Assembly: GCA_902592265.1 (NCBI GenBank)
Contig: CACJDV010000006.1
Span: forward strand, 1-60,883
Reading direction: 5' to 3'
Origin: an uncultured Pelagibacteraceae bacterium
Lineage (GTDB): Bacteria; Pseudomonadota; Alphaproteobacteria; Pelagibacterales; Pelagibacteraceae
Length of the DNA stretch: 60,883 bases
In this document: one piece after another, positions 1 through 60,883 of the stretch
Numbering within the stretch: position 1 is the stretch's first letter
How the letters are laid out: the number at the start of each line of letters is the position of its first letter
Position numbers and translations under genes: made by a program
Notes under the pieces: generated by a model
What the model saw: the letters and a program-made list of their open reading frames with translations, nothing else
Database searches by the model: none
Told to the model about the DNA's origin: nothing

Positions 1-1
1 A

Positions 2-982
2 GTAAACCTTAATAGACTAAAAACTAATCAAAAAATGTATTTAACAATTGATCAAAGTAAAAACACAATAAAGGAATTCATATTTCAAATCTCAAATAAA
101 GAAAGAATTATTTTAACTCAAGATTTAGAAAATAAAATTTTTAATCAAAGAGTTATTCTCACAAAGCTCAAAAAGCAGGTCAAATATAGTGAAAACGTGA
201 TTTTACAAAGCTTATACAAAGCTGCTTCAGAAAGAGAAATTCCAGCTAATATTATCATTGAATTTGCCAGAGTTTACGGGTTTCAAGTGGATTTTCAAAG
301 AGACATTAGAAAAAAAGATAAATTTCAAATAATGTACGAGATTTTTGTAGATGAAAAAAAGAAAGTAATTGAAACTGGAAATATTTTATTTGCAAATCTT
401 ATTTTGAGTGGTGAGGAAAATTCACTTTATTATTTTGACGGTGAGGGCAGTATTGGACATTACGATAAAAATGGAAGAAGTGTTCAAAAAGCATTAATGA
501 AAACTCCAATTAATGGAGCTCGGCTCTCTTCACCTTTCGGGATGAGAAAGCATCCAATAGATGGATTTAATAAAATGCACAAAGGAACTGACTTTGCAGC
601 TCCATTAGGAACACCAATAATGGCTTCGGGATCAGGTGTAATCAGAAAAGCTGGTTGGTGTGGTGGAGGTGGAAATTGTGTTGTTATAAAACATAACTCT
701 ACATATCAAACCATCTATGCGCACATGTCAAAATTTGCAAAAGGTATTAGAGGTGGTGTTCGAGTTAAACAAGGACAAACAATTGGGTATGTGGGTTCTA
801 CTGGAAAATCTACGGGTCCACATCTTCATTATGAAGTTTTAATCAATGGAAAAAGAGTAAATTCACAAACCTTAAAACTTCCTTCAGGAAAAATTCTAAA
901 AGGAAATGAAAGAAAGGTATTTGAAACAAAGAAAATTAAGTTAAACGTTTTGAAATCGGAAAAAATTATTGGACTAAATTAG
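2..982 (+). CDS. M23 family metallopeptidase, 5' end cut by window
   Basis: Zinc endopeptidase of the LytM/M23 family, which cleaves peptidoglycan cross-bridges in the periplasm. From the ATG at 35 the protein has 315 residues, but the frame stays open to base 2, so the true start (and any signal peptide) probably lies before the window. The C-terminal domain (about 155-280 from that ATG) shows the metal ligands H182 and D186 (HKGTD) and the H263-x-H265 pair in GPHLHYE. The N-terminal 150 residues resemble the helical and OapA-like parts of MepM-type enzymes. The gene converges on the DUF4167 gene with 22 nt between them. Family is secure; the exact substrate bond is not determined by sequence. 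Confidence 0.9.
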   Translation, partial: VNLNRLKTNQKMYLTIDQSKNTIKEFIFQISNKERIILTQDLENKIFNQRVILTKLKKQVKYSENVILQSLYKAASEREIPANIIIEFARVYGFQVDFQRDIRKKDKFQIMYEIFVDEKKKVIETGNILFANLILSGEENSLYYFDGEGSIGHYDKNGRSVQKALMKTPINGARLSSPFGMRKHPIDGFNKMHKGTDFAAPLGTPIMASGSGVIRKAGWCGGGGNCVVIKHNSTYQTIYAHMSKFAKGIRGGVRVKQGQTIGYVGSTGKSTGPHLHYEVLINGKRVNSQTLKLPSGKILKGNERKVFETKKIKLNVLKSEKIIGLN

Positions 983-1004
983 TAAATAACAATCTATATT
1001 TAAT

Positions 1005-1397
1005 CTAAGTTATTGCTTTATTTTCGTCGGTTTCATTTTGATCTTTTTTCACATCAACTATATTTTGTGAAGAATTAACAACATCATTATTTGTTGAATT
1101 AAGCTTTTTTTGAGCGTCTTGATCATTTAAAATTCTAGTAAAGTGATCTGCGTGTTGAAAATAGTTTTCTGATAAAATCTTATCCCCACCAGATAAAGCC
1201 TCCCTCGCGAGATTACTATATTTTTCGATTAATTTTGATGCATTATGATTATTTCTACCTGGTGACTTTCTCTGAAAATTCTCACTTTTGGAAAAGTTAG
1301 ATCCATATTTAGGTCTATCTGCATTGGATTTAAAACCTCTATCGTTTCTTCTGAAGTTATTTCTTCTAACATTATTATTATTTCTAAACGTGACCAT
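1005..1397 (-). CDS. DUF4167 family protein
   Basis: Small basic protein of 130 residues. The N-terminus (1-50) is very rich in Asn and Arg and probably disordered, suggesting RNA or DNA binding. Residues about 53-95 form the conserved DUF4167 helical segment, with the motif SNLAREALSGGD and then a segment reading NYFQHADHFTRIL. This family is an alphaproteobacterial hallmark and commonly sits directly downstream of prmC, as here (5 nt gap). The C-terminus is acidic and polar. Function is unknown; a nucleic-acid or ribosome-linked role is only an inference from composition and its place after prfA-prmC. Confidence 0.85.
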   Translation of the reverse strand: MVTFRNNNNVRRNNFRRNDRGFKSNADRPKYGSNFSKSENFQRKSPGRNNHNASKLIEKYSNLAREALSGGDKILSENYFQHADHFTRILNDQDAQKKLNSTNNDVVNSSQNIVDVKKDQNETDENKAIT

Positions 1398-1402
1398 AAA
1401 AT

Positions 1403-2245
1403 TTATTTTTTTGTACTAATTATACATCGATCATTTTTTGCTAAATCTTTTATGATCCTATTAATATAAAAATTATTCTCATTTAACATTTTTTTAACTG
1501 GTACTTTTTGATCGTAACCAATCTCTAAAATTAGCTTTCCATGTGTTTTTATCAATTCAGATGACTTCTTAATTACTTTTCTGATAACTGATAAACCTTC
1601 TAAACCACCATCTAAAGCCAGTTTCGGCTCGTAATTAATCACTTCCCTGCTTAGTTTATTCAAATCAAACTTTTTAATGTAAGGAGGATTAGAAACAATT
1701 AAATCATATTTGCGAAAAATTAAATTGTCAACATCTGATTTAAATAATTTAATTCTGTTATTTACACCAAGTTTTTTTGCATTAAATCTACATATTTTAA
1801 TACAATCTTGGCTTAAATCTATACCAGTTCCTAAAAAAGTCTTTTTTTCCTTTAATATTGAAAGTGCTATACATCCTGAACCAATTCCAACCTCTAAAAA
1901 ATTTAAATAATTTTTGTTTTTATAAATTTTTAGTACTTGATCAATCAGTATTTCTGTATCTGGTCTTGGTATTAAAACCTTTTCATTTACTTTAAAATCA
2001 TATTTCCAAAATGATTTTATGCCTGTCAGGTATGCTAGAGGTTTTCCTTTTGATCGTTTTAAAATCAGATCATTAAAACTGTCTTGAGTACTTTCATCAA
2101 GTTCTTTATTCAGGTTTAACAGTATAAATTTTCTATCTTTTTTAATCACTTTAGATAACAAAAGCTCACTATCTAATAACGCAGAACTTATCTTATTTTT
2201 TTTAAGCTCTTTACAAGCATTTTTTATTGCAATCTCAATATTCAT
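1403..2245 (-). CDS. prmC: Release factor glutamine methyltransferase PrmC
   Basis: SAM-dependent N5-glutamine methyltransferase that methylates the GGQ glutamine of release factors. The 280 residues match the usual length. A helical N-terminal domain (1-80) precedes a Rossmann methyltransferase domain with motif I around 117-125 (LEVGIGSGC) and the diagnostic NPPY substrate motif at 186-189. The start overlaps the prfA stop by one base (TAATG arrangement), so enzyme and substrate are translationally coupled. Second gene from the end of the lysC-ispG-prfA-prmC-DUF4167 operon. Confidence 0.96.
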   Translation of the reverse strand: MNIEIAIKNACKELKKNKISSALLDSELLLSKVIKKDRKFILLNLNKELDESTQDSFNDLILKRSKGKPLAYLTGIKSFWKYDFKVNEKVLIPRPDTEILIDQVLKIYKNKNYLNFLEVGIGSGCIALSILKEKKTFLGTGIDLSQDCIKICRFNAKKLGVNNRIKLFKSDVDNLIFRKYDLIVSNPPYIKKFDLNKLSREVINYEPKLALDGGLEGLSVIRKVIKKSSELIKTHGKLILEIGYDQKVPVKKMLNENNFYINRIIKDLAKNDRCIISTKK

Positions 2246-3318
2246 TAATTCAAAATATTCAAACTTTCTTCTTGTGCTTGGAGAGTTAATGCTTCAATCA
2301 TTTCATCAAATACCTCACCTTCTAAAAATTCATTAAGCTTGTGAAGTGTCAAATTTATTCTATGATCAGTAACCCTTCCTTGTGGAAAATTATAAGTTCT
2401 TATTCTTTCTGATCTATCACCTGAACCTATCTTGCTTTTTCTATCTTTTGATCTCTCATTTTCGATTCTTAACCTTTCAAGCTCATATAATCTAGATCTT
2501 AAAATTTTCATTCCTTTAGCTTTATTTTTATGTTGAGATTTTTCATCTTGTTGAGAAACAGATATCCCAGTTGGAATATGGGTAATTCTGACTGCACTAT
2601 CAGTAGTATTAACTGATTGCCCACCTGGACCTCCAGCTCTAAAAACATCAACTCTCAAATCACTTTCATTAATTTTTAAATCAACCTCTTCCACCTCAGG
2701 CAAAACTGCAACTGTCGCTGCAGATGTATGGACTCTACCTTGTGTTTCAGTGTCCGGTACTCTTTGCACTCTATGAACACCACTCTCATATTTTAGAGTA
2801 GAATATATATTACTTCCTTTTATTAAAGCAATTACCTCCTTTAAACCACCTGCCTCACTTCTAGAAATTGAAATTAATTCAATACTCCATTTTTTTTTAT
2901 TACTTACTTTCTCATACATTTTAAAAAGATCAGAGGCAAATAAACTAGCTTCTAAACCACCTGTTCCAGCTCTAATTTCAATTATTGCATTTTTTTTATC
3001 TGCTTCATCTTTAGGTAATAAAAATAATTTTAATTTTTTTTCATTTTTTTCATTTTGAGTTTCTAAATCGGCTAATTCTGTCTCAGCCATTTTAATCATA
3101 TCTTCATCAGAATTTTTATCCTCCAAGATTGTTTGAATTTCTTTTTTATTTTTTTCAAAAGAAATATAAAAATTAGCAATTTTAATTATTTCATTCAGTT
3201 CTGCATACTCTTTAGATTTTTCAGCAAAAGAATTTTTATCAATTTCTACTGAGGACAACTCTTTTTCAAGTAATGCATGTTTGCTAATTAAATCTTTAAC
3301 GGTTTTTAAAGGTATCAT
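2245..3318 (-). CDS. prfA: Peptide chain release factor 1
   Basis: Class I release factor reading UAA and UAG. Of 357 residues, the codon-recognition motif is P-D-T at 188-190 (the RF1 P-x-T type rather than the RF2 SPF type) and the catalytic GGQ is at 232-234 within [11 protein letters not shown]. The N-terminal coiled-coil domain spans about 1-110. It overlaps ispG by four bases upstream (ATGA) and prmC by one base downstream. Length and motif spacing are ordinary for the family. Confidence 0.97.
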
Positions 3319-4415
3319 TTTGAATTCTTTAACTCAGACACTTTTTTTTCAACCTCGCTTACCACCTTATCAATCATATCGTTGGTTAAAACTTTTTCTG
3401 ACTGTATCCCAGATAAATAAAGCATATTATTTCCTTTTTTACCTCCAGTTATGCCTATATCAGTTTGGGCTGCCTCTCCAGGACCATTAACCACACAACC
3501 AATTACAGATAAGGTAATTGGAGTTTTTATATGCGAAAGCTTTTTTTCAAGTATTTTTACAGTTTCAATTACTTCAAAGCCTTGTCTTGCACAAGAGGGA
3601 CAGGAAATAATTTTCACTCCTCTCTCTCTTAAACTTAAAGATTTTAGTATTTCATTTCCAATTTTGACTTCCTCAACAGGGTTATCTGATAAAGAAATTC
3701 TTATGGTGTCGCCAATACCCTCTAAAAGTAATGTCCCTAGCCCAATAGAAGATTTTACACTTCCTGGGATGAAGCCTCCCGCCTCTGTAATTCCTAAATG
3801 CAGTGGATAATCAGTTGATTTTGACAATTGTCTATATGCTTCTACCGATAAAAAAACATCTGATGACTTGACGCTTACCTTTAAATTTTGAAAGTTTTCA
3901 TCTTCCAGTATCTTGATATTTCTTAGAGCACTTTCAACTAATGCTTCTGGACAAGGTTCTTTATATTTTTCTAAAATATCTTTCTCTAAAGATCCAGCAT
4001 TAACTCCCACTCTTATTGAGCAATTATTATCAACTGCAGCTTTAACAACTTCTTTAATTTTATCTTTATTTCCAATATTTCCAGGATTTATTCTTAGACA
4101 GCTTGCACCATTTTCGGCAGCCTCAATTGCTCTTTTATAGTGGAAATGAATATCAGCAACTATGGGTATATCAACATGTTTAATTATTTCTTTCAATGCT
4201 TTGGATGATGGCTCGTCAGGACAAGAAACTCTAACTATATCAGCTCCCTCAGAGCTAATTTCATTTATTTGATTAATTGTAGCTTTTATGTCTGTTGTGA
4301 GAGTATTAGTCATTGATTGCACTGATATTGGATTTCCTCCTCCAACTTTTACTTTACCTACATTAATTTCTCTCGTTTCTCTTCTTTTTATGTTTCTAAA
4401 AGGTCTTATGTTCAT
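3315..4415 (-). CDS. ispG: 4-hydroxy-3-methylbut-2-enyl diphosphate synthase
   Basis: Iron-sulfur enzyme of the MEP isoprenoid pathway, converting MEcPP to HMBPP. 366 residues, the usual bacterial length. The [4Fe-4S] ligands are visible as C272 and C275 (SCPSC) and C307 (GCVVNGPGE), with the catalytic glutamate just after the last cysteine. The N-terminal TIM-barrel part begins with the family motif [11 protein letters not shown] at 28-38. The gene sits between lysC and prfA with four-base overlaps on each side, indicating one transcript. Confidence 0.97.
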
Positions 4416-5632
4416 TTTTTTTGATCTAATTTAAATTCTTTATGAAGAGCAATCAAAGCTTTTTGTGTATTTTTTTTATCAATTAAAACTGAAATTTTAA
4501 TTTCAGAAGTTGAAATTACTTTAATATTTATTTTTTTGTTTGCAAGTGATTGAAACATTCTAAATGTAACTCCAGGGGTAGTTATCATACCTACTCCAAT
4601 CACTGAAATTTTAGATACTCCCTTTTCAAAAAATAATTTTCTGTAATTAATAGTTTTGTTTTGTTGAATAATTTTTTTGGTTTTATTCAAGTCATCTGAT
4701 TTAATTGTAAATGTTAAGTCTGTTTCTTTTCCATTAGCAGAAATATTTTGCACAACCATATCAACATTTATCAAATTTTTAGATAATGGTTTAAAAATTG
4801 CTGCAGCAACGCCGGGTTTATCCTTCACACCTATAAGAGAAACTTTTGAGTCATTTTGGGTTGAGGAAATTCCAGTAACAATTTTATTATTTACGATCTT
4901 GGATCTTTTGGTGATTAATGTTCCTGACTTTTTAGAAAAAGATGATTTCACCTCGATATCAATCCTGTTTAATCTTGCATCTTGTATTGAAACTGGCTGC
5001 ATAACTTTTGCGCCCAATGATGCCATCTCTAACATTTCTTCATAAGAAATTACCTTAATCTTTTTTGCATTTTTTAATTTGTTAGGATCAGTTGTGTACA
5101 CTCCTTCTACATCAGTATAGATTATACATTTCTGTGCTTTAAAAAACTTTGCAATCATAATTGCACTTGCATCAGATCCGCCCCTTCCTATAGTTGTAAT
5201 TCTATTTTCATCATTTAGTCCTTGAAACCCAGTGACTATTGGTATGCCACCTTTTTTTAAATATTTTATAATATTGCTTTTATTTATTTGATTTATCCTC
5301 GAGTTTTTATATTTTCCTATTGTCAAAATTGGAATTTGCCAAGATAACCAAGATCTAGATTCATAGCCCTCATGAATTAATCTTCCAGCTATTAAGGAAC
5401 ACGCAACTTGTTCGCCTGAAGAAACTAAAATATCATATTCCGACTCTGAAAAATTATCACTTATTTCAAAAGATTTTTTTATTAACTCATTAGTCGCACC
5501 ACTCATGGCAGATGAGACAACAATAACTTTGTAGTTTTTCTTTTTATAATCAATGATTATTTTGGCAACTTTTTTTATCTTTTTGATAGTGCCAACTGAT
5601 GTACCCCCAAATTTTAATACGACAATTTTCAT
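4412..5632 (-). CDS. lysC: Aspartate kinase
   Basis: First enzyme of the aspartate family pathway (lysine, threonine, methionine, diaminopimelate), phosphorylating aspartate. 406 residues: an amino-acid kinase domain (1 to about 245) opening with KFGGTSVG at 7-14 and containing GRGGSDASA, followed by two ACT regulatory domains (about 265-400) that normally bind lysine and/or threonine. It begins the minus-strand operon; the next gene outward is ubiG, divergent, with 68 nt of shared upstream DNA. lysC upstream of prfA and beside ubiG is a common alphaproteobacterial arrangement. Confidence 0.96.
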
Positions 5633-5700
5633 GATAAAATAATCTTTTAAATTTAAAAAATATTGAATAAATACATGTTGAATATAAAGTCAACTTACAA

Positions 5701-6429
5701 ATGAAAAATAACACAATTAACAAAAAAGAAATAGAAAAATTTTCTAAAATTGCCGAGGAATGGTGGAATCCTGAAGGTAAATTTAAACCATTACATAAAT
5801 TTAACCCTATAAGAATTTCATATATTAAAGAAAATATTATTGAAACATTCAAATTAGAGAATAAAAAAAAACCATTACAAAATATTAAGATTTTGGATGT
5901 CGGTTGTGGAGGAGGATTGCTATCAGAGCCTATGAGTAGGTTGGGTGCAGAAGTTACTGGAATTGATGCCTCAGACAAAAATATTAGTGTTGCAAAAATC
6001 CATTCAAAAAAAAATAATCTTAAAATTAATTACTTTTGTTCATCTCCCGAAAATTTAAAAATTAAAGAAAAGTTTGATGTAATCTTGAACATGGAGATAG
6101 TAGAGCATGTCGAAGATGTAAATTTTTTTTTGAAATCATGCAATAATCTTTTAAAAAGTAATGGCATAATGTTCGTAGCGACTTTAAATAAGACTTTAAA
6201 ATCTTATATTTTTGCTATTGTAGGTGCAGAGTACATTTTACGTTGGCTTCCGATTGGAACTCATGAGTGGGAAAAATTTTTAAAACCTGAAGAATTAATT
6301 TCAATTCAAAAAGAGAATAATTTTAAATTAGACCGAATTGATGGAATGAGTTTTAATATCTTAAAAGATAAGTGGAGTTTAAGTGATGATAAATCCATTA
6401 ACTACATCACAAAATTTATTAAAAATTAA
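5701..6429 (+). CDS. ubiG: Ubiquinone biosynthesis O-methyltransferase UbiG
   Basis: SAM-dependent enzyme carrying out both O-methylations of ubiquinone biosynthesis. 242 residues. Motif I reads LDVGCGGGLLSEP and is followed by the acidic motif II (VTGIDAS). The N-terminal part holds the UbiG signature EEWWNPEGKFKPLH. The late region GTHEWEKFLKPEEL is also typical of the family. The gene is a single plus-strand unit divergent from lysC; its last four bases overlap the convergent DUF1178 gene. Confidence 0.96.
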   Translation: MKNNTINKKEIEKFSKIAEEWWNPEGKFKPLHKFNPIRISYIKENIIETFKLENKKKPLQNIKILDVGCGGGLLSEPMSRLGAEVTGIDASDKNISVAKIHSKKNNLKINYFCSSPENLKIKEKFDVILNMEIVEHVEDVNFFLKSCNNLLKSNGIMFVATLNKTLKSYIFAIVGAEYILRWLPIGTHEWEKFLKPEELISIQKENNFKLDRIDGMSFNILKDKWSLSDDKSINYITKFIKN

Positions 6430-6857
6430 TTATTTTTATTCTCAACCCACGGTATCAAATGAGTATCAATACCCTCTTCTTTAAGTTCTTTAATATCTTG
6501 ATTAGATGCCGTTCCATAAATACCTTTATCTCTTTTTTTATTATTATAATGAATTGATCTTGCTTCATATGCAAAATTTTCACCAACATAATCAAAATTA
6601 CTTTTAATAAATTTTTGATATTTATTTATTGTTTTTTTTATTTGTTGATACTTATGAATATTTTTTTTCTCATCTTTAAGATTTATAGTTTTATTTATCA
6701 GTTTAGGGGCCATTAAATTTTTTTCCACCAGAAACGATTCACAACTATGACAATTAACTAATCTTTTTTTTTTTAGTTTATCGAACTCTTTAGATGATGC
6801 AAACCAGCTATCAAATATAAGATTGCATTTTTTACATCGTAGATTGTATTTTATCAT
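6426..6857 (-). CDS. DUF1178 family protein
   Basis: 143-residue protein of an uncharacterised alpha/betaproteobacterial family. The N-terminus carries a zinc-ribbon-like region with CKKC at about 8-11 and CHSC at about 36-39, typical of the family. The rest is Lys-rich, with a conserved block around YEARSIHYNN and a C-terminal PWVENK-type end. It overlaps ubiG at the 3' end by four bases. No function is known; metal binding is inferred from the two CxxC pairs. Confidence 0.82.
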   Translation of the reverse strand: MIKYNLRCKKCNLIFDSWFASSKEFDKLKKKRLVNCHSCESFLVEKNLMAPKLINKTINLKDEKKNIHKYQQIKKTINKYQKFIKSNFDYVGENFAYEARSIHYNNKKRDKGIYGTASNQDIKELKEEGIDTHLIPWVENKNN

Positions 6858-6896
6858 GTAGTCTATATAGTAATTTATATATATAAATTCAACACG

Positions 6897-7016
6897 CTAG
6901 CTCCTGTAATCTGAATTAATATCTATATATTCTTTAGTAAAATCCATAGTGTATACAGTGAAGTTTTTTTTTCCATTTCCAATATCAACACTAATATCAA
7001 TAGCAGAACTTTTCAT
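6897..7016 (-). pseudogene. Remnant of ArgJ C-terminus (39 codons)
   Basis: An open frame of 39 codons starts with ATG at 7016, sharing one base with the thiD stop (TAATG), and ends with TAG at 6897. Its translation matches only the last beta-chain residues of ArgJ (glutamate N-acetyltransferase): ISVDIGNG, then VYTMDFTKEYIDINSDYRS, which ends in the near-invariant DYRS terminus. The catalytic threonine and the rest of the roughly 400-residue enzyme are absent and do not occur in the neighbouring thiD gene. The best reading is a gene relic left by rearrangement that still has an intact coupled frame. Whether it is translated is unknown. Confidence 0.75.
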
Positions 7017-7828
7017 TATTTGTATATTTTTTTTAACTCAATTGAATTTAAATGATTTATCGGACCATGTCCTATACCAATTTTAGGGTTTGTTAATATT
7101 GCAGAATTTACATATGTAACTCCTAACTCACAAGATCTCTTTAGAGTTTTTCCACATGAAAAAAAAGAGGTAATTGCAGTTGATAGTGTACAGCCTGTAC
7201 CATGAGTATTTTTAGTATTAAATCTTCTACTTGAAAATACTTTAATCTCTTTTTTATTGACAAATATATCATGTACTTTTTTTGTTTTTAAATGACCTCC
7301 TTTTACTAGCACATTTGGTACACCCAGTTTTATGAATTCATTTGCAGCAAGGATCATATCATTTTGATTTTTTATTTTTATACCAGTCAATATTTCAGCT
7401 TCAGGAATATTGGGTGTAATTAAAGAGACTTTGTTTAATAATTTATTTTTCATCAATTTTACAGCTGAATCGGTTATAAGCTTAGAGCCACCTTTGGCAA
7501 TCATCACTGGGTCTAAAATAATCTTTTTAACTTTCATTTCATTCAATGATCTTAATACCTTGTCTATTACTCTTGTAGAATGAAGCATTCCAATTTTTAT
7601 AGCATTGGGCTTTATATCTTTAATTGTGTGAATTATCTGATTATAAATTTCATTTGGTGGAACAGGTATCACTGATTTCACACTTTTTGTATTTTGGACT
7701 GTAACTGCGGTTACAGCCGTCATAGAATATACACCTAGACTCGTTGCAGTTTTAATATCTGCCTGAATGCCTGCACCTCCTGATGAGTCAGATCCTGCTA
7801 TGATTAAAATTTTTGATTTTATTTTCAA
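7016..7828 (-). CDS. thiD: HMP/HMP-phosphate kinase ThiD
   Basis: Phosphorylates 4-amino-5-hydroxymethyl-2-methylpyrimidine (HMP) and HMP-P for thiamin synthesis. 270 residues of the ribokinase fold. The N-terminal motif AGSDSSGGAGIQAD and the C-terminal anion-hole motif THGTGCTLS are intact. It sits directly after glmM (one base between). SAR11 is known to lack ThiC and to import the pyrimidine precursor, so ThiD is the expected salvage step. No TPP riboswitch precedes it, since it lies inside an operon. Confidence 0.95.
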   Translation of the reverse strand: MKIKSKILIIAGSDSSGGAGIQADIKTATSLGVYSMTAVTAVTVQNTKSVKSVIPVPPNEIYNQIIHTIKDIKPNAIKIGMLHSTRVIDKVLRSLNEMKVKKIILDPVMIAKGGSKLITDSAVKLMKNKLLNKVSLITPNIPEAEILTGIKIKNQNDMILAANEFIKLGVPNVLVKGGHLKTKKVHDIFVNKKEIKVFSSRRFNTKNTHGTGCTLSTAITSFFSCGKTLKRSCELGVTYVNSAILTNPKIGIGHGPINHLNSIELKKIYK

Positions 7829-7829
7829 A

Positions 7830-9161
7830 TTATCTAATTTTTTTCAAAATTATATTAACACATTTAACAAGAAGTCTTTTATTTTCACTTTCTCCCATAA
7901 TTCTTATTTTTGACTCTGTTCCCGATTTTCTTACAAGAATTCTGCCACTTCCTTTTATTAATTTTGAAGCCAGTTTAATAGATTTTTTTATTTCAGGTTT
8001 ATTAATTATATTTTTATTTTTTACTTCAATATTTTTAAGCAATTGTGGTGTTTTCTTGAATTTTTCAAAAAATTCACTGGCTCTTGTTCCCTTTCTAAGA
8101 GCAAATAAAGACTCCAGGGCTACAAGTAAACCATCTCCTGTAGTTGCAAATTTACCTAGAATAATATGTCCTGATTGTTCTCCACCTAAATTAAACTTAT
8201 TTTTTTGCATTACCTCTTTTACGTATCTGTCACCAACATTAGCACGTATAAATTTTATTCCTTTTTTTTTAAAATACTTTTCAAGACCATAGTTAGACAT
8301 TAGTGTTCCAACTACCCCACCTTTTAACATTTTTTTATTTTTCCACCTTGTTGCTAATGCAGCAATAATTTGGTCACCATCTATAATATTACTTTTTTCA
8401 TCACACATAATTATCCTATCTGCATCACCATCTAGTGAAATACCTATATGAGCCTTATACTTTTTAACTGTAGATTTTATTTTTTCAGGAAATGTAGAAC
8501 CACAATTTTTGTTAATATTTAATCCATTAGGATTAACTCCTATTGCAATCACCTTAGCTCCCAAAGATTTTAATAATTCTGGTCCAGCTTTGTACCCTGC
8601 TCCATTTGCACAATCAATTACAATTCTAAGACCTCTTAGATTGAATTCTTTGGTAAAATTTTTTTTTAATATTTTGATGTAATCATTTGTACCTGTCTCT
8701 AATCTTTTTACTCTACCTAATTTTTCTGGTTTAGAAAGATTTTTGACGATTTTTTTATCTATTAAACTTTCAATTTTTTTTTCTATTTTATCTGATAGTT
8801 TCATACCATCAGGTCCAAATAGTTTTAATCCATTATCATTGTGAGGATTATGAGAAGCTGTAATCATAATTCCCATATTTGCCCTCATAGCTTTTGTGAG
8901 CATCGCTAAACCATTTGTGGGTAAAGGTCCTAAAGTATATACATGCATCCCTGCTGATGCCAATCCAGATACAAGTGCTGGTTCTAAAGTGTATCCGGAT
9001 AATCTAGTATCTTTTGCTATTATTGCGGTTTGTTTTCTTTTTTTTTGAGATTTAAAATATGTTCCACTTGCTAAGCCAAATTTAAAAAACATGTCTCCAT
9101 TAATATTTTCACTATTGATAGCTCCCCTAATACCATCGGTTCCAAAATATTTTTTTGCCAT
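7830..9161 (-). CDS. glmM: Phosphoglucosamine mutase
   Basis: Interconverts glucosamine-6-P and glucosamine-1-P for UDP-GlcNAc, feeding peptidoglycan and LPS. 443 residues. The phosphoserine loop TASHNPHND has the active serine at 103; the magnesium loop is DGDADR at 244-249; the C-terminal phosphate-binding loop reads RKSGTESKIR. The start codon overlaps the folP stop by one base. Order ftsH-folP-glmM is widely conserved. Confidence 0.97.
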   Translation of the reverse strand: MAKKYFGTDGIRGAINSENINGDMFFKFGLASGTYFKSQKKRKQTAIIAKDTRLSGYTLEPALVSGLASAGMHVYTLGPLPTNGLAMLTKAMRANMGIMITASHNPHNDNGLKLFGPDGMKLSDKIEKKIESLIDKKIVKNLSKPEKLGRVKRLETGTNDYIKILKKNFTKEFNLRGLRIVIDCANGAGYKAGPELLKSLGAKVIAIGVNPNGLNINKNCGSTFPEKIKSTVKKYKAHIGISLDGDADRIIMCDEKSNIIDGDQIIAALATRWKNKKMLKGGVVGTLMSNYGLEKYFKKKGIKFIRANVGDRYVKEVMQKNKFNLGGEQSGHIILGKFATTGDGLLVALESLFALRKGTRASEFFEKFKKTPQLLKNIEVKNKNIINKPEIKKSIKLASKLIKGSGRILVRKSGTESKIRIMGESENKRLLVKCVNIILKKIR

Positions 9162-10216
9162 TAATTATTTATAATATTCTTAAAGATTTTTAATCCTTGT
9201 ATTGTTTCATTGACATCATGAATTCTCAAAATTTGAACGCCTTGCATCATAAGATATATTGATGATGCTATTGTTCCACCATTTCTAAATTTACTATCAT
9301 TTTTTCCAGATAACTCCTTAATAAAACTTTTTCTTGAATTTCCTACAAGTATAGGAAAACCAAGAGAATGGAAAATAGAAATATTACGTATCAAACTCAT
9401 ATTATGTTTCAAATTTTTTCCAAAACCTATACCAGGATCTAAAATAATTTTATTATGTTTAATACCCTTCAATCTTAGAAGTTTTATTTTTTTTTCAAAA
9501 AAATCGTATATGTCTAGTAATTCATTTTTATATCTAGGGTTTTTTTGCATATTTTCAGGAGTTCCTTGTGAATGTTGAATTACAAATGGTACTTTATATC
9601 TTTTTAATATATTTAAAGTTTGAGAGTCAAATTCTAATCCTGAAACATCATTAATTAATTTGACTCCTAAATTTATTCCTTTACCCATAATTTTAGACTT
9701 TCTGGTATCTAAAGAGATTGGTATTTTTCTCTTAATTAATGATTTTAAAATTTTTTCAATTCTTTGCCATTCTAAATTTTCTCTAATTACTTTTGATCCT
9801 GGACGTGTGGACTCACCACCAATGTCAATCAAATTTGCACCACAGTTTAGTAAACTAATTGCATGATCAATTCCTTTTTTTTTTGAATTAAATTTTCCAC
9901 CATCTGAAAAACTATCAGGTGTCAAATTTAAGACACCCATAATATTAGGTATTTTTTTAAAATTTAAATTTGAAAAATTTTTTTTTTTTGATTTAATTTT
10001 TTTTAAATCGGAATTAATTTTTCTCCTAATTAATTTAGGCAAATATTTTATTTGATTAACAAATATCTTTTTTTTTGAATTTCTTGTTATTATCTCTATT
10101 TGATCAAATGAAATTTCTTTGATTCCATTAAGTGGTATAGTTTTATTTCTATTAACTAATTTTTTTGAGCTATTTCCATAGTAGAAATTACACAATCTTG
10201 TGTAATGTCTAGACAT
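9161..10216 (-). CDS. folP: Dihydropteroate synthase
   Basis: Joins pABA and the pterin pyrophosphate in folate synthesis. 351 residues, longer than the usual 270-290 because of an N-terminal extension of about 85 residues, which is common in alphaproteobacterial FolP. The catalytic TIM barrel starts at about 91 with MGVLNLTPDSFSDGG, followed by GGESTRPG, the LDTRK strand and the DPGIGFGK motif. It lies 5 nt downstream of ftsH and overlaps glmM by one base. Confidence 0.95.
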   Translation of the reverse strand: MSRHYTRLCNFYYGNSSKKLVNRNKTIPLNGIKEISFDQIEIITRNSKKKIFVNQIKYLPKLIRRKINSDLKKIKSKKKNFSNLNFKKIPNIMGVLNLTPDSFSDGGKFNSKKKGIDHAISLLNCGANLIDIGGESTRPGSKVIRENLEWQRIEKILKSLIKRKIPISLDTRKSKIMGKGINLGVKLINDVSGLEFDSQTLNILKRYKVPFVIQHSQGTPENMQKNPRYKNELLDIYDFFEKKIKLLRLKGIKHNKIILDPGIGFGKNLKHNMSLIRNISIFHSLGFPILVGNSRKSFIKELSGKNDSKFRNGGTIASSIYLMMQGVQILRIHDVNETIQGLKIFKNIINN

Positions 10217-10221
10217 TAAGA

Positions 10222-12123
10222 TTAATGAACAATTTTAGGTTTAAGTCCCATAGCACCTAAAGCGGAGCTCTTATCATCATCAACTTTTAGATCTTGTTTA
10301 TCAGCAGGGTATATATTTTTAGTAATTATATTTTCTATTTCTTCACCTGTTAATGTTTCATATGTCATAAGAGCTTTTGCAATTTTATGCAAATCATCAA
10401 TTTTTTCCGTCAATATTTCTCTAGCTTTGTTGTAACCCTCATCAACTAATTTTCTGATTTCTTTATCTATCTTTTGAGCCACTTCCTCTGAAACTGATTG
10501 AGTTTGAGTTACAGATCTTCCTAAGAAAACTTCTTCTTGATTTTCACCATACTCAACTGGACCCATTTCCTCACTCATCCCGTATTTTGTAACCATGGCT
10601 CTTGCAAGTTGAGTTGCTTGATTTATATCTGAACCACTTCCTCCACCTGCACCTGTTGAAATATTATCTTTTCCAAAAATTACTTCCTCTGCCACTCTTC
10701 CACCAAAACAGACTGCTAATCTTGCTTTCAAATATTTTATTGAATGACCATGTTTGTCTCTTTCAGGTAAATTCATTACCATTCCTAAAGCTCTGCCTCT
10801 TGGTATAATTGTTGCTTTATGTATTGGGTCATAACTAGGCATATTAAATGAAACTAAAGCATGTCCACCTTCATGGTATGCCGTCAATTTTTTCTCATCT
10901 TCAGTCATAACCATTGATCGTCTTTCAGCTCCCATCATTACTTTATCCTTTGCTTCTTCAAATTCATTTAAAGTAACAATTCTTTTATTTTTTCTGGCTG
11001 CTAATAATGCAGACTCATTCACTAAATTAGCAAGATCAGCACCCGAAAATCCAGGAGTCCCTCTTGCTATTGTTCTCAAATTTACATCAGGAGCCATCTT
11101 AATCTTTTTAACATGCACTTTTAGGATTTTTTCTCTCCCAATTATATCTGGATTAGAAACTACAACTTGTCTATCAAATCTACCAGGTCTTAATAATGCA
11201 GGATCAAGAACATCAGGCCTATTTGTTGCTGCGATTATAATCACACCTTCATTAGTGTCAAAACCATCCATCTCGACAAGAAGTTGATTCAGGGTTTGCT
11301 CCCTCTCGTCATTCCCTCCTCCTAGACCTGCGCCTCGACTTCTTCCAACAGCATCGATTTCATCAATAAAAATTATACAAGGCGAATTTTTTTTTCCTTG
11401 CTCGAACATGTCTCTCACTCTTGATGCTCCCACACCAACGAACATCTCTACGAAATCTGATCCAGAGATAGTAAAGAAAGGAACACCTGCTTCACCAGCA
11501 ATTGCTCTAGCTAATAAAGTTTTTCCTGTGCCTGGAGGACCAACAAGAAGAGCACCTCTAGGTATTTTTCCACCTAATCTACTAAATTTTTTTGGATCTT
11601 TTAAAAACTCAACGATTTCTTCAACTTCCTCTTTTGCTTCTTCAACTCCTGCAACATCATTAAAAGTTACTTTGCCTTTCATCTCATTCATCATTTTTGC
11701 TTTAGATCTTCCAAAGCCCATCGCTCCACCTTTTCCTCCTTGCATTTGTCTCATAAAGAAAATCCAAACTGCTATTAATAACAACATTGGAAACCATGAA
11801 AGTAGGACACCGAATAATGAAGGCATCTTTTCTTCTATAGGTGCCGCAGATATACTTACACCTTTTTCTGTAAGTTTTTCTATTAAATTGGGATCATTTG
11901 GTGAGTAAGTTTTAAAACTTTTTCCATTTGCATAAACACCATTAATATTGTTCCCTTGAATCTCAACTTTTAATACCTCACCTTGTTCCACAGACTCCAA
12001 AAATTCAGAGAAGATTACCTGATTAGAGCTTCTAATGTTTGACTGAGGATTCTTAAACATATTGTAAAGACCAATCGTTAAAAAAACGATTATTGCCCAC
12101 ATTGCTAAGTTTTTAAAATTCAT
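10222..12123 (-). CDS. ftsH: ATP-dependent zinc metalloprotease FtsH
   Basis: Membrane-anchored AAA+ protease that degrades misfolded and regulatory membrane proteins. 633 residues. Two transmembrane segments (about 5-22 and 103-124) flank a periplasmic domain. Walker A GPPGTGKT is at 195-202, Walker B IIFIDEID at 250-257, and the zinc motif HEGGH at 417-421, where E. coli has HEAGH; the catalytic HExxH is intact. Upstream is tilS and downstream folP, a standard alphaproteobacterial order. Confidence 0.97.
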
Positions 12124-12165
12124 GACTATAAGATAAGAATTATTCTAAATTTAACAAGTGTATTT

Positions 12166-13194
12166 TTAACCTTCTTTTATCAAAATCATAGTGTGATTTA
12201 CCATCTTAATGACGCATCCTCCTAAAGTTTCTTTTCTTAGTTTCCGCTCTTTAATTTTATTCAAAATATTCTCTATTTTTTTACCTCTCACAAAATTAGG
12301 CTTTTTTCCCACTAAATGAATTAAATCGGACAAAGATCTAAAAATGACCTCATGTGAATTGTCAAAAAAGTTCTCTTTTAATATAAGTTGTTTTTTTTTA
12401 TAGTCAAAAATCGAATTTACTCTCTTATTCTTTTCAACATAAAACTTAATTGATTGATCCGACTTCTTTAAATTTTCTATTGTCAATTGAAATTTATTCT
12501 TATCAAGACCGATATCCTTAAATTCCTTTATTAATTTTCTTACTTTAATTCTATTGAATTTAATATCATCATTGGATGGATCATCTATGTAAAAATCAAA
12601 TATAAATTTTGATAAAAATTTTAAATCTTTTTTATCAAATTTTATCAAAGGTCTAATTAAATTTATATTTTTGATTTGAGTGTTTGTCCCAAATGATACA
12701 AGTCCTTTTAGACCACTCCCTCTAGCCATTCTTAGAAAAAAGTTTTCAATTAAATCATCCATGTGATGGCCTAAAATTAGGTTACTAATATTAAGTTTTT
12801 TGCATTTAGAAAATAAAAGTTCATATCTTTTATTCCTGGCTACGGATTGAATATTGCTTATAGGCTTTTTGCCTTTCCAAGTAAGAACTTGTGAATTAAT
12901 TTTTAAAGATTTAAGAATTCTTTTTACTTTATGAGCCTCATTAGTAGACCCTTGTCTAAGCTTATGATCTACAATAAAGTACCTTGGGTTTAAGTTTTTT
13001 TTTAAAGAATATACTTTTGTTAAAAAAGCTAAAGCCAAACTATCTGCCCCTCCAGATACTGCAACTATAAAATTGGTATCTATTTTGAATGACCTTTCAA
13101 ATTTTTTAAAAATTTTATTTACTTTTTGATTTAAAAGTTTTGATTTATAGATTTTAGGAATTTTTTTTCTTACACTCAAATTTTTGAGACTCAT
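12166..13194 (-). CDS. tilS: tRNA(Ile)-lysidine synthase TilS
   Basis: Modifies C34 of tRNA-Ile(CAU) to lysidine so that it reads AUA. The PP-loop motif SGGADS is near residue 47-52, then HHMDDLIENFFLRMARGSG, a TilS hallmark. I place the start at the ATG at 13194 (342 aa), which overlaps the upstream cpoB gene by 41 nt. A longer frame to 13251 (361 aa) would overlap cpoB by 98 nt with no family homology in the extra residues. No clear Shine-Dalgarno distinguishes them. The C-terminal domain (about 240-342) is Lys-rich and weakly conserved, as usual. Confidence 0.9.
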   Translation of the reverse strand: MSLKNLSVRKKIPKIYKSKLLNQKVNKIFKKFERSFKIDTNFIVAVSGGADSLALAFLTKVYSLKKNLNPRYFIVDHKLRQGSTNEAHKVKRILKSLKINSQVLTWKGKKPISNIQSVARNKRYELLFSKCKKLNISNLILGHHMDDLIENFFLRMARGSGLKGLVSFGTNTQIKNINLIRPLIKFDKKDLKFLSKFIFDFYIDDPSNDDIKFNRIKVRKLIKEFKDIGLDKNKFQLTIENLKKSDQSIKFYVEKNKRVNSIFDYKKKQLILKENFFDNSHEVIFRSLSDLIHLVGKKPNFVRGKKIENILNKIKERKLRKETLGGCVIKMVNHTMILIKEG

Positions 13195-14143
13195 ACTTTG
13201 CTTTTTGAATAACAGACTGATTTGCGTCTGGGTATTGTTTTTCAACACCACTTATCATTTTACAGCCTTGATCTTTTTCTCCAATTTGTATCATTGATAC
13301 ACCCAGCTTTAATAAATTAATAGGAGCTTTTTCTCCTTTTGGATATTTTTGATAACCTTCTAAATAAGCTGAAGCAGCATCAGTATATAGTTGTCTTATT
13401 CTAAATGTTTCAGCATACCAATATTGTGCGTTACCTGCCAATTTATGATCAGGATTTGAAATTACAAATTCTCTAAATGCTCTTTCAGCAGTTGGGTAAT
13501 CTCCAACTTTTAAAAAACTTGTTGCAAATTCGTATTGCTCAGGCGCTGAAACATCTGGTAAAATTTTTTCTTCTGCTTGAAATGTCTCAGTAACAATTGT
13601 GGCAGTCGTTTCAACTGATTGTATTTTTTGAGTGGTATCCATTGTAGAATTATCTTTATAAGATATTGACCCTAAGTCTTGTGGTTGAGATGAGCCTGGT
13701 AAAATTTCTGTATCTTGTTCTAAACTTTTTTTTGAAGTCAAATTTATAGTTTCACCATTTGATAGAGCAGTTTCTAAATCTTGAAATCTAAGTTGATTAT
13801 CTGATTGAACTTTAGTAAGCCTATTTGATAACTTATCTAGCTTGAAATTTATTTCTTCAAATTTATTAGTAAGTTCCTGAAATTGATTTTCAATTTCAGA
13901 TAATTTCAACAAGTGTCTTGTAAGCACATCTTCAGAGTTGCTGTCTACATTTGATGAAGTTAAGTTTGTATTGTTGAATTCACTCGAATTGGAATAAACA
14001 GCCTTTTCTAAAGTTTTTAAATCCTTTTTAATTATCTCAAGTGTGTCGTAAATATTATGGTTTTCAGCGAGGGAAGGAAAAAAAACTAAAAAATTGAAAA
14101 ACAAAAAAAGTTTGCATTTAAATAATACTTTTAAGTATCTCAT
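13154..14143 (-). CDS. cpoB: Tol-Pal system protein CpoB/YbgF
   Basis: Periplasmic coordinator of Tol-Pal function and cell-wall synthesis. 329 residues: a signal peptide (about 1-26, cleavage probably after SLA), an N-terminal coiled coil (about 60-110), a low-complexity Ser/Thr/Gln linker, and C-terminal TPR-like repeats (about 200-325) with the YbgF pattern YEFATSFLKVGDYPTAERAF. Located after pal as in most proteobacteria; its 3' end overlaps tilS. Confidence 0.92.
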   Translation of the reverse strand: MRYLKVLFKCKLFLFFNFLVFFPSLAENHNIYDTLEIIKKDLKTLEKAVYSNSSEFNNTNLTSSNVDSNSEDVLTRHLLKLSEIENQFQELTNKFEEINFKLDKLSNRLTKVQSDNQLRFQDLETALSNGETINLTSKKSLEQDTEILPGSSQPQDLGSISYKDNSTMDTTQKIQSVETTATIVTETFQAEEKILPDVSAPEQYEFATSFLKVGDYPTAERAFREFVISNPDHKLAGNAQYWYAETFRIRQLYTDAASAYLEGYQKYPKGEKAPINLLKLGVSMIQIGEKDQGCKMISGVEKQYPDANQSVIQKAKYESQKFECKKKNS

Positions 14144-14171
14144 GTAATTAGGTTATGTCTAAAATAATGGC

Positions 14172-14211
14172 AAAAAAAAGACCTCTTAAATCGTTTAAAT
14201 TTAAGAGGTCT
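14172..14211 (-). terminator. Rho-independent terminator after pal
   Basis: Perfect 13-bp stem, 14179-14191 pairing with 14199-14211, with a 7-nt loop. Read on the minus strand it is followed by a run of eight T (14172-14179, the last being shared with the stem). It lies in the 86-nt space between the pal stop (14230) and the cpoB start (14143), so it would end or attenuate the tol-pal transcript before cpoB. This is the clearest intrinsic terminator in the window. Confidence 0.85.
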
Positions 14212-14229
14212 AAAATATTAATTGAGTAT

Positions 14230-14709
14230 TTAATTTGCTTTTACAGTAACAGATCTTCTGTTTTTTGACCAAGCTAACGGATTAGATCCAGAGTCAACTG
14301 GTCTTTCCTTACCATAACTTAAAACTGAAATTCTGTCAGAAGATATACCGTAAGTCATTAAATAATCTTTAGCTGCATTAGCTCTTCTTTCGCCTAATGC
14401 TAAGTTATATTCTCTTGTTCCTCTTTCGTCAGCATGTCCTTCTAAAACAATTGTAATTTTAGAATTTTTTCTTAACCATGCAGCTTGTTTTCTAAGTGTT
14501 TCTCTTGATGCAGTAGTTAGTACTGACTCATTAGTTGCAAAAAATACTCTATCAGGAACACCTGAAGCTAAGTATTCAACTGTATCAGTTCCAGTATAAA
14601 CATCACCTTGCATTTGTCCTGTAGTTTTTTTTGATGTAGCACATGCAGAAAGTGCTAAACATGCAACTATTATTAAAAATCCATTTTTAAGAATTTTGCT
14701 TAATTTCAT
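14230..14709 (-). CDS. pal: Peptidoglycan-associated lipoprotein Pal
   Basis: Outer-membrane lipoprotein that binds peptidoglycan and TolB. 159 residues. The lipobox LSAC at 20-23 gives lipidated C23 after cleavage. The OmpA-like domain (about 45-157) contains the peptidoglycan-binding pattern GHADERGTREYNLALGERRA. A strong ribosome binding site (14715-14720) and a terminator just downstream fit high expression. Member of the tolQ-tolR-tolA-tolB-pal series. Confidence 0.97.
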   Translation of the reverse strand: MKLSKILKNGFLIIVACLALSACATSKKTTGQMQGDVYTGTDTVEYLASGVPDRVFFATNESVLTTASRETLRKQAAWLRKNSKITIVLEGHADERGTREYNLALGERRANAAKDYLMTYGISSDRISVLSYGKERPVDSGSNPLAWSKNRRSVTVKAN

Positions 14710-14714
14710 TGTTA

Positions 14715-14720
14715 CTCCTT
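14715..14720 (-). promoter_or_regulatory. Shine-Dalgarno of pal
   Basis: AAGGAG on the minus strand, five bases before the pal ATG. Most genes in this window lack so strong a site, so it stands out and fits a highly expressed lipoprotein. Confidence 0.7.
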
Positions 14721-14795
14721 GATCAATATTACTTTAACCTTATATTTTCACAACTAATTAGATCTTTCAAGGCTAAAAATCAAGCGAATTAATTA

Positions 14796-16136
14796 TTAAT
14801 TACTTAATAAAGATGACCATGATGGGTCAGATCCATCGGTTGGGGTCGGAACCTGTCTCTCATTATACCCAGTTAAATCTATAGACCACAATTTTGCAGA
14901 AAAACCCTCTCCTTTAGAATCTGTTTTGGTCTCTCTATAAAAAATCAATACTCTTCCATTTGGAGACCAAGATGGAGCTTCTTGGTAAAAATTTTCAGTT
15001 AATAGTCTTTCTCCACTTCCATCTGTTCTCATAACACCAATATAAAATTTTCCTTTATGTAGTTTTGTAAATGCAATTAAATCTCCTCTTGGAGACCAAA
15101 CTGGAGTACCATAGATTCCTTTACCAAAAGAAATTCTTTTAACGTTACTCCCATCACTTTTCATAACATAGATTTGTTGATAACCACTTCTATCAGAGTT
15201 GAAAGAAATAAATTTTCCATCTGGAGAATATGAAGGTGATGTATCTATAGATGGATGATTAGTGATTTTTTCTACAATTCTATTTTCTAAATCCATTGTA
15301 TAAATTTCAGAATTACCATCTTTGGCAAAACTCATAATTATTTTTTTTCCATCTGGCGAAAACCTTGGTGCAAAAGTCATGCCAGGAAAATCTCCAACAA
15401 CTTCTTGTGTTCCAGTTTCAATATCTAATAAATAAACCCTTGGCAAATTTCTAAAATATGAAAGATAAGTAACCATTTGACTAGTTGGATTAAATCTTGG
15501 AGTTAAAACAAGTTCATTTCCCAATGTTAAAAATTTATTGTTGGCACCATCTTGGTCCATGATTGCTAATTTTTTTACTCTTTGAGTTTTAGGTCCCTCT
15601 TCTGCAACATAAATTATTCTTGTATCAAAGTAACCTTTTTCACCAGTCAATCTCTCATAAACTTTATCAGTAATGATATGACCAACCCGTCTCCAATTAT
15701 TTGGAACAGTTGTAAATGCTAGTGCCATCATTTCTTTACCTGCCAGGACATCCCACAATCTAAATTCTACTCTAAGTTTATCCTCCACATAAGTAACTTT
15801 TCCAGTAATCAAAGCCTGAGCTTTAATTAAGTTCCAATCTTCAAATCTAGGCTTTAAATTTGCAATATCTGGTTCTTGCAAAAACGCATCTTTATTTAAT
15901 GGATTAAATAAACCGGAAATTCTTAAATTATTTTCTACGATTAAAGATATTTCTGAACCGATATTTTTTTTCTTAAGAATATTCTCAAAATTTTGTCTTG
16001 ATTTTTCATCAATAGATAGCGGTGATACTGCAACAGGTAATGGATTTAAATTACCCCTGGTAATATCAACCTCTATTAAACCAAATGATTTAACTGGTAT
16101 TAAGATTATTAATAAAGTAATTAAAATATTCTTCAT
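14796..16136 (-). CDS. tolB: Tol-Pal system beta propeller protein TolB
   Basis: Periplasmic protein linking TolA and Pal. 446 residues. An N-terminal signal peptide (about 1-19) is followed by the TolB N-terminal domain (20-150) and a six-bladed beta propeller with repeated WD40-like PD40 motifs of the form [24 protein letters not shown] and WSPNGRVL. It lies 16 nt downstream of tolA. Confidence 0.96.
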
Positions 16137-16152
16137 TTTTTTATTATTTATA

Positions 16153-16962
16153 TTAACCTTCTAACATTTCTCTTGCATCAAAATTTAATTGTAATTCCTT
16201 CCATCTTTCGTAGCCGGTGCTGGGAACTCTTAAAGGCTGACATAATTTAATAGCTCTTAAAGCACTTTCTGCTAATACTTTGTAAAAACCTTGTCCTGGT
16301 TTATTCATTCTTGCATGATCTAAAATCTCTGACTTAACCACTGATCCGTCAGGTTTTAATTCGAGTTTTATTCTGACAAGTAAATTTTCATTGTATGGTA
16401 ATCCGAGTGGGATGCTCCAACAACCAAAAATTTGTGCTTTTAATGCATCCTCTTCACTCAAAGATAAACCTGTGTTCTCAAAATTTTTATTTTGATCTTG
16501 GCTTAAATCTGGATTTTTCTTTAAAGTTTCTGCTTTACTCTCTTTAGATTTGTCGATTAAAGCTGCAATATTATTTGGATCGAATAATTCCTCTTTTTCA
16601 AATTCTGATACTTGTTTAACCTCATTGTCAATTTTTTCAGGATTTTGTTTATCTTCTTTTATTTTTTCAACTTTCTTTACTTTATCCTCCGGCATTGGTA
16701 CAGCATCTGGTTTTATTTTCTTCACTTTTTTCGGAGGAGCTTGTTCTGATACTAATTTTTTTTCTTTCTCTTTTGCTTTTTCAATTATTTTTTTTGCTTT
16801 AGGAGCAAATGGAATATTTGTTTTTTCAGTTATTTGAATTAATTCTACTGATACAATTGGTGGGAGATCAATTGGTTTTTTTGCCAAAAAAGGAAGACTC
16901 ATTGCTGTTAAGAAAATAACAAATAGGTGTAATACAGATGAAATAGCAATACTCCTATTCAC
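16153..16962 (-). CDS. tolA: Cell envelope integrity protein TolA
   Basis: Inner-membrane protein that spans the periplasm and couples the TolQR motor to TolB-Pal. 269 residues: one N-terminal transmembrane segment (about 5-26), a Lys/Glu/Pro-rich extended region (about 45-150), and a C-terminal TolA/TonB-like domain (about 170-268) including FGCWSIPLG and the pattern [14 protein letters not shown]. Shorter than E. coli TolA (421) because the helical rod is reduced. Position between tolR and tolB supports the call. Confidence 0.92.
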
Positions 16963-16968
16963 AAATAA

Positions 16969-17385
16969 TTACCTTTCTTTGTATGGTTCTGAAATTAAAG
17001 CTACTTTTGTAAATCCTGAACCTGAAAGTAACCCCATAATTTCAAGAACTCTACCGTAATTAATAGTTTTATCCCCTCTTACATAAATTCTTGTATCAGT
17101 TCGATTTTTTGAAACTGCCAACACTTTTGCAATGATTTTTTCATATTCAACTTTTGACTCTTGTATGAAAATTTCACCTTTTGAGTTTATTGTTAAAGTT
17201 AAAGGTTCTTGTTCCTCTGGAAGAGAGTCTGCTGAACTTTCGGGTAAATCAACTTGAACTCCTACTGTTAATAAAGGCGCTGTTACCATAAAAATAATTA
17301 ATAAAACTAACATCACATCTACAAATGGTGTTACATTTATTTCACTCATTGGTTCCTTTGATGAACGATTTAACTTAAATGCCAT
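16969..17385 (-). CDS. tolR: TolR (ExbD/TolR family)
   Basis: Proton-channel partner of TolQ. 138 residues. A single transmembrane helix (about 20-42) carries the key aspartate in NVTPFVDVMLVLL (D23), and the C-terminal periplasmic domain follows. One base separates it from tolQ; 6 nt separates it from tolA. Confidence 0.95.
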   Translation of the reverse strand: MAFKLNRSSKEPMSEINVTPFVDVMLVLLIIFMVTAPLLTVGVQVDLPESSADSLPEEQEPLTLTINSKGEIFIQESKVEYEKIIAKVLAVSKNRTDTRIYVRGDKTINYGRVLEIMGLLSGSGFTKVALISEPYKER

Positions 17386-17386
17386 T

Positions 17387-18061
17387 CTAAATAATTGTTA
17401 AAAATCTTTTAGAAAAGTTTTCTAATTTTTGGGAATACTTTAAAGAGTCATTATTAAATTTGTTGTAAGCAATTACTGCAGGGATCGCTGCCAACAAACC
17501 CAATGCTGTAGCGAAAAGAGCTTCTGCGATTCCTGGTGCTACAATTGCTAAACTAGTATTTCTTGAAATTGCAATTGATTGAAAAGAATTCATTATACCC
17601 CAAACAGTCCCGAATAATCCTATAAAAGGCGCTGTTGATCCTACAGTTGCCAAAAAAGTAAATCCTTTTGTAATTTTAGACATTTGTTTTTCTATTCCAG
17701 TTTCTAACATTGAAGTCATTCTAGCATTCAAATCTGTTTTAGATCTTCTTTTAAGAAGATTTTGCATAGCATCTTTAAAAATAAGAGCCATAGGATCATT
17801 TATATTTCCTGGAAGATTATTGTAAAAAGACTCTGCAGATTTAGAATTCCAAAACTTAGTTTCAAATTCTTCTGAACTTTGATTTATTTTTTTAAATAAT
17901 TTAAATTTTTCAATGATTACTGCCCATGAATAAACTGAGCATGCAATAAGAATGATAATTACTGATTTAACAATTATATCTGCTCTTAGAAATAAGTTCA
18001 TTAGTGAAAAGTCAGCGCTTGATGCTAGTCCGACTGCTTGTGATGAAATATCAGCTTCCAT
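17387..18061 (-). CDS. tolQ: TolQ (MotA/TolQ/ExbB family)
   Basis: Proton-conducting subunit energising the Tol-Pal system. 224 residues with three membrane helices (about 25-48, 135-160, 170-195) and the family patterns TVGSTAPFIGLFGTVWGIM and ALFATALGLLAAIPAVIAYN. First gene of the tol block; the acyl-CoA thioesterase ybgC that usually precedes tolQ is missing. Confidence 0.95.
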   Translation of the reverse strand: MEADISSQAVGLASSADFSLMNLFLRADIIVKSVIIILIACSVYSWAVIIEKFKLFKKINQSSEEFETKFWNSKSAESFYNNLPGNINDPMALIFKDAMQNLLKRRSKTDLNARMTSMLETGIEKQMSKITKGFTFLATVGSTAPFIGLFGTVWGIMNSFQSIAISRNTSLAIVAPGIAEALFATALGLLAAIPAVIAYNKFNNDSLKYSQKLENFSKRFLTII

Positions 18062-18113
18062 AAGATCTTCTCACACTTAAATGTGTCATGAATTTGACTT
18101 CAAAAATCTACGA

Positions 18114-18605
18114 TTAATCCTCTTTTTGGTGAGTTTCATAGTAAAAACTTGCAATTAGAATAGCATCAGCTTTATTAGAATCTTTTTTTTTTGAAAGTTG
18201 TGTTGAAAAATAAGGAAATATTTCAATTGCTCTTGTTCTGCTAGCATCTTTTTGAGAATTAATTAAGTTAAAATATTTTTTCCATTTAGCTGGTCTCACA
18301 AAAAACATTGGTAGTTGCATTGCAGAACATATTCCTTTTAAAATCCCATAAGACTGACCAAAATTAAACATACTAGTTACCCCTTGTCCTGGCATTGCAG
18401 AAACTTGTTCTATTACAACTCTAATCTCATCATTTTTATTATTAATTCTTTTTAAAAATTCGTTATAAATTTGAGCGCCATTAACTTGTTTTTTATTTTT
18501 TTTACCCTCTGTCATTACTGGCATTTCAATTACTTCTATTATTTTTCCATCTTCAAAAAAACAAATTGAGCCCGAAATACCTGGATCTATACCAATTATA
18601 AGCAT
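18114..18605 (-). CDS. RuvC-like Holliday junction nuclease, phage-type
   Basis: RNase-H-fold endonuclease predicted to resolve Holliday junctions. 163 residues. Acidic catalytic residues are visible at D7 (GIDPGISG), E66 (VVIEQV) and D147 (NKADAILIA). The central block VSAMPGQGVTSMFNFGQSYG and the later WKKYF and KDASRTRAIEIFP resemble the RuvC-like proteins of phages more than chromosomal RuvC. It occupies the ruvC slot between yebC and tolQ, but ruvA, ruvB and ybgC, which normally follow, are absent. It may be a phage-derived substitute for ruvC. Confidence 0.8.
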   Translation of the reverse strand: MLIIGIDPGISGSICFFEDGKIIEVIEMPVMTEGKKNKKQVNGAQIYNEFLKRINNKNDEIRVVIEQVSAMPGQGVTSMFNFGQSYGILKGICSAMQLPMFFVRPAKWKKYFNLINSQKDASRTRAIEIFPYFSTQLSKKKDSNKADAILIASFYYETHQKED

Positions 18606-18614
18606 ATCCTGTAT

Positions 18615-19337
18615 CTAGGTTGAAAATTTAACATTTGAATAAATATTTTGTACATCGTCATCATTTTCTAATGTCTCAAAAAAACTAATCAATTCCTTTT
18701 TTTTCTCTTCTGAAATCTCTACAGCATTTAAAGGCACCCACTCTATCCCTGTCGAAATAAAATTACTTATTTTTTTCTCCAACTCTTTTTTAACATTGTA
18801 AATATCGTTTATTGAACACTGTATCTCATGAAATTCTTTATCGGATTTACACTCATTTGCACCAGACTCAATAGCAAGTTCTAAAATATCCTCCTCTGAA
18901 ATCTCTTTTTTATCAATTTTAATTACACCTAATTGAATAAAATTATGTGATGCTGAACCTTGAGTTCCTAGACTTCCTCCTGATTTTTGAAAAATTGTTC
19001 TTATATTCGAAGCAGTTCTATTTTTATTATCAGTCAAAGTCTCAACTATAACAGCAACTCTATCAGGCCCAAAACCTTCATATCTCAAATTTTCAAAATT
19101 TAACTGATTACTCATTGAAGACTTATCTATAGCTCTCGCTATATTATCTTTAGGCATATTTGCTGATCTAGCAGCTTGTACAGCGGAACGCAATCTTGGG
19201 TTCATAGCCGGATCTTTATCTCCAAGCTTAGCCGCTACAGTAATCTCTTTAGATAGCTTAGAAAAAATTTTTGATCTTTGTTTATCAGCTTTACCTTTTT
19301 TGTGTTTTATACCTGCCCAATGAGAATGCCCTGCCAT
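18615..19337 (-). CDS. yebC: YebC/PmpR family regulatory protein
   Basis: Conserved protein of the YebC/TACO1 family, linked to transcriptional regulation and, in recent work, to relief of ribosome stalling. 240 residues, the normal length. It opens with the invariant MAGHSHWAGIKHKKGKAD and includes the family block MPKDNIARAIDK. It lies upstream of the ruvC-like gene with 9 nt between, the usual yebC-ruvC pairing. Confidence 0.95.
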   Translation of the reverse strand: MAGHSHWAGIKHKKGKADKQRSKIFSKLSKEITVAAKLGDKDPAMNPRLRSAVQAARSANMPKDNIARAIDKSSMSNQLNFENLRYEGFGPDRVAVIVETLTDNKNRTASNIRTIFQKSGGSLGTQGSASHNFIQLGVIKIDKKEISEEDILELAIESGANECKSDKEFHEIQCSINDIYNVKKELEKKISNFISTGIEWVPLNAVEISEEKKKELISFFETLENDDDVQNIYSNVKFST

Positions 19338-19345
19338 AAAAAAAA

Positions 19346-20149
19346 TTAAGTATTTTTTAAAAGACCTCCAAATATATAACTTTCGATACTATCTGCTAAG
19401 CCAGTTTCTAAATTGCAATTTACTATAACTCCACTCAAAGAAGCTTCCCCAATAGCTGGAAAATGTTTAACTGACTCCTTTTTCATAAATCTATTAATAG
19501 AATTATCTTTATTCATACCTATAACTGAGTCATAGTCTCCACACATCCCTGCATCTGTTTGGTAAGCAGTGCCGTTTTTTAAAACTCTTGCATCATTAGT
19601 AGGTATGTGAGTGTGAGTTCCAATAACAAGTGTTGCTTTTCCATCAAAATAATGACCGATAGCATTTTTTTCACTTGTTATTTCTCCATGGAAATCAACA
19701 ATCAGAAAATCATAATCCTTTTTTAAGTTATATTTTTCTAAAAATTCTTTTGAAATTTTAAAAACATCGTCACACTTCTTCATAAAAACATTTCCCATTA
19801 AATTTAAAACTCCTACTTTGTAATTTTTTTTTGTTTTATAAATCTCAAATCCTCTACCAGGAGCAGGTTCAAATAAATTTTTTGGTCTTAATAATCTTTT
19901 TTCCTTATCAATAAAATTCATTATATCTTTTTGATCCCAAACATGATTTCCAGTTGTAATGACATCAACTCCGTTATCAAAAAAAATTTTACAAATTTCT
20001 TTGGTCAAACCAACGCCAGTATCATCAGCATTCTCACCATTAATAATTACAAAATCGATATCTTTTTTTTTGATCTGATCTAATAAATCATTAGCAATCT
20101 TTCTACATCCAGATAATCCAACAACATCACCTAAAAATAAAATTTTCAT
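19346..20149 (-). CDS. YmdB-family metallophosphoesterase
   Basis: Binuclear-metal phosphoesterase of the TIGR00282/YmdB family, some members of which hydrolyse cyclic nucleotides. 267 residues. Metal ligands appear in order: D8 in LGDVVG, E-N in INGENADDTG, N-H in TTGNHVWDQ, H in DFHGE, and the H-x-H pair in GTHTHIPT. It lies between fau and yebC with short gaps. Physiological substrate is not known from sequence. Confidence 0.9.
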   Translation of the reverse strand: MKILFLGDVVGLSGCRKIANDLLDQIKKKDIDFVIINGENADDTGVGLTKEICKIFFDNGVDVITTGNHVWDQKDIMNFIDKEKRLLRPKNLFEPAPGRGFEIYKTKKNYKVGVLNLMGNVFMKKCDDVFKISKEFLEKYNLKKDYDFLIVDFHGEITSEKNAIGHYFDGKATLVIGTHTHIPTNDARVLKNGTAYQTDAGMCGDYDSVIGMNKDNSINRFMKKESVKHFPAIGEASLSGVIVNCNLETGLADSIESYIFGGLLKNT

Positions 20150-20155
20150 TAAAAA

Positions 20156-20689
20156 TTATTTGTTTGTTATAATAAAATCTAACCTAATATCATATTTATT
20201 AGTTGGTATTTTTTTTACTTTTTGAAAAGAGTAAGCAAATCCAATTGTTAGAACTTTTTTTCTTTTTTTAGCTTTCTTAATATACCTATCATAAAATCCT
20301 CCACCGTAACCAATCCTGTTGTAATTTTTGTCAAACGCTACAAGAGGTACTAACAAAATATCTGGATATTTTACCATTTTTGAAATAGGTTCTGGTATTC
20401 CAAATTTATTTATAACTAAAGGATCATTTGTTGACCATTGAAAAAAGTCCATTTGTGAATTTTTTTTAATTCTTGGCAATGTAATAATAAATTTTTTCTT
20501 TTCGAATTTTTCTAAGATTTGTAAAATGTCTATTTCATAATTATATGGGTAATAGCCCCCAATTATTTTACCTAGAACCTTTTTTCTTTTTAAAATATTT
20601 AAAATTAAATCAAAATTAAAATTGAATTTTTTAATTTTTTTTTGTTTTCTAATTTTTAAAATTTTTTTTCTAATTTGAGATTTGTTCAC
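20156..20689 (-). CDS. 5-formyltetrahydrofolate cyclo-ligase
   Basis: Converts 5-formyl-THF to 5,10-methenyl-THF, returning folate to the active pool. 177 residues. The diagnostic motif GYGGGFYDRYI is at about 125-135, preceded by the conserved LLVPLVAFD. Directly downstream of zapA with a 9-nt gap, a common order in proteobacteria. The 6S RNA gene often found at this junction has no room here. Confidence 0.93.
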   Translation of the reverse strand: MNKSQIRKKILKIRKQKKIKKFNFNFDLILNILKRKKVLGKIIGGYYPYNYEIDILQILEKFEKKKFIITLPRIKKNSQMDFFQWSTNDPLVINKFGIPEPISKMVKYPDILLVPLVAFDKNYNRIGYGGGFYDRYIKKAKKRKKVLTIGFAYSFQKVKKIPTNKYDIRLDFIITNK

Positions 20690-20698
20690 AAAATTCTA

Positions 20699-21142
20699 TT
20701 AAGATATTTTATCTATACTTGCTTTTTTTACGAAATTTGAAATCTCATCTGCAGCAGCATCAATTAACTTTTCATAATGTTTTTGATTAAGCTCAATTTC
20801 ATCTTTTAATTCAATGTGATTTTTATTCAAATTTTTAATTTCTTCTTCTTTTCTATCTCTATATTCATAGACTAATGATTTTAACTCTCTAAATTTATTT
20901 GAAAGTTCTTTAAATTCTATTTTTTTCTGCTCAACTTTTTTCTTAGTTTCATAATATTCATCCATCACTTTTACTGCAGTAATCAGTAAAAGTTTATTTT
21001 CACCAATATTTCCTAAATCATTTTTTAAGTCGTTAAACTTTTGATTGATTTGTATTAATAATTCTTCGAGATGTTCTTCTTGTCCATCATCACATGACAA
21101 CAAAAACTCTTTGCCATTGAATTTTATAGTTACGTTTGCCAT
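20699..21142 (-). CDS. zapA: Cell division protein ZapA
   Basis: Z-ring associated protein that cross-links FtsZ filaments. 147 residues, somewhat long for ZapA. The N-terminal ZapA globular domain (about 1-60) contains VTIKFNGKEFLLSCDDG and the AVKVMDEY helix. The rest is a long coiled coil (about 60-135). It overlaps the upstream coiled-coil gene by 13 nt. Confidence 0.85.
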   Translation of the reverse strand: MANVTIKFNGKEFLLSCDDGQEEHLEELLIQINQKFNDLKNDLGNIGENKLLLITAVKVMDEYYETKKKVEQKKIEFKELSNKFRELKSLVYEYRDRKEEEIKNLNKNHIELKDEIELNQKHYEKLIDAAADEISNFVKKASIDKIS

Positions 21143-21453
21143 TTATCAATTTCGTCCATTAAAGTATTAGTTTCTTGATTTAATTCATCTATTTTTTCCG
21201 AAAATTCTAATCTTTTTTTTTCTTCAATTTTTTCTCTATTTTGTAGTTCCTCCAATTTTCTCGATAAATCACCATGCTCTTGCACTAAAGTTTTAAATTT
21301 TTTCTCTAATTCAGATTTTTCAATTTCTAATTGATTTTTTTGTTCTCCAAGCATTTTAATATTTTTATTTATATCTGGATCCTCTAGGTTTAAATTTTTT
21401 AGTTTTGCCAATGCGATATTAAGCTTTTTTTCTTTTTCAAGAATAGAATTCAT
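21130..21453 (-). CDS. Coiled-coil protein (DUF4164-like)
   Basis: 107-residue protein that is almost entirely heptad-repeat coiled coil, rich in Glu, Lys and Leu, without signal peptide or catalytic motif. By position (upstream of zapA, divergent from tkt, overlapping zapA by 13 nt) it corresponds to the DUF4164-type gene of other alphaproteobacteria. Partnership with ZapA is inferred from coupling and architecture only. Confidence 0.7.
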   Translation of the reverse strand: MNSILEKEKKLNIALAKLKNLNLEDPDINKNIKMLGEQKNQLEIEKSELEKKFKTLVQEHGDLSRKLEELQNREKIEEKKRLEFSEKIDELNQETNTLMDEIDKWQT

Positions 21454-21506
21454 ATATATATGTTTATATTATTAAATAGAATCTTCTAAGTCTAGACAGG
21501 ATAAAT

Positions 21507-23438
21507 TTGAGTAAATTTTATAAAGAATTAGCTAATTGTATTAGATTTCTCTCAATTGATGCTGTTCAAAAAGCAAACTCAGGTCACCCCGGAATGCCGA
21601 TGGGAATGGCAGATGTTGCTACAGTACTTTTTAAAGATTTTTTAAAATTTAATCCAAAAAATCCTAGCTGGATTAATAGAGATAGATTTGTTCTTTCTGC
21701 TGGGCATGGATCAATGTTGCTTTATTCTCTTCTTTATTTAACTGGTTACAAAAGTGTTTCTCTGAATGATATTAAAAATTTTAGACAATTAGAGTCCATA
21801 TGTGCTGGTCATCCTGAATATCATCCGAATACCGGTATTGAAACTACTACAGGTCCATTGGGACAAGGAATCTCAAACGCAGTTGGCTTTGCAATATCAG
21901 AAGAAATTTTAAAAAAACAATTAGGGAAAGGAAAGATCAATCATAAAACTTATGTTCTCGCTGGCGACGGATGCTTAATGGAAGGTATTAGTCACGAGTC
22001 ATTGAGCTTAGCTGGACATCTAAAATTAAAGAATCTTATTTTATTATTTGATAATAATTCTGTATCAATTGATGGTCCCACTAATTTAGCTGTTTCAGAT
22101 GATCATGAAAAAAGATTTAAGAGCTACGGATGGGACTTTTTAAGAGTTAATGGTCATGATTTCAGAGAAATATCTAAAGCATTAAAAAAAGCACAGAAAT
22201 CAAAAAAACCTATCGCAATTTCATGCAAAACAACAATAGGTTATGGATCTCCAAACAAAGGGGGTAAGGCTTCATCTCATGGAAGTCCATTAGGTGATGA
22301 AGAAATAAAACTGGTTAGAAAAAAACTAAAATGGAAATATGAGCCATTCAAAATTCCAACTGAATTATTAAGTGAATGGAGAAAAATTGGGGAAAAAGCT
22401 TCACAAAAAGCTCAGAAAAATAAAACAAACTTTTCAAATTTTAAAAATTTAAATTCATTTAAAAAATTAATTGAAAAAGCAAAAGTTGAGTATATTAAAA
22501 ATACTAAACCAATTGCTACAAGGAAATCTTCTGAAATATTTTTGAACATTATAGCAAAATTTCCTTACTTAATTGGTGGTTCAGCTGATTTAGCTGGATC
22601 AAATAATACTAAAACAAAAGATCATAAAATAATTAAACCAGGGAATTTTTCAGGAAATTATATTCATTATGGAGTTAGAGAGCACGCGATGTGTGGAATA
22701 ATGAATGGAATAGCCTTACACAGTAACCTAATTCCTTATGGTGGAACCTTTCTAATATTTAGTGACTATTGTAAACCCTCTATCAGACTAGCGGCAATGA
22801 TGAAACAACAAGTTATATATGTTTTTACTCATGACTCTATCGGCTTAGGTGAGGACGGCCCAACTCATCAGCCAATTGAACAATTAACAAGTTTGAGGTC
22901 TATTCCAAATTTAAATGTTTTTAGACCTTCAGATACTATTGAAACTTTTGAGTGTTGGCAGTTGGCTCTAGAAAGTAAAAATACTCCAAGTGTAATTTCA
23001 CTAACTAGACAAGGTGTCAATCCTATTAGACTTGAAAATTCTCTTAAAAATAAATCATCTTTGGGTGCTTATGAAGTTTTAAGAACTGGGGATACTATAA
23101 ATGTAACAATTTTAGCAACTGGGTCTGAAACAATTTTAGCAAGTGAAGTGGGTCATAAATTAGCCACAGATGGTATTTATTCCAAAATCATATCAATGCC
23201 TTGTCAAAAAATATTTGATAATCAATGTGAAGAATATAAAGACAAAATATTAGGCGAAACTGAACTTATTATATCCATAGAGGCCTCAGAAACGAATTAC
23301 TGGAAAAAATATACTGGTACAAATGGTTTAAATTTTGGAATTAACGATTTTGGAAAAAGTGCCCCGTATAAAAAAATTTATGACCACTTTAAATTAAATT
23401 CTGAAAGCATAGTAAAAAAAATTAAAGAAAAATTATGA
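21507..23438 (+). CDS. tkt: Transketolase
   Basis: ThDP-dependent transfer of two-carbon ketol units in the pentose phosphate pathway. 643 residues. N-terminal motif [11 protein letters not shown], the ThDP motif starting [12 protein letters not shown], and the C-terminal [15 protein letters not shown] are intact. The start is TTG at 21507 with an AGGA about six bases upstream; the next in-frame ATG would delete the conserved NSGHPG region. First gene of the tkt-gap-pgk-fba operon, divergent from the zapA block with 53 nt between. Confidence 0.97.
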
Positions 23439-24433
23439 AAATAAAAATTGGTATTAATGGAATGGGAAGAATAGGAAGAATGATTCTTCGCTCTATTTTT
23501 GAAAGAAATAAAAAAATAGAAATTAAACATATTAACAATAGAACAAATTCTGAAACATGCTCAACTCTTTTAAAATATGATTCAATCCATGGAAAATTTA
23601 AAGCTGATATAAGCTATGATGAAAATAATCTTATTGTTAATAATAAAAAAATTTCTTTTGGTCAAGAAACAGATTTGAATAAAATTAATTGGAAAAAATA
23701 CGATGTTGATTATGTATTTGAATGTACTGGAAAATTTAATTCTAAAGATAAATTGCAGCCACATCTTAATAATGGAGCAAAAAAAGTGATTGTCTCAGCT
23801 CCATGTAAAGATGCAGATAAAACTATAGTCTTTGGAGTAAATGAGTCTGAATTAAATAAAAAAGATAAAATCGTATCTGCTGCATCTTGCACAACAAATT
23901 GCCTAGCACCAGTTGCTTATATTTTAAATGAAAATTTTGGAATAGAAAAAGGTTTTATGACAACCATCCATGCATTTACAAGCGATCAGAGAATTTTAGA
24001 TAATTCACATAAAGACCCTAGAAGAGCTAGATCTGCTAGTCAATCAATCGTACCAACTTCTACTGGTGCGTCAAAAGCTATAGGTAAAATAATTCCTTCA
24101 TTAAAAGGAAAGTTAGAAGGTGTTGCAATGAGAGTGCCAACCCCAAATGTTTCATTAATTGAACTTGTCTTTTGTACAAAGAGAGATTTGAGTATTGAAA
24201 AAATAAATTTAGCATTTGAGAATTTTAGTAAAAAAAATAAAATTATTGAAATCACAAAAGAAAAACTTGTTTCTGTTGATTTCAATCATAATCCTGCCTC
24301 ATCAATTATTGATGCAAGTTTAACAAATGTGGTTGGCAAAAATATGGGAAAAATCTCAGCCTGGTATGATAATGAATGGGGTTTTTCAAATAGGATGTGC
24401 GATATAGCTGAGTATCTTCATAAAATTTCCTAA
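23435..24433 (+). CDS. gap: Glyceraldehyde-3-phosphate dehydrogenase
   Basis: Interconverts glyceraldehyde-3-P and 1,3-bisphosphoglycerate. 332 residues. N-terminal NAD motif [10 protein letters not shown], catalytic cysteine in [12 protein letters not shown], and C-terminal [12 protein letters not shown] are typical. It overlaps tkt by four bases (ATGA) and pgk by one base, so the three are translationally coupled. Confidence 0.97.
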
Positions 24434-25611
24434 TGAATTATATAAAAGACCAAGAAAATCTTGATAAAAAAAAAATTTTATTAAGATTGGATTTGAATGT
24501 TCCATTGAAGAATGGATCAATTACCGATGAAACAAGAATAAATAAAATTATTCCAATCATTAATTTTTTAATTAAAGAAAAATCAAAAATTATAATAATT
24601 TCTCATGTTGGACGACCAAATGGCAAAGTGAATACCGATCTCTCACTTAAACCTATTTGTGAAAATGTAGAGAAAAAAATTAATCAAAAAATTAGATTGA
24701 TTAAAGATAATATTTTTAAATTAAAAAAAGAAGATTTGTTTAAAGATAAGAATGATCAGGTGGTTTTTTTAGAGAATATTAGATTTTATGAAGAAGAAGA
24801 AAAAAATGACACTAACTTTGCACAACATTTAGCTAAGCTTGCTGATTTATATGTAAATGATGCTTTTTCTTGCTCTCACAGAGCCCACGCTTCCGTAAGC
24901 AAAATTACCGAATTTCTCCCCTCTTTTGCGGGATTACAGTTAGCAACAGAAATTAGTGCTTTAAAAAAAGTTACGACAGAAATAAAAAAACCGATCACTT
25001 GTATTATTGGGGGATCAAAAATTTCAACAAAAATTGGAATAATCAAAAATTTAATATCTAAATTTGATAATATTATCATTGTTGGTGGAATGGCTAACAA
25101 TATTATTAAATACAAAGGGAACCAAATAGGTAAATCAATTAAAGAGGAAAATTGTGATCTAATGATCAAAGAGATTTTTGAAACTTTAAAAAGTCATTCT
25201 TGTAAAATTATTTTTCCAGAAGACGTTTTGATTGGAAAAAATTTAGATGATAAACCTCAAATAAAAGAACTAAATAATATCAAAGATGATGACATCATTT
25301 TGGATATTGGTCCTAAAACATTAGATAAGGTAAAAGGTATTATTGAAAATAGTGAAACAGTTCTTTGGAATGGACCAGCAGGTTATTTTGAAAATCCAAA
25401 TTTTGCTAATGGGAGTTATAATATTGCAAAAGCTATTACAAAAAAAAATAAAAATAATTCGATTTACTCAGTTGTAGGGGGCGGAGATACAATAGCTCTT
25501 ATCAATAAAATTCAATTAATAGAAAATTTTAACTTTGTTTCAACCGCCGGTGGAGCATTTTTAGAATATCTTGAAGGAAAAGAGTTACCTGGTATAAAAG
25601 CTTTAAACTAA
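24433..25611 (+). CDS. pgk: Phosphoglycerate kinase
   Basis: Transfers phosphate between 1,3-bisphosphoglycerate and ADP. 392 residues with the N-terminal RLDLNVPLKNG, the substrate motif SHVGRPNG, the FLENIRFYEEEEKND region, and the C-terminal nucleotide motif SVVGGGDTIAL. Third gene of the operon; one base overlaps gap, and one base separates it from fba. Confidence 0.97.
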   Translation: MNYIKDQENLDKKKILLRLDLNVPLKNGSITDETRINKIIPIINFLIKEKSKIIIISHVGRPNGKVNTDLSLKPICENVEKKINQKIRLIKDNIFKLKKEDLFKDKNDQVVFLENIRFYEEEEKNDTNFAQHLAKLADLYVNDAFSCSHRAHASVSKITEFLPSFAGLQLATEISALKKVTTEIKKPITCIIGGSKISTKIGIIKNLISKFDNIIIVGGMANNIIKYKGNQIGKSIKEENCDLMIKEIFETLKSHSCKIIFPEDVLIGKNLDDKPQIKELNNIKDDDIILDIGPKTLDKVKGIIENSETVLWNGPAGYFENPNFANGSYNIAKAITKKNKNNSIYSVVGGGDTIALINKIQLIENFNFVSTAGGAFLEYLEGKELPGIKALN

Positions 25612-25612
25612 C

Positions 25613-26620
25613 ATGTCTGAATTAAATAACATAGCACTAAAGATACTTAACAATGGAAAAGGTATTCTTGCAGCTGACGAGAGTACCGCAACCATGACTA
25701 AGAGATTAGAGTCGGTTAAAGTTCAATCAACAGCTGAAAACCGTTTATTATTTAGAGAAATATTGTTTAGTGCGTCTAGTATGACTGAATGTATCGGAGG
25801 AGTAATTTTATTCGATGAAACTATAAAACAAATAACCTCAAAAAAAAACAAAATCCCAGAATTGATTTCAGATATGGGCAGTGCCCCAGGTATTAAAGTT
25901 GATACTGGAGCAAAAGTTTTAGCTGGTTCACCAAACGAAAAAATTACTGAGGGTTTGGATGGATTAAGAGAAAGATTAAAAGAATATTATAAATTAGGAG
26001 CCAAGTTTACAAAATGGAGAGGTGTTTATAACATATCCAAAGATCATCCAAGTAAACTCTCAATACAATCTAATGCACATGCCCTGGCTAGATACTCTGC
26101 ATTAGTTCAAGAATGTAATATGGTTCCAATTGTTGAACCTGAAGTCTTAATGGATGGCGAGCATTCAGCTAAAGAGTGTTATGAAAAAACTTCTGAAGTA
26201 ATAAAAAGATGTTTTGAAGAATTAATCTTACATAAAGTTGATTTGAAAGGAATTATACTAAAGCCGAATATGATTTTGGCCGGTAATAAATGTAAAAACA
26301 AAATATCAAAAGAAGAAGTAGCAAAGTTAACTCTTAAATGTTTAAAAGACTCTGTTCCATTGGAGGTACCAGGAATAGCATTTTTATCTGGTGGTCAATC
26401 AGAAATAGAGGCAACAGAAAATTTAGATTTGATTAATAAATACAATGATACCGACTTTATAATGAGTTACTCTTATGGACGAGCTCTTCAGCAAAGCGCA
26501 TTAAAATTTTGGTCTAAGGACACAAAAAATGTTGAAGGAACTCAAAAAATTTTTAACCAAAGAGCAAAAATGAACACATTAGCTGCTCTTGGTAAATGGT
26601 CTAAAGAACTTGAGAATTAA
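25613..26620 (+). CDS. fba: Class I fructose-bisphosphate aldolase
   Basis: Schiff-base (metal-free) aldolase cleaving or forming fructose-1,6-bisphosphate. 335 residues. Eukaryote-like class I motifs are clear: GKGILAADESTATM at 14-27, VPIVEPEVLMDGEH, the Schiff-base lysine in GIILKPNMILAG, and FLSGGQSE. Use of class I rather than class II fits other SAR11 and some alphaproteobacteria. Fourth gene of the tkt-gap-pgk-fba series, suited to gluconeogenesis and pentose supply. Confidence 0.96.
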   Translation: MSELNNIALKILNNGKGILAADESTATMTKRLESVKVQSTAENRLLFREILFSASSMTECIGGVILFDETIKQITSKKNKIPELISDMGSAPGIKVDTGAKVLAGSPNEKITEGLDGLRERLKEYYKLGAKFTKWRGVYNISKDHPSKLSIQSNAHALARYSALVQECNMVPIVEPEVLMDGEHSAKECYEKTSEVIKRCFEELILHKVDLKGIILKPNMILAGNKCKNKISKEEVAKLTLKCLKDSVPLEVPGIAFLSGGQSEIEATENLDLINKYNDTDFIMSYSYGRALQQSALKFWSKDTKNVEGTQKIFNQRAKMNTLAALGKWSKELEN

Positions 26621-27224
26621 TAAAAAAAAATTCATTTATCTCATTTCACCAACAAAAATTAATAACTCTTTCTATCAAGATTTAACTAAGGTCCTTCAAC
26701 AAAAAAAAGTGAGTTTTTTTCAATTAAGACTTAAAAAAGAAACTTTTAAAAAAAAAATAATCATCGGTGAAAAAATTAAGAAAATTTGTAAAAAATTTAA
26801 AGTCAAATTTCTTGTTAATGACGATGTTTTAGTTGCCAAGAGATTAAATGCAGACGGTTGTCATTTGGGTCAAAATGATATGAATATTGTTAAAGCAAGA
26901 GAGTTAATTGGTAATAAGATAATTGGTGTTACATGTCATAACTCTATAAAATTAGCAAAAGTAGCTGTAAAAAATAGAGCTGATTACATAGCGCTTGGGG
27001 CCTTTCATCACTCAAAAACAAAAATAATAAAATTTAAAGCTCATACCGATTTAATAAGAAAAGTGAAAAAAATCACAAAAATTCCTGTTGTTGCTATAGG
27101 CGGTATTAATTTTGATAATTATAAAAAACTTTTATTGAATAAAGCAAACTTTTTAGCTATCTCAGGCTACGTTTGGAATAATAAAAAATTAAAACCATTA
27201 GAAGCAATTAAAAAAATAAAATGA
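26610..27224 (+). CDS. thiE: Thiamine phosphate synthase-like protein
   Basis: ThiE-family TIM barrel expected to couple HMP-PP and thiazole phosphate. About 204 residues from a TTG at 26610 that overlaps fba by 11 nt; an earlier TTG at 26589 would add seven residues of fba-overlapping sequence. No ATG is available. Family signs are the QLRLK strand, FLVNDDVLVAKRLNADGCHLGQ-type region, GVTCHNS, and VVAIGGI. The diphosphate loop usually reading GPxxxTxTK is ALGAFHHSKTK here. ThiE-like genes after fba also occur in other alphaproteobacteria, and some are divergent paralogues, so the exact activity is less certain. Confidence 0.8.
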   Translation: MRINKKKFIYLISPTKINNSFYQDLTKVLQQKKVSFFQLRLKKETFKKKIIIGEKIKKICKKFKVKFLVNDDVLVAKRLNADGCHLGQNDMNIVKARELIGNKIIGVTCHNSIKLAKVAVKNRADYIALGAFHHSKTKIIKFKAHTDLIRKVKKITKIPVVAIGGINFDNYKKLLLNKANFLAISGYVWNNKKLKPLEAIKKIK

Positions 27225-27781
27225 AAATAAATGCTGGAGAAATTAGAGTGGGCATGCTTTTAGAATACAAAAACGACTTATGGCAAGTGCTCAAAACACA
27301 ACATGTAAAACCTGGCAAAGGTGGGGCGTTTGCACAAGTCGAAATGAAAAGTTTGAACAAAAATACAAAATTAAATGAAAGATTCAGATCAAGTGAAACT
27401 GTGGAAAAGGCTTCCTTAGAGGAAACAAAATATAATTATTTATACGAGGATGAGAATAACTATTTTTTTATGGAACCAAAATCTTTTGAGCAAATAGAAA
27501 TTGAAAAAAAAATAATTGGAGAGAAAGGAAAATTATTAACAGAAAACTTGGAAGTTTCAGTAAACTTTTATGAGAACAAGCCAATTTCAATAGATTTACC
27601 TAATCAAGTTAGTTGTAAGATAAAAAGAACAGATGTTGCTTTAAAAGGTCAAACAGTTTCTTCATCATATAAGCCTGCAACATTAGATAACGGTCTTAGT
27701 ATACAAGTACCTCCTTTCATTGAGTCTGAAGATGAAATCATTTTAGATACACGAACTTTAGAGTATATTAAAAAAATTTAA
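27221..27781 (+). CDS. efp: Elongation factor P
   Basis: Relieves ribosome stalling at polyproline. 186 residues in three OB-like domains. The loop VKPGKGGAF places a lysine at 33, the position modified in many EF-Ps. C-terminal motif GLSIQVPPFIESEDEI is typical. Overlaps thiE by four bases and precedes suhB, the standard alphaproteobacterial efp-suhB pair. Confidence 0.96.
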   Translation: MKINAGEIRVGMLLEYKNDLWQVLKTQHVKPGKGGAFAQVEMKSLNKNTKLNERFRSSETVEKASLEETKYNYLYEDENNYFFMEPKSFEQIEIEKKIIGEKGKLLTENLEVSVNFYENKPISIDLPNQVSCKIKRTDVALKGQTVSSSYKPATLDNGLSIQVPPFIESEDEIILDTRTLEYIKKI

Positions 27782-27785
27782 TAAT

Positions 27786-28526
27786 ATGAACTCCATTTCT
27801 GCAAATTTAAATATCATGATTAAAGCTAGTGAGAAAGCTTCAAAAATTTTGATAAGAGATTTTGGAGAAATAGAAAAATTACAAGTTTCAAAAAAAAGTC
27901 AAAGAGATTTTGTTACTAATGCAGACCTAAAAGTAGAAAAAATAATCATTGAAGAGCTGGAAAAGGCAAGACCAAATTTTTCAATTATAAGTGAGGAAAG
28001 AGGACAAAAAAAAAATAAAGATTTTGAAAATAAATGGATAATTGATCCAATAGATGGAACCACCAATTTTTTACATGGAATTCCACATTTTGCGATTTCA
28101 ATTGGTCTTTCGTCGTTTAATGAAATTGTATCTGGATTAATTTTTGATCCAATAAAAGATGAGATTTTTTTTGCTGAGAAAAATAAAGGTGCTTTTTTAA
28201 ATAATCAAAGAATTAAAGTTTCAAAAAAGAGAGATATCAATGAATGTTTATTTGCGATTGGTGATAATTTTAAAAAGGAGACTGATTTTATGTATAGAAA
28301 ATCAGGTTGTGCAGCACTTGATCTAGCTTATGTTGCTGCCGGTCGATATGATGGTTATTTTCAAAAAAAACTTAATTTATGGGATATTGCAGCAGGATTA
28401 CTTTTAGTTAAAGAAGCTGGGGGAATAACAAATGATATAAATCTCAACAATCTAGAAAATATAAAAATTATAGCCTCAAACTCAAACATTAACCAAGAAT
28501 TTCAAAAAAAAGTACTTAACTTTTAA
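27786..28526 (+). CDS. suhB: Inositol monophosphatase family protein SuhB
   Basis: Mg-dependent phosphatase family; in enterobacteria SuhB also helps rRNA antitermination. 246 residues. Motifs: [10 protein letters not shown], the glutamate in [17 protein letters not shown], and [15 protein letters not shown]. Four bases follow the efp stop. Whether the key role is phosphatase or transcriptional is not visible here. Confidence 0.93.
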
Positions 28527-28560
28527 TTGTTTTAAAAAAATCTTTTGTTATAAGACTGTT

Positions 28561-28788
28561 ATGAAAAAAAAAATTCACCCAAACTATCATCAAATCAAAG
28601 TTGAAATGACCGATGGCACTCTTTTTGAAACTAAATCTACTTGGGGCTCAGAAGGAGATATTCTAAAACTAGAAATTGATCCAAAATCACATTCTGCTTG
28701 GACTGGTGGTAAACAAAAGTTGATGGATAAAGGAAGAATAAGTAAATTTAACAAAAAATTTCAAAATTTTAAATCAGAAAAAAAATAA
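28561..28788 (+). CDS. rpmE: 50S ribosomal protein L31
   Basis: 75-residue bL31. It begins with [18 protein letters not shown] and contains STWGSEGD and the conserved WTGGKQK. It has no cysteines, so it is the zinc-independent form typical of alphaproteobacteria. Its stop is followed immediately by the trcR start codon. Confidence 0.95.
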
Positions 28789-29364
28789 ATGTCTAACGCA
28801 CCTTTAATGCCGATGGCAACAGCTGTGTGGCTCGTTGAAAACACTACTTTAACGTTTAAACAAATTGCCGACTTTTGCAAATTACACGAAGTAGAAGTCC
28901 AAGGTATTGCAGATGGTGAAGTTGCAAAAGGTATTAAAGCTTATAACCCAATAATGACTGGACAATTATCAAGAGAAGAAATTGATCTTTCATCAAAAGA
29001 CAAAAATAGACCTCTTCAAATTAAGAATCTAGATATTGAAATATCTAATGAAGAAAAAAAAATTAAAAAGTACGTTCCTTTATCAAAAAGACAAGATAAA
29101 CCAGACTCTGCTCTATGGTTGATAAAGCAACACAATATTCTTAAGGATTCTCAAATAGCAAAACTTGTAGGAATTACCAAAAATTCTGTTACTTCAATAA
29201 GAAATAAAAGCTATTGGAATTATAATAATTTAAGCTCAAAAGATCCGATCGCCTTAAATTTATTCACTCAAAAAGATCTTTTGGATGCGATTGCAAAAGC
29301 TGAAAGAAGAGTAAAGAGAGAGAAAAAAGAGAAAGAAAAAAATAACGTTCTTAATAAAAATTAA
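28789..29364 (+). CDS. DUF1013 / TrcR-type cell-cycle regulator
   Basis: 191-residue protein of the alphaproteobacterial DUF1013 family, annotated as cell-cycle transcriptional regulator TrcR in Caulobacter relatives. It starts with the conserved PLMPMATAVWLVENT; a helix-turn-helix-like segment appears at about 112-140 (DSQIAKLVGITKNSVTSIRN). C-terminus is strongly basic and charged. Zero spacing from rpmE suggests co-expression with ribosomal protein genes. Confidence 0.87.
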   Translation: MSNAPLMPMATAVWLVENTTLTFKQIADFCKLHEVEVQGIADGEVAKGIKAYNPIMTGQLSREEIDLSSKDKNRPLQIKNLDIEISNEEKKIKKYVPLSKRQDKPDSALWLIKQHNILKDSQIAKLVGITKNSVTSIRNKSYWNYNNLSSKDPIALNLFTQKDLLDAIAKAERRVKREKKEKEKNNVLNKN

Positions 29365-29370
29365 AAGAAT

Positions 29371-29439
29371 ATGGATAAATTTAATAGACATAAAATTATA
29401 AAGATGATAGTTACATCTTCTTTTGGAGGTATTTATTAA
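29371..29439 (+). CDS. 22-codon leader ORF ahead of rpsU
   Basis: ATG at 29371, six bases after the trcR stop, gives a 22-residue peptide (MDKFNRHKIIK then MIVTSSFGGIY) ending with TAA at 29437-29439. The frame runs through the rpsU Shine-Dalgarno and its stop overlaps the proposed AUU start of rpsU by one base. No homologue is recognised. It may be a chance frame, or a coupling leader controlling rpsU. Confidence 0.3.
   Translation: MDKFNRHKIIKMIVTSSFGGIY
29425..29429 (+). promoter_or_regulatory. Shine-Dalgarno GGAGG deciding the rpsU start
   Basis: A perfect GGAGG, rare in this window, followed by a five-base spacer and then ATT at 29435. Spacing fits initiation at that ATT and not at the upstream TTG (29423), which would overlap the site itself. 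Confidence 0.65.
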
Positions 29440-29629
29440 GATCGAAGTAAAAGATAATAATGTTGAACAAGCTTTAAGAGTTTTAAAAAGGAAACTCCAA
29501 AGAGACGGTTTTTTTAAAATAATTAAGCTAAAAAATACTTATGAAAAACCATCCGAAAAAAAGAAAAGAATACTGCAAGAGAATATCAAAAGAGTAAAAA
29601 AATTAAACAAGCTTAAAAATAGAATTTAA
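29435..29629 (+). CDS. rpsU: 30S ribosomal protein S21, probable AUU start
   Basis: Small-subunit protein bS21 near the anti-Shine-Dalgarno region. No ATG or GTG start is available. Conserved S21 sequence begins KIEVKDNNVEQALRVLKRKL, preceded by ATT at 29435, five bases after a perfect GGAGG (64 aa). A TTG at 29423 in the same frame would add four residues (68 aa) but lies at the SD and has none of its own. AUU starts are known for infC, where they give IF3 feedback. The initiator tRNA gene follows 5 nt downstream. Confidence 0.85.
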   Translation: MKIEVKDNNVEQALRVLKRKLQRDGFFKIIKLKNTYEKPSEKKKRILQENIKRVKKLNKLKNRI

Positions 29630-29634
29630 ATTAT

Positions 29635-29711
<77 letters not shown>

Positions 29712-29712
29712 A

Positions 29713-30411
29713 TCAAATTTTAAATTTAGATTTATTGCTATCAATTAAAAAAGCTCTAACCGTTTCCAATGTTAGCTGATTAAATGATTTTCCAAACTTT
29801 AGAATTTTTTCAATAATTGCTGGTGGAATAGTAATGATATGACAACCTAGTTGTTTTGCTTGAATATAATTATATGGCTCTCTGACACTTGCCCACAATA
29901 TTTCGACATTCTTATAATTTTTTGCCAATTTAATACTTTTTTTAAATTCAGGCACAGGATCTTTACCTGTATCACCAGCTCTTCCAGCAAAAATAGATAT
30001 TATTACTTTGGATTTTCTATTTATAACTTTCAAAATTTTTTTTGTTTGACTAGATGTATAAACTGCCGTTATGTTTAGTTTAATATTTTGACTATTTAAT
30101 TCTTTAATTGTTCTTCCACTAAATTTATTTTTTGAATTTACCACTGGAACTTTTACATAAACATTTTTTCCCCATTCACTAATCTTTTTTCCTTGTTTTA
30201 CCATTGACTTATGATCGTCAGCAAAAACCTCAAGAGAAATTGGTTTTTTATTACAGACCTTAAGTAATTGTTTTGAATATAAATTGTAATTTTTAGCACC
30301 TGCTTTTCTCATCAGGCTTGGGTTTGTTGTAAAACCTTTGACAATCTTTTTTTTATTAAATTTTTTTATTATTTTTAAGTCTGCAATATCACAAAAAATT
30401 TTGGTATTCAT
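29713..30411 (-). CDS. tal: Transaldolase (TalC/F6P aldolase-like)
   Basis: Transfers dihydroxyacetone units in the non-oxidative pentose phosphate pathway. 232 residues, the short TalC-type barrel. The N-terminal TTNPS motif, Schiff-base lysine K87 in YVKVPVV, and NITAVYTSSQ are visible. Some members of this short family are fructose-6-phosphate aldolases; transaldolase is favoured given tkt in the same region. Last gene of the minus-strand series from 5S rRNA; 6 nt from pntB. Confidence 0.88.
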   Translation of the reverse strand: MNTKIFCDIADLKIIKKFNKKKIVKGFTTNPSLMRKAGAKNYNLYSKQLLKVCNKKPISLEVFADDHKSMVKQGKKISEWGKNVYVKVPVVNSKNKFSGRTIKELNSQNIKLNITAVYTSSQTKKILKVINRKSKVIISIFAGRAGDTGKDPVPEFKKSIKLAKNYKNVEILWASVREPYNYIQAKQLGCHIITIPPAIIEKILKFGKSFNQLTLETVRAFLIDSNKSKFKI

Positions 30412-30417
30412 GCTAAC

Positions 30418-31815
30418 CTATAAGTTTTTTGTAATATCCTCTGTCATTTTCTTTGCATCTGCAAATAACATTAGTGTATTTTCCTTATAAAACAAATCAT
30501 TATCTATACCCGCATATCCAGGTGACAAGCTTCTTTTAACAAATAAAACTGATTTGCACTTCTCAACATCAAGGACGGGCATCCCGTAAATAGGACTTTG
30601 AGGATCAGTTTTTGCTACAGGGTTAGTAACATCATTAGCACCAATTACAAAAGCTACATCCGCATTTGCAAAATCGTTATTTATTTCCTCTAATTCAAAA
30701 ACTTCATCGTATGGAACATTAGCCTCAGCTAATAAAACATTCATGTGTCCAGGCATTCTTCCTGCAACAGGATGAATTGCATAGGAAACTTTAATGTCAT
30801 TTTTCTTTAAAGTATCTACCATTTCTCTAAGAGCATGTTGGGCTTGAGCAACAGCCATTCCATACCCTGGAACTATAATAACAGAAGAGGCATTTTTCAT
30901 CAAAAAAGCTGCATCATCTGCATTACCACTTTTTACTGGTCTTTGTTCTTTTTTTGTAGCACCAGAGGTATCCTCAGTCGCTCCAAAACCTCCAAGAATA
31001 ACATTAAAAAATGAACGGTTCATACCTTTACACATTATGTAAGATAAAATTGCCCCAGAAGAACCCACAAGAGCTCCTGTAATAATTAGAGCTGTATTTT
31101 CCAGAGTAAACCCTATTCCAGCAGCTGCCCAACCCGAGTAAGAGTTAAGCATTGATATTACCACTGGCATATCTGCTCCACCTATTGGAATAATTAAAAG
31201 GAATCCTATTAAAAAAGATACAGCTAATAGTACCCAAAATAAATTAGATGATTGAGTTGAACATAATAAATAAATCAAAATTACTATTGAAACTAAAATT
31301 ATAGCATTCAAGGGGTGTTGACCTTTAAACGTTATTGGTGAACCAGACATAATTCCTTGAAGTTTTAAAAAAGCTATTATTGATCCTGAAAATGTTATAG
31401 CACCAACTGCTGCTCCTATAGACATTTCAATTAAACTTCCAAGTTTAATATTTCCAGGTTGTCCCAGGTTAAATGCTTCAGGATTTAAAAAAGCAGAAAT
31501 TGCAACAAATACAGCTGCAAGTCCAACCAAACTATGGAAGCCTGCTACTAATTCTGGCATTGCTGTCATTGGTATTTTGTAAGCTATGAGCGCACCGATA
31601 GATCCACCTATCAAGATAAAAACTAAAACAAAAATGAAACCACTCGAAAAGTTGCCTACAGACAAAAAAGTCACCGTCACTGCAATAACCATTCCTAAAA
31701 TTCCAAATAGGTTTCCTTGTCTAGAAGTTTCAGGCGAAGATAGACCTCTCAGGGCAAGTATAAATAATACACCAGAAACTAAATAAAAAATTGCTGATAA
31801 GTTTGCAGATATCAT
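30418..31815 (-). CDS. pntB: NAD(P) transhydrogenase subunit beta
   Basis: Membrane and NADP(H)-binding subunit of proton-translocating transhydrogenase, which makes NADPH from NADH using the proton gradient. 465 residues: about nine membrane helices in the first 280, then domain III with VPGYGMAVAQAQHAL, HPVAGRMPGHMNVLLAEA and IGANDVTNPVA. Shares its start/stop base with pntAB. Confidence 0.97.
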   Translation of the reverse strand: MISANLSAIFYLVSGVLFILALRGLSSPETSRQGNLFGILGMVIAVTVTFLSVGNFSSGFIFVLVFILIGGSIGALIAYKIPMTAMPELVAGFHSLVGLAAVFVAISAFLNPEAFNLGQPGNIKLGSLIEMSIGAAVGAITFSGSIIAFLKLQGIMSGSPITFKGQHPLNAIILVSIVILIYLLCSTQSSNLFWVLLAVSFLIGFLLIIPIGGADMPVVISMLNSYSGWAAAGIGFTLENTALIITGALVGSSGAILSYIMCKGMNRSFFNVILGGFGATEDTSGATKKEQRPVKSGNADDAAFLMKNASSVIIVPGYGMAVAQAQHALREMVDTLKKNDIKVSYAIHPVAGRMPGHMNVLLAEANVPYDEVFELEEINNDFANADVAFVIGANDVTNPVAKTDPQSPIYGMPVLDVEKCKSVLFVKRSLSPGYAGIDNDLFYKENTLMLFADAKKMTEDITKNL

Positions 31816-32135
31816 TATTTACCTTTTTTCTTTTTTTTATACATTGCTAACATTCTCTGAGTTACAAGAAACCCTCCAAATATATTTATTGCGGCCAAAG
31901 CTATCGCAATAAACCCAAAAATACTTGATGTGTTAAATATACTTTCAGAATTTCCTGACAAACCTGCGATAATCGCTCCAACAATAATTACCGATGAAAT
32001 AGCATTAGTAACTGACATTAATGGAGTGTGTAATGACGGTGTTACACTCCAGACAACATAATATCCTACAAATATTGAGAGAATAAAAATACTAAGTCTA
32101 AATATTAAAGGGTCAATTTCCATATTATAATCCAA
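31815..32135 (-). CDS. pntAB: NAD(P) transhydrogenase alpha 2 subunit
   Basis: 106-residue membrane part of the alpha subunit, as a separate gene as in other alphaproteobacteria. Three or four membrane helices (about 9-30, 40-60, 70-95). Contains the conserved VWSVTPSLHTPLMSVTNAIS. Overlaps pntAA by 11 nt and pntB by one base. Confidence 0.94.
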   Translation of the reverse strand: MDYNMEIDPLIFRLSIFILSIFVGYYVVWSVTPSLHTPLMSVTNAISSVIIVGAIIAGLSGNSESIFNTSSIFGFIAIALAAINIFGGFLVTQRMLAMYKKKKKGK

Positions 32136-33216
32136 TCAACGTCTTTTTGATTATCTCGTCATCTAAATCTATATTTATTTTTTTCTTTTCTTTATCCAAT
32201 AAATTATCAACAAAATTAAAAATATTTTTCGCATATAAATTAGAAGCAGAGACAGGTAGTTTATTTAAAATATTCCTCTCTCCCATTATTCTTACTCCAT
32301 TTTTTTCAATTACTTTGTCTGCTTCTGTATAAGCTGTATTTCCACCTTGAACAGCAGCTAAGTCGTATATTACTGAGCCAGGTTGCATATTATTTAACAT
32401 GTTTTCTTTTATAATTAATGGTGCTTTTTTTCCAGGGATTAAAGCTGTACAAACTACAATATCTATTTTTTTTAAAGTTTCTGCTAATAAGTTCTCTTGT
32501 TTTTTTTTAAATTCTTCAGAAGCTTCTTTTGCGTATCCTCCCTCAGTTTCAAGATTTTCAGACCCCTCTACTGTTAAAAATTTTCCACCTAAGCTCTCCA
32601 CCTGCTCTTTAGAAGCCATTCTTACGTCGGTTGCAAAAACTATCGCACCCATTCTTTTAGCAGTTGCAATTGCTTGAAGTCCCGCAACACCTGCTCCCAC
32701 AACTAAAACTTTTGCCGCTGGAATTGTTCCTGCTGCAGTCATCATCATTGGTACAGCTTTTTCAAAATTTGCAAATGCCTCTATGACAGCTTTATATCCT
32801 GCAAGATTAGCTTGAGATGATAATATATCCATAGACTGTGCTCTAGTAATTCTAGGAAGCAACTCCAATGAGAAAACATTCACTTTTTTTTTAGATAGAT
32901 TTTCTATTTTGTTTTTGTTTTCGTAGGGATTAAAAACTCCAATTAAATTTTGATTTTCTTTAATTAAAGAAGTTTTTTCATCAGACAGCATTCCTAATTG
33001 AATGATCACATCTGAATTAGTCAAAATTTCTGTTTCGTCATTTGAAATTTTAGCCCCAGCTTCCAAATATTCTTTATCATTTATTCCTAAATGTGATCCG
33101 TAGTCTTTACTTAAAAAAATTTCAAAACCAAGAGAGAGATATTTTTTAACAATTTCTGGGGTTACAGCTATTCTCTTCTCTAAAGTCTGATTTTCTAAAA
33201 TAGATCCTACTTTCAT
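32125..33216 (-). CDS. pntAA: NAD(P) transhydrogenase alpha 1 subunit
   Basis: Soluble NAD(H)-binding subunit. 363 residues resembling alanine dehydrogenase. N-terminal block LEKRIAVTPEIVKKY; Rossmann motif VLVVGAGVAGLQAIATAKRMG; then RITRAQSMDILSSQAN. Nine nucleotides follow the small CcO subunit IV gene. Confidence 0.96.
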   Translation of the reverse strand: MKVGSILENQTLEKRIAVTPEIVKKYLSLGFEIFLSKDYGSHLGINDKEYLEAGAKISNDETEILTNSDVIIQLGMLSDEKTSLIKENQNLIGVFNPYENKNKIENLSKKKVNVFSLELLPRITRAQSMDILSSQANLAGYKAVIEAFANFEKAVPMMMTAAGTIPAAKVLVVGAGVAGLQAIATAKRMGAIVFATDVRMASKEQVESLGGKFLTVEGSENLETEGGYAKEASEEFKKKQENLLAETLKKIDIVVCTALIPGKKAPLIIKENMLNNMQPGSVIYDLAAVQGGNTAYTEADKVIEKNGVRIMGERNILNKLPVSASNLYAKNIFNFVDNLLDKEKKKINIDLDDEIIKKTLIGL

Positions 33217-33225
33217 TCCAGGAAC

Positions 33226-33336
33226 CTATAACAAGAAAATTGCCATTAAAACTAAAACTACAACAACAGCGACAGTTCCCCACAGAACAAACTTAGTAAA
33301 ATTATTCCAAGTGTTCTTATGGTCTTCGTTATCCAT
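33226..33336 (-). CDS. aa3-type cytochrome c oxidase subunit IV-like peptide
   Basis: 36-residue single-pass membrane protein. The hydrophilic start MDNEDHKNTWNNFTKF is followed by one transmembrane helix (about 17-36) rich in Val and Leu. The pattern H-x-x-TW-x-x-F-x-K matches the bacterial aa3 subunit IV family (COX4_pro_2), which in alphaproteobacteria often lies beside pntAA. Seven bases after rpmJ and nine before pntAA. It is not near the ctaC/D/E genes. Confidence 0.72.
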   Translation of the reverse strand: MDNEDHKNTWNNFTKFVLWGTVAVVVVLVLMAIFLL

Positions 33337-33343
33337 GAAAAAG

Positions 33344-33469
33344 TTATTTTTGTCTGGCTTTGAATTTAGGGTTTGTCTTATTAATTATGTAAACACGACC
33401 TCTTCTTTTAACCAGCTTAGAGTTAAGATCTCTTTTTTTAAGTGATTTCAATGAGCTTTTAATTTTCAT
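33344..33469 (-). CDS. rpmJ: 50S ribosomal protein L36
   Basis: 41-residue bL36 starting [14 protein letters not shown] and containing [20 protein letters not shown]. It lacks the zinc-binding cysteines and has the 41-residue alphaproteobacterial length. A longer frame in the same phase runs back to 33586, but that extra part is 5S rRNA sequence and is not coding. The start is only 13 nt after the 5S gene. Confidence 0.95.
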
Positions 33470-33482
33470 AATTATAAGTAAA

Positions 33483-33598
33483 TGCTGGCAACGACCTACT
33501 CTTCCATGTCTTAAGACAAAGTACCATCGGCGCTGAAAGGCTTGACTTCCGAGTTCGGGATGGGATCGGGTATAACACTTTCGCAATAATTGCCAGCA
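33483..33598 (-). rRNA. rrf: 5S ribosomal RNA
   Basis: About 116 nt on the minus strand. Terminal stem: the 5' end TGCTGGCA pairs with TGCCAGCA at the 3' end. Internal blocks CCCATCCCGAACTCGGAAGT, GCGCCGATGGTA and GGAAGAGTAGGTCG are the universal 5S signatures. No 23S gene adjoins it: the upstream side is the glycan island, so it must be transcribed from its own promoter. The AT-rich DNA at 33600-33660 has several -10-like hexamers, but none is convincing. Confidence 0.96.
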
Positions 33599-33737
33599 GG
33601 TTTTTATATAATAATATCAATGTTTGTAAATATTAATTTTTAAGTAATAATGCACTAAAAACTTATAAGATTGAGAACTTTTTGATTAATAGTAATAATT
33701 TAATTTTAAAATTTGATGAATAATTTGGATTTGAAAA

Positions 33738-35135
33738 ATGGAATATTATCTTAAATCTAGCAAGCAATTTTTTGAAAATCACAGCGATTCAAGATTAAAA
33801 TTTATAAAAAAAAAAGAATTTTTATTTTTAGAAATTTCAAAATTTATAAATAATTGTATTAATAATTCTAAAGAAGTTTTTGTGTTTTGTGCAGGAAATT
33901 CAATAATATCCAGCAACATTAAGTCAGATAAAATTAATATTAAAGAAATAAATAAAAGTTACAAAAATAATCATGATGATAATATCACTTATAAAGATGA
34001 CTTTGAAAAAAAAGATATTGAAAATTGTGATCACTTGATCATAGCTGATATAGAACATCAAAATAATCCTGCTTTAAATTTGTTAAAACTTTCAAATTCG
34101 ATTAATGACGATGCAAGAATCATAATTCTATCAAAGAATTTTTTTTGGATGTTTATAATCAAAATGTTAAAGTTTTTTTTTAGTTTTTCACCGAAACAAA
34201 ATAACTTTCTTCCATCTTCTTATCTCTCAAATTTGTATTCTAGTTGTAATTTAGAAATTGTAAGATCTGAAAAAATAATAGCTTTACCAATTAAGATTCC
34301 GTTTATCACAAGTTTTTTCAATAAAATTTTTAGATTGCCTATTTTAAATTGGTTTTGCATCTTAAATATAACCATTTTAAAAAAGATTAATACATTCTCA
34401 GGTGATCAAAATAAAAAAGTTTCATTTATAATTCCTTGTAAAAATGAGGAAAAAAATATCCCCCTTTTTAAAAATCAGATAACAGTTTTAAATGAAAACT
34501 ATGAATTTTTATTTGGAGATGATAATTCATCTGATCAAACCAAAGAACAGATTGATAAAATAAAAAATGAATTTAAGAATAAGGAAATTAAGTTTTATAA
34601 TGGACCAGGCATATGTAAAGCTCAAAATGTTTATAAAGGAATTGAAATTGCTAACGGAGAAATAATAGTAATCTATGATGCTGACCTCACGGTAAGTTTT
34701 GAAGATATAAATTTTGCAATAAATATTCTTAATAACTCTAACGCAGATTTTATAAATTGTACCAGAATGATTTATCCCCAAAAAGAGGGGGCAATGAAGA
34801 AATTTAATTTTTTAGGAAATAGTTTTTTTGCCATTTTATTTAGCATCCTATTTAAGAAAAAAATTACTGACACCTTATGTGGAACGAAAATTTTTTATAA
34901 GAAAGATTGGTATAAAATTAAAAAAGATATATCAAAATGGGGTGCTAAAGACCTATGGGGTGATTTTGACTTATTAATTAGTGCTTATAAAAATAATCTT
35001 AAAATTCTGGAGGTTCCAGTCACTTATTTTGAGAGAACAGAAGGTAAGACTAAAATGACAAATGTAATTGCTAATGCATCAAGAATGTTTTGGATTGTAA
35101 TTTATTCTTTCTATAAGTTGAGATTAAAGGACTAA
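33738..35135 (+). CDS. Methyltransferase-like / GT2 glycosyltransferase fusion
   Basis: 465-residue two-domain protein. Residues about 1-220 resemble a class I methyltransferase, but the SAM motif I is degenerate (VFVFCAGNSII in place of GxGxG); the later block ARIIILSKNFFW and the PSSYLSNLY region keep the methyltransferase layout. Residues 227-465 are a DPM1-like GT2 domain with IIPCKNEEKNI, GDDNSSDQT and the metal motif DAD (IVIYDADLTV). First gene of the island next to 5S; it converges on the WecA-like gene with a four-base overlap. Sugar and acceptor unknown. Confidence 0.82.
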   Translation: MEYYLKSSKQFFENHSDSRLKFIKKKEFLFLEISKFINNCINNSKEVFVFCAGNSIISSNIKSDKINIKEINKSYKNNHDDNITYKDDFEKKDIENCDHLIIADIEHQNNPALNLLKLSNSINDDARIIILSKNFFWMFIIKMLKFFFSFSPKQNNFLPSSYLSNLYSSCNLEIVRSEKIIALPIKIPFITSFFNKIFRLPILNWFCILNITILKKINTFSGDQNKKVSFIIPCKNEEKNIPLFKNQITVLNENYEFLFGDDNSSDQTKEQIDKIKNEFKNKEIKFYNGPGICKAQNVYKGIEIANGEIIVIYDADLTVSFEDINFAINILNNSNADFINCTRMIYPQKEGAMKKFNFLGNSFFAILFSILFKKKITDTLCGTKIFYKKDWYKIKKDISKWGAKDLWGDFDLLISAYKNNLKILEVPVTYFERTEGKTKMTNVIANASRMFWIVIYSFYKLRLKD

Positions 35136-36112
35136 ATTTTTTTTAAAATCATATACGAAAAAAAATAAATAAATATATTTATTGTAATTAAAGTTATCAA
35201 TAAACCTGTATGATTATAAAATTTTGATCCAATTACAAAAATGATAAAATTATAAGAATTTAGGATTAGAGCAGTAGTAATATTTGATAATAATTTTCTA
35301 TTAATTTTTTTATTTAGCTTTTTAAATAACAATTGATGTAAATGTTCATTATCAGGTAACATTGGAGATTTATTTTTCAATTTCTTACGTATTATTGAAA
35401 AAAGAATTTCCATCGCTGGGTACCACAGAAGTAAAATTATAAAATATGGTGATATTAAGTTATTTGACACATGGAGTTGGATCAATAAATATGAAAATAA
35501 AAGTCCTATTAGGTACGATCCATTATCACCTAAATACAATCTATTGAATAAATTTAAGATTAATATAGTCAATAAAATATAAATTAAAGTTAAGCTATCA
35601 AAAACTAAATCAAATTTTAGAAAATGAAGTAAACAAATTATTAAAAAATAGTAACCTAAAGATAAAGTATTTAAACCATCAATAAAATTTGATCCATTTA
35701 TTACTATTAAAATACAGAATGTTACAAAAAAAATATTTATAATTTTATTTGAAATAACTTTATCTAATATATCTATCCGGGTAGTTGTAATTTCTAATTC
35801 TCCAGCAACAGCTAAAGTAAAACAGATTATTATTTGAAATAGAAATCTTTTATTTGCTGATATGATTTTTTTTAAATCTGAGAGAATACCTAAAATAAAA
35901 GTACAAAAAAAGCAGAGATAAATTAATTCATTATTATCAAAAAAAAAGTAAGTATAAAAAATTAATAAAATTATACCACCTGTCAAAGGCACACTTTTTA
36001 TAGATGAAAATTTTTGATGTAAATCACCGGTAAAACTTGGAAGTAATTTAGTATTAATTGCTAACTCGTTAATCAAAGTTGATACTAAAAAAATAATAAT
36101 AAATTTTTCCAT
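35132..36112 (-). CDS. WecA/MraY-like glycosyl-1-phosphate transferase
   Basis: Polytopic enzyme that moves a sugar-1-phosphate onto undecaprenyl phosphate, starting glycan assembly. 326 residues with about ten membrane helices. Cytoplasmic catalytic motifs: SDLKK at 79-83, NFIDGLN at 142-148, GDNGSY at 195-200, and the HLH motif at 257-259 (PDNEHLHQL). It is the only initiating transferase seen in this window. It shares one base with the downstream end of the GT2 gene at 36112 and overlaps the convergent fusion gene. Confidence 0.88.
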   Translation of the reverse strand: MEKFIIIFLVSTLINELAINTKLLPSFTGDLHQKFSSIKSVPLTGGIILLIFYTYFFFDNNELIYLCFFCTFILGILSDLKKIISANKRFLFQIIICFTLAVAGELEITTTRIDILDKVISNKIINIFFVTFCILIVINGSNFIDGLNTLSLGYYFLIICLLHFLKFDLVFDSLTLIYILLTILILNLFNRLYLGDNGSYLIGLLFSYLLIQLHVSNNLISPYFIILLLWYPAMEILFSIIRKKLKNKSPMLPDNEHLHQLLFKKLNKKINRKLLSNITTALILNSYNFIIFVIGSKFYNHTGLLITLITINIFIYFFSYMILKKI

Positions 36113-36858
36113 TAAAGATTTTTTAAAAGATAGTTTTTAGATAATATTAATAGGCATATTAATGATTTGAATATATTATAATTCATATAATTTCTGTAAA
36201 CCCTATATCCATCAAAAATTTTTTGTAAAAAATTTGAGGATAATGACCCCTTAGTTTTATACCAATAAGTTAAACATTTATTTAACGAAAAAATTTTATT
36301 ACCAGATTTTAAATGCATTAACCAAAATACAAAATCCTCTTTAGTTTTTAATGATGGGAATTTTACACTTTTCAAAATCTTTTTACTAATCATAGCTGTA
36401 GAAAGTCCAATGTCACATGAATATAATAAATCATCAGTAGTATCAAAATTTCTGGCTTTTCTTATTTGTGATTTAAAAAAATTATTTTTTACAATTTTAT
36501 AATCAGTATGTGAAATTAAAATTTTTTTTTTAGTCATAAATTTTACTTGAAACTCTAATTTTTTTTTATGCCAAATATCATCCGCATCAACAAAAGCTAC
36601 ATATTCACCTTTGCAAATTTCCATCCCTTTATTTCTTGATCTTCCTACTCCTAAATTTTTTAAATTAACAACAAGTTTTATTCTTTTTTCTTTACTAGTA
36701 ATTGATTGAAGATATTTTAAATCTTTTTTGTCTTTATCATCATAAATTATTATTATCTCCAAGTTCTTATGACTTTGATTGATGACAGAGTCTAAAGTAG
36801 ATTTAATATATTGTCTTTTTTTAAAGTATGGAATAATTACACTAATCAGTTTATTCAT
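36112..36858 (-). CDS. Family 2 glycosyltransferase
   Basis: 248-residue GT-A fold transferase. N-terminal VIIPYFKKRQYIKSTLDSV, then GVGRSRNKGMEI and the metal motif in FVDADDIWH. It precedes and is coupled to the WecA-like gene (stop and start share a base), which suggests it adds an early sugar. Donor sugar not predictable. Confidence 0.88.
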   Translation of the reverse strand: MNKLISVIIPYFKKRQYIKSTLDSVINQSHKNLEIIIIYDDKDKKDLKYLQSITSKEKRIKLVVNLKNLGVGRSRNKGMEICKGEYVAFVDADDIWHKKKLEFQVKFMTKKKILISHTDYKIVKNNFFKSQIRKARNFDTTDDLLYSCDIGLSTAMISKKILKSVKFPSLKTKEDFVFWLMHLKSGNKIFSLNKCLTYWYKTKGSLSSNFLQKIFDGYRVYRNYMNYNIFKSLICLLILSKNYLLKNL

Positions 36859-36910
36859 ATAAAAATAAGCATTATAAGAAAAAATTATAAATTACTATAA
36901 CTTACTTTAA

Positions 36911-38014
36911 ATGACACAAAAAAAATTAATTATATTTATGCCTTCAATAGAAATGGGTGGGGTAGAAAAAAACTTATTTATTATTTCAAATTATTTAAGC
37001 TCTAAATTCAAAGAAACTACACTTGTTACCTCATCAACAAACACTCAAAATTTAGAAAAAAGAATTAAGGTAACAAGATTTAATTTATTTAATAATCTTT
37101 TTAAAAGTAGAAGTTTAAAGATTTTTATTAGCTGTATTTTGCTAATTAAAGAAATTACTAAAAATCAATTTAGTGATGTAACTATCCTTAGTTTTCAAGC
37201 AAATATATATTCAATCTTGATAGCTAAAATATTTAAAAAGAAAATAATTGTTAGATTAAATTCTTCACCTACAGGTTGGTTAAAAAATTCATTTAAAAAA
37301 TATATATTTAAAAAGATATATTCATTATCAAATTTAATTATTGTAAACAGTCAAGAATTTAAAAATGAAATTAAGAAAAGATTTAATTTAAAATCAACCT
37401 GTATCTATAACCCATTGGATAAAAAAAAAATTACAAGCAAAGCAAAAAAAAATTTAAAAATAAATCCTTATAAAACCAAAAATTCATTAAAATTAATTTG
37501 TATAGGTAGATTAGTTGACCAAAAAGATCATTTAACGTTACTTAAATCAATTAATGATATCAAAAATAAAATTGAAGTTGAATTAATTTTGATAGGTCAA
37601 GGCAAAAATAAGAATTTTTTAAATCAATATATCAAAATAAATAGACTAGAAAAAATTGTTAAAATTTTAGGTTATAAAAAAAATCCATATCCATTTATTA
37701 AGCACAGCGATATTCTAGTGTTAACATCAAAATACGAGGGATTGCCAAATGTTTTATTAGAAGCAATCGTTTTAAAAAAGTTTGTAATTTCAAGCAATTG
37801 TCCAACTGGACCTAAAGAAATACTGGATAATGGAGCAGGAGGGATGTTATTTAAAACTGGTAATTACAAGGATTTATCAAAAAAGATAATTTTATATAAA
37901 AAACATAGCAAAATAATTAAAAGAAAAATTAAACATGCTTACTCGTCATTAAAAAGATATGACTCAAGCAAAAACTTAAATTTATATTATAAGAACCTTA
38001 TTAGATTTACTTAA
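36911..38014 (+). CDS. Family 4 glycosyltransferase
   Basis: 367-residue GT-B enzyme. N-terminal MGGVEKNLFIISNYL pattern, central CIGRLVDQKDHLTLL, and the C-terminal E-x7-E signature in SKYEGLPNVLLEAI followed by CPTGPKEIL. Divergent from the GT2 gene at 36858 with 52 nt between; the last eight bases overlap the convergent FkbM gene. Confidence 0.9.
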   Translation: MTQKKLIIFMPSIEMGGVEKNLFIISNYLSSKFKETTLVTSSTNTQNLEKRIKVTRFNLFNNLFKSRSLKIFISCILLIKEITKNQFSDVTILSFQANIYSILIAKIFKKKIIVRLNSSPTGWLKNSFKKYIFKKIYSLSNLIIVNSQEFKNEIKKRFNLKSTCIYNPLDKKKITSKAKKNLKINPYKTKNSLKLICIGRLVDQKDHLTLLKSINDIKNKIEVELILIGQGKNKNFLNQYIKINRLEKIVKILGYKKNPYPFIKHSDILVLTSKYEGLPNVLLEAIVLKKFVISSNCPTGPKEILDNGAGGMLFKTGNYKDLSKKIILYKKHSKIIKRKIKHAYSSLKRYDSSKNLNLYYKNLIRFT

Positions 38015-38720
38015 AATTTCTTTGATTTTTATATATTAGTTCATATCCTTTTCTTAAAAGCATCTTGTTTTTTGAAATCAGTTTGAATCTATTTTGGGTA
38101 AAGAAAAAATTAAGACTTCTAAAATTATAATTTTTTATTAATGAGTCATCATAATGACATTCAAGAAGAATAATTTTCGTTTTTTTTATGAATTTTTCCA
38201 GGCCAATTAAAACATTTAATTCATATCCCTCTGTATCGATTTTCAATAGATCAATCTTTTGAAGTTTATTTTGAATTAAAATTTCAGATAAAGTTCTGAC
38301 TCTTATTCTTATTTTTTTCTTATAAACTTTACTTTTAAAGTAAAATAATCCAATAACAATTTTTTTTAATTTTGAATAAAAAGATTTGTTATCTATATTG
38401 TTTATTGAAGACATTGAAGATATATAACCAATATTCAGGTCCTCGTTTTTTTTTTTATTACCTAAGGCATATTCAAAAATTTTGAGATTGCTTTTTTTTA
38501 TATTTTTAAGGTTATTCAAGCATTCTGGGTTAGGTTCAAAAGCGAAAATTTTTTTTACATTAAAATTATTTGAAATAATATTAATCATTTCGCCATTATG
38601 AGCACCCACATCAACATAAAAATCAATTCTTTTACTTAAATTTTTTTTTAAAACTTTAATATTTTTTTTTTGAATAAAATGATCTAATTGATCTAAAATG
38701 ATAGTAACAAGATTTTTCAT
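38007..38720 (-). CDS. FkbM family methyltransferase
   Basis: 237-residue SAM-dependent methyltransferase. Motif I YVDVGAHNGEM; the FkbM block LLKIDTEGYELNVLIG is clear. Such enzymes O-methylate sugars in surface glycans. The start overlaps the stop of the 555-aa membrane gene by four bases, so the two are coupled. Confidence 0.9.
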   Translation of the reverse strand: MKNLVTIILDQLDHFIQKKNIKVLKKNLSKRIDFYVDVGAHNGEMINIISNNFNVKKIFAFEPNPECLNNLKNIKKSNLKIFEYALGNKKKNEDLNIGYISSMSSINNIDNKSFYSKLKKIVIGLFYFKSKVYKKKIRIRVRTLSEILIQNKLQKIDLLKIDTEGYELNVLIGLEKFIKKTKIILLECHYDDSLIKNYNFRSLNFFFTQNRFKLISKNKMLLRKGYELIYKNQRNFK

Positions 38721-40384
38721 CTTTCAAAAAAAATATAATTTTTAATTACCCTTATTTTTCTCGGAGTATTTGAGCAAGGCGTTGGTGTTGCCCAGCAATA
38801 TCCTTCGGTTACATACATATAATCAATATCATTAATTTTTAAATTTTCATATTCTTTGTTAATAACAGTATAATAAGGAAAATTATTAAATTGATATTGA
38901 TCATTTCTATTAAATTCTGAATCTATCCTTATAATATTCTTTAGATTAAAAACTATAATTACTAATACAATAAAAATTTTTGTAATTTTACGAATATTAT
39001 TTTTAAAATTTATAGGTGAATAAAAAAACATGAACAACGAGGTAATCAATATGGTTATTGGAAGATACCCGCCATATCTAAGAGATGGATGTTTAAAAAA
39101 CCAAATTGTTAAAGCTATAACACTAGTTATGATTAAAATTTTTTGTATTATGATAAAATTCTTTTTTAAGTTAACTTTTTTATTGAATGAAAAAAATACA
39201 ATAAAGTTAATTAGAAGAATGATTAATAAATAATCTGAAACCTTACCAATAAAATAATTATTAAACCAATTTTGAACCCAATTTATCCCTTTTACATATT
39301 CTGATAAATTTTCAACTCTAAAATTGGGGCTAGCTCCAGCTTTTGCCCAAGATTCAAGCCAAAGATTCGATCTTTTGACTTCATTAATATCTAAGGTCCA
39401 AAAATACCTTTCTCCCACACAAGAAATATCCATAGGATAAATGATACAACCTGTATTGATAAAATTATGGGCTACAAAAAAAGCTAAAAATAAAAAATAA
39501 AATATTGCCGCCTTAAAATTGAAATATTCTTTTTTTAATGGATTAATTTTTAAATAATATAAAACTAAGAAAGCCAATATAAAATAGATCAGAAAATAAA
39601 CTTTAAAAGAAATAGCGATTAATAGTAAAAAAATATTATAATAAACTTTATCAATTTTTTTATCATTTATTAAAATATCTATAAAATTTATAATAATAAC
39701 TAGTAAAATTATTTGACCAGCTATATCAGTCCCGTACTCAGACAGTCTAGTGAACTTTATATTTATTACAGAAAAAAATATTAAGGACAATAAAAAAATT
39801 ATATTTTTCTTTTTATAATTTTTAAACAAATTATCTATCAAAATAAAATTTACAAAAATTAAAATTAAGTAATTTGGTAAATTAAATAAGAAATATTTAA
39901 TTATCGGTAAAAAAGTTAGTGAGTTTAAAAACAATAACGATGAATGGTGTCTATAACCATAGTTAAGCAAACCCATTCCAAAAGAGATTTTATTCTCGGA
40001 CAAACTCAAAGCAAATGGCAAATGATAATAAGGAAAATCATCATGATTTTTTGAAATCAAAAAAAAAGAGAAAGAAACTATTGTTATGAATAGTAATAAG
40101 TTTAAATGTTTCAATTCAATCTTTTCTTTTTTAAGAAAAAATAAAAATAAACCCAATAATAAAACAATTATGTTATGAATTGAATTGTGTGCAAATAAAA
40201 AACTTGAAGTATATGAAATTATTATAAGAAAAAAAATACCAAGTAATCCTGTTTCACCAATATTTAGAACAGAAACATCTTTAAAAACAATATTTCTAAA
40301 AAATTTTCCATATCCTACAGATGATAATATAAACAGAAAGACTAATAAAAAAATTGATATTATTTGAAAAAAATGAATTATCAT
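38717..40384 (-). CDS. Polytopic membrane protein, GT-C-like
   Basis: 555 residues with roughly twelve membrane helices. The first large loop after several helices holds KNHDDFPYYHLPF (D115, D116, H121), like the acidic catalytic loop of GT-C transferases. A soluble C-terminal segment (about 500-555) contains several cysteines (GYCWATPTPCSN). Coupled to the FkbM gene downstream. Only 17 nt separate its start from the divergent ligase/polymerase gene. A periplasmic glycosyltransferase using prenyl-linked sugar is the best guess; it could also be a polymerase. Confidence 0.6.
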   Translation of the reverse strand: MIIHFFQIISIFLLVFLFILSSVGYGKFFRNIVFKDVSVLNIGETGLLGIFFLIIISYTSSFLFAHNSIHNIIVLLLGLFLFFLKKEKIELKHLNLLLFITIVSFSFFLISKNHDDFPYYHLPFALSLSENKISFGMGLLNYGYRHHSSLLFLNSLTFLPIIKYFLFNLPNYLILIFVNFILIDNLFKNYKKKNIIFLLSLIFFSVINIKFTRLSEYGTDIAGQIILLVIIINFIDILINDKKIDKVYYNIFLLLIAISFKVYFLIYFILAFLVLYYLKINPLKKEYFNFKAAIFYFLFLAFFVAHNFINTGCIIYPMDISCVGERYFWTLDINEVKRSNLWLESWAKAGASPNFRVENLSEYVKGINWVQNWFNNYFIGKVSDYLLIILLINFIVFFSFNKKVNLKKNFIIIQKILIITSVIALTIWFFKHPSLRYGGYLPITILITSLFMFFYSPINFKNNIRKITKIFIVLVIIVFNLKNIIRIDSEFNRNDQYQFNNFPYYTVINKEYENLKINDIDYMYVTEGYCWATPTPCSNTPRKIRVIKNYIFFER

Positions 40385-40401
40385 AAAACTTAAATATACT
40401 A

Positions 40402-41688
40402 ATGAATTTTATTATCCAAGATATAAATCACCTAAAAAAAATTGATTTGGCTGACAGAATTACAGTTATAACTTTCTGTTTTATTCCTGTGTTTCTCATT
40501 ATTGGAACTGCAGTAAGTGAATTGGCTATTATAGCTTTATCCATAAGATTTTTGATAGACTTTATTTTCTTTAGAAACTTTAAAATATATAACAAATTTT
40601 TATTTTACTTTCTTTTTATCATTTATGGAGCTTTAATAATAAATCTTATCTTTTCTGTAAATTATGAAAATTCCTTTTTAAGAAATATATTCTTTATAAA
40701 ATATTTGATTTTTACAATCGGTACTATTGATTTTTTTTCCAAGAGAAAATTAGAATTATTTTTCATATTTAAGATTTGGACATTAATTTTATTTATTTTT
40801 TCTTTGGATTTGATTGTTCAGTTTATTACTCAAAAAAATATCATTGGAATGGAGTCCCCTCTCAAATATCATAGGCTCTCTGGTTTTATGGGTGATGAAC
40901 TTAAGGCAGGATCTTTAATTTTATTTTTTTGTTTTGCAGTAACTGGTTTTTTAACAAATGAAAAAAAATATAAAATTTTAGGTATAATCCTCATTTGCTT
41001 TTTCTTATCAACAATTTTTATAACTGGAGATAGGTCAAATTTTTTTAAATCTTTAATGACATTTTTTTGTTTAGCCTTTTTTATTGATAAAAAAATCATT
41101 GGTAAGTTACTAGCCCTATTTCTTATTATGATGGGGATAATCCTATCTATTATTTCAACAAATGAAGTTTTTAAAGAAAGATTCAAAAGTGATATATTAA
41201 ATGAACTTAGACAAGATAATTATAATTTAATCAATTACATAAAAAAAACCGAATATGGAAAAATTTATTCATCTGCTTACAATTTATATTTACAAAAAAA
41301 AATATTTGGTGTCGGAAATAAAAATTTTAGAATTTTATGTGAAAAAAATTTTAAACAGAAATATCCTTTTACTCAAAATTTAAAAGAAACAAAATGTAAT
41401 ACTCATCCACATCAAATATATTTAGAAATTTTAGTAGAACATGGGATATTCGGTATGACTATTTTTCTAATCTCTTTAATATTATTTGTTTATAGAAATT
41501 TTAAATTTGTTCTTAAAGAAAAAGATTATTTATTAACATCTCTTTTTTTTTCTACTTTAATTATTTTTATACCTATACTCCCTGGAGGAAGTTTTTTCAC
41601 GAGTTTTAATGCAAACATTTTTTGGTTAAATCTGGGTTTTTTTTATTCTTATAAAAATTTATGTTCTCAAAAAAAAATTAATCATTAA
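40402..41688 (+). CDS. O-antigen ligase/polymerase (Wzy-C family)
   Basis: 428 residues, about eleven membrane helices. The large periplasmic loop with the family signature NTHPHQIYLEILVEHGIFG lies at about 330-348, and an upstream TGDRSNFFKS element is also typical. Could be the O-antigen ligase WaaL or the polymerase Wzy; the sequence alone does not separate them. Its 3' end overlaps the convergent GT2 gene by 30 nt. Confidence 0.83.
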   Translation: MNFIIQDINHLKKIDLADRITVITFCFIPVFLIIGTAVSELAIIALSIRFLIDFIFFRNFKIYNKFLFYFLFIIYGALIINLIFSVNYENSFLRNIFFIKYLIFTIGTIDFFSKRKLELFFIFKIWTLILFIFSLDLIVQFITQKNIIGMESPLKYHRLSGFMGDELKAGSLILFFCFAVTGFLTNEKKYKILGIILICFFLSTIFITGDRSNFFKSLMTFFCLAFFIDKKIIGKLLALFLIMMGIILSIISTNEVFKERFKSDILNELRQDNYNLINYIKKTEYGKIYSSAYNLYLQKKIFGVGNKNFRILCEKNFKQKYPFTQNLKETKCNTHPHQIYLEILVEHGIFGMTIFLISLILFVYRNFKFVLKEKDYLLTSLFFSTLIIFIPILPGGSFFTSFNANIFWLNLGFFYSYKNLCSQKKINH

Positions 41689-42453
41689 AGTCATGAAATA
41701 ATCAATGGTATAAAAATTTTTTTTATTAACAGTTTTAAAATATTTATAACCCTCAAGTCTTCTTTTAAACCAATTAGAATTAAATTCTTTAAAATTTTTA
41801 CTACTCTCATTTTCGTTATGATTTAAATAATATGTTAATTTTTTATTTAAAAAGAGAGTTTTTTCCTTATTCAAGAATGCTAATGCAGCAATCCTAAAAT
41901 CTAATGTTGTAAGTGGAAATTTTTTTTTAAAAAGTTTTTTTTCATTCAATTTTATTAATTTTTTTTTAATTGAAATACAGCTTTGAGGAGGAAATTTTGG
42001 CCATTTATTTTTTCTAAAATGATATTTGGTATTTCTAAGTTTAATTTTACCTGTTGGGTCAATAAAGATTGGTTTATCAAATATAAAACAAAGTTTTCTA
42101 TTTTTTGTGAAATGTCTCTCAATTTCTAAAAGTTTATTTCTTTTTAAATAATCATCAGAGTCCAAAAAGCAAATTATCTCACCTTTGGCTTTTTTAAGTC
42201 CTTGGTAATAAGTATTTAATTGATAAAAAGTATTAAATTTAGATTTATTTTTAGATTTATTTGTTTTTAAAATCTTTATCTTTTCTTTAAATTTTTTAAT
42301 TTTTTGTAAAGAGTTATCGGTTGAATTATCATCAATAACTATTATTTCAAAATTTTTTTTAAAGTTTTGCTTTAAACAAGATTTTATACTTTTATCTAAA
42401 TATTTCTCTCCATTGTAATTTGCTATTAATATTGAAACTTTGATTTTTGCCAT
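41659..42453 (-). CDS. Family 2 glycosyltransferase
   Basis: 264-residue GT-A enzyme. N-terminal VSILIANYNGEKYLDKSI, VIDDNSTDNS, and the metal motif in ICFLDSDDYLKRNK. C-terminal third is Lys/Asn-rich and variable. Single minus-strand gene between two plus-strand genes; overlaps the ligase/polymerase gene by 30 nt at the 3' end. Confidence 0.88.
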   Translation of the reverse strand: MAKIKVSILIANYNGEKYLDKSIKSCLKQNFKKNFEIIVIDDNSTDNSLQKIKKFKEKIKILKTNKSKNKSKFNTFYQLNTYYQGLKKAKGEIICFLDSDDYLKRNKLLEIERHFTKNRKLCFIFDKPIFIDPTGKIKLRNTKYHFRKNKWPKFPPQSCISIKKKLIKLNEKKLFKKKFPLTTLDFRIAALAFLNKEKTLFLNKKLTYYLNHNENESSKNFKEFNSNWFKRRLEGYKYFKTVNKKNFYTIDYFMTLMINFFLRT

Positions 42454-42542
42454 TTTAATTCTTATAAAGTGAATTCATTAAATCATTTGAATACTCAAGT
42501 AATATACTTTCATAATATGTTATTTTAATTATATTTATTTAA

Positions 42543-43667
42543 ATGCAATCAAAAAAAAAAATAAAGTTATATATATTTCAACCTTATCCAAAATTTGGCG
42601 GAGCTGATCGATCTATAATTAAGTTAATCAATGGTTTGGGCTATAATGATATTACTTTAATTAGTCTATCTAAATGTAAATATCAACAATATCTTAATAA
42701 AAAGATCAAATTTAAAACTTTAAATAGTAAAAAAACTTTTTTTTCTATTTTTGAACTAAAAAATTATTTAAATGAAGAAATTGAAAAAAATAAACATAAA
42801 AAAAATATCATTATATCAAATCAAAACTTTGCAAATGTCGTTACTATGATTTCATTGGGCCAGGTGGAAAATATTAAAAAAATATTAGTTGAACGAAATC
42901 ATTTGGATGAATTAAGATTTTACAAAGGGATAAAAGATTATATCAAAAAAAAAATCATATTATTTTTAATTAAAGTTTATTATCCAAAAAGTGATGCAAT
43001 CATTGGTATAAGCAAAAAGTTAAGTGATGACTTAAAGAACTATATTAATTCAAAAGTAATCACTATTTATAATCCATCATTAGAGGAAAAAATTATTCAA
43101 AACAATATGATTAAAAAAGTTAAGATAAATCGATCAAAAAAAATTCTTTTAAATGTTGGATTTTTTGAAAAACAAAAAGATCAACTTACTCTGCTAAAAT
43201 CAATAAACATTTTAAAGAAAAATTATAATAATTTTTATCTTTTACTAGTTGGTGATGGATCGGAGTACAATAATTTAAGTAATTATATAAAAAAAAATAA
43301 TTTACAAAAATTTGTAGAAATTCATAGAAAGATTGATAATCCAGTTGATTTTTTTAAAAAAGCAGATTTATTTATCTTGAGTTCTATTTACGAGGGTCTA
43401 GGAAATGTTTTGATAGAGGCTATTAAATATAAATGTCCAATTATTACAACGAATTGTAATTCTGGTCCAATGGAAATAATTAGTAATGGAAAATATGGAG
43501 ACTTTTTCAATCCAAGAGATTATCAAACTTTGGCAAAAAAAATATTAAATCATCTTAAAAATCCAAAAAAATTAAAAAAAAAGATAAAAGTTCCGAAAAG
43601 TCATTTGGCTAAATTTTCACTTAAAAATAATGTAAGAAATTTTCAAAAATTATTTGAAAAAGTATAA
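42543..43667 (+). CDS. Family 4 glycosyltransferase
   Basis: 374-residue GT-B enzyme. Begins with the donor-proximal QPYPKFGGADRSIIKLI. The C-terminal half has LLNVGFFEKQKDQLTLL and the E-x7-E signature SIYEGLGNVLIEAI followed by CNSGPMEII. Similar in plan to the GT4 at 36911. Divergent from the GT2 at 42453 across 89 nt; one base from the convergent gene at 43669. Confidence 0.9.
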   Translation: MQSKKKIKLYIFQPYPKFGGADRSIIKLINGLGYNDITLISLSKCKYQQYLNKKIKFKTLNSKKTFFSIFELKNYLNEEIEKNKHKKNIIISNQNFANVVTMISLGQVENIKKILVERNHLDELRFYKGIKDYIKKKIILFLIKVYYPKSDAIIGISKKLSDDLKNYINSKVITIYNPSLEEKIIQNNMIKKVKINRSKKILLNVGFFEKQKDQLTLLKSINILKKNYNNFYLLLVGDGSEYNNLSNYIKKNNLQKFVEIHRKIDNPVDFFKKADLFILSSIYEGLGNVLIEAIKYKCPIITTNCNSGPMEIISNGKYGDFFNPRDYQTLAKKILNHLKNPKKLKKKIKVPKSHLAKFSLKNNVRNFQKLFEKV

Positions 43668-43668
43668 A

Positions 43669-44775
43669 TCATTCAATTATTTCTAAAATTTTATTTAAAA
43701 AATATTTTTTACCAGTTTGCAAATGGCAGTTCTCTAGAATTGACTTCGAATTGATCACTAATTTTTTTCTTAAACTAATGTCATTTATCAAAATATTTAA
43801 ATTATTTTCTAAATTTTCAAATTCCAAATCATAAGATAGATATGTATGGCCGTCGTGGTAAATGTTAGGCCAAGTTTCTATCTTTGACATATCTGCTGTC
43901 ATGAATGCGGTTCCACACATAATTGCCTCAAATTCTCTATAACAGATTTCACCCCAACCAAAAGCACCTATTGAAACTTTGGAATTCCTCAAAGTTTCGT
44001 AGTATTTTTTTTTATTAAATCTTCCTTTAATTATTCCATTTTTATTTTTCAAATTTTCTAATACCTTTTTTAATTTAATTCTTTGAAAGCCTACGGATTC
44101 TCTATAAAATTTTGTATTCATTAAAGAAAAGTAATCATATTTTATTTTATCCTCATTCCAATTCTCGTAAAATGGCAATTTCATTTTATATTCCATCTTA
44201 TCTAAGTACTTAAATTTTAAAAATTCCAAATAATAATCTATTTTGGAAAATTCGACATAATCGAAAAAAAAAGCAACACCAAGGTTCCAGCCTAATGTTA
44301 ATTTTTTCAGATATTTTGGATTTAATAGTTCTTGATTGTAATCTTTGAAATCTTTTATATTGTGTTTATTGATGTAGTAATCAGTGTGAAATCTGCCTCC
44401 TTTTATTTTATTAAAATAAATTTTTTTATCTTTATAGAGTTGTTTTTTTACGTATTTTTTAACAAACGGGAGAACCTCAAACTGAGTAGTCCCTGCACTA
44501 TCTCTCATATCAAACCAATATAAATTTTTATTCTTTTTATAAATTTCTTGGATATATTCTAAGTTTACATGACCATCAACTTCAGGAAATGATCTTGAGT
44601 TTAAAAATAAGTGATCGGCCTGAAAAAAATTTTTTTTTATTGAGGAAAAAAAATTTACTTCTATTTCAAGATCTTTTAGATTTTTTTGAAATAAAAAAAA
44701 CCAATTCCAAAATCCATAATATAACCCTAATCTTCTTGCTTCTTCATTAATAAGAATATGAATTTTTTGTTTCAT
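43669..44775 (-). CDS. Probable GT-B glycosyltransferase
   Basis: 368 residues without the classical GT4 E-x7-E, but with a C-terminal block SIGAFGWGEICYREFEAIMCGT (about 283-303) of the kind seen in CgeB/Glyco_trans_1_2 proteins. An N-terminal half with many aromatic residues (LGLYYGFWNWFFLFQ). No membrane segments. Divergent from the SAM-fold gene at 44819 with 43 nt between. Function as a glycosyltransferase is likely but donor and acceptor are unknown. Confidence 0.65.
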   Translation of the reverse strand: MKQKIHILINEEARRLGLYYGFWNWFFLFQKNLKDLEIEVNFFSSIKKNFFQADHLFLNSRSFPEVDGHVNLEYIQEIYKKNKNLYWFDMRDSAGTTQFEVLPFVKKYVKKQLYKDKKIYFNKIKGGRFHTDYYINKHNIKDFKDYNQELLNPKYLKKLTLGWNLGVAFFFDYVEFSKIDYYLEFLKFKYLDKMEYKMKLPFYENWNEDKIKYDYFSLMNTKFYRESVGFQRIKLKKVLENLKNKNGIIKGRFNKKKYYETLRNSKVSIGAFGWGEICYREFEAIMCGTAFMTADMSKIETWPNIYHDGHTYLSYDLEFENLENNLNILINDISLRKKLVINSKSILENCHLQTGKKYFLNKILEIIE

Positions 44776-44818
44776 ATAAAATACTTTTACATATAAGTTA
44801 ATTTTTGCAATTTAATTA

Positions 44819-45481
44819 ATGATAAGTAAAATAATAAATTTCTCCGTATATCTTTTGAGGTATTTTTCTATATTAAGGACAAAATATGAAGTTTCTAGAG
44901 AAATTAATTTTGGATCGAGCCAGGCAAACAACTTTTTTAAAAAACATTTAAAAAAATGCAAATTTTACTTAGAATATGGGTCAGGGAATAGCACTCTTCT
45001 CGCGGTAAGTTACAAAAAAAGATTTATCTCTATTGAGAGTGATCGGAGTTTTTATAACTATATTAGAATAAACAAAAAGATAAATGATATTACATATATA
45101 GATATTGGACCGACCAAGTATTTTTCTTACCCCATTTTACCATTTTGTTTTATAGAAAAAAAAATTACAAATTATAGTAATTATATTAAAAAAATATTTT
45201 TTGAAAACAAATTAATTCCAGACTTAATCTTAATAGATGGACGATTTAGAGTTAATGTATGTCTTAATATTATTAAATTTTTAATTAAGAATAAAATAAA
45301 AAAAAATATACTTATAATAATTGACGACTACAAATTTAGGAAAAACTATAAAATTTTAAATAAGTTTTTTAAAATCACAAATGAAGGAAGATTTGGTGTT
45401 ATTAGATATAATGATTACAAGAAAATTTCTCTTAAAAATATCGATAACTACTTACTTAAATCAAAAATAGATTATTTATAA
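44819..45481 (+). CDS. Class I SAM-methyltransferase-like protein
   Basis: 220 residues with a Rossmann-type motif FYLEYGSGNSTLLAV, an acidic strand end FISIESD, and the DLILIDGRFRVNVCL block seen in a family of island methyltransferase-like proteins. The target is unknown; a sugar or lipid modification is inferred from context. Last six bases overlap the convergent acyltransferase gene. Confidence 0.68.
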   Translation: MISKIINFSVYLLRYFSILRTKYEVSREINFGSSQANNFFKKHLKKCKFYLEYGSGNSTLLAVSYKKRFISIESDRSFYNYIRINKKINDITYIDIGPTKYFSYPILPFCFIEKKITNYSNYIKKIFFENKLIPDLILIDGRFRVNVCLNIIKFLIKNKIKKNILIIIDDYKFRKNYKILNKFFKITNEGRFGVIRYNDYKKISLKNIDNYLLKSKIDYL

Positions 45482-46498
45482 ATATTTTGGATTAATTTTT
45501 TTAATATTTTTCATGTACCAAGAGACTACAATTTTTTTCATTGGTGTCTCAATAAATTTAAATGAACAAATTGCCATTAATAATGTTGATATAATTGCAA
45601 TTATTACAGAAAGATTTTCAGCTCCAAGTTTATTAATTTCTCTTATAATTATAATTCCAATACTATGATGTAATAAGTACCATGAAAAAGATATTAAACC
45701 AATTTTTGAAATAAGACTGAGCCTAAAATTTAACTTTAACTTAAGGACTAACCAAATTAAAAAAACTATAAGAATAAATGGTAACTCATAACCATTAAAT
45801 CTTTCATTAACTATGATATTAATTATTACAAATAAAATTGTAAGAAAGTACATTAATAATTTTTTTTCTTTCAAACTAAAAATTATCAAACCAACTAAAA
45901 ACCAATTTGCATGAGGAGAAATAGATGTAATGGTTACGAATATATTATCATCAAATAATATAACTATATTTAAAAAGATTGAAAATATCACCCAAGTTAT
46001 AATAGATTTATTAAGATTCTTAAAAAAAAAATATATTATTCCAAAAAAAATATAAAATTTTAACTCAACAATTAACATCCAATAAACACCATCTATATAT
46101 TTAAAATTTAATCCCGGAACAAAATTAGCAAATATTAAATTCATAAATCCCGTGTACCAATCCACCTCTCGACCTGGAAGATCAAATAAACTATAAAAAG
46201 TAAGAGTTATAAGAGCACAAAATACGTAAGCAGGATAAATTCGAGCAAATCTTCTCATTAAAAATTCAATATAATTTTGTGATTGAAAAATAGTCATTGC
46301 TATACAGTATCCACTTAAAATAAAAAATATATCTACACCTACCCAAAGATGTTTTGAAATACCTGATGTCCAATTGTCAGACCTAAATAGATAATCTGGA
46401 GAATAATGAGCTGTGTAATGATACAAAACAATAAAAATAATTGCTACACCTCTAAGTAAGTCAATATTTTCAATTCTTTCTTTATTTTTTGATAACAT
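45476..46498 (-). CDS. Acyltransferase family 3 (OafA-like)
   Basis: Membrane O-acyltransferase that typically adds acetyl groups to surface sugars. 340 residues with about ten helices. The N-terminal signature IENIDLLRGVAIIFIVLYHY carries the catalytic histidine after the RG pair, followed by WVGVDIFFILSGYCIA. C-terminal HHSIGIIIIREI. No SGNH domain is attached. Divergent from the next operon with 52 nt between. Confidence 0.92.
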   Translation of the reverse strand: MLSKNKERIENIDLLRGVAIIFIVLYHYTAHYSPDYLFRSDNWTSGISKHLWVGVDIFFILSGYCIAMTIFQSQNYIEFLMRRFARIYPAYVFCALITLTFYSLFDLPGREVDWYTGFMNLIFANFVPGLNFKYIDGVYWMLIVELKFYIFFGIIYFFFKNLNKSIITWVIFSIFLNIVILFDDNIFVTITSISPHANWFLVGLIIFSLKEKKLLMYFLTILFVIINIIVNERFNGYELPFILIVFLIWLVLKLKLNFRLSLISKIGLISFSWYLLHHSIGIIIIREINKLGAENLSVIIAIISTLLMAICSFKFIETPMKKIVVSWYMKNIKKINPKYL

Positions 46499-46550
46499 TA
46501 TATTATTTTGAAACTATATTAATTATATCAATAATTAGCAAAATAAACTT

Positions 46551-46835
46551 ATGGATTTTTATAAAAAACTTTTTTTAGGAACTTTGACAATTGTTGTAGC
46601 AATAATATTAATCATAAAATTTTCATTATCTTCAATAGAAAATAGAATAATTGAAATTACAAAATCTGAAAAATTTTATAATTTTATAAGTCAAAGATTT
46701 AAGTATGAAATGAATAGACATTCTTCAAAAGAATTAACCCAAGAAGAAATTAACTTTTACACTATTGAATTAAATAAAATACTTTCAAAATGGAAACCTG
46801 TAATAGATAGGTTAAATGTTGAAAATATCAAATAA
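46551..46835 (+). CDS. Small single-pass membrane protein, unknown
   Basis: 94 residues: one N-terminal transmembrane segment (about 7-27) followed by a charged, helical tail with KSEKFYNFISQRFKYEMNR. Not recognised as any family. Its stop shares a base with the start of the 512-aa GT-C gene, and it opens the eight-gene branched-sugar operon, so it may act with that membrane enzyme. It is not a four-helix GtrA flippase. Confidence 0.7.
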   Translation: MDFYKKLFLGTLTIVVAIILIIKFSLSSIENRIIEITKSEKFYNFISQRFKYEMNRHSSKELTQEEINFYTIELNKILSKWKPVIDRLNVENIK

Positions 46836-48373
46836 TGAAGACTGCAAATATAGACAATTATAAAATAATTGTTATCGCTATTTCGTTATTCTCTTTTTTA
46901 ATTTCAGTTTGGCAGTCTCCATATGTTTATGATGCCCATCATTGGGGTCTTGTGGCATCTAATGCTTATGACCTATTAAACAACAAAATACCCTATAAAG
47001 AAATATTCATTCAATATGGAATATTTACAACATTATTACATTCAGTTTTCATGAAAATAGGAAGTCAAAGTGTAATTTCAATCTTTTTTTTCACATCTGT
47101 TATCTATTCGATTTCAATATATTTTTTTTTTTTAATTGTTAAAAATAAATTTAAAGATCAATTAGCTTTATTTGCTGTATTATGTTTAGTTTTAATTCAT
47201 CCCTTTGTAAATCACCCATGGCATAATTATTTAACATTTTTTTTCTTAATTTTATCAATTTTTTGTTTAGAGAAAAATATTGATAAATATTATTTTATTT
47301 CAGGTTTTTTGTTTGGTTTAGCTGTATTATCATACGAAAAATTTTTAGTCGTATTTCTACTATTTTTTATAAGCTATGCTTTAATTAATCTTAAAAATAA
47401 AAAAATTAAAGATGTATTTTTTTTATCAATTGGTTTTTTTATTCCGATAATAATATTTTTTTTATACATCAATCATAATCAAATATTTTTTGATTGGATA
47501 AAGTATCATTCTATAAGCGATCTTTATATTGGTGATAATTATATAATTGTTGTACTAAGTTTTTTAAAAAATTTACTATATAATGGAGTCAAAAATTTTA
47601 TTTTTGAACCATATTGGATATTTTTTTTAATTTTAATAGTTCTTAATTTAGCTTTTTTATATATTTTTTTATTTAATAAAAATCTTGTAAAAAAAGAAGA
47701 TGAATATCTAGTATATATTTCAATGTTATCGCTTGGCTCATTTTCATCAGCTATTCACTCATTAAATAGTTTTAGGCTGGCGACAGGAGCATTTATTGGA
47801 ATCTTTATACTAATATTTTTTCTTAACAAAATTAAGAATACTGAAACACAAAAAATTATCTCATTTAGCATAATTATAATTCTTTGTTTAGGTATAAATT
47901 TTAAAAAAAGTGAAAATAATAAACTTTATGTGACGCCTGTTTCATTTGAACATATTACAAATAATGAAATAAAATTTTTCAAACATTTAAAATTTAAGAA
48001 AGATACATGGAACCACACCCTTTTTTTCAACAAAAAAATAAATGAAATAAAAGAAAAATGCATAAATGTAAATTATGCAATTAATTATACTAATAATACC
48101 TATTACTATTTATTAATCTCAGATTTTTTTAGAACTTTTCAAATTAAGCCATGGATTAATTCAAAAAGTACTTTAGACAAGCAAACAATGAGTCTCATTA
48201 ATCCTAATTTTGAGTCTAATTTGAAAAAACGGATAAAAAAAAATCAAACACTTATTGTTGCTGATTTGTCCTTCCAAGTTCCTGAGAATTATAGCTACAT
48301 TAAACTGCCTTATTCATATGAGAATAAATTTAAAAGAATTTTAGTTCCTAAAAGATGTATAGATAAAATATGA
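46835..48373 (+). CDS. GT-C-type membrane glycosyltransferase candidate
   Basis: 512 residues with about eleven membrane helices and a soluble C-terminal region from about 355. After the first helix the loop holds PYVYDAHHWG (D33, H35, H36), placed like the acidic catalytic motif of GT-C enzymes (PMT/ArnT/Gtr type). Second gene in the operon, coupled on both sides (one- and four-base overlaps). Likely transfers a prenyl-phosphate-linked sugar in the periplasm; the proposed donor comes from the GtrB-like protein at the operon end. Confidence 0.65.
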   Translation: MKTANIDNYKIIVIAISLFSFLISVWQSPYVYDAHHWGLVASNAYDLLNNKIPYKEIFIQYGIFTTLLHSVFMKIGSQSVISIFFFTSVIYSISIYFFFLIVKNKFKDQLALFAVLCLVLIHPFVNHPWHNYLTFFFLILSIFCLEKNIDKYYFISGFLFGLAVLSYEKFLVVFLLFFISYALINLKNKKIKDVFFLSIGFFIPIIIFFLYINHNQIFFDWIKYHSISDLYIGDNYIIVVLSFLKNLLYNGVKNFIFEPYWIFFLILIVLNLAFLYIFLFNKNLVKKEDEYLVYISMLSLGSFSSAIHSLNSFRLATGAFIGIFILIFFLNKIKNTETQKIISFSIIIILCLGINFKKSENNKLYVTPVSFEHITNNEIKFFKHLKFKKDTWNHTLFFNKKINEIKEKCINVNYAINYTNNTYYYLLISDFFRTFQIKPWINSKSTLDKQTMSLINPNFESNLKKRIKKNQTLIVADLSFQVPENYSYIKLPYSYENKFKRILVPKRCIDKI

Positions 48374-49146
48374 AAACATTTATTCTATGTGGTGGATTTG
48401 GTACACGTTTGGATTATGAGGGTAAGTTAAAAGCAAAACCAATGGTAAAAATTGGATCCAAACCAATTCTAATTTATATTGTTGAAAATTTTGTTTTTCA
48501 GGGTTTTAATGAATTTATATTTTGTCTTGGTCATAAATCTGAAACTATAAAAAATTACTTTTTAAAAGAAAAAAAAAAGTACGTCAAAATTTTGAGTAAA
48601 AATAAAGATAATCTTAAATTTCAGTTTGAAAATAAGCGAATAAAGTTTATTGGAAATTTAGTTTATACAGGGTTAAATACTGGAACTGGGGGTAGAATTA
48701 AAGTTGCATATAAATCTTTAAAACTAAATGAAGATATAATGATGACTTATGGGGATGGTCTCTCAAGTGTAAATATTAAAAATTTAATAAAATTTCACTA
48801 TAAAAATAAATCATCAGTAACACTAACAGCAGTAAAACCTAAACACAGATATGGTATTATCAAATTAAAAAAAAACAATATTGAAAAATTTGATAATGAA
48901 AATAAGAGCATTGATGTTTTTGTTAATGGAGGATTTTTTGTAATAGATAAATCGGCTATACAAAAAATAAAAAATAATAATACATATTGGGAGAAAGAAC
49001 CTTTAAGTTATTATCTGAGAAAAAAAAAGTTATTTGCATTTAAACACAAGGGATTTTGGAAAAGTTTAGATACTATGAAAGATAAAAATGATTTTGATAA
49101 CCTTATTAAACAAAATAAAAAACCATGGATAGTAAAGAGAAATTAA
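48370..49146 (+). CDS. rfbF: Glucose-1-phosphate cytidylyltransferase
   Basis: Makes CDP-glucose from CTP and glucose-1-P, the entry to CDP-3,6-dideoxyhexoses. 258 residues. N-terminal nucleotidyl motif LCGGFGTRL at about 6-14, then KPMVKIGSKPIL, TGLNTGTGGRI and MMTYGDGLS. These are the cytidylyltransferase versions of the family motifs. Followed by rfbG with a 22-nt overlap. Confidence 0.94.
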   Translation: MKTFILCGGFGTRLDYEGKLKAKPMVKIGSKPILIYIVENFVFQGFNEFIFCLGHKSETIKNYFLKEKKKYVKILSKNKDNLKFQFENKRIKFIGNLVYTGLNTGTGGRIKVAYKSLKLNEDIMMTYGDGLSSVNIKNLIKFHYKNKSSVTLTAVKPKHRYGIIKLKKNNIEKFDNENKSIDVFVNGGFFVIDKSAIQKIKNNNTYWEKEPLSYYLRKKKLFAFKHKGFWKSLDTMKDKNDFDNLIKQNKKPWIVKRN

Positions 49147-50198
49147 AAAAGTTTTGGAGAAATAAAAAAGTTTTTATTACTGGTCATACCGGATTTAAAG
49201 GAAGCTGGATGTCAATACTGTTAAACATGTTAGGGGCAAATATTTACGGGTATTCGCTCAAACCAAATAAAAAATCTTTATTTAACCAGGCTAATTGTAA
49301 ATATTTTTTAGAAGAAAATTTTTATGGTAATATTAACAATTTCAATAATTTAAAAAAAAAACTTAAAAAAACAAAGCCCAATATTTTGTTTCATTTAGCA
49401 GCTCAACCTCTAGTAAGTAAATCTTTTAGTGACCCTCTTGAAACATTTCAGACTAATATTATCGGTACTGCTAACGTATTAAATGCGATAAGAAATATAC
49501 CTTCTCTAAAATCTATTGTAATTATTACCACTGATAAAGTTTACAAAATTAAAAATTCTAATCGAAATTATAAAGAATTTAATGAATTGGGAGGTAAAGA
49601 TCCTTACAGTGTTTCAAAAGTTTGTGCTGAACACTTAACAATTTCTTTTATTGAGTCTTTCTATAAAAATAAAAATATTAGAAATAAAATTTCAACAGCT
49701 AGATCTGGGAATGTTATTGGTGGTGGAGATTATTCAAAAAATAGACTGCTACCAGACATAATAAACTCTATAAATAATAAAAAAAAGATGATAATTCGAA
49801 ATCCTAATAGTGTCAGACCATGGCAACACGTTATAGAACCAACTTTAGGATATTTGAAGTTAGCAGAATTACAATACAAGAAAAAGCGATTGCATAAGGA
49901 TCAGAATTGGAATTTTGGACCTAATAAAAAAAGCTTTGTAAAAGTAATTGATATTTTGAAAATTGTAAAAAAAAGATACAAAGTAAAAATTAAAATCAAA
50001 AAAAACAAAGATTTTTTTGAGACAAATATTTTGAAATTAGACAACAATAAAGCTAAAAAAAATTTGAACTGGCGTCCTAATTGGAATTTGCAGAAAAGTA
50101 TAGATAGTGTTATGGGGTGGAATGATGAGTTTAGAAAAAATAAAAATGCCAAAAAAATTAGTGAACATCAAATAAATAATTATTTTAATAAAAAATGA
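49125..50198 (+). CDS. rfbG: CDP-glucose 4,6-dehydratase
   Basis: Forms CDP-4-keto-6-deoxyglucose. 357 residues, an extended short-chain dehydrogenase. The NAD motif VFITGHTGFKGSWMS at 16-30 is diagnostic for this enzyme; ITTDKVYK and the YSVSK catalytic Y-x3-K follow, then RSGNVIGGGDY and RPWQHVIEP. Coupled to rfbF and to the next gene by overlaps of 22 and 4 nt. Confidence 0.95.
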   Translation: MDSKEKLKKFWRNKKVFITGHTGFKGSWMSILLNMLGANIYGYSLKPNKKSLFNQANCKYFLEENFYGNINNFNNLKKKLKKTKPNILFHLAAQPLVSKSFSDPLETFQTNIIGTANVLNAIRNIPSLKSIVIITTDKVYKIKNSNRNYKEFNELGGKDPYSVSKVCAEHLTISFIESFYKNKNIRNKISTARSGNVIGGGDYSKNRLLPDIINSINNKKKMIIRNPNSVRPWQHVIEPTLGYLKLAELQYKKKRLHKDQNWNFGPNKKSFVKVIDILKIVKKRYKVKIKIKKNKDFFETNILKLDNNKAKKNLNWRPNWNLQKSIDSVMGWNDEFRKNKNAKKISEHQINNYFNKK

Positions 50199-51382
50199 AA
50201 ATAACATACGGAAAAAACGTTTACGGCAAAGAAGAAATTAAAGCTGTTTTAAACCAATTAGGAAAAACAACACAAATGGGCAAGTCTGTAACTAATTTTG
50301 AAAGTAAAATTGCTAAACTATTTTCAAAGAAATACGGGGTTATGGTAAACTCTGGATCTTCAGCACTTACTCTGGCTACAAATGTTTTAAATTTAAAAAA
50401 AGGTGATGAAGTAATAACTCCATGTTTAAATTTTGGGACAGCCGTGTCTTCTATAATGTTATCAGGAGCCCAGCCAATTTTAGCTGATATAGATATTGAT
50501 ACATTGCAAATTAATATCAATGAGTTTCAAAAAAAAATAACAAAAAAAACTAAGGTAATAATGGTTCCAAATTTAATTGGTAATATTCCTAATTGGAAAA
50601 AAATAAAGCAAATAGCTAATAGATACAATTTAAAGATAATTGAAGATTCTGCTGACACGCTAGGTGCAACAATAGATAAAAAACCAACTGGAATTTATAG
50701 CGACATATCAATAACTAGCTTCTACGGATCTCATATAATCAGTTGTGCAGGAAATGGTGGAATGTTTATGACAAATGACAAAAAACTTTACGAAAAAGCA
50801 AAAGTTTTAAGGAGTTGGGGAAGAATGTCTACACTTATAAAAGACTCAGAGAATATTAATAAAAGATTAAATATTAAATTAAGTGGCATTGAATATGATA
50901 AAAAATTTGTTTTTTCGGAAGTTGGGTATAATTTTGAACCCTCTGAAATAGGTGCATCTTTTGGTCTTATTCAATTACAGAAATTTAAAAAATTTAATAA
51001 AATTAGAAATTATAATTTTAATCTTCATCTAAATTTTTTTAATAAACACAAAGAATTTTTCATAGTTCCAAAAATTAATAAAAATGTAAAAACTAATTTT
51101 TTAGCTTACCCAATAATAATTAGAAAAAATAAAAATTTTGATAGAAAAAAACTACAAATTTATTTAGAGAAATATAATATTCAAACTAGACCAATTTTTT
51201 CTGGTAACATATTAAGACACCCAGCATTTAAAATAATTATTAATAATAAGAATAAACTTCGATCATTTAAAAATGCTGACTACATTATGAAATATGGAAT
51301 CTTAATTGGATGTCATCAAGGTTTAAATTATAAAAAAATAAAATATATCCACACAAAAATTTTGAATTTAATTAATAAATGA
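50195..51382 (+). CDS. rfbH: CDP-4-keto-6-deoxyglucose 3-dehydratase-like (RfbH/ColD type)
   Basis: PLP/PMP enzyme of the DegT fold predicted to remove the 3-hydroxyl from CDP-4-keto-6-deoxyglucose. 395 residues. The Schiff-base lysine is replaced by H180 (SFYGSHIIS), the hallmark of the deoxygenating enzymes E1 (RfbH/AscC) and ColD. Only three cysteines exist (77, 184, 373); the E1 [2Fe-2S] ligands expected after RSWGR (206-210) are missing, so it may work without the E3 reductase, as ColD does. No E3 gene is seen in the window. Confidence 0.82.
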   Translation: MKITYGKNVYGKEEIKAVLNQLGKTTQMGKSVTNFESKIAKLFSKKYGVMVNSGSSALTLATNVLNLKKGDEVITPCLNFGTAVSSIMLSGAQPILADIDIDTLQININEFQKKITKKTKVIMVPNLIGNIPNWKKIKQIANRYNLKIIEDSADTLGATIDKKPTGIYSDISITSFYGSHIISCAGNGGMFMTNDKKLYEKAKVLRSWGRMSTLIKDSENINKRLNIKLSGIEYDKKFVFSEVGYNFEPSEIGASFGLIQLQKFKKFNKIRNYNFNLHLNFFNKHKEFFIVPKINKNVKTNFLAYPIIIRKNKNFDRKKLQIYLEKYNIQTRPIFSGNILRHPAFKIIINNKNKLRSFKNADYIMKYGILIGCHQGLNYKKIKYIHTKILNLINK

Positions 51383-53139
51383 AAAAAAAAAACCAAATAA
51401 TGTTGTCTGATTATGTTTTAAGTTTTTTAAGAAATAAAAATGTTAAACATGTCCCCTTGTTAATTGGAGGTGCGATTTCATTTATGGTTGATGCATTCTC
51501 AAGAAATAAGAAAATTAAATACATAGCTGTTGCAAATGAACAGTCGGCTGCGATGATTGCTGACGCCTACTCAAGATCAGGAGCAGGATATTCATGCACA
51601 ATGGCAACATCTGGTCCGGGCGCAACTAATCTTCTTACTGGAATTGCTTGCTCATATTTTGACTCGATACCTTCGATGCATATTTGCGGCCAAGTTAACA
51701 CATATGAGCAACAAGGATTTCACAAGAGCACGAAAAAAGTAAGGCAAGTAGGTTTTCAAGAGACTGATATTGTTAATATGGCAAAACCAATTACAAAGTT
51801 TTCATATAAATTAAATAGACCTGAGGAAATTAAATACATTCTAGAAAAAGCCTATTATATTTCAACAACAGGTCGACCTGGTCCTGTATTAATTGATATA
51901 CCTATGAATTTTCAAAAAATGTTAATTAATCCAAAAAAACTTAGATCGTTCAATCAACCAAAAAATAAATTATTACACTTAGAAAATAAGATTAGAAAAT
52001 TTAAATCCTTTCTCCAAAAATCAAAAAAACCAGTGATTATATTGGGTGGAGGCATCAAGTGTAGTAACTCTCAAAATCAACTTAATATTTTTCTAAAAAA
52101 AACTCAAATTCCAATAGTTGCTACGTGGAGTGGTGTCGATTTAATTGATCATAAAGATTATAGGTATGTAGGTAATATCGGGGTATACGGCAACAGATCT
52201 GCTAACATCGTTGTACAAAATGCAGATTTAATTTTATCTCTAGGATCTAGACTTGATACAAGAGTAACTGGTGGTAAACCAGAAACCTTTGCTAAAAATG
52301 CAAAAAAAATTATTATTGATATTGACAACTACGAATTATCAAAACAAAGAGGCTTAAAAGTAGACCTTAAGTTAAATTATAATTTAAATGATTTGCTAAA
52401 AGAGCTTAATAAATACAATATAAAAATAACACGAAATGATTGGTTAAAAAAATCAATGAACTTAAATCATTTATTTAAATTTCCAGAATTTAAGAAAAAA
52501 TTAAGTAAAAGAGTTAATCCCTACCTATTTGTGAATGAATTATCTAATGTGCTTAATAAAAATAGCATAATCATTGGTGATACTGGATCTCATTTAACAT
52601 GGTTAATGCAAGACTTTAAAATAAAATATGGTCAAATAATGTTTTCTGCTTTTGGAAATTCCCCAATGGGCTATGCACTTCCAGCAAGTATAGGAGCGCA
52701 AATAATTAATAAAAAAAAGAAAGTCATCGCCTTTAACGGAGATGGTAGTATTCAATTAAATATACAAGAACTTCAAACACTCAGTAAGTTAAATTTACCA
52801 ATTAAAATCATTATTATGAACAATCATGGTTATGGAATAATTCAACAATTTCAGGACTTGTATCTCAACAAAAGACATGAAGCCTCAAATCGTGTTGTTT
52901 CCAATCCAAATTTTAAATTTTTAAGTAAAGCTTTCAAAATTAATTACAATTTCATTAAAAAAAATAATGATATAAAAAAAATAAAAAAAATAATTAACTC
53001 TAATAAAGCAGAGATAATTGAGGTAGATATTGAAGATAAAGAAAAAATTATTCCTAAATTAGAATTTGGAAAACCCATAGACAATCTTTCTCCACAAATA
53101 AATTTAAATTCGATAAAAAATTACTTATCTACAAGTTAG
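51379..53139 (+). CDS. ThDP-dependent acetolactate synthase-like enzyme (YerE-like)
   Basis: 586 residues with the three-domain ThDP layout: PYR domain with the activating glutamate E54 (VANEQSAAMIADAY), central Rossmann domain (about 200-340) with LGGGIKCS and LSLGSRLDTR, and PP domain with NGDGSIQLNIQEL (GDG at 454-456) and the closing NN at 481-482. Between a CDP-sugar 3-deoxygenase and a reductase, it fits YerE, which adds a pyruvate-derived two-carbon unit to C4 of CDP-3,6-dideoxy-4-ketoglucose in Yersinia yersiniose synthesis. Catabolic or anabolic acetolactate synthase is less likely here since no ilvN/C genes adjoin. Confidence 0.8.
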   Translation: MKKKNQIMLSDYVLSFLRNKNVKHVPLLIGGAISFMVDAFSRNKKIKYIAVANEQSAAMIADAYSRSGAGYSCTMATSGPGATNLLTGIACSYFDSIPSMHICGQVNTYEQQGFHKSTKKVRQVGFQETDIVNMAKPITKFSYKLNRPEEIKYILEKAYYISTTGRPGPVLIDIPMNFQKMLINPKKLRSFNQPKNKLLHLENKIRKFKSFLQKSKKPVIILGGGIKCSNSQNQLNIFLKKTQIPIVATWSGVDLIDHKDYRYVGNIGVYGNRSANIVVQNADLILSLGSRLDTRVTGGKPETFAKNAKKIIIDIDNYELSKQRGLKVDLKLNYNLNDLLKELNKYNIKITRNDWLKKSMNLNHLFKFPEFKKKLSKRVNPYLFVNELSNVLNKNSIIIGDTGSHLTWLMQDFKIKYGQIMFSAFGNSPMGYALPASIGAQIINKKKKVIAFNGDGSIQLNIQELQTLSKLNLPIKIIIMNNHGYGIIQQFQDLYLNKRHEASNRVVSNPNFKFLSKAFKINYNFIKKNNDIKKIKKIINSNKAEIIEVDIEDKEKIIPKLEFGKPIDNLSPQINLNSIKNYLSTS

Positions 53140-53146
53140 GAAAATC

Positions 53147-53977
53147 TTGAAAAAAATAATAATTGTTGGTAGTTCGGGTTTTGTTGGAAGAAGTTTAAAT
53201 AATTTTTTAAATAAAAAAAATTATAAAATAATTAACTTTTCGAGATCAAACAAAAAAGATATTCTTAAAGTAAAAAAGTTACCAAAATCTAATTATATTA
53301 TTTATTGTGTTAAAACTAATGATATTAAAAAAAGCTTACATTTATTTAAACATTTTGAGAATTTACTAAAAAATTACTCTAAAAGAATAAAAATTTTATT
53401 TTTTAGTTCAGGATCAGTTTATGGCCCAAGATTTCAAATAAAAAAATTTAAAGAAACCGACAAAGTTTCATTAAAAAAAATAAATAATTTTAATAATTAT
53501 AAAAAAAATTATGCTAAAGAAAAAATTTATCTTGAAAAAGAATTTATAAAATTATCGAAGGAGGGATTTAAAGTGTCGATTGTGAGAGGCTTTGCTTTTT
53601 ATGGAAAATATATATTAAAATACAATTACTTAATTTCTGAAATTATTAAAGCAATTAAAACTAAAAGAAAACTATCAATCCAGAATAAAACTTTTAGAAG
53701 TTATATGCATGCGAATGATATGTGTAGATGGTTATTAAAAATTGTTAAAAATTCATCAATAAAATGCCCTATTTATAATCTTGGATCAGATAAAAAAATT
53801 GATTTATACAAATTAATTAAATTTTTAAATAAAAAATATAAATCTAAAATATTTATTAAAAATAAAGAAAATAAAAAAGTTGATTTTTATATTCCCTCTA
53901 TAAATTTGGCTAAAAGTCGACTAAAATTAAAAAATACAATAAAATTTGAAAATGCTATAAATTCCTTAATAAAATAA
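53147..53977 (+). CDS. SDR epimerase/reductase (YerF-like)
   Basis: 276 residues, extended SDR. NAD(P) motif IVGSSGFVGRS at the N-terminus; catalytic Y-x3-K in NYAKEK. Starts with TTG at 53147; an AGG overlapping the preceding stop codon (53138-53140) serves as SD. In the yersiniose pathway YerF reduces the carbonyl left by YerE; position right after the YerE-like gene suggests that role. Sequence alone would also permit an epimerase. Confidence 0.75.
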   Translation: MKKIIIVGSSGFVGRSLNNFLNKKNYKIINFSRSNKKDILKVKKLPKSNYIIYCVKTNDIKKSLHLFKHFENLLKNYSKRIKILFFSSGSVYGPRFQIKKFKETDKVSLKKINNFNNYKKNYAKEKIYLEKEFIKLSKEGFKVSIVRGFAFYGKYILKYNYLISEIIKAIKTKRKLSIQNKTFRSYMHANDMCRWLLKIVKNSSIKCPIYNLGSDKKIDLYKLIKFLNKKYKSKIFIKNKENKKVDFYIPSINLAKSRLKLKNTIKFENAINSLIK

Positions 53978-53978
53978 T

Positions 53979-54905
53979 ATGAAAATTTCTGTTGTTACAC
54001 CTACTTATAATGAATTTGATAATATTGGTAAAATATATGATGAAATAAAAAAGAAATTTAAAGAAATTAATTGTGAATATGAGCATTTAATTATTGATAA
54101 TAACTCCTCTGATGGAACTATAAATAAAATTAAAGAATTAGCACTAAAAGATAAAAATCTTAAAATCATTATTAATTCAAAAAATTATGGTCATATTAGA
54201 TCTCCATTTTACGCTTTATTACAGTGTAATTCTGATGCAACAATATTAATGGCAGCAGATTTTCAAGATCCTATAGATTTAATACCGCAATACATTGAGG
54301 AGTGGAAGAATGGAAATAAAATAGTCCTTGGTGAAAAAATATCATCTGAAGAAAATAAAATAAAATATAATATAAGAACTCTATTTTATAATTTTCTAAA
54401 TAAAATTTCGGAATTTGAATTACCCAAAAACACTACAGGCTCAGGAATCTTCGATAAAACTGTCATAGAAAAACTAAAAAAAATTAATGATCCTTATCCT
54501 TATTTTAGGGGATTGATTACTGAATTAGGTGAAGATATTAAAACACTCAAATTTAAACAGCCTTTAAGGAAAGCAGGAAAAACAAAAAATAATATACTCA
54601 CCTTGTATGATATTGGAATGCTGGGAATAATAAAACATTCAAGAAAACCTTTGAGATTTATGGTTTTGCTTGGTTTCATTCTCAGCGCAGTTAGCTTCTT
54701 TATTGGAATATTTTATTTGATTTATAAATTGATCTATTGGGAGTCTTTTGATCTAGGAATCGCCCCTTTAGTGATTGGAATATTTATATTAAGCTCAATT
54801 CAAATCACTTTGTTGGGCCTTGTTGGTGAATACATAGGAATAATTTTATTACATCAAAGGAACATTCCTTTAGTACATGAAAAAGAGCGAATAAACTTTG
54901 AATAA
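53979..54905 (+). CDS. GtrB/ArnC-like polyprenyl-phosphate glycosyltransferase
   Basis: 308 residues: N-terminal GT2 domain (VVTPTYNEFDNIGK, IIDNNSSDGT, metal motif in AADFQDP) and two C-terminal membrane helices (about 226-250 and 262-286) ending in GLVGEYIGIILL. This architecture is that of GtrB, ArnC and DPM1, which transfer a sugar from a nucleotide to undecaprenyl phosphate. As last gene of the branched-sugar operon it is the natural acceptor enzyme for the CDP-sugar made upstream. A weak inverted repeat follows the stop. Confidence 0.88.
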   Translation: MKISVVTPTYNEFDNIGKIYDEIKKKFKEINCEYEHLIIDNNSSDGTINKIKELALKDKNLKIIINSKNYGHIRSPFYALLQCNSDATILMAADFQDPIDLIPQYIEEWKNGNKIVLGEKISSEENKIKYNIRTLFYNFLNKISEFELPKNTTGSGIFDKTVIEKLKKINDPYPYFRGLITELGEDIKTLKFKQPLRKAGKTKNNILTLYDIGMLGIIKHSRKPLRFMVLLGFILSAVSFFIGIFYLIYKLIYWESFDLGIAPLVIGIFILSSIQITLLGLVGEYIGIILLHQRNIPLVHEKERINFE

Positions 54906-54929
54906 AGTTTATAAATTTAAATTTAAACT

Positions 54930-55892
54930 TTAAACAATCTTTTCAATCTTGTTTTTTTTATACCAAGTTAATGTATTATCAAGAGCAATCTCAAATTTTG
55001 TAAAACTAAAATTTCCAACAGACTTTTTTAATTTAGAATTATTTCCATGTGTTTTAATAATATCCGCTTTTTGTAAAGATCTCATAATAATTTTCGGTTT
55101 ATAAATTTTTTTTGAATAATGTTTAATTGTTCGTGTAATATTTATTGGTTTACCAGAACAAACATTTAAAATTTCGTGTTTTTTTCTTAAGTTTACTTTT
55201 TGTAATTTTAATAAAATTTGAATTAAATCTTTTATATATGTGAAGTCTCTAACATGATTACCACGATTATTTAAATAAAAAGGTTTTTTTTTAAAAGAAC
55301 TAGTTAAGAATTTAGTAACAAACATATCTGGCCTACCCCACTCACCAAAAATTGTAAAAAATCTTAAACCTATCATATTTATATTATATAAATTTGAATA
55401 ATTTTCAGCTAATTCTTCGTTAAATTTTTTAGTTATACCGTATATATTTTTTGGTTTTATCAACTGGTTTTCAGATAACGGAAACTTTCTGCTCTCACCA
55501 TATACAGAGCTTGACGAGGCGTAAATAAATTTTTTTAGTTTAATGTTTTTTATAGACTCTACTAAATTACAAAAACCAATTAAATTTGATTTTATATATT
55601 TTTGAGGATTTATTAATGAATATCTAACACCAGCTTGAGCAGCAAAATGAAAGATGATATCAATTTTTTTTTTTGCTAAACTTTTTTTTAGTAATAATTC
55701 ATTGGTAATATCTATCTTCAAAAATTTAAAATTTTTAAACTTTTTAAGAGCCGAAACTCTCTTTTTCTTGAGTTTTATTGAGTAATAATTATCATAATTG
55801 TCTATACCTAAAACAAAATTATTTTTTTCCAAAAGAGCTTTAGCCAAGTTAAATCCAATAAAACCTGCACATCCTGTTATTAAAATTTTCAT
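54930..55892 (-). CDS. UDP-uronate/UDP-sugar 4-epimerase (SDR)
   Basis: 320-residue extended SDR. N-terminal ITGCAGFIGFNLA, the block FHFAAQAGVRYSL that marks UDP-glucuronate 4-epimerases, YASSSSVYGES, and Y-x3-K in YGITK. It follows the GT4 gene with a 9-nt gap on the minus strand and converges with the GtrB-like gene. Substrate could be UDP-GlcA or UDP-GlcNAcA given the dehydrogenase at 56988. Confidence 0.83.
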   Translation of the reverse strand: MKILITGCAGFIGFNLAKALLEKNNFVLGIDNYDNYYSIKLKKKRVSALKKFKNFKFLKIDITNELLLKKSLAKKKIDIIFHFAAQAGVRYSLINPQKYIKSNLIGFCNLVESIKNIKLKKFIYASSSSVYGESRKFPLSENQLIKPKNIYGITKKFNEELAENYSNLYNINMIGLRFFTIFGEWGRPDMFVTKFLTSSFKKKPFYLNNRGNHVRDFTYIKDLIQILLKLQKVNLRKKHEILNVCSGKPINITRTIKHYSKKIYKPKIIMRSLQKADIIKTHGNNSKLKKSVGNFSFTKFEIALDNTLTWYKKNKIEKIV

Positions 55893-55901
55893 AGTTTATC
55901 T

Positions 55902-56984
55902 TTAGTTTAAAATCATTTTATTTACGCGTATCTTCCATGTATTATTCACTGCAGTCTTATACGCATTCAAACAAATTTTTTTTGACAATTTTTTATTTCT
56001 TAAGATATTTTTTATAGCGTTGTTCCACTGATGTACATTATTATTCTCAACAATCAAAGAATTAATCTTATCTTTTAATATTTCTCTGATTCCAGGTAAG
56101 TTTGATGAAATAATTATTTTGCCTGATGCTAGATAGTCAAACATTTTTAATGGTGAACAATATAATGCTGTATTTAAATTTTGAGAATTTATTTGAACAT
56201 TCTTTTGATATGGCATCAATAATATATCAAATTTAGATAATATTGATGGTATCTTTGAATAAGGCACGTGTTTCCAAATTTTAACATTCGGAGTAAGTTT
56301 TGAGAAACGTTTGAACTTATCAACTTGCCCAATTAAATAGAAATTTAAATTAGGATTTTTTCTCGCTAATTGTATTATTAATTCAATTCCTCTTCCTTTA
56401 TAAAAGCTACCAACATATCCTACATTTTTGGGTTTATTTCTTATTTTTGTTTTATCAAAATTCCTTATATCTACGGCATCATGTAAAACTAGTTTTTTAT
56501 TTGTTGAAAATTTTTTTGACAACTCACATGAAATAAAAATTACTTTCTCAACATAATTTGAATTTAAAAAATTTAAATTAACGAGTAAAAATTTTGTAAG
56601 GCCTCTTAATTCATTATGAATTTCGACTTTATGATAAATTTTATATAAACTCAAAAAAAAACTTGTAATTAAGCTTCTTGTAACAATAAAGTTTTTTTTT
56701 TCATTTTTAAGGTAATTTGCTACACGGTAGCCAAATAGTAATCTTTTAATAAAATTAATATTTACCTGATATGAAAAAAAATTTTTAATTTTAAACGATT
56801 TTTTTCCTATCAAAATGTAATCTTTTTTAATTTTTTTATATGTAAGGTTATTCTTTGAATGAAATAAAATTAATTCAGTAGAAGAAAACTTATTTGCTAG
56901 CTCATTACACATTTTAATAACATGTGTTGAATAAGCACTTTTATTAGGTAAGAAAATTTCAGCAATATAATAGGATTTTTTCAC
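55902..56984 (-). CDS. Family 4 glycosyltransferase
   Basis: 360-residue GT-B enzyme. Contains VGYVGSFYKGRGIELII and the C-terminal SPLKMFDYLASGKIIISSNLP block, where the usual E-x7-E is replaced by the K-MFDYLA version common in this subfamily. Three bases separate it from the nucleotide-sugar dehydrogenase. Probably transfers the uronic sugar made by its neighbours. Confidence 0.87.
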   Translation of the reverse strand: MKKSYYIAEIFLPNKSAYSTHVIKMCNELANKFSSTELILFHSKNNLTYKKIKKDYILIGKKSFKIKNFFSYQVNINFIKRLLFGYRVANYLKNEKKNFIVTRSLITSFFLSLYKIYHKVEIHNELRGLTKFLLVNLNFLNSNYVEKVIFISCELSKKFSTNKKLVLHDAVDIRNFDKTKIRNKPKNVGYVGSFYKGRGIELIIQLARKNPNLNFYLIGQVDKFKRFSKLTPNVKIWKHVPYSKIPSILSKFDILLMPYQKNVQINSQNLNTALYCSPLKMFDYLASGKIIISSNLPGIREILKDKINSLIVENNNVHQWNNAIKNILRNKKLSKKICLNAYKTAVNNTWKIRVNKMILN

Positions 56985-56987
56985 TTG

Positions 56988-58211
56988 TTAAAATAATTTT
57001 ATAAATACTGTTCTTTTGTTAAATTTTAAATATTTTTGAATTTCTCTTTTGCCATCATCATGGTTCACTAACTGTATTATCGCATGAAATCTGTCTTTAA
57101 CATTAATTTTATCAATTCTATATTTTTTATAAAAAAATTTATTATCTATTGTGGGATCGAAAACTTTTATTTTTTTATTTATTTTGAGTATTTTTAAAAT
57201 AATTTTTTGAGCTATTGAATTCCTTTGATCCCCCACATTTGGCTTATAAGACTCACCAAAAATTAAAAGCTTGCTCTTTAAACTTAGTCTATTTTTTTTC
57301 AATTCATTTATTATTTTTTTATAAATGTAGCTTTCCATTTGATCATTAACTTTTCTTCCAGCTAACAAAATTTCCATTTTTAAATTATATTTTTTTGATA
57401 TATGAGATAAATAATAAGGATCAACAGGCAAGCAATGCCCTCCGACTAAACCAGGTTTATATTTAATAAAATTCCATTTTGTAGAAGCTAATTCTATTAC
57501 TTCATTAAAATTAATATTAGCTTTCTCACAAAATTTAAATATTTCATTAAATAAACCTATATTTAAATCTCGTTGAATATTTTCTATTACTTTGGCAGTT
57601 TCAGCAGATTCTAAATTACTAGTGAAAGCAATCTTTTTTGATACTTTTTTAAAAATACTTTTAACAAGTCTCACTCTTTTTGGGTCTTTATTGTTAAAAG
57701 CAACTATTTTGTTAATGCTATTCAATTTCTTTTTTTGATCACCTGGATTTATGCGTTCAGGGCTATAACCAAGAAAAAAATCTTTTGAGGATTTAAGCTT
57801 ACTAGTATTTTCAAGAATTTTTCTACAAAGATTATTTGTAATTCCAGGATATACAGTTGATTCAAAAAAGACAATGTCATCTTTTTTCAATACTTTGCCA
57901 ATTAGTTCACATGATTTAGATAAAATTCTCAAATCAGGTTTTTTATTTTTAAATATAGGTGTTGGAACAGCAACTATAAAAAAATTACATTTCTTAATTT
58001 CTGATTTATCTGTAGTTAGTTTGCTTCCTGTTTTTTTAAAAATTTTGATCTCATTTTTTTTAAACTCCTTGTAAACATCGACAAATTTATTTAATTTATC
58101 TATCCTATTCTTATTGATGTCATAACCTGTGACCTTAAAAGTTTTGGATAAATTTAAAAATATTGGCAAACCTACGTAGCCAATACCTATAATGCATATT
58201 TTAGTTTTCAT
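56988..58211 (-). CDS. Nucleotide sugar dehydrogenase (WbpO/TviB-like)
   Basis: Oxidises the C6 of a UDP-sugar to the uronic acid. 407 residues. NAD motif IIGIGYVGLPIF at 7-18; FFESTVYPGITN; GYSPERINPGDQ at 148-159; catalytic C260 in GGHCLPVDPYYLSH. The INPGD and VDPYYL forms match the UDP-GlcNAc/GalNAc dehydrogenases WbpO and TviB rather than UDP-glucose dehydrogenase. The product would be a HexNAc uronic acid, suited to the 4-epimerase two genes on. Confidence 0.88.
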   Translation of the reverse strand: MKTKICIIGIGYVGLPIFLNLSKTFKVTGYDINKNRIDKLNKFVDVYKEFKKNEIKIFKKTGSKLTTDKSEIKKCNFFIVAVPTPIFKNKKPDLRILSKSCELIGKVLKKDDIVFFESTVYPGITNNLCRKILENTSKLKSSKDFFLGYSPERINPGDQKKKLNSINKIVAFNNKDPKRVRLVKSIFKKVSKKIAFTSNLESAETAKVIENIQRDLNIGLFNEIFKFCEKANINFNEVIELASTKWNFIKYKPGLVGGHCLPVDPYYLSHISKKYNLKMEILLAGRKVNDQMESYIYKKIINELKKNRLSLKSKLLIFGESYKPNVGDQRNSIAQKIILKILKINKKIKVFDPTIDNKFFYKKYRIDKINVKDRFHAIIQLVNHDDGKREIQKYLKFNKRTVFIKLF

Positions 58212-58977
58212 TTTTTTTTATAATAATTATAATAAAAGTTATAACCACTTTCAAAAATTTATAGAAATTTCTTAAATCTAAATAATATTTTAAGTATTTT
58301 TTAAAAAACAATATTTTTTGAAATAAAATTAATTTATGTTTTTTTGACCATTGATCAGGGTGATTTTGTAAATAAACATATTTTTTATTTGATATAAAAT
58401 ACTTTTTTCTCATCAATGCAAATTGGATAAACAAATCCTTATCAGCACTTCCAAATACTTTTAGATCATATCCTCCAAATTTTAAAAAGGTATTCTTATG
58501 GATTATTATATTAGAACAAAGCACACCTGGATTGTAGTGCAAGTAATCATCAATATTAAATACTTTGGGTATTTTTTTATTATTTTTAATTTTCTTATTA
58601 TGAAAAAAACTTAGTGTATTATAAACAATTATTTCAACTTTTTTTTTTTTAATAATTCTAAATGCGTCATACAAATAATTATGATGCCAAAAATCGTCAT
58701 CGTCTAAAAATGCAAGAAATTTACCTTTTGCATGCTTAGCACCAATATTTCTTGAGATTAGTGCATTATTTTTTTGATTATTTTTAATGTATTTTAAAAG
58801 TATATTTTTTTTTTTTTGTGAAAAATTTTTAATAATACTTTCTGTTTCTCGATTATTACAATCATCAATCACTAATATTTCTAGAGGTTTTGTTTTTTGA
58901 GATAAAGCTGATTTAACTGCTCTGATTAAAAAGTTATTTCTATTATGTGTAGGAATAATAACACTGAAATCTGTCAT
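58201..58977 (-). CDS. Family 2 glycosyltransferase
   Basis: 258-residue GT-A enzyme. SVIIPTHNRNNFLIRAV, VIDDCNNRET, SRNIGAKHAKGKFLAFLDDDDFW with the metal motif. A hydrophobic C-terminal stretch (about 240-252) may touch the membrane. Overlaps the dehydrogenase by 11 nt and lies 5 nt from the DegT gene. Confidence 0.9.
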   Translation of the reverse strand: MTDFSVIIPTHNRNNFLIRAVKSALSQKTKPLEILVIDDCNNRETESIIKNFSQKKKNILLKYIKNNQKNNALISRNIGAKHAKGKFLAFLDDDDFWHHNYLYDAFRIIKKKKVEIIVYNTLSFFHNKKIKNNKKIPKVFNIDDYLHYNPGVLCSNIIIHKNTFLKFGGYDLKVFGSADKDLFIQFALMRKKYFISNKKYVYLQNHPDQWSKKHKLILFQKILFFKKYLKYYLDLRNFYKFLKVVITFIIIIIKKNEN

Positions 58978-58982
58978 GATTA

Positions 58983-60101
58983 TTAGTTGCTAAAAAATAT
59001 TTTTAGTTTAGAGCAAATGTAATCAATATTCTTTTTGCTAATCTTTAAATGAAAAGGAAGTGATAAAGTTTGTCTGCCCCATTTTTCACCTTCATTACAT
59101 TTAAATTTATATTTTTTTTTATAATAAGTAAGTTCAGTTATAGATCTATAATTAACTGTTACTTGTATATTATTTTTATTTAAATAAGATATTAATTTAT
59201 CTCTAAATTTTCCATTTACTCCAATTGGAAATAGGTGGTAGTCTCTAATCACGTTAAAATTTGTTTTTGGCATACTAATTGATTTAATATTGGAAATTTT
59301 ATTATAAAAATATTTATAAATTTTTTTTCTTTTTTGAGTTTGCTTATTATAAATCCTTATTTGTTTTTCTAATAGCGAGGCATTAATATCACTCATATTT
59401 GCCTTAAAACCTTTATTTGTAACATCCCAATGAGAATATTTATTATTTTCAAATCTTTTCATTGCTGGTTTTGTCATACCATTATTTGAAATAGATTTAA
59501 TTTTGTCATAATAATTTTTATCGTTTAAAATTATTGCTCCACCCTCCCCACAAGTAATATTTTTAGTCGCATAGAATGAAAAGACAGAAAAATCAGAATT
59601 ATTTCCAATAATTCTATTTTCATATTTTCCTGAAAAGCAATGTGCACAGTCCTCTAGGATCATTATATTTTTTCTTATTTTTCTTTTTAGTTCTGAAACA
59701 TTAAAAATATTTCCATATATATGTACTGGCATTATTAATTTTGTTTTCTTTGTAATTTTTTTTAAAGTATCGGGGATACTCAAAAGTTTTGTATCTTTAT
59801 CTATATCTGCAATTACCAATTTACAACCAACCATTTCAACTACATTTGCACAAGCTACAAAAGTATTAGCTGGAATAATTACTTCATCTTCTTTTTTTAA
59901 ATTTAAAGATAAGAATAACGAAATGACTCCATTTGTCCAAGAATTTGTAAGATAACAATATTTTTTATTAAATCGCTTTGATACTAATTTTTCAACTTTT
60001 CTAGTTATAGGTCCTGAAGTTAAAAATAAACTCGATATAGATTTATTTACGTCTCTAAAATTTTTTCCTATTTCATGTTCGTAAAAATTTATTTTTTTCA
60101 T
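58983..60101 (-). CDS. DegT/DnrJ/EryC1/StrS aminotransferase
   Basis: PLP-dependent sugar aminotransferase. 372 residues. The Schiff-base lysine is K180 in SFYATKNITCGEGG, preceded by the aspartate of LEDCAHCFSG. It therefore transaminates a keto-sugar, in contrast to the H180 deoxygenase at 50195. Overlaps the upstream SDR gene by four bases, so that SDR likely makes or modifies its keto-sugar substrate or product. Confidence 0.9.
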   Translation of the reverse strand: MKKINFYEHEIGKNFRDVNKSISSLFLTSGPITRKVEKLVSKRFNKKYCYLTNSWTNGVISLFLSLNLKKEDEVIIPANTFVACANVVEMVGCKLVIADIDKDTKLLSIPDTLKKITKKTKLIMPVHIYGNIFNVSELKRKIRKNIMILEDCAHCFSGKYENRIIGNNSDFSVFSFYATKNITCGEGGAIILNDKNYYDKIKSISNNGMTKPAMKRFENNKYSHWDVTNKGFKANMSDINASLLEKQIRIYNKQTQKRKKIYKYFYNKISNIKSISMPKTNFNVIRDYHLFPIGVNGKFRDKLISYLNKNNIQVTVNYRSITELTYYKKKYKFKCNEGEKWGRQTLSLPFHLKISKKNIDYICSKLKIFFSN

Positions 60102-60883
60102 TTTTTATTTAAAAAATCTGTATAAACGTTAAGAGTAATTTTTTTTTTATCATAAGGTTTCTTATCAGCTTTAATTTTATTTACTGTACTTAAAATAGCA
60201 GAATTTATATATTCTGTTTTTAAATAACTTTTATTGATTTTTTTCATTGTTTTCGTGGATACTTTATATGATCTATTATCAATATTAAATTTTTCATGTT
60301 TAAATTTCACTGTATTATCAAAATATGAATAGATTTTTTTCGCTAAATCAATAATTTTAATATTAAAATTTCCTATATTTAAAGTTTTATTTTTAAATTT
60401 TTTTTTATTATCAATTAAACAATTTTCAATAACTTCAGATGCTGTTTCATTAAAACAAAAATATCTATATTGATCTCCACCAAGAACCTCAATTGATTTT
60501 TCAAAACACGCATCTCTTATTAGCTTATTTATGGCTATGTCATATCTCATTCTATCAGACCAGCCAAATAAAGTTCCAAATCTTAAAATTGTGTAAGGTA
60601 TTTTATTTTTTTTTAAATATTTTTCGTAATTAAATGAAGATTTAGAATAAGCTGAAATCGGTGATAATTTTGAATTTTCATTTACTAGATTTTTATTTTT
60701 TCCATAAACTGAGCAAGTTGATGCATAAATATATTTTTTAACATTTGATAATTTTTGATAAAAAGTTTTCTTATTTACATAATTATTAGTGATTGTAAAT
60801 TTTGGATTTAATTCAGATGATGGGTCATTTGAAATATTTGCTAAATCAACAATTAAATTAAATTTATTTAAAAAATCTTTATT
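60098..60883 (-). CDS. NAD-dependent epimerase/dehydratase (SDR), 5' end cut by window
   Basis: The reading frame is open from the right edge (60883) to the stop at 60098, 261 codons visible; the N-terminal NAD motif lies outside. Visible SDR features: KKYIYASTCSVYGKN and, where Y-x3-K is expected, AYSKSSFNYEK, then ILRFGTLFGWSDRM and RYFCFNETASEVI. A methionine at 60550 is internal and not the start. The fifth residue after the active tyrosine reads Ser rather than Lys in the simplest alignment. Coupled to the aminotransferase gene. Confidence 0.83.
   Translation of the reverse strand, partial: NKDFLNKFNLIVDLANISNDPSSELNPKFTITNNYVNKKTFYQKLSNVKKYIYASTCSVYGKNKNLVNENSKLSPISAYSKSSFNYEKYLKKNKIPYTILRFGTLFGWSDRMRYDIAINKLIRDACFEKSIEVLGGDQYRYFCFNETASEVIENCLIDNKKKFKNKTLNIGNFNIKIIDLAKKIYSYFDNTVKFKHEKFNIDNRSYKVSTKTMKKINKSYLKTEYINSAILSTVNKIKADKKPYDKKKITLNVYTDFLNKK

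Follow-up and report, generated by a model that had tools for sequence, protein, structure and literature searches.

An eight-gene operon in a low-GC island

ORF calling on the window, the whole 60,883-nucleotide stretch of Pelagibacteraceae DNA analysed here, placed eight plus-strand open reading frames at 46551-54905, spaced in order by -1, -4, -22, -4, -4, +7 and +1 nt. The initial annotation had described plus-strand genes with overlaps or gaps under 10 nt, which spacing of -22 to +7 nt bears out. The first gene (46551-46835) encodes a 94-aa protein with a single transmembrane (TM) segment and no Pfam or NCBIfam family; TM counts for all proteins came from a simple hydropathy script. The second (46835-48373) encodes a 512-aa GT-C glycosyltransferase candidate, whose PMT_2 match (39.6 bits, cut-off 26.1) and eight TM segments make it a candidate for the GT-C acceptor transferase of a Gtr-type operon. 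It is followed by a divergent RfbF-like glucose-1-phosphate cytidylyltransferase (48370-49146; TIGR02623 at 237.6 bits, below the cut-off of 300; best PDB relative 1tzf, 182 bits), the CDP-glucose 4,6-dehydratase RfbG (49125-50198; TIGR02622 at 419.7 bits against a cut-off of 278), and an RfbH-like nucleotide-sugar 3-dehydratase lacking the Fe-S cysteines of E1 (50195-51382; DegT/RfbH-like, 285 bits, below 423). The last three genes encode a YerE-like ThDP lyase (51379-53139; Pfam domains PF02776, PF00205 and PF02775; best PDB match 5ahk), an SDR/epimerase-type reductase in the position of YerF (53147-53977; TTG start; PF01370; no PDB relative at E ≤ 0.001), and a GtrB/PgfS-like polyprenyl-phosphate GT2 (53979-54905; PF00535) with the C-terminal TM pair of a GtrB-like enzyme. 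A divergent neighbour on the minus strand (45476-46498) encodes an Acyl_transf_3 membrane acyltransferase (PF01757). An Acyl_transf_3 gene also stands beside a GT-C relative in locus L047 (by Pfam) and, judged by start position, in L048.

The low-GC stretch that holds the operon begins beside a 5S rRNA gene (33483-33597, minus strand; Rfam 93.1 bits), and the operon lies about 13 kb inside it. GC content in 2-kb windows is 0.20-0.27 from 34001 onward versus 0.26-0.34 before. PMC11898729 assigns the Pelagibacterales O-chain cluster to this position, beside the 5S rRNA gene and in low-GC DNA. The operon site has both the 5S rRNA gene side and the low GC, the 16S-23S side being outside the window, and the island contains further GT1 and GT2 transferases. 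Promoter-like and terminator-like sites showed no excess over shuffled sequence. The eight genes form one tight operon in an apparent O-chain island of a SAR11-type bacterium.

We examined which genes are present and in what order, their families and residues, their phylogeny and their co-localisation, and from these we infer every reaction, donor and linkage. In the reading that we favour, at a probability of roughly 0.6, the six genes at 48370-54905 would make a C4-branched 3,6-dideoxyhexose as a CDP sugar and then load it on undecaprenyl phosphate, with a GT-C enzyme transferring it to the O-chain.

Distribution of the GT-C pair, the sugar genes and the GT2

The eight genes had initially been proposed to form one transferable unit. 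We found the GT-C in five other genomes among 297 of the family, and in all five loci a homologue of the 94-aa protein (24-38% identity) lay directly upstream. None of these five genomes yielded an RfbG at E ≤ 1e-40, a GT2 of the operon kind at E ≤ 1e-25 or an operon-type ThDP enzyme at E ≤ 1e-100. These results do not support the unit of eight, and we replace it with a set of six genes (48370-54905) and a pair (46551-48373). By homology, the 94-aa protein and the GT-C are a pair separate from the sugar genes. An alignment of six GT-C rows revealed invariant Y32, D33, H36 and G38 near the first TM segment, and the three homologues scanned (L047, L049 and L050) matched no Pfam family at E ≤ 0.01. 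A single-sequence AlphaFold model of the GT-C alone was unusable (pLDDT 43).

The GT-C is perhaps the partner of the sugar and GT2 module, a role that rests on adjacency. A variant of the favoured model, which we consider possible though somewhat doubtful, is that the sugar genes and GT2 cooperate with another membrane protein as the acceptor GT-C, while the 94-aa/GT-C pair uses another lipid-linked sugar. Consistent with this variant, the pair in L047 and L048 sits in a flank resembling that of the window; beyond the 94-aa gene, one gene away, lies a GT2 of 240 aa whose best NCBIfam match, below cut-off, is PpgS. Other CDP loci carry different multi-TM proteins: a DUF6044 protein in L022, one of 614 aa in L160 and one of 528 aa in L161. 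Against it, the GT-C gene overlaps rfbF by 4 nt within one operon, our search for a second GT-C copy in its own genome at E ≤ 1e-15 found none, and the multi-TM proteins of L025, L077, L160 (614 aa) and L161 matched no Pfam family and are GT-C-like by TM count only.

A search for the same gene order elsewhere was more productive for the six-gene set. The order RfbF-RfbG-RfbH-ThDP-SDR-GT2 was found again in L077 (in full, TM606-RfbF-RfbG-RfbH-ThDP-SDR-GT2), and L025 repeats its last four genes, so the arrangement goes beyond chance. Further outside examples, with L077, were RfbF-RfbG-RfbH-SDR-GtrA-GT2-ThDP in L078 and ThDP-GT2, with GtrA 2 kb further, in L096. GtrA lies near the ThDP gene in some genomes (for example G387 and G298), and GtrA (PF04138) was not found in any of the 20 SAR11-type genomes searched. 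Thus the expectation that both transferases would accompany the sugar genes in relatives held for the GT2 but not for the GT-C. The joining of sugar genes and GT2 is likewise not peculiar to the window; the six-gene order with this GT-C in front was seen in the window alone.

Among 398 genomes of the phylum, with the window's own genome left out and both searches taken as the same draw, the ThDP enzyme occurred in 24, the GT2 in 22 and both in 11, where 1.3 were expected (Fisher 1.5e-9). The 11 genomes represent six genera, and four of the 11 extra GT2 genomes belong to one genus, so the cases are not independent. Of 26 GT2s scoring at least 215 bits, 15 had RfbG within 12 kb, compared with 1 of 38 lower-scoring GT2 relatives (p = 6e-7), which served as the comparison group rather than the phylum-wide frequency of RfbG. 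The proportion was 13/23 after removal of three profile members, and 6/15 against 1/38 in one 44-genome subset alone. The 11 high-scoring GT2s without RfbG in this range were mostly on contigs without RfbG. Within SAR11, RfbG adjoins four of the nine lower-scoring GT2 loci looked at (L168, L169, L170 and L172), so 215 bits does not mark a sharp functional boundary. GT2s of at least 443 bits were present in six of 297 SAR11-type genomes, with RfbH, a ThDP-type enzyme and an SDR nearby in all six. Wrong frames are possible in the ORF lists of GC-rich genomes.

Among NCBIfam families the GT2 is nearest to PgfS (149 bits, below 500) and ArnC. The associations with the sugar genes bear on a second alternative, in which an ordinary Leloir transferase in the cytoplasm builds the branched CDP sugar into the O-unit, the GT2 supplies the GT-C with another lipid-linked sugar (for example glucose), and the modules simply adjoin. 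The independence of the GT-C pair and the other GT1/GT2 transferases of the island are compatible with it. So are the PDB relatives of the GT2, none of which is named for a CDP sugar: Synechocystis sll0501 (5ekp, 126 bits over its length), ArnC and dolichol-phosphate mannose synthase. The proximity of the GT2 subfamily to RfbG in other bacteria (15/26 versus 1/38), and the RfbH, ThDP-type enzyme and SDR near the closest GT2s in 6/6 SAR11-type genomes, make this alternative unlikely.

We also searched mobile elements. Viral contigs held no relative of the ThDP enzyme and one partial relative of the GT2. Phage records matched the ThDP enzyme 53 times, never at 60% identity or more, and the five annotated among the 10 listed were all acetolactate synthases. 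Plasmids gave three ThDP matches at E ≤ 1e-60 (32-35% identity), and a single-sequence ThDP search of genome contigs found one distant locus. Nothing in the viral-contig, phage and plasmid searches therefore points to a phage- or plasmid-borne cassette.

The putative 3-dehydratase and the ThDP enzyme

The RfbH-like enzyme is related in the PDB to E1 (3bcx, 187 bits) and ColD (3b8x, 172 bits). As in both, a histidine replaces the PLP lysine; the role of this residue in E1/ColD-type dehydratases is treated in PMC8987622. Across 29 genome rows, the three cysteines of the C-terminal Fe-S motif were all present in 20 E1-type rows and all absent from the window protein and five SAR11 relatives, while two ColD-like rows had one each and the L172 row, an aminotransferase with lysine, had none. 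The window protein and the same five relatives also lack the cysteine of ED-x-C-D, which we take to be the fourth ligand of the [2Fe-2S] cluster in E1. These six proteins form a SAR11 clade of their own on a long branch beside the ColD-type and E1-type rows. The clade joins the ColD rows (SH-aLRT 93) on branches of about three changes per column, and its setting is a CDP-sugar operon, whereas the substrate of ColD is a GDP sugar. FAD_binding_6, presumably the mark of an E3 reductase, was absent from the window's own genome (86% complete) and from eight other SAR11-type genomes (9/9). In L023 and L025 the RfbH proteins still have the Fe-S cysteines, although both genomes lack FAD_binding_6. According to PMC8987622, SpnQ works with general ferredoxin or flavodoxin reductases, and a missing E3 is therefore no proof of ColD chemistry. 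Because the catalytic histidine is kept and the E1 Fe-S cysteines are absent, the residues suggest ColD-like chemistry on a CDP sugar. The initial annotation had called the protein RfbH/ColD-like and named E1 in the Yersinia pathway with which it was compared; an ordinary E1 identity was rejected for the window enzyme on its residues, the [2Fe-2S] motif being absent.

Divergence from RfbH (below its cut-off) and the long branch could also mean that this protein is no 3-dehydratase, that the 3-OH is kept and that the branch is placed on a 6-deoxyhexose. We regard this as improbable, since the protein shares with E1 and ColD a histidine at the position of the PLP lysine and its gene holds the RfbH place in the operon.

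The ThDP enzyme scored below the cut-offs of the best 25 of the 57 NCBIfam models that it matched, and its TIGR00118 score (406 bits) was below that model's cut-off of 538. In a phylogenetic tree it fell in a 31-row clade (SH-aLRT 99) with 5ahk, which we take to be the YerE of P. protegens (PpYerE) and whose structure record is titled acetolactate synthase II, large subunit. A separate 12-row clade (SH-aLRT 99) contained all 10 AHAS rows; one of the 24 phylum matches, L099 (G458), fell with AHAS. The enzyme groups with YerE and not with housekeeping AHAS, and ketone acceptance is a predicted function. The objection raised at the outset, that it might cluster with acetolactate synthases, therefore fails. 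On tree and cut-offs together we rejected a plain AHAS identity. Acetolactate synthases are its best NCBIfam matches, but the scores below cut-off, the split in the tree and a separate AHAS above cut-off in nine of 10 genomes checked (in the window's own genome, an AHAS piece cut by the contig end) make it extremely unlikely that the gene is a spare acetolactate synthase serving branched-chain amino acid synthesis.

With the ThDP enzyme in the 5ahk clade and the GT2 subfamily beside CDP-sugar genes elsewhere, the original proposal that CDP-branched-sugar synthesis is joined to a GtrB-like loader is upheld by context. Context likewise gives good support to the predicted transfer of a branched sugar from its CDP form to a lipid carrier.

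A proposed pathway and its variants

In the pathway that we propose, RfbF would make CDP-glucose, RfbG would convert it to a CDP-4-keto-6-deoxy sugar, and the Fe-S-free RfbH-like enzyme would take off the 3-OH by ColD-type PMP chemistry, with regeneration by glutamate and no E3 reductase. The YerE-like enzyme would add a two-carbon unit from pyruvate onto the C4 ketone, and the SDR would reduce the side-chain ketone to give a yersiniose-type sugar. The GT2 would transfer this sugar to undecaprenyl phosphate, and a putative flippase would flip the lipid-linked product. A GT-C enzyme, perhaps that at 46835-48373 with the 94-aa protein, would then add the sugar to the O-chain in the periplasm.

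CDP-yersiniose is made in Yersinia by RfbF, RfbG, E1/E3, YerE and YerF, and the operon has the same succession of enzyme types with a YerE-like ThDP lyase, a likeness judged with P. protegens 5ahk rather than the Yersinia YerE and YerF sequences. It differs in that the 3-dehydratase lacks the [2Fe-2S] cysteines, no FAD_binding_6 protein was found in its genome, and the product would go with a GtrB-like loader. With ColD (GDP-4-keto-6-deoxymannose 3-dehydratase) the window enzyme shares the catalytic histidine and the lack of Fe-S cysteines, whereas it sits in a CDP-sugar operon and in its own long-branched clade. Three-component periplasmic glycosylation (GtrA/GtrB/Gtr, and the pentofuranose systems of PMC11127046) likewise brings together a polyprenyl-phosphate GT2 and a GT-C; where those systems use UDP-glucose or ribose, the operon has a predicted branched dideoxyhexose derived from a CDP sugar, and it lacks GtrA as do the SAR11-type genomes searched. 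Words that begin with "CDP" or "dideoxy" do not occur in the main text of PMC11127046. The O-chain clusters of PMC11898729 are the same kind of island, 5S rRNA-bounded and of low GC; that study counts cluster types, and its main text lacks the words CDP, dideoxy, acetolactate, undecaprenyl, GtrB and rfb.

As judged by gene families, other SAR11-type genomes keep RfbG, RfbH, SDR and GT2 and replace the branch step with another enzyme set. The slot holds a YerE-type enzyme, aldolases plus a ThDP enzyme, or a split transketolase, the swap being seen in L160 and in L161/L162, with the split transketolase in L161; an SDR homologue (35-47% identity) precedes the GT2 in L160, L161, L162 and L025. In L160 (G256), a YerE-clade enzyme lies beside HpaI- and DmpG-type aldolases. 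These could make the 4-hydroxy-2-oxo acids that ErwE prefers (PMC12247030), so the likeness to ErwE/caryophyllose-type long-branch systems belongs to this sister cassette, the window operon having no such aldolases. PMC12247030 also describes a ketone-accepting transketolase as proposed but not yet proven, and the transketolase cassette would supply a natural example. At slightly less than even odds, we suggest a modular SAR11-type system. Its constant part would be RfbG, an iron-free third-type 3-dehydratase, SDR and a CDP-specific GtrB, and the enzymes for the carbon-branching step would be exchangeable: a YerE-type decarboxylase, aldolases with a ThDP enzyme, or a split transketolase. The products would be undecaprenyl-phosphate-linked branched dideoxyhexoses, put on the O-chain by variable GT-C enzymes. 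If this is true then, as far as the literature searched shows, no CDP sugar branched by a transketolase and no lipid-linked donor of such sugars would have been described before.

3,6-Dideoxy and C-branched sugars are known from cytoplasmic Leloir pathways, and our model would put them on a lipid-phosphate route. It would also open a route to CDP-4-keto-3,6-dideoxyhexose that needs neither E3 nor iron. Because related strains swap the branch-making enzyme, the genes may form a mix-and-match kit for varying the outer coat, which would give one of the most abundant bacterial groups in the ocean a defined and testable source of surface-sugar variety.

A probable CDP-branched-sugar operon and its YerE-like enzyme

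Eight plus-strand genes, encoding a 94-aa protein, a GT-C candidate, RfbF, RfbG, an RfbH-like enzyme, a ThDP enzyme, an SDR and a GT2, occupy positions 46551-54905, and their spacings of -1, -4, -22, -4, -4, +7 and +1 nt agree with the overlaps and the gaps of less than 10 nt described in the initial annotation. RfbG scored above its family cut-off, whereas the divergent RfbF and RfbH-like enzymes both fell short of theirs. The ThDP protein has all three ThDP-enzyme domains, and its top PDB match was 5ahk, which we take to be YerE of P. protegens (324 bits; E. coli AHAS I reached 273). A quick 49-row tree placed the ThDP enzyme and 5ahk together in a 31-row clade (SH-aLRT 99), and a separate 12-row clade (SH-aLRT 99) held all ten acetolactate synthase (AHAS) rows plus rows from loci L099 and L172. 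The AHAS grouping that had been set against a YerE-type reading was not seen, and that reading stands. A separate AHAS scored above cut-off elsewhere in 9 of 10 genomes checked; the window's own genome has an AHAS fragment, broken by a contig end. The term SAR11-type is used here for genomes from the same family as the window, and is based on the likeness of its island to the Pelagibacterales O-chain cluster. Further ThDP enzymes lie in 14 stretches of SAR11-type genomes (L026-L039), where an RfbF-like match above 150 bits occurred in L035 alone and an RfbG-like match above 60 bits in none of the 14.

A putative GtrB-type loader beside CDP-sugar genes

The GT2 aligned full-length with Synechocystis sll0501, and also with ArnC. 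Of 398 phylum genomes, 23 matched a GT2 profile made from three SAR11-type members (E<=1e-60), and 25 of 398 matched a ThDP profile (E<=1e-120). With the window's own genome excluded, ThDP was present in 24 genomes of 397, GT2 in 22 and both in 11, where 1.3 were expected (Fisher 1.5e-9); these 11 fall in 6 genera, and the cases are therefore not independent. RfbG lay within 12 kb of 15 of the 26 GT2s scoring at least 215 bits and of 1 of the 38 lower-scoring ones. The former count was 13/23 when the three profile members were removed, 6/15 within the 44 genomes supplying the 38 lower scorers, and 9/11 in 11 further phylum genomes (four of them from one genus). RfbF, RfbG or RfbH was within 8 kb at 18 of 30 high-scoring GT2 places, window included. 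To the contrary, RfbG was also found at four (L168, L169, L170, L172) of nine lower-scoring SAR11-type GT2 loci inspected from 21 lower-scoring rows, and the stretch fetched around the GT2 of genome G083 (257 bits, L163) held no sugar genes of the CDP-branched pathway.

Similar gene sets occur at other loci. At L077 the order is a 606-aa 8-TM protein with no Pfam match, RfbF, RfbG, RfbH, ThDP, SDR and GT2; at L078 it is RfbF, RfbG, RfbH, SDR, GtrA, GT2 and ThDP. At L096 the ThDP gene adjoins GT2, with GtrA (PF04138) 2 kb further. L128:7506-14700, from a genome of the window's class, carries RfbF, RfbG, RfbH, SDR, a weakly GtrA-like ORF (23 bits), GT2 and a 10-TM protein, and the stretch contains no ThDP gene or branching enzyme; this gene content suggests a Gtr operon for an unbranched CDP-dideoxyhexose. 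Among 24 phylum ThDP loci, the stretches fetched held at least one of RfbF, RfbG and RfbH in 18, and all three were missing from those of L083, L084, L087, L088, L092 and L099. In a literature search that covered mainly open-access papers, none of the matches listed joined a CDP-branched or CDP-dideoxy sugar to a GtrB-type loader.

The dehydratase and the branch-enzyme slot

The RfbH-like enzyme could be aligned with E1 (3bcx) and ColD (3b8x), and retained the histidine which these two have at the position of the PLP lysine. Among 29 genome rows compared, the three C-terminal [2Fe-2S] cysteines were complete in 20 E1-type rows, two ColD-like rows had one motif cysteine each, and the window protein and those of L022, L160, L161, L162 and L170 had none of the three. 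These six SAR11-type proteins formed a single clade (support 100). The L172 row is an unrelated aminotransferase with lysine. FAD_binding_6, a mark of the E1 reductase E3, was found in 0 of 9 SAR11-type genomes searched. Because the histidine is kept, the cysteines are absent and FAD_binding_6 was not found, we propose that the enzyme acts on a CDP sugar by a ColD-like mechanism. The enzyme shares its histidine with E1 but lacks the cluster cysteines; it resembles ColD in both respects, but stands with CDP-sugar genes. According to PMC8987622, E3 reduces E1 via E1's cluster, whereas ColD has no cluster and glutamate regenerates PMP. Two points count against a simple ColD reading: L023 and L025 retain the cysteines although FAD_binding_6 is absent from both genomes, and SpnQ, another Fe-S member, has general ferredoxin or flavodoxin reductases as partners (PMC8987622). 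At L093:4877-6082 and L095:2595-3764, a second, ColD-type 3-dehydratase shares the stretch with an E1-type one.

GT2s of at least 443 bits were present in 6 of 297 SAR11-type genomes, with RfbH, a ThDP-type enzyme and an SDR nearby in 6/6. In the window, and likewise at L022 and L025, the putative branch enzyme is of YerE type. L160:3588-7927 encodes an HpaI-type aldolase, another YerE-clade ThDP enzyme, a DmpG-type 4-hydroxy-2-oxovalerate aldolase and an acetaldehyde dehydrogenase, which look like long-branch sugar genes; its GT2 is 75% identical to that of the window, despite the unlike branch enzymes. In L161:10364-12047 and L162:1903-3589, from two genomes of one genus, a split transketolase, with Transketolase_N and Transket_pyr on separate genes (domain-scanned in L161 and assigned by like starts in L162), stands between RfbH and SDR-GT2 where YerE would be. 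According to PMC12247030, ErwE favours 4-hydroxy-2-oxo acids, and ketone-accepting transketolases are proposed but unproven.

The GT-C pair and the surrounding island

The 512-aa GT-C candidate scored above the PMT_2 cut-off, and a Pfam scan of three homologues returned no family. A Y-D-x-x-H-x-G motif near the first TM is common to six GT-C rows. Among 297 family genomes, homologues occur in 5 besides the window's own, and the 94-aa membrane-protein gene (46551-46835), which matches no known family, is directly upstream in all six cases (5/5 relatives). None of these five genomes had RfbG at E<=1e-40, a GT2 of the window's kind at E<=1e-25 or the ThDP gene at E<=1e-100. Thus, of the single transferable unit proposed initially, co-occurrence with sugar genes held for GT2 (15/26 near RfbG) and failed for GT-C (0/5 with RfbG). 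At L047 and L048, a 240-aa GT2, nearest to PpgS and under its cut-off, lies one gene past the 94-aa gene. Serotype-specific Gtr proteins partner with various loaders. By analogy, since the relatives lack RfbG, this GT2 and this ThDP gene and another GT2 sits beside the pair at these two loci, the 94-aa/GT-C pair may also work with various loaders; only adjacency suggests that it uses the branched CDP sugar. Gtr-type systems have a GtrA flippase. GtrA was found in 0 of 20 SAR11-type genomes searched; the window operon does have the GtrB-like GT2 and the GT-C candidate.

The operon lies in a low-GC stretch (0.20-0.27) that starts beside the 5S rRNA gene (33483-33597). A minus-strand pntA sRNA family member (RF01810, 33279-33340), upstream of transhydrogenase genes, adjoins the 5S gene. 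The island also encodes a Glycos_transf_4 protein, Wzy_C, several GT1/GT2 enzymes and an acyltransferase. PMC11898729 places the Pelagibacterales O-chain cluster between the 16S-23S operon and the 5S gene and gives its GC as about 23.8%. With its 5S gene, low GC and glycan genes, the operon's island looks like the end of a SAR11-type O-chain cluster that lies next to the 5S gene.
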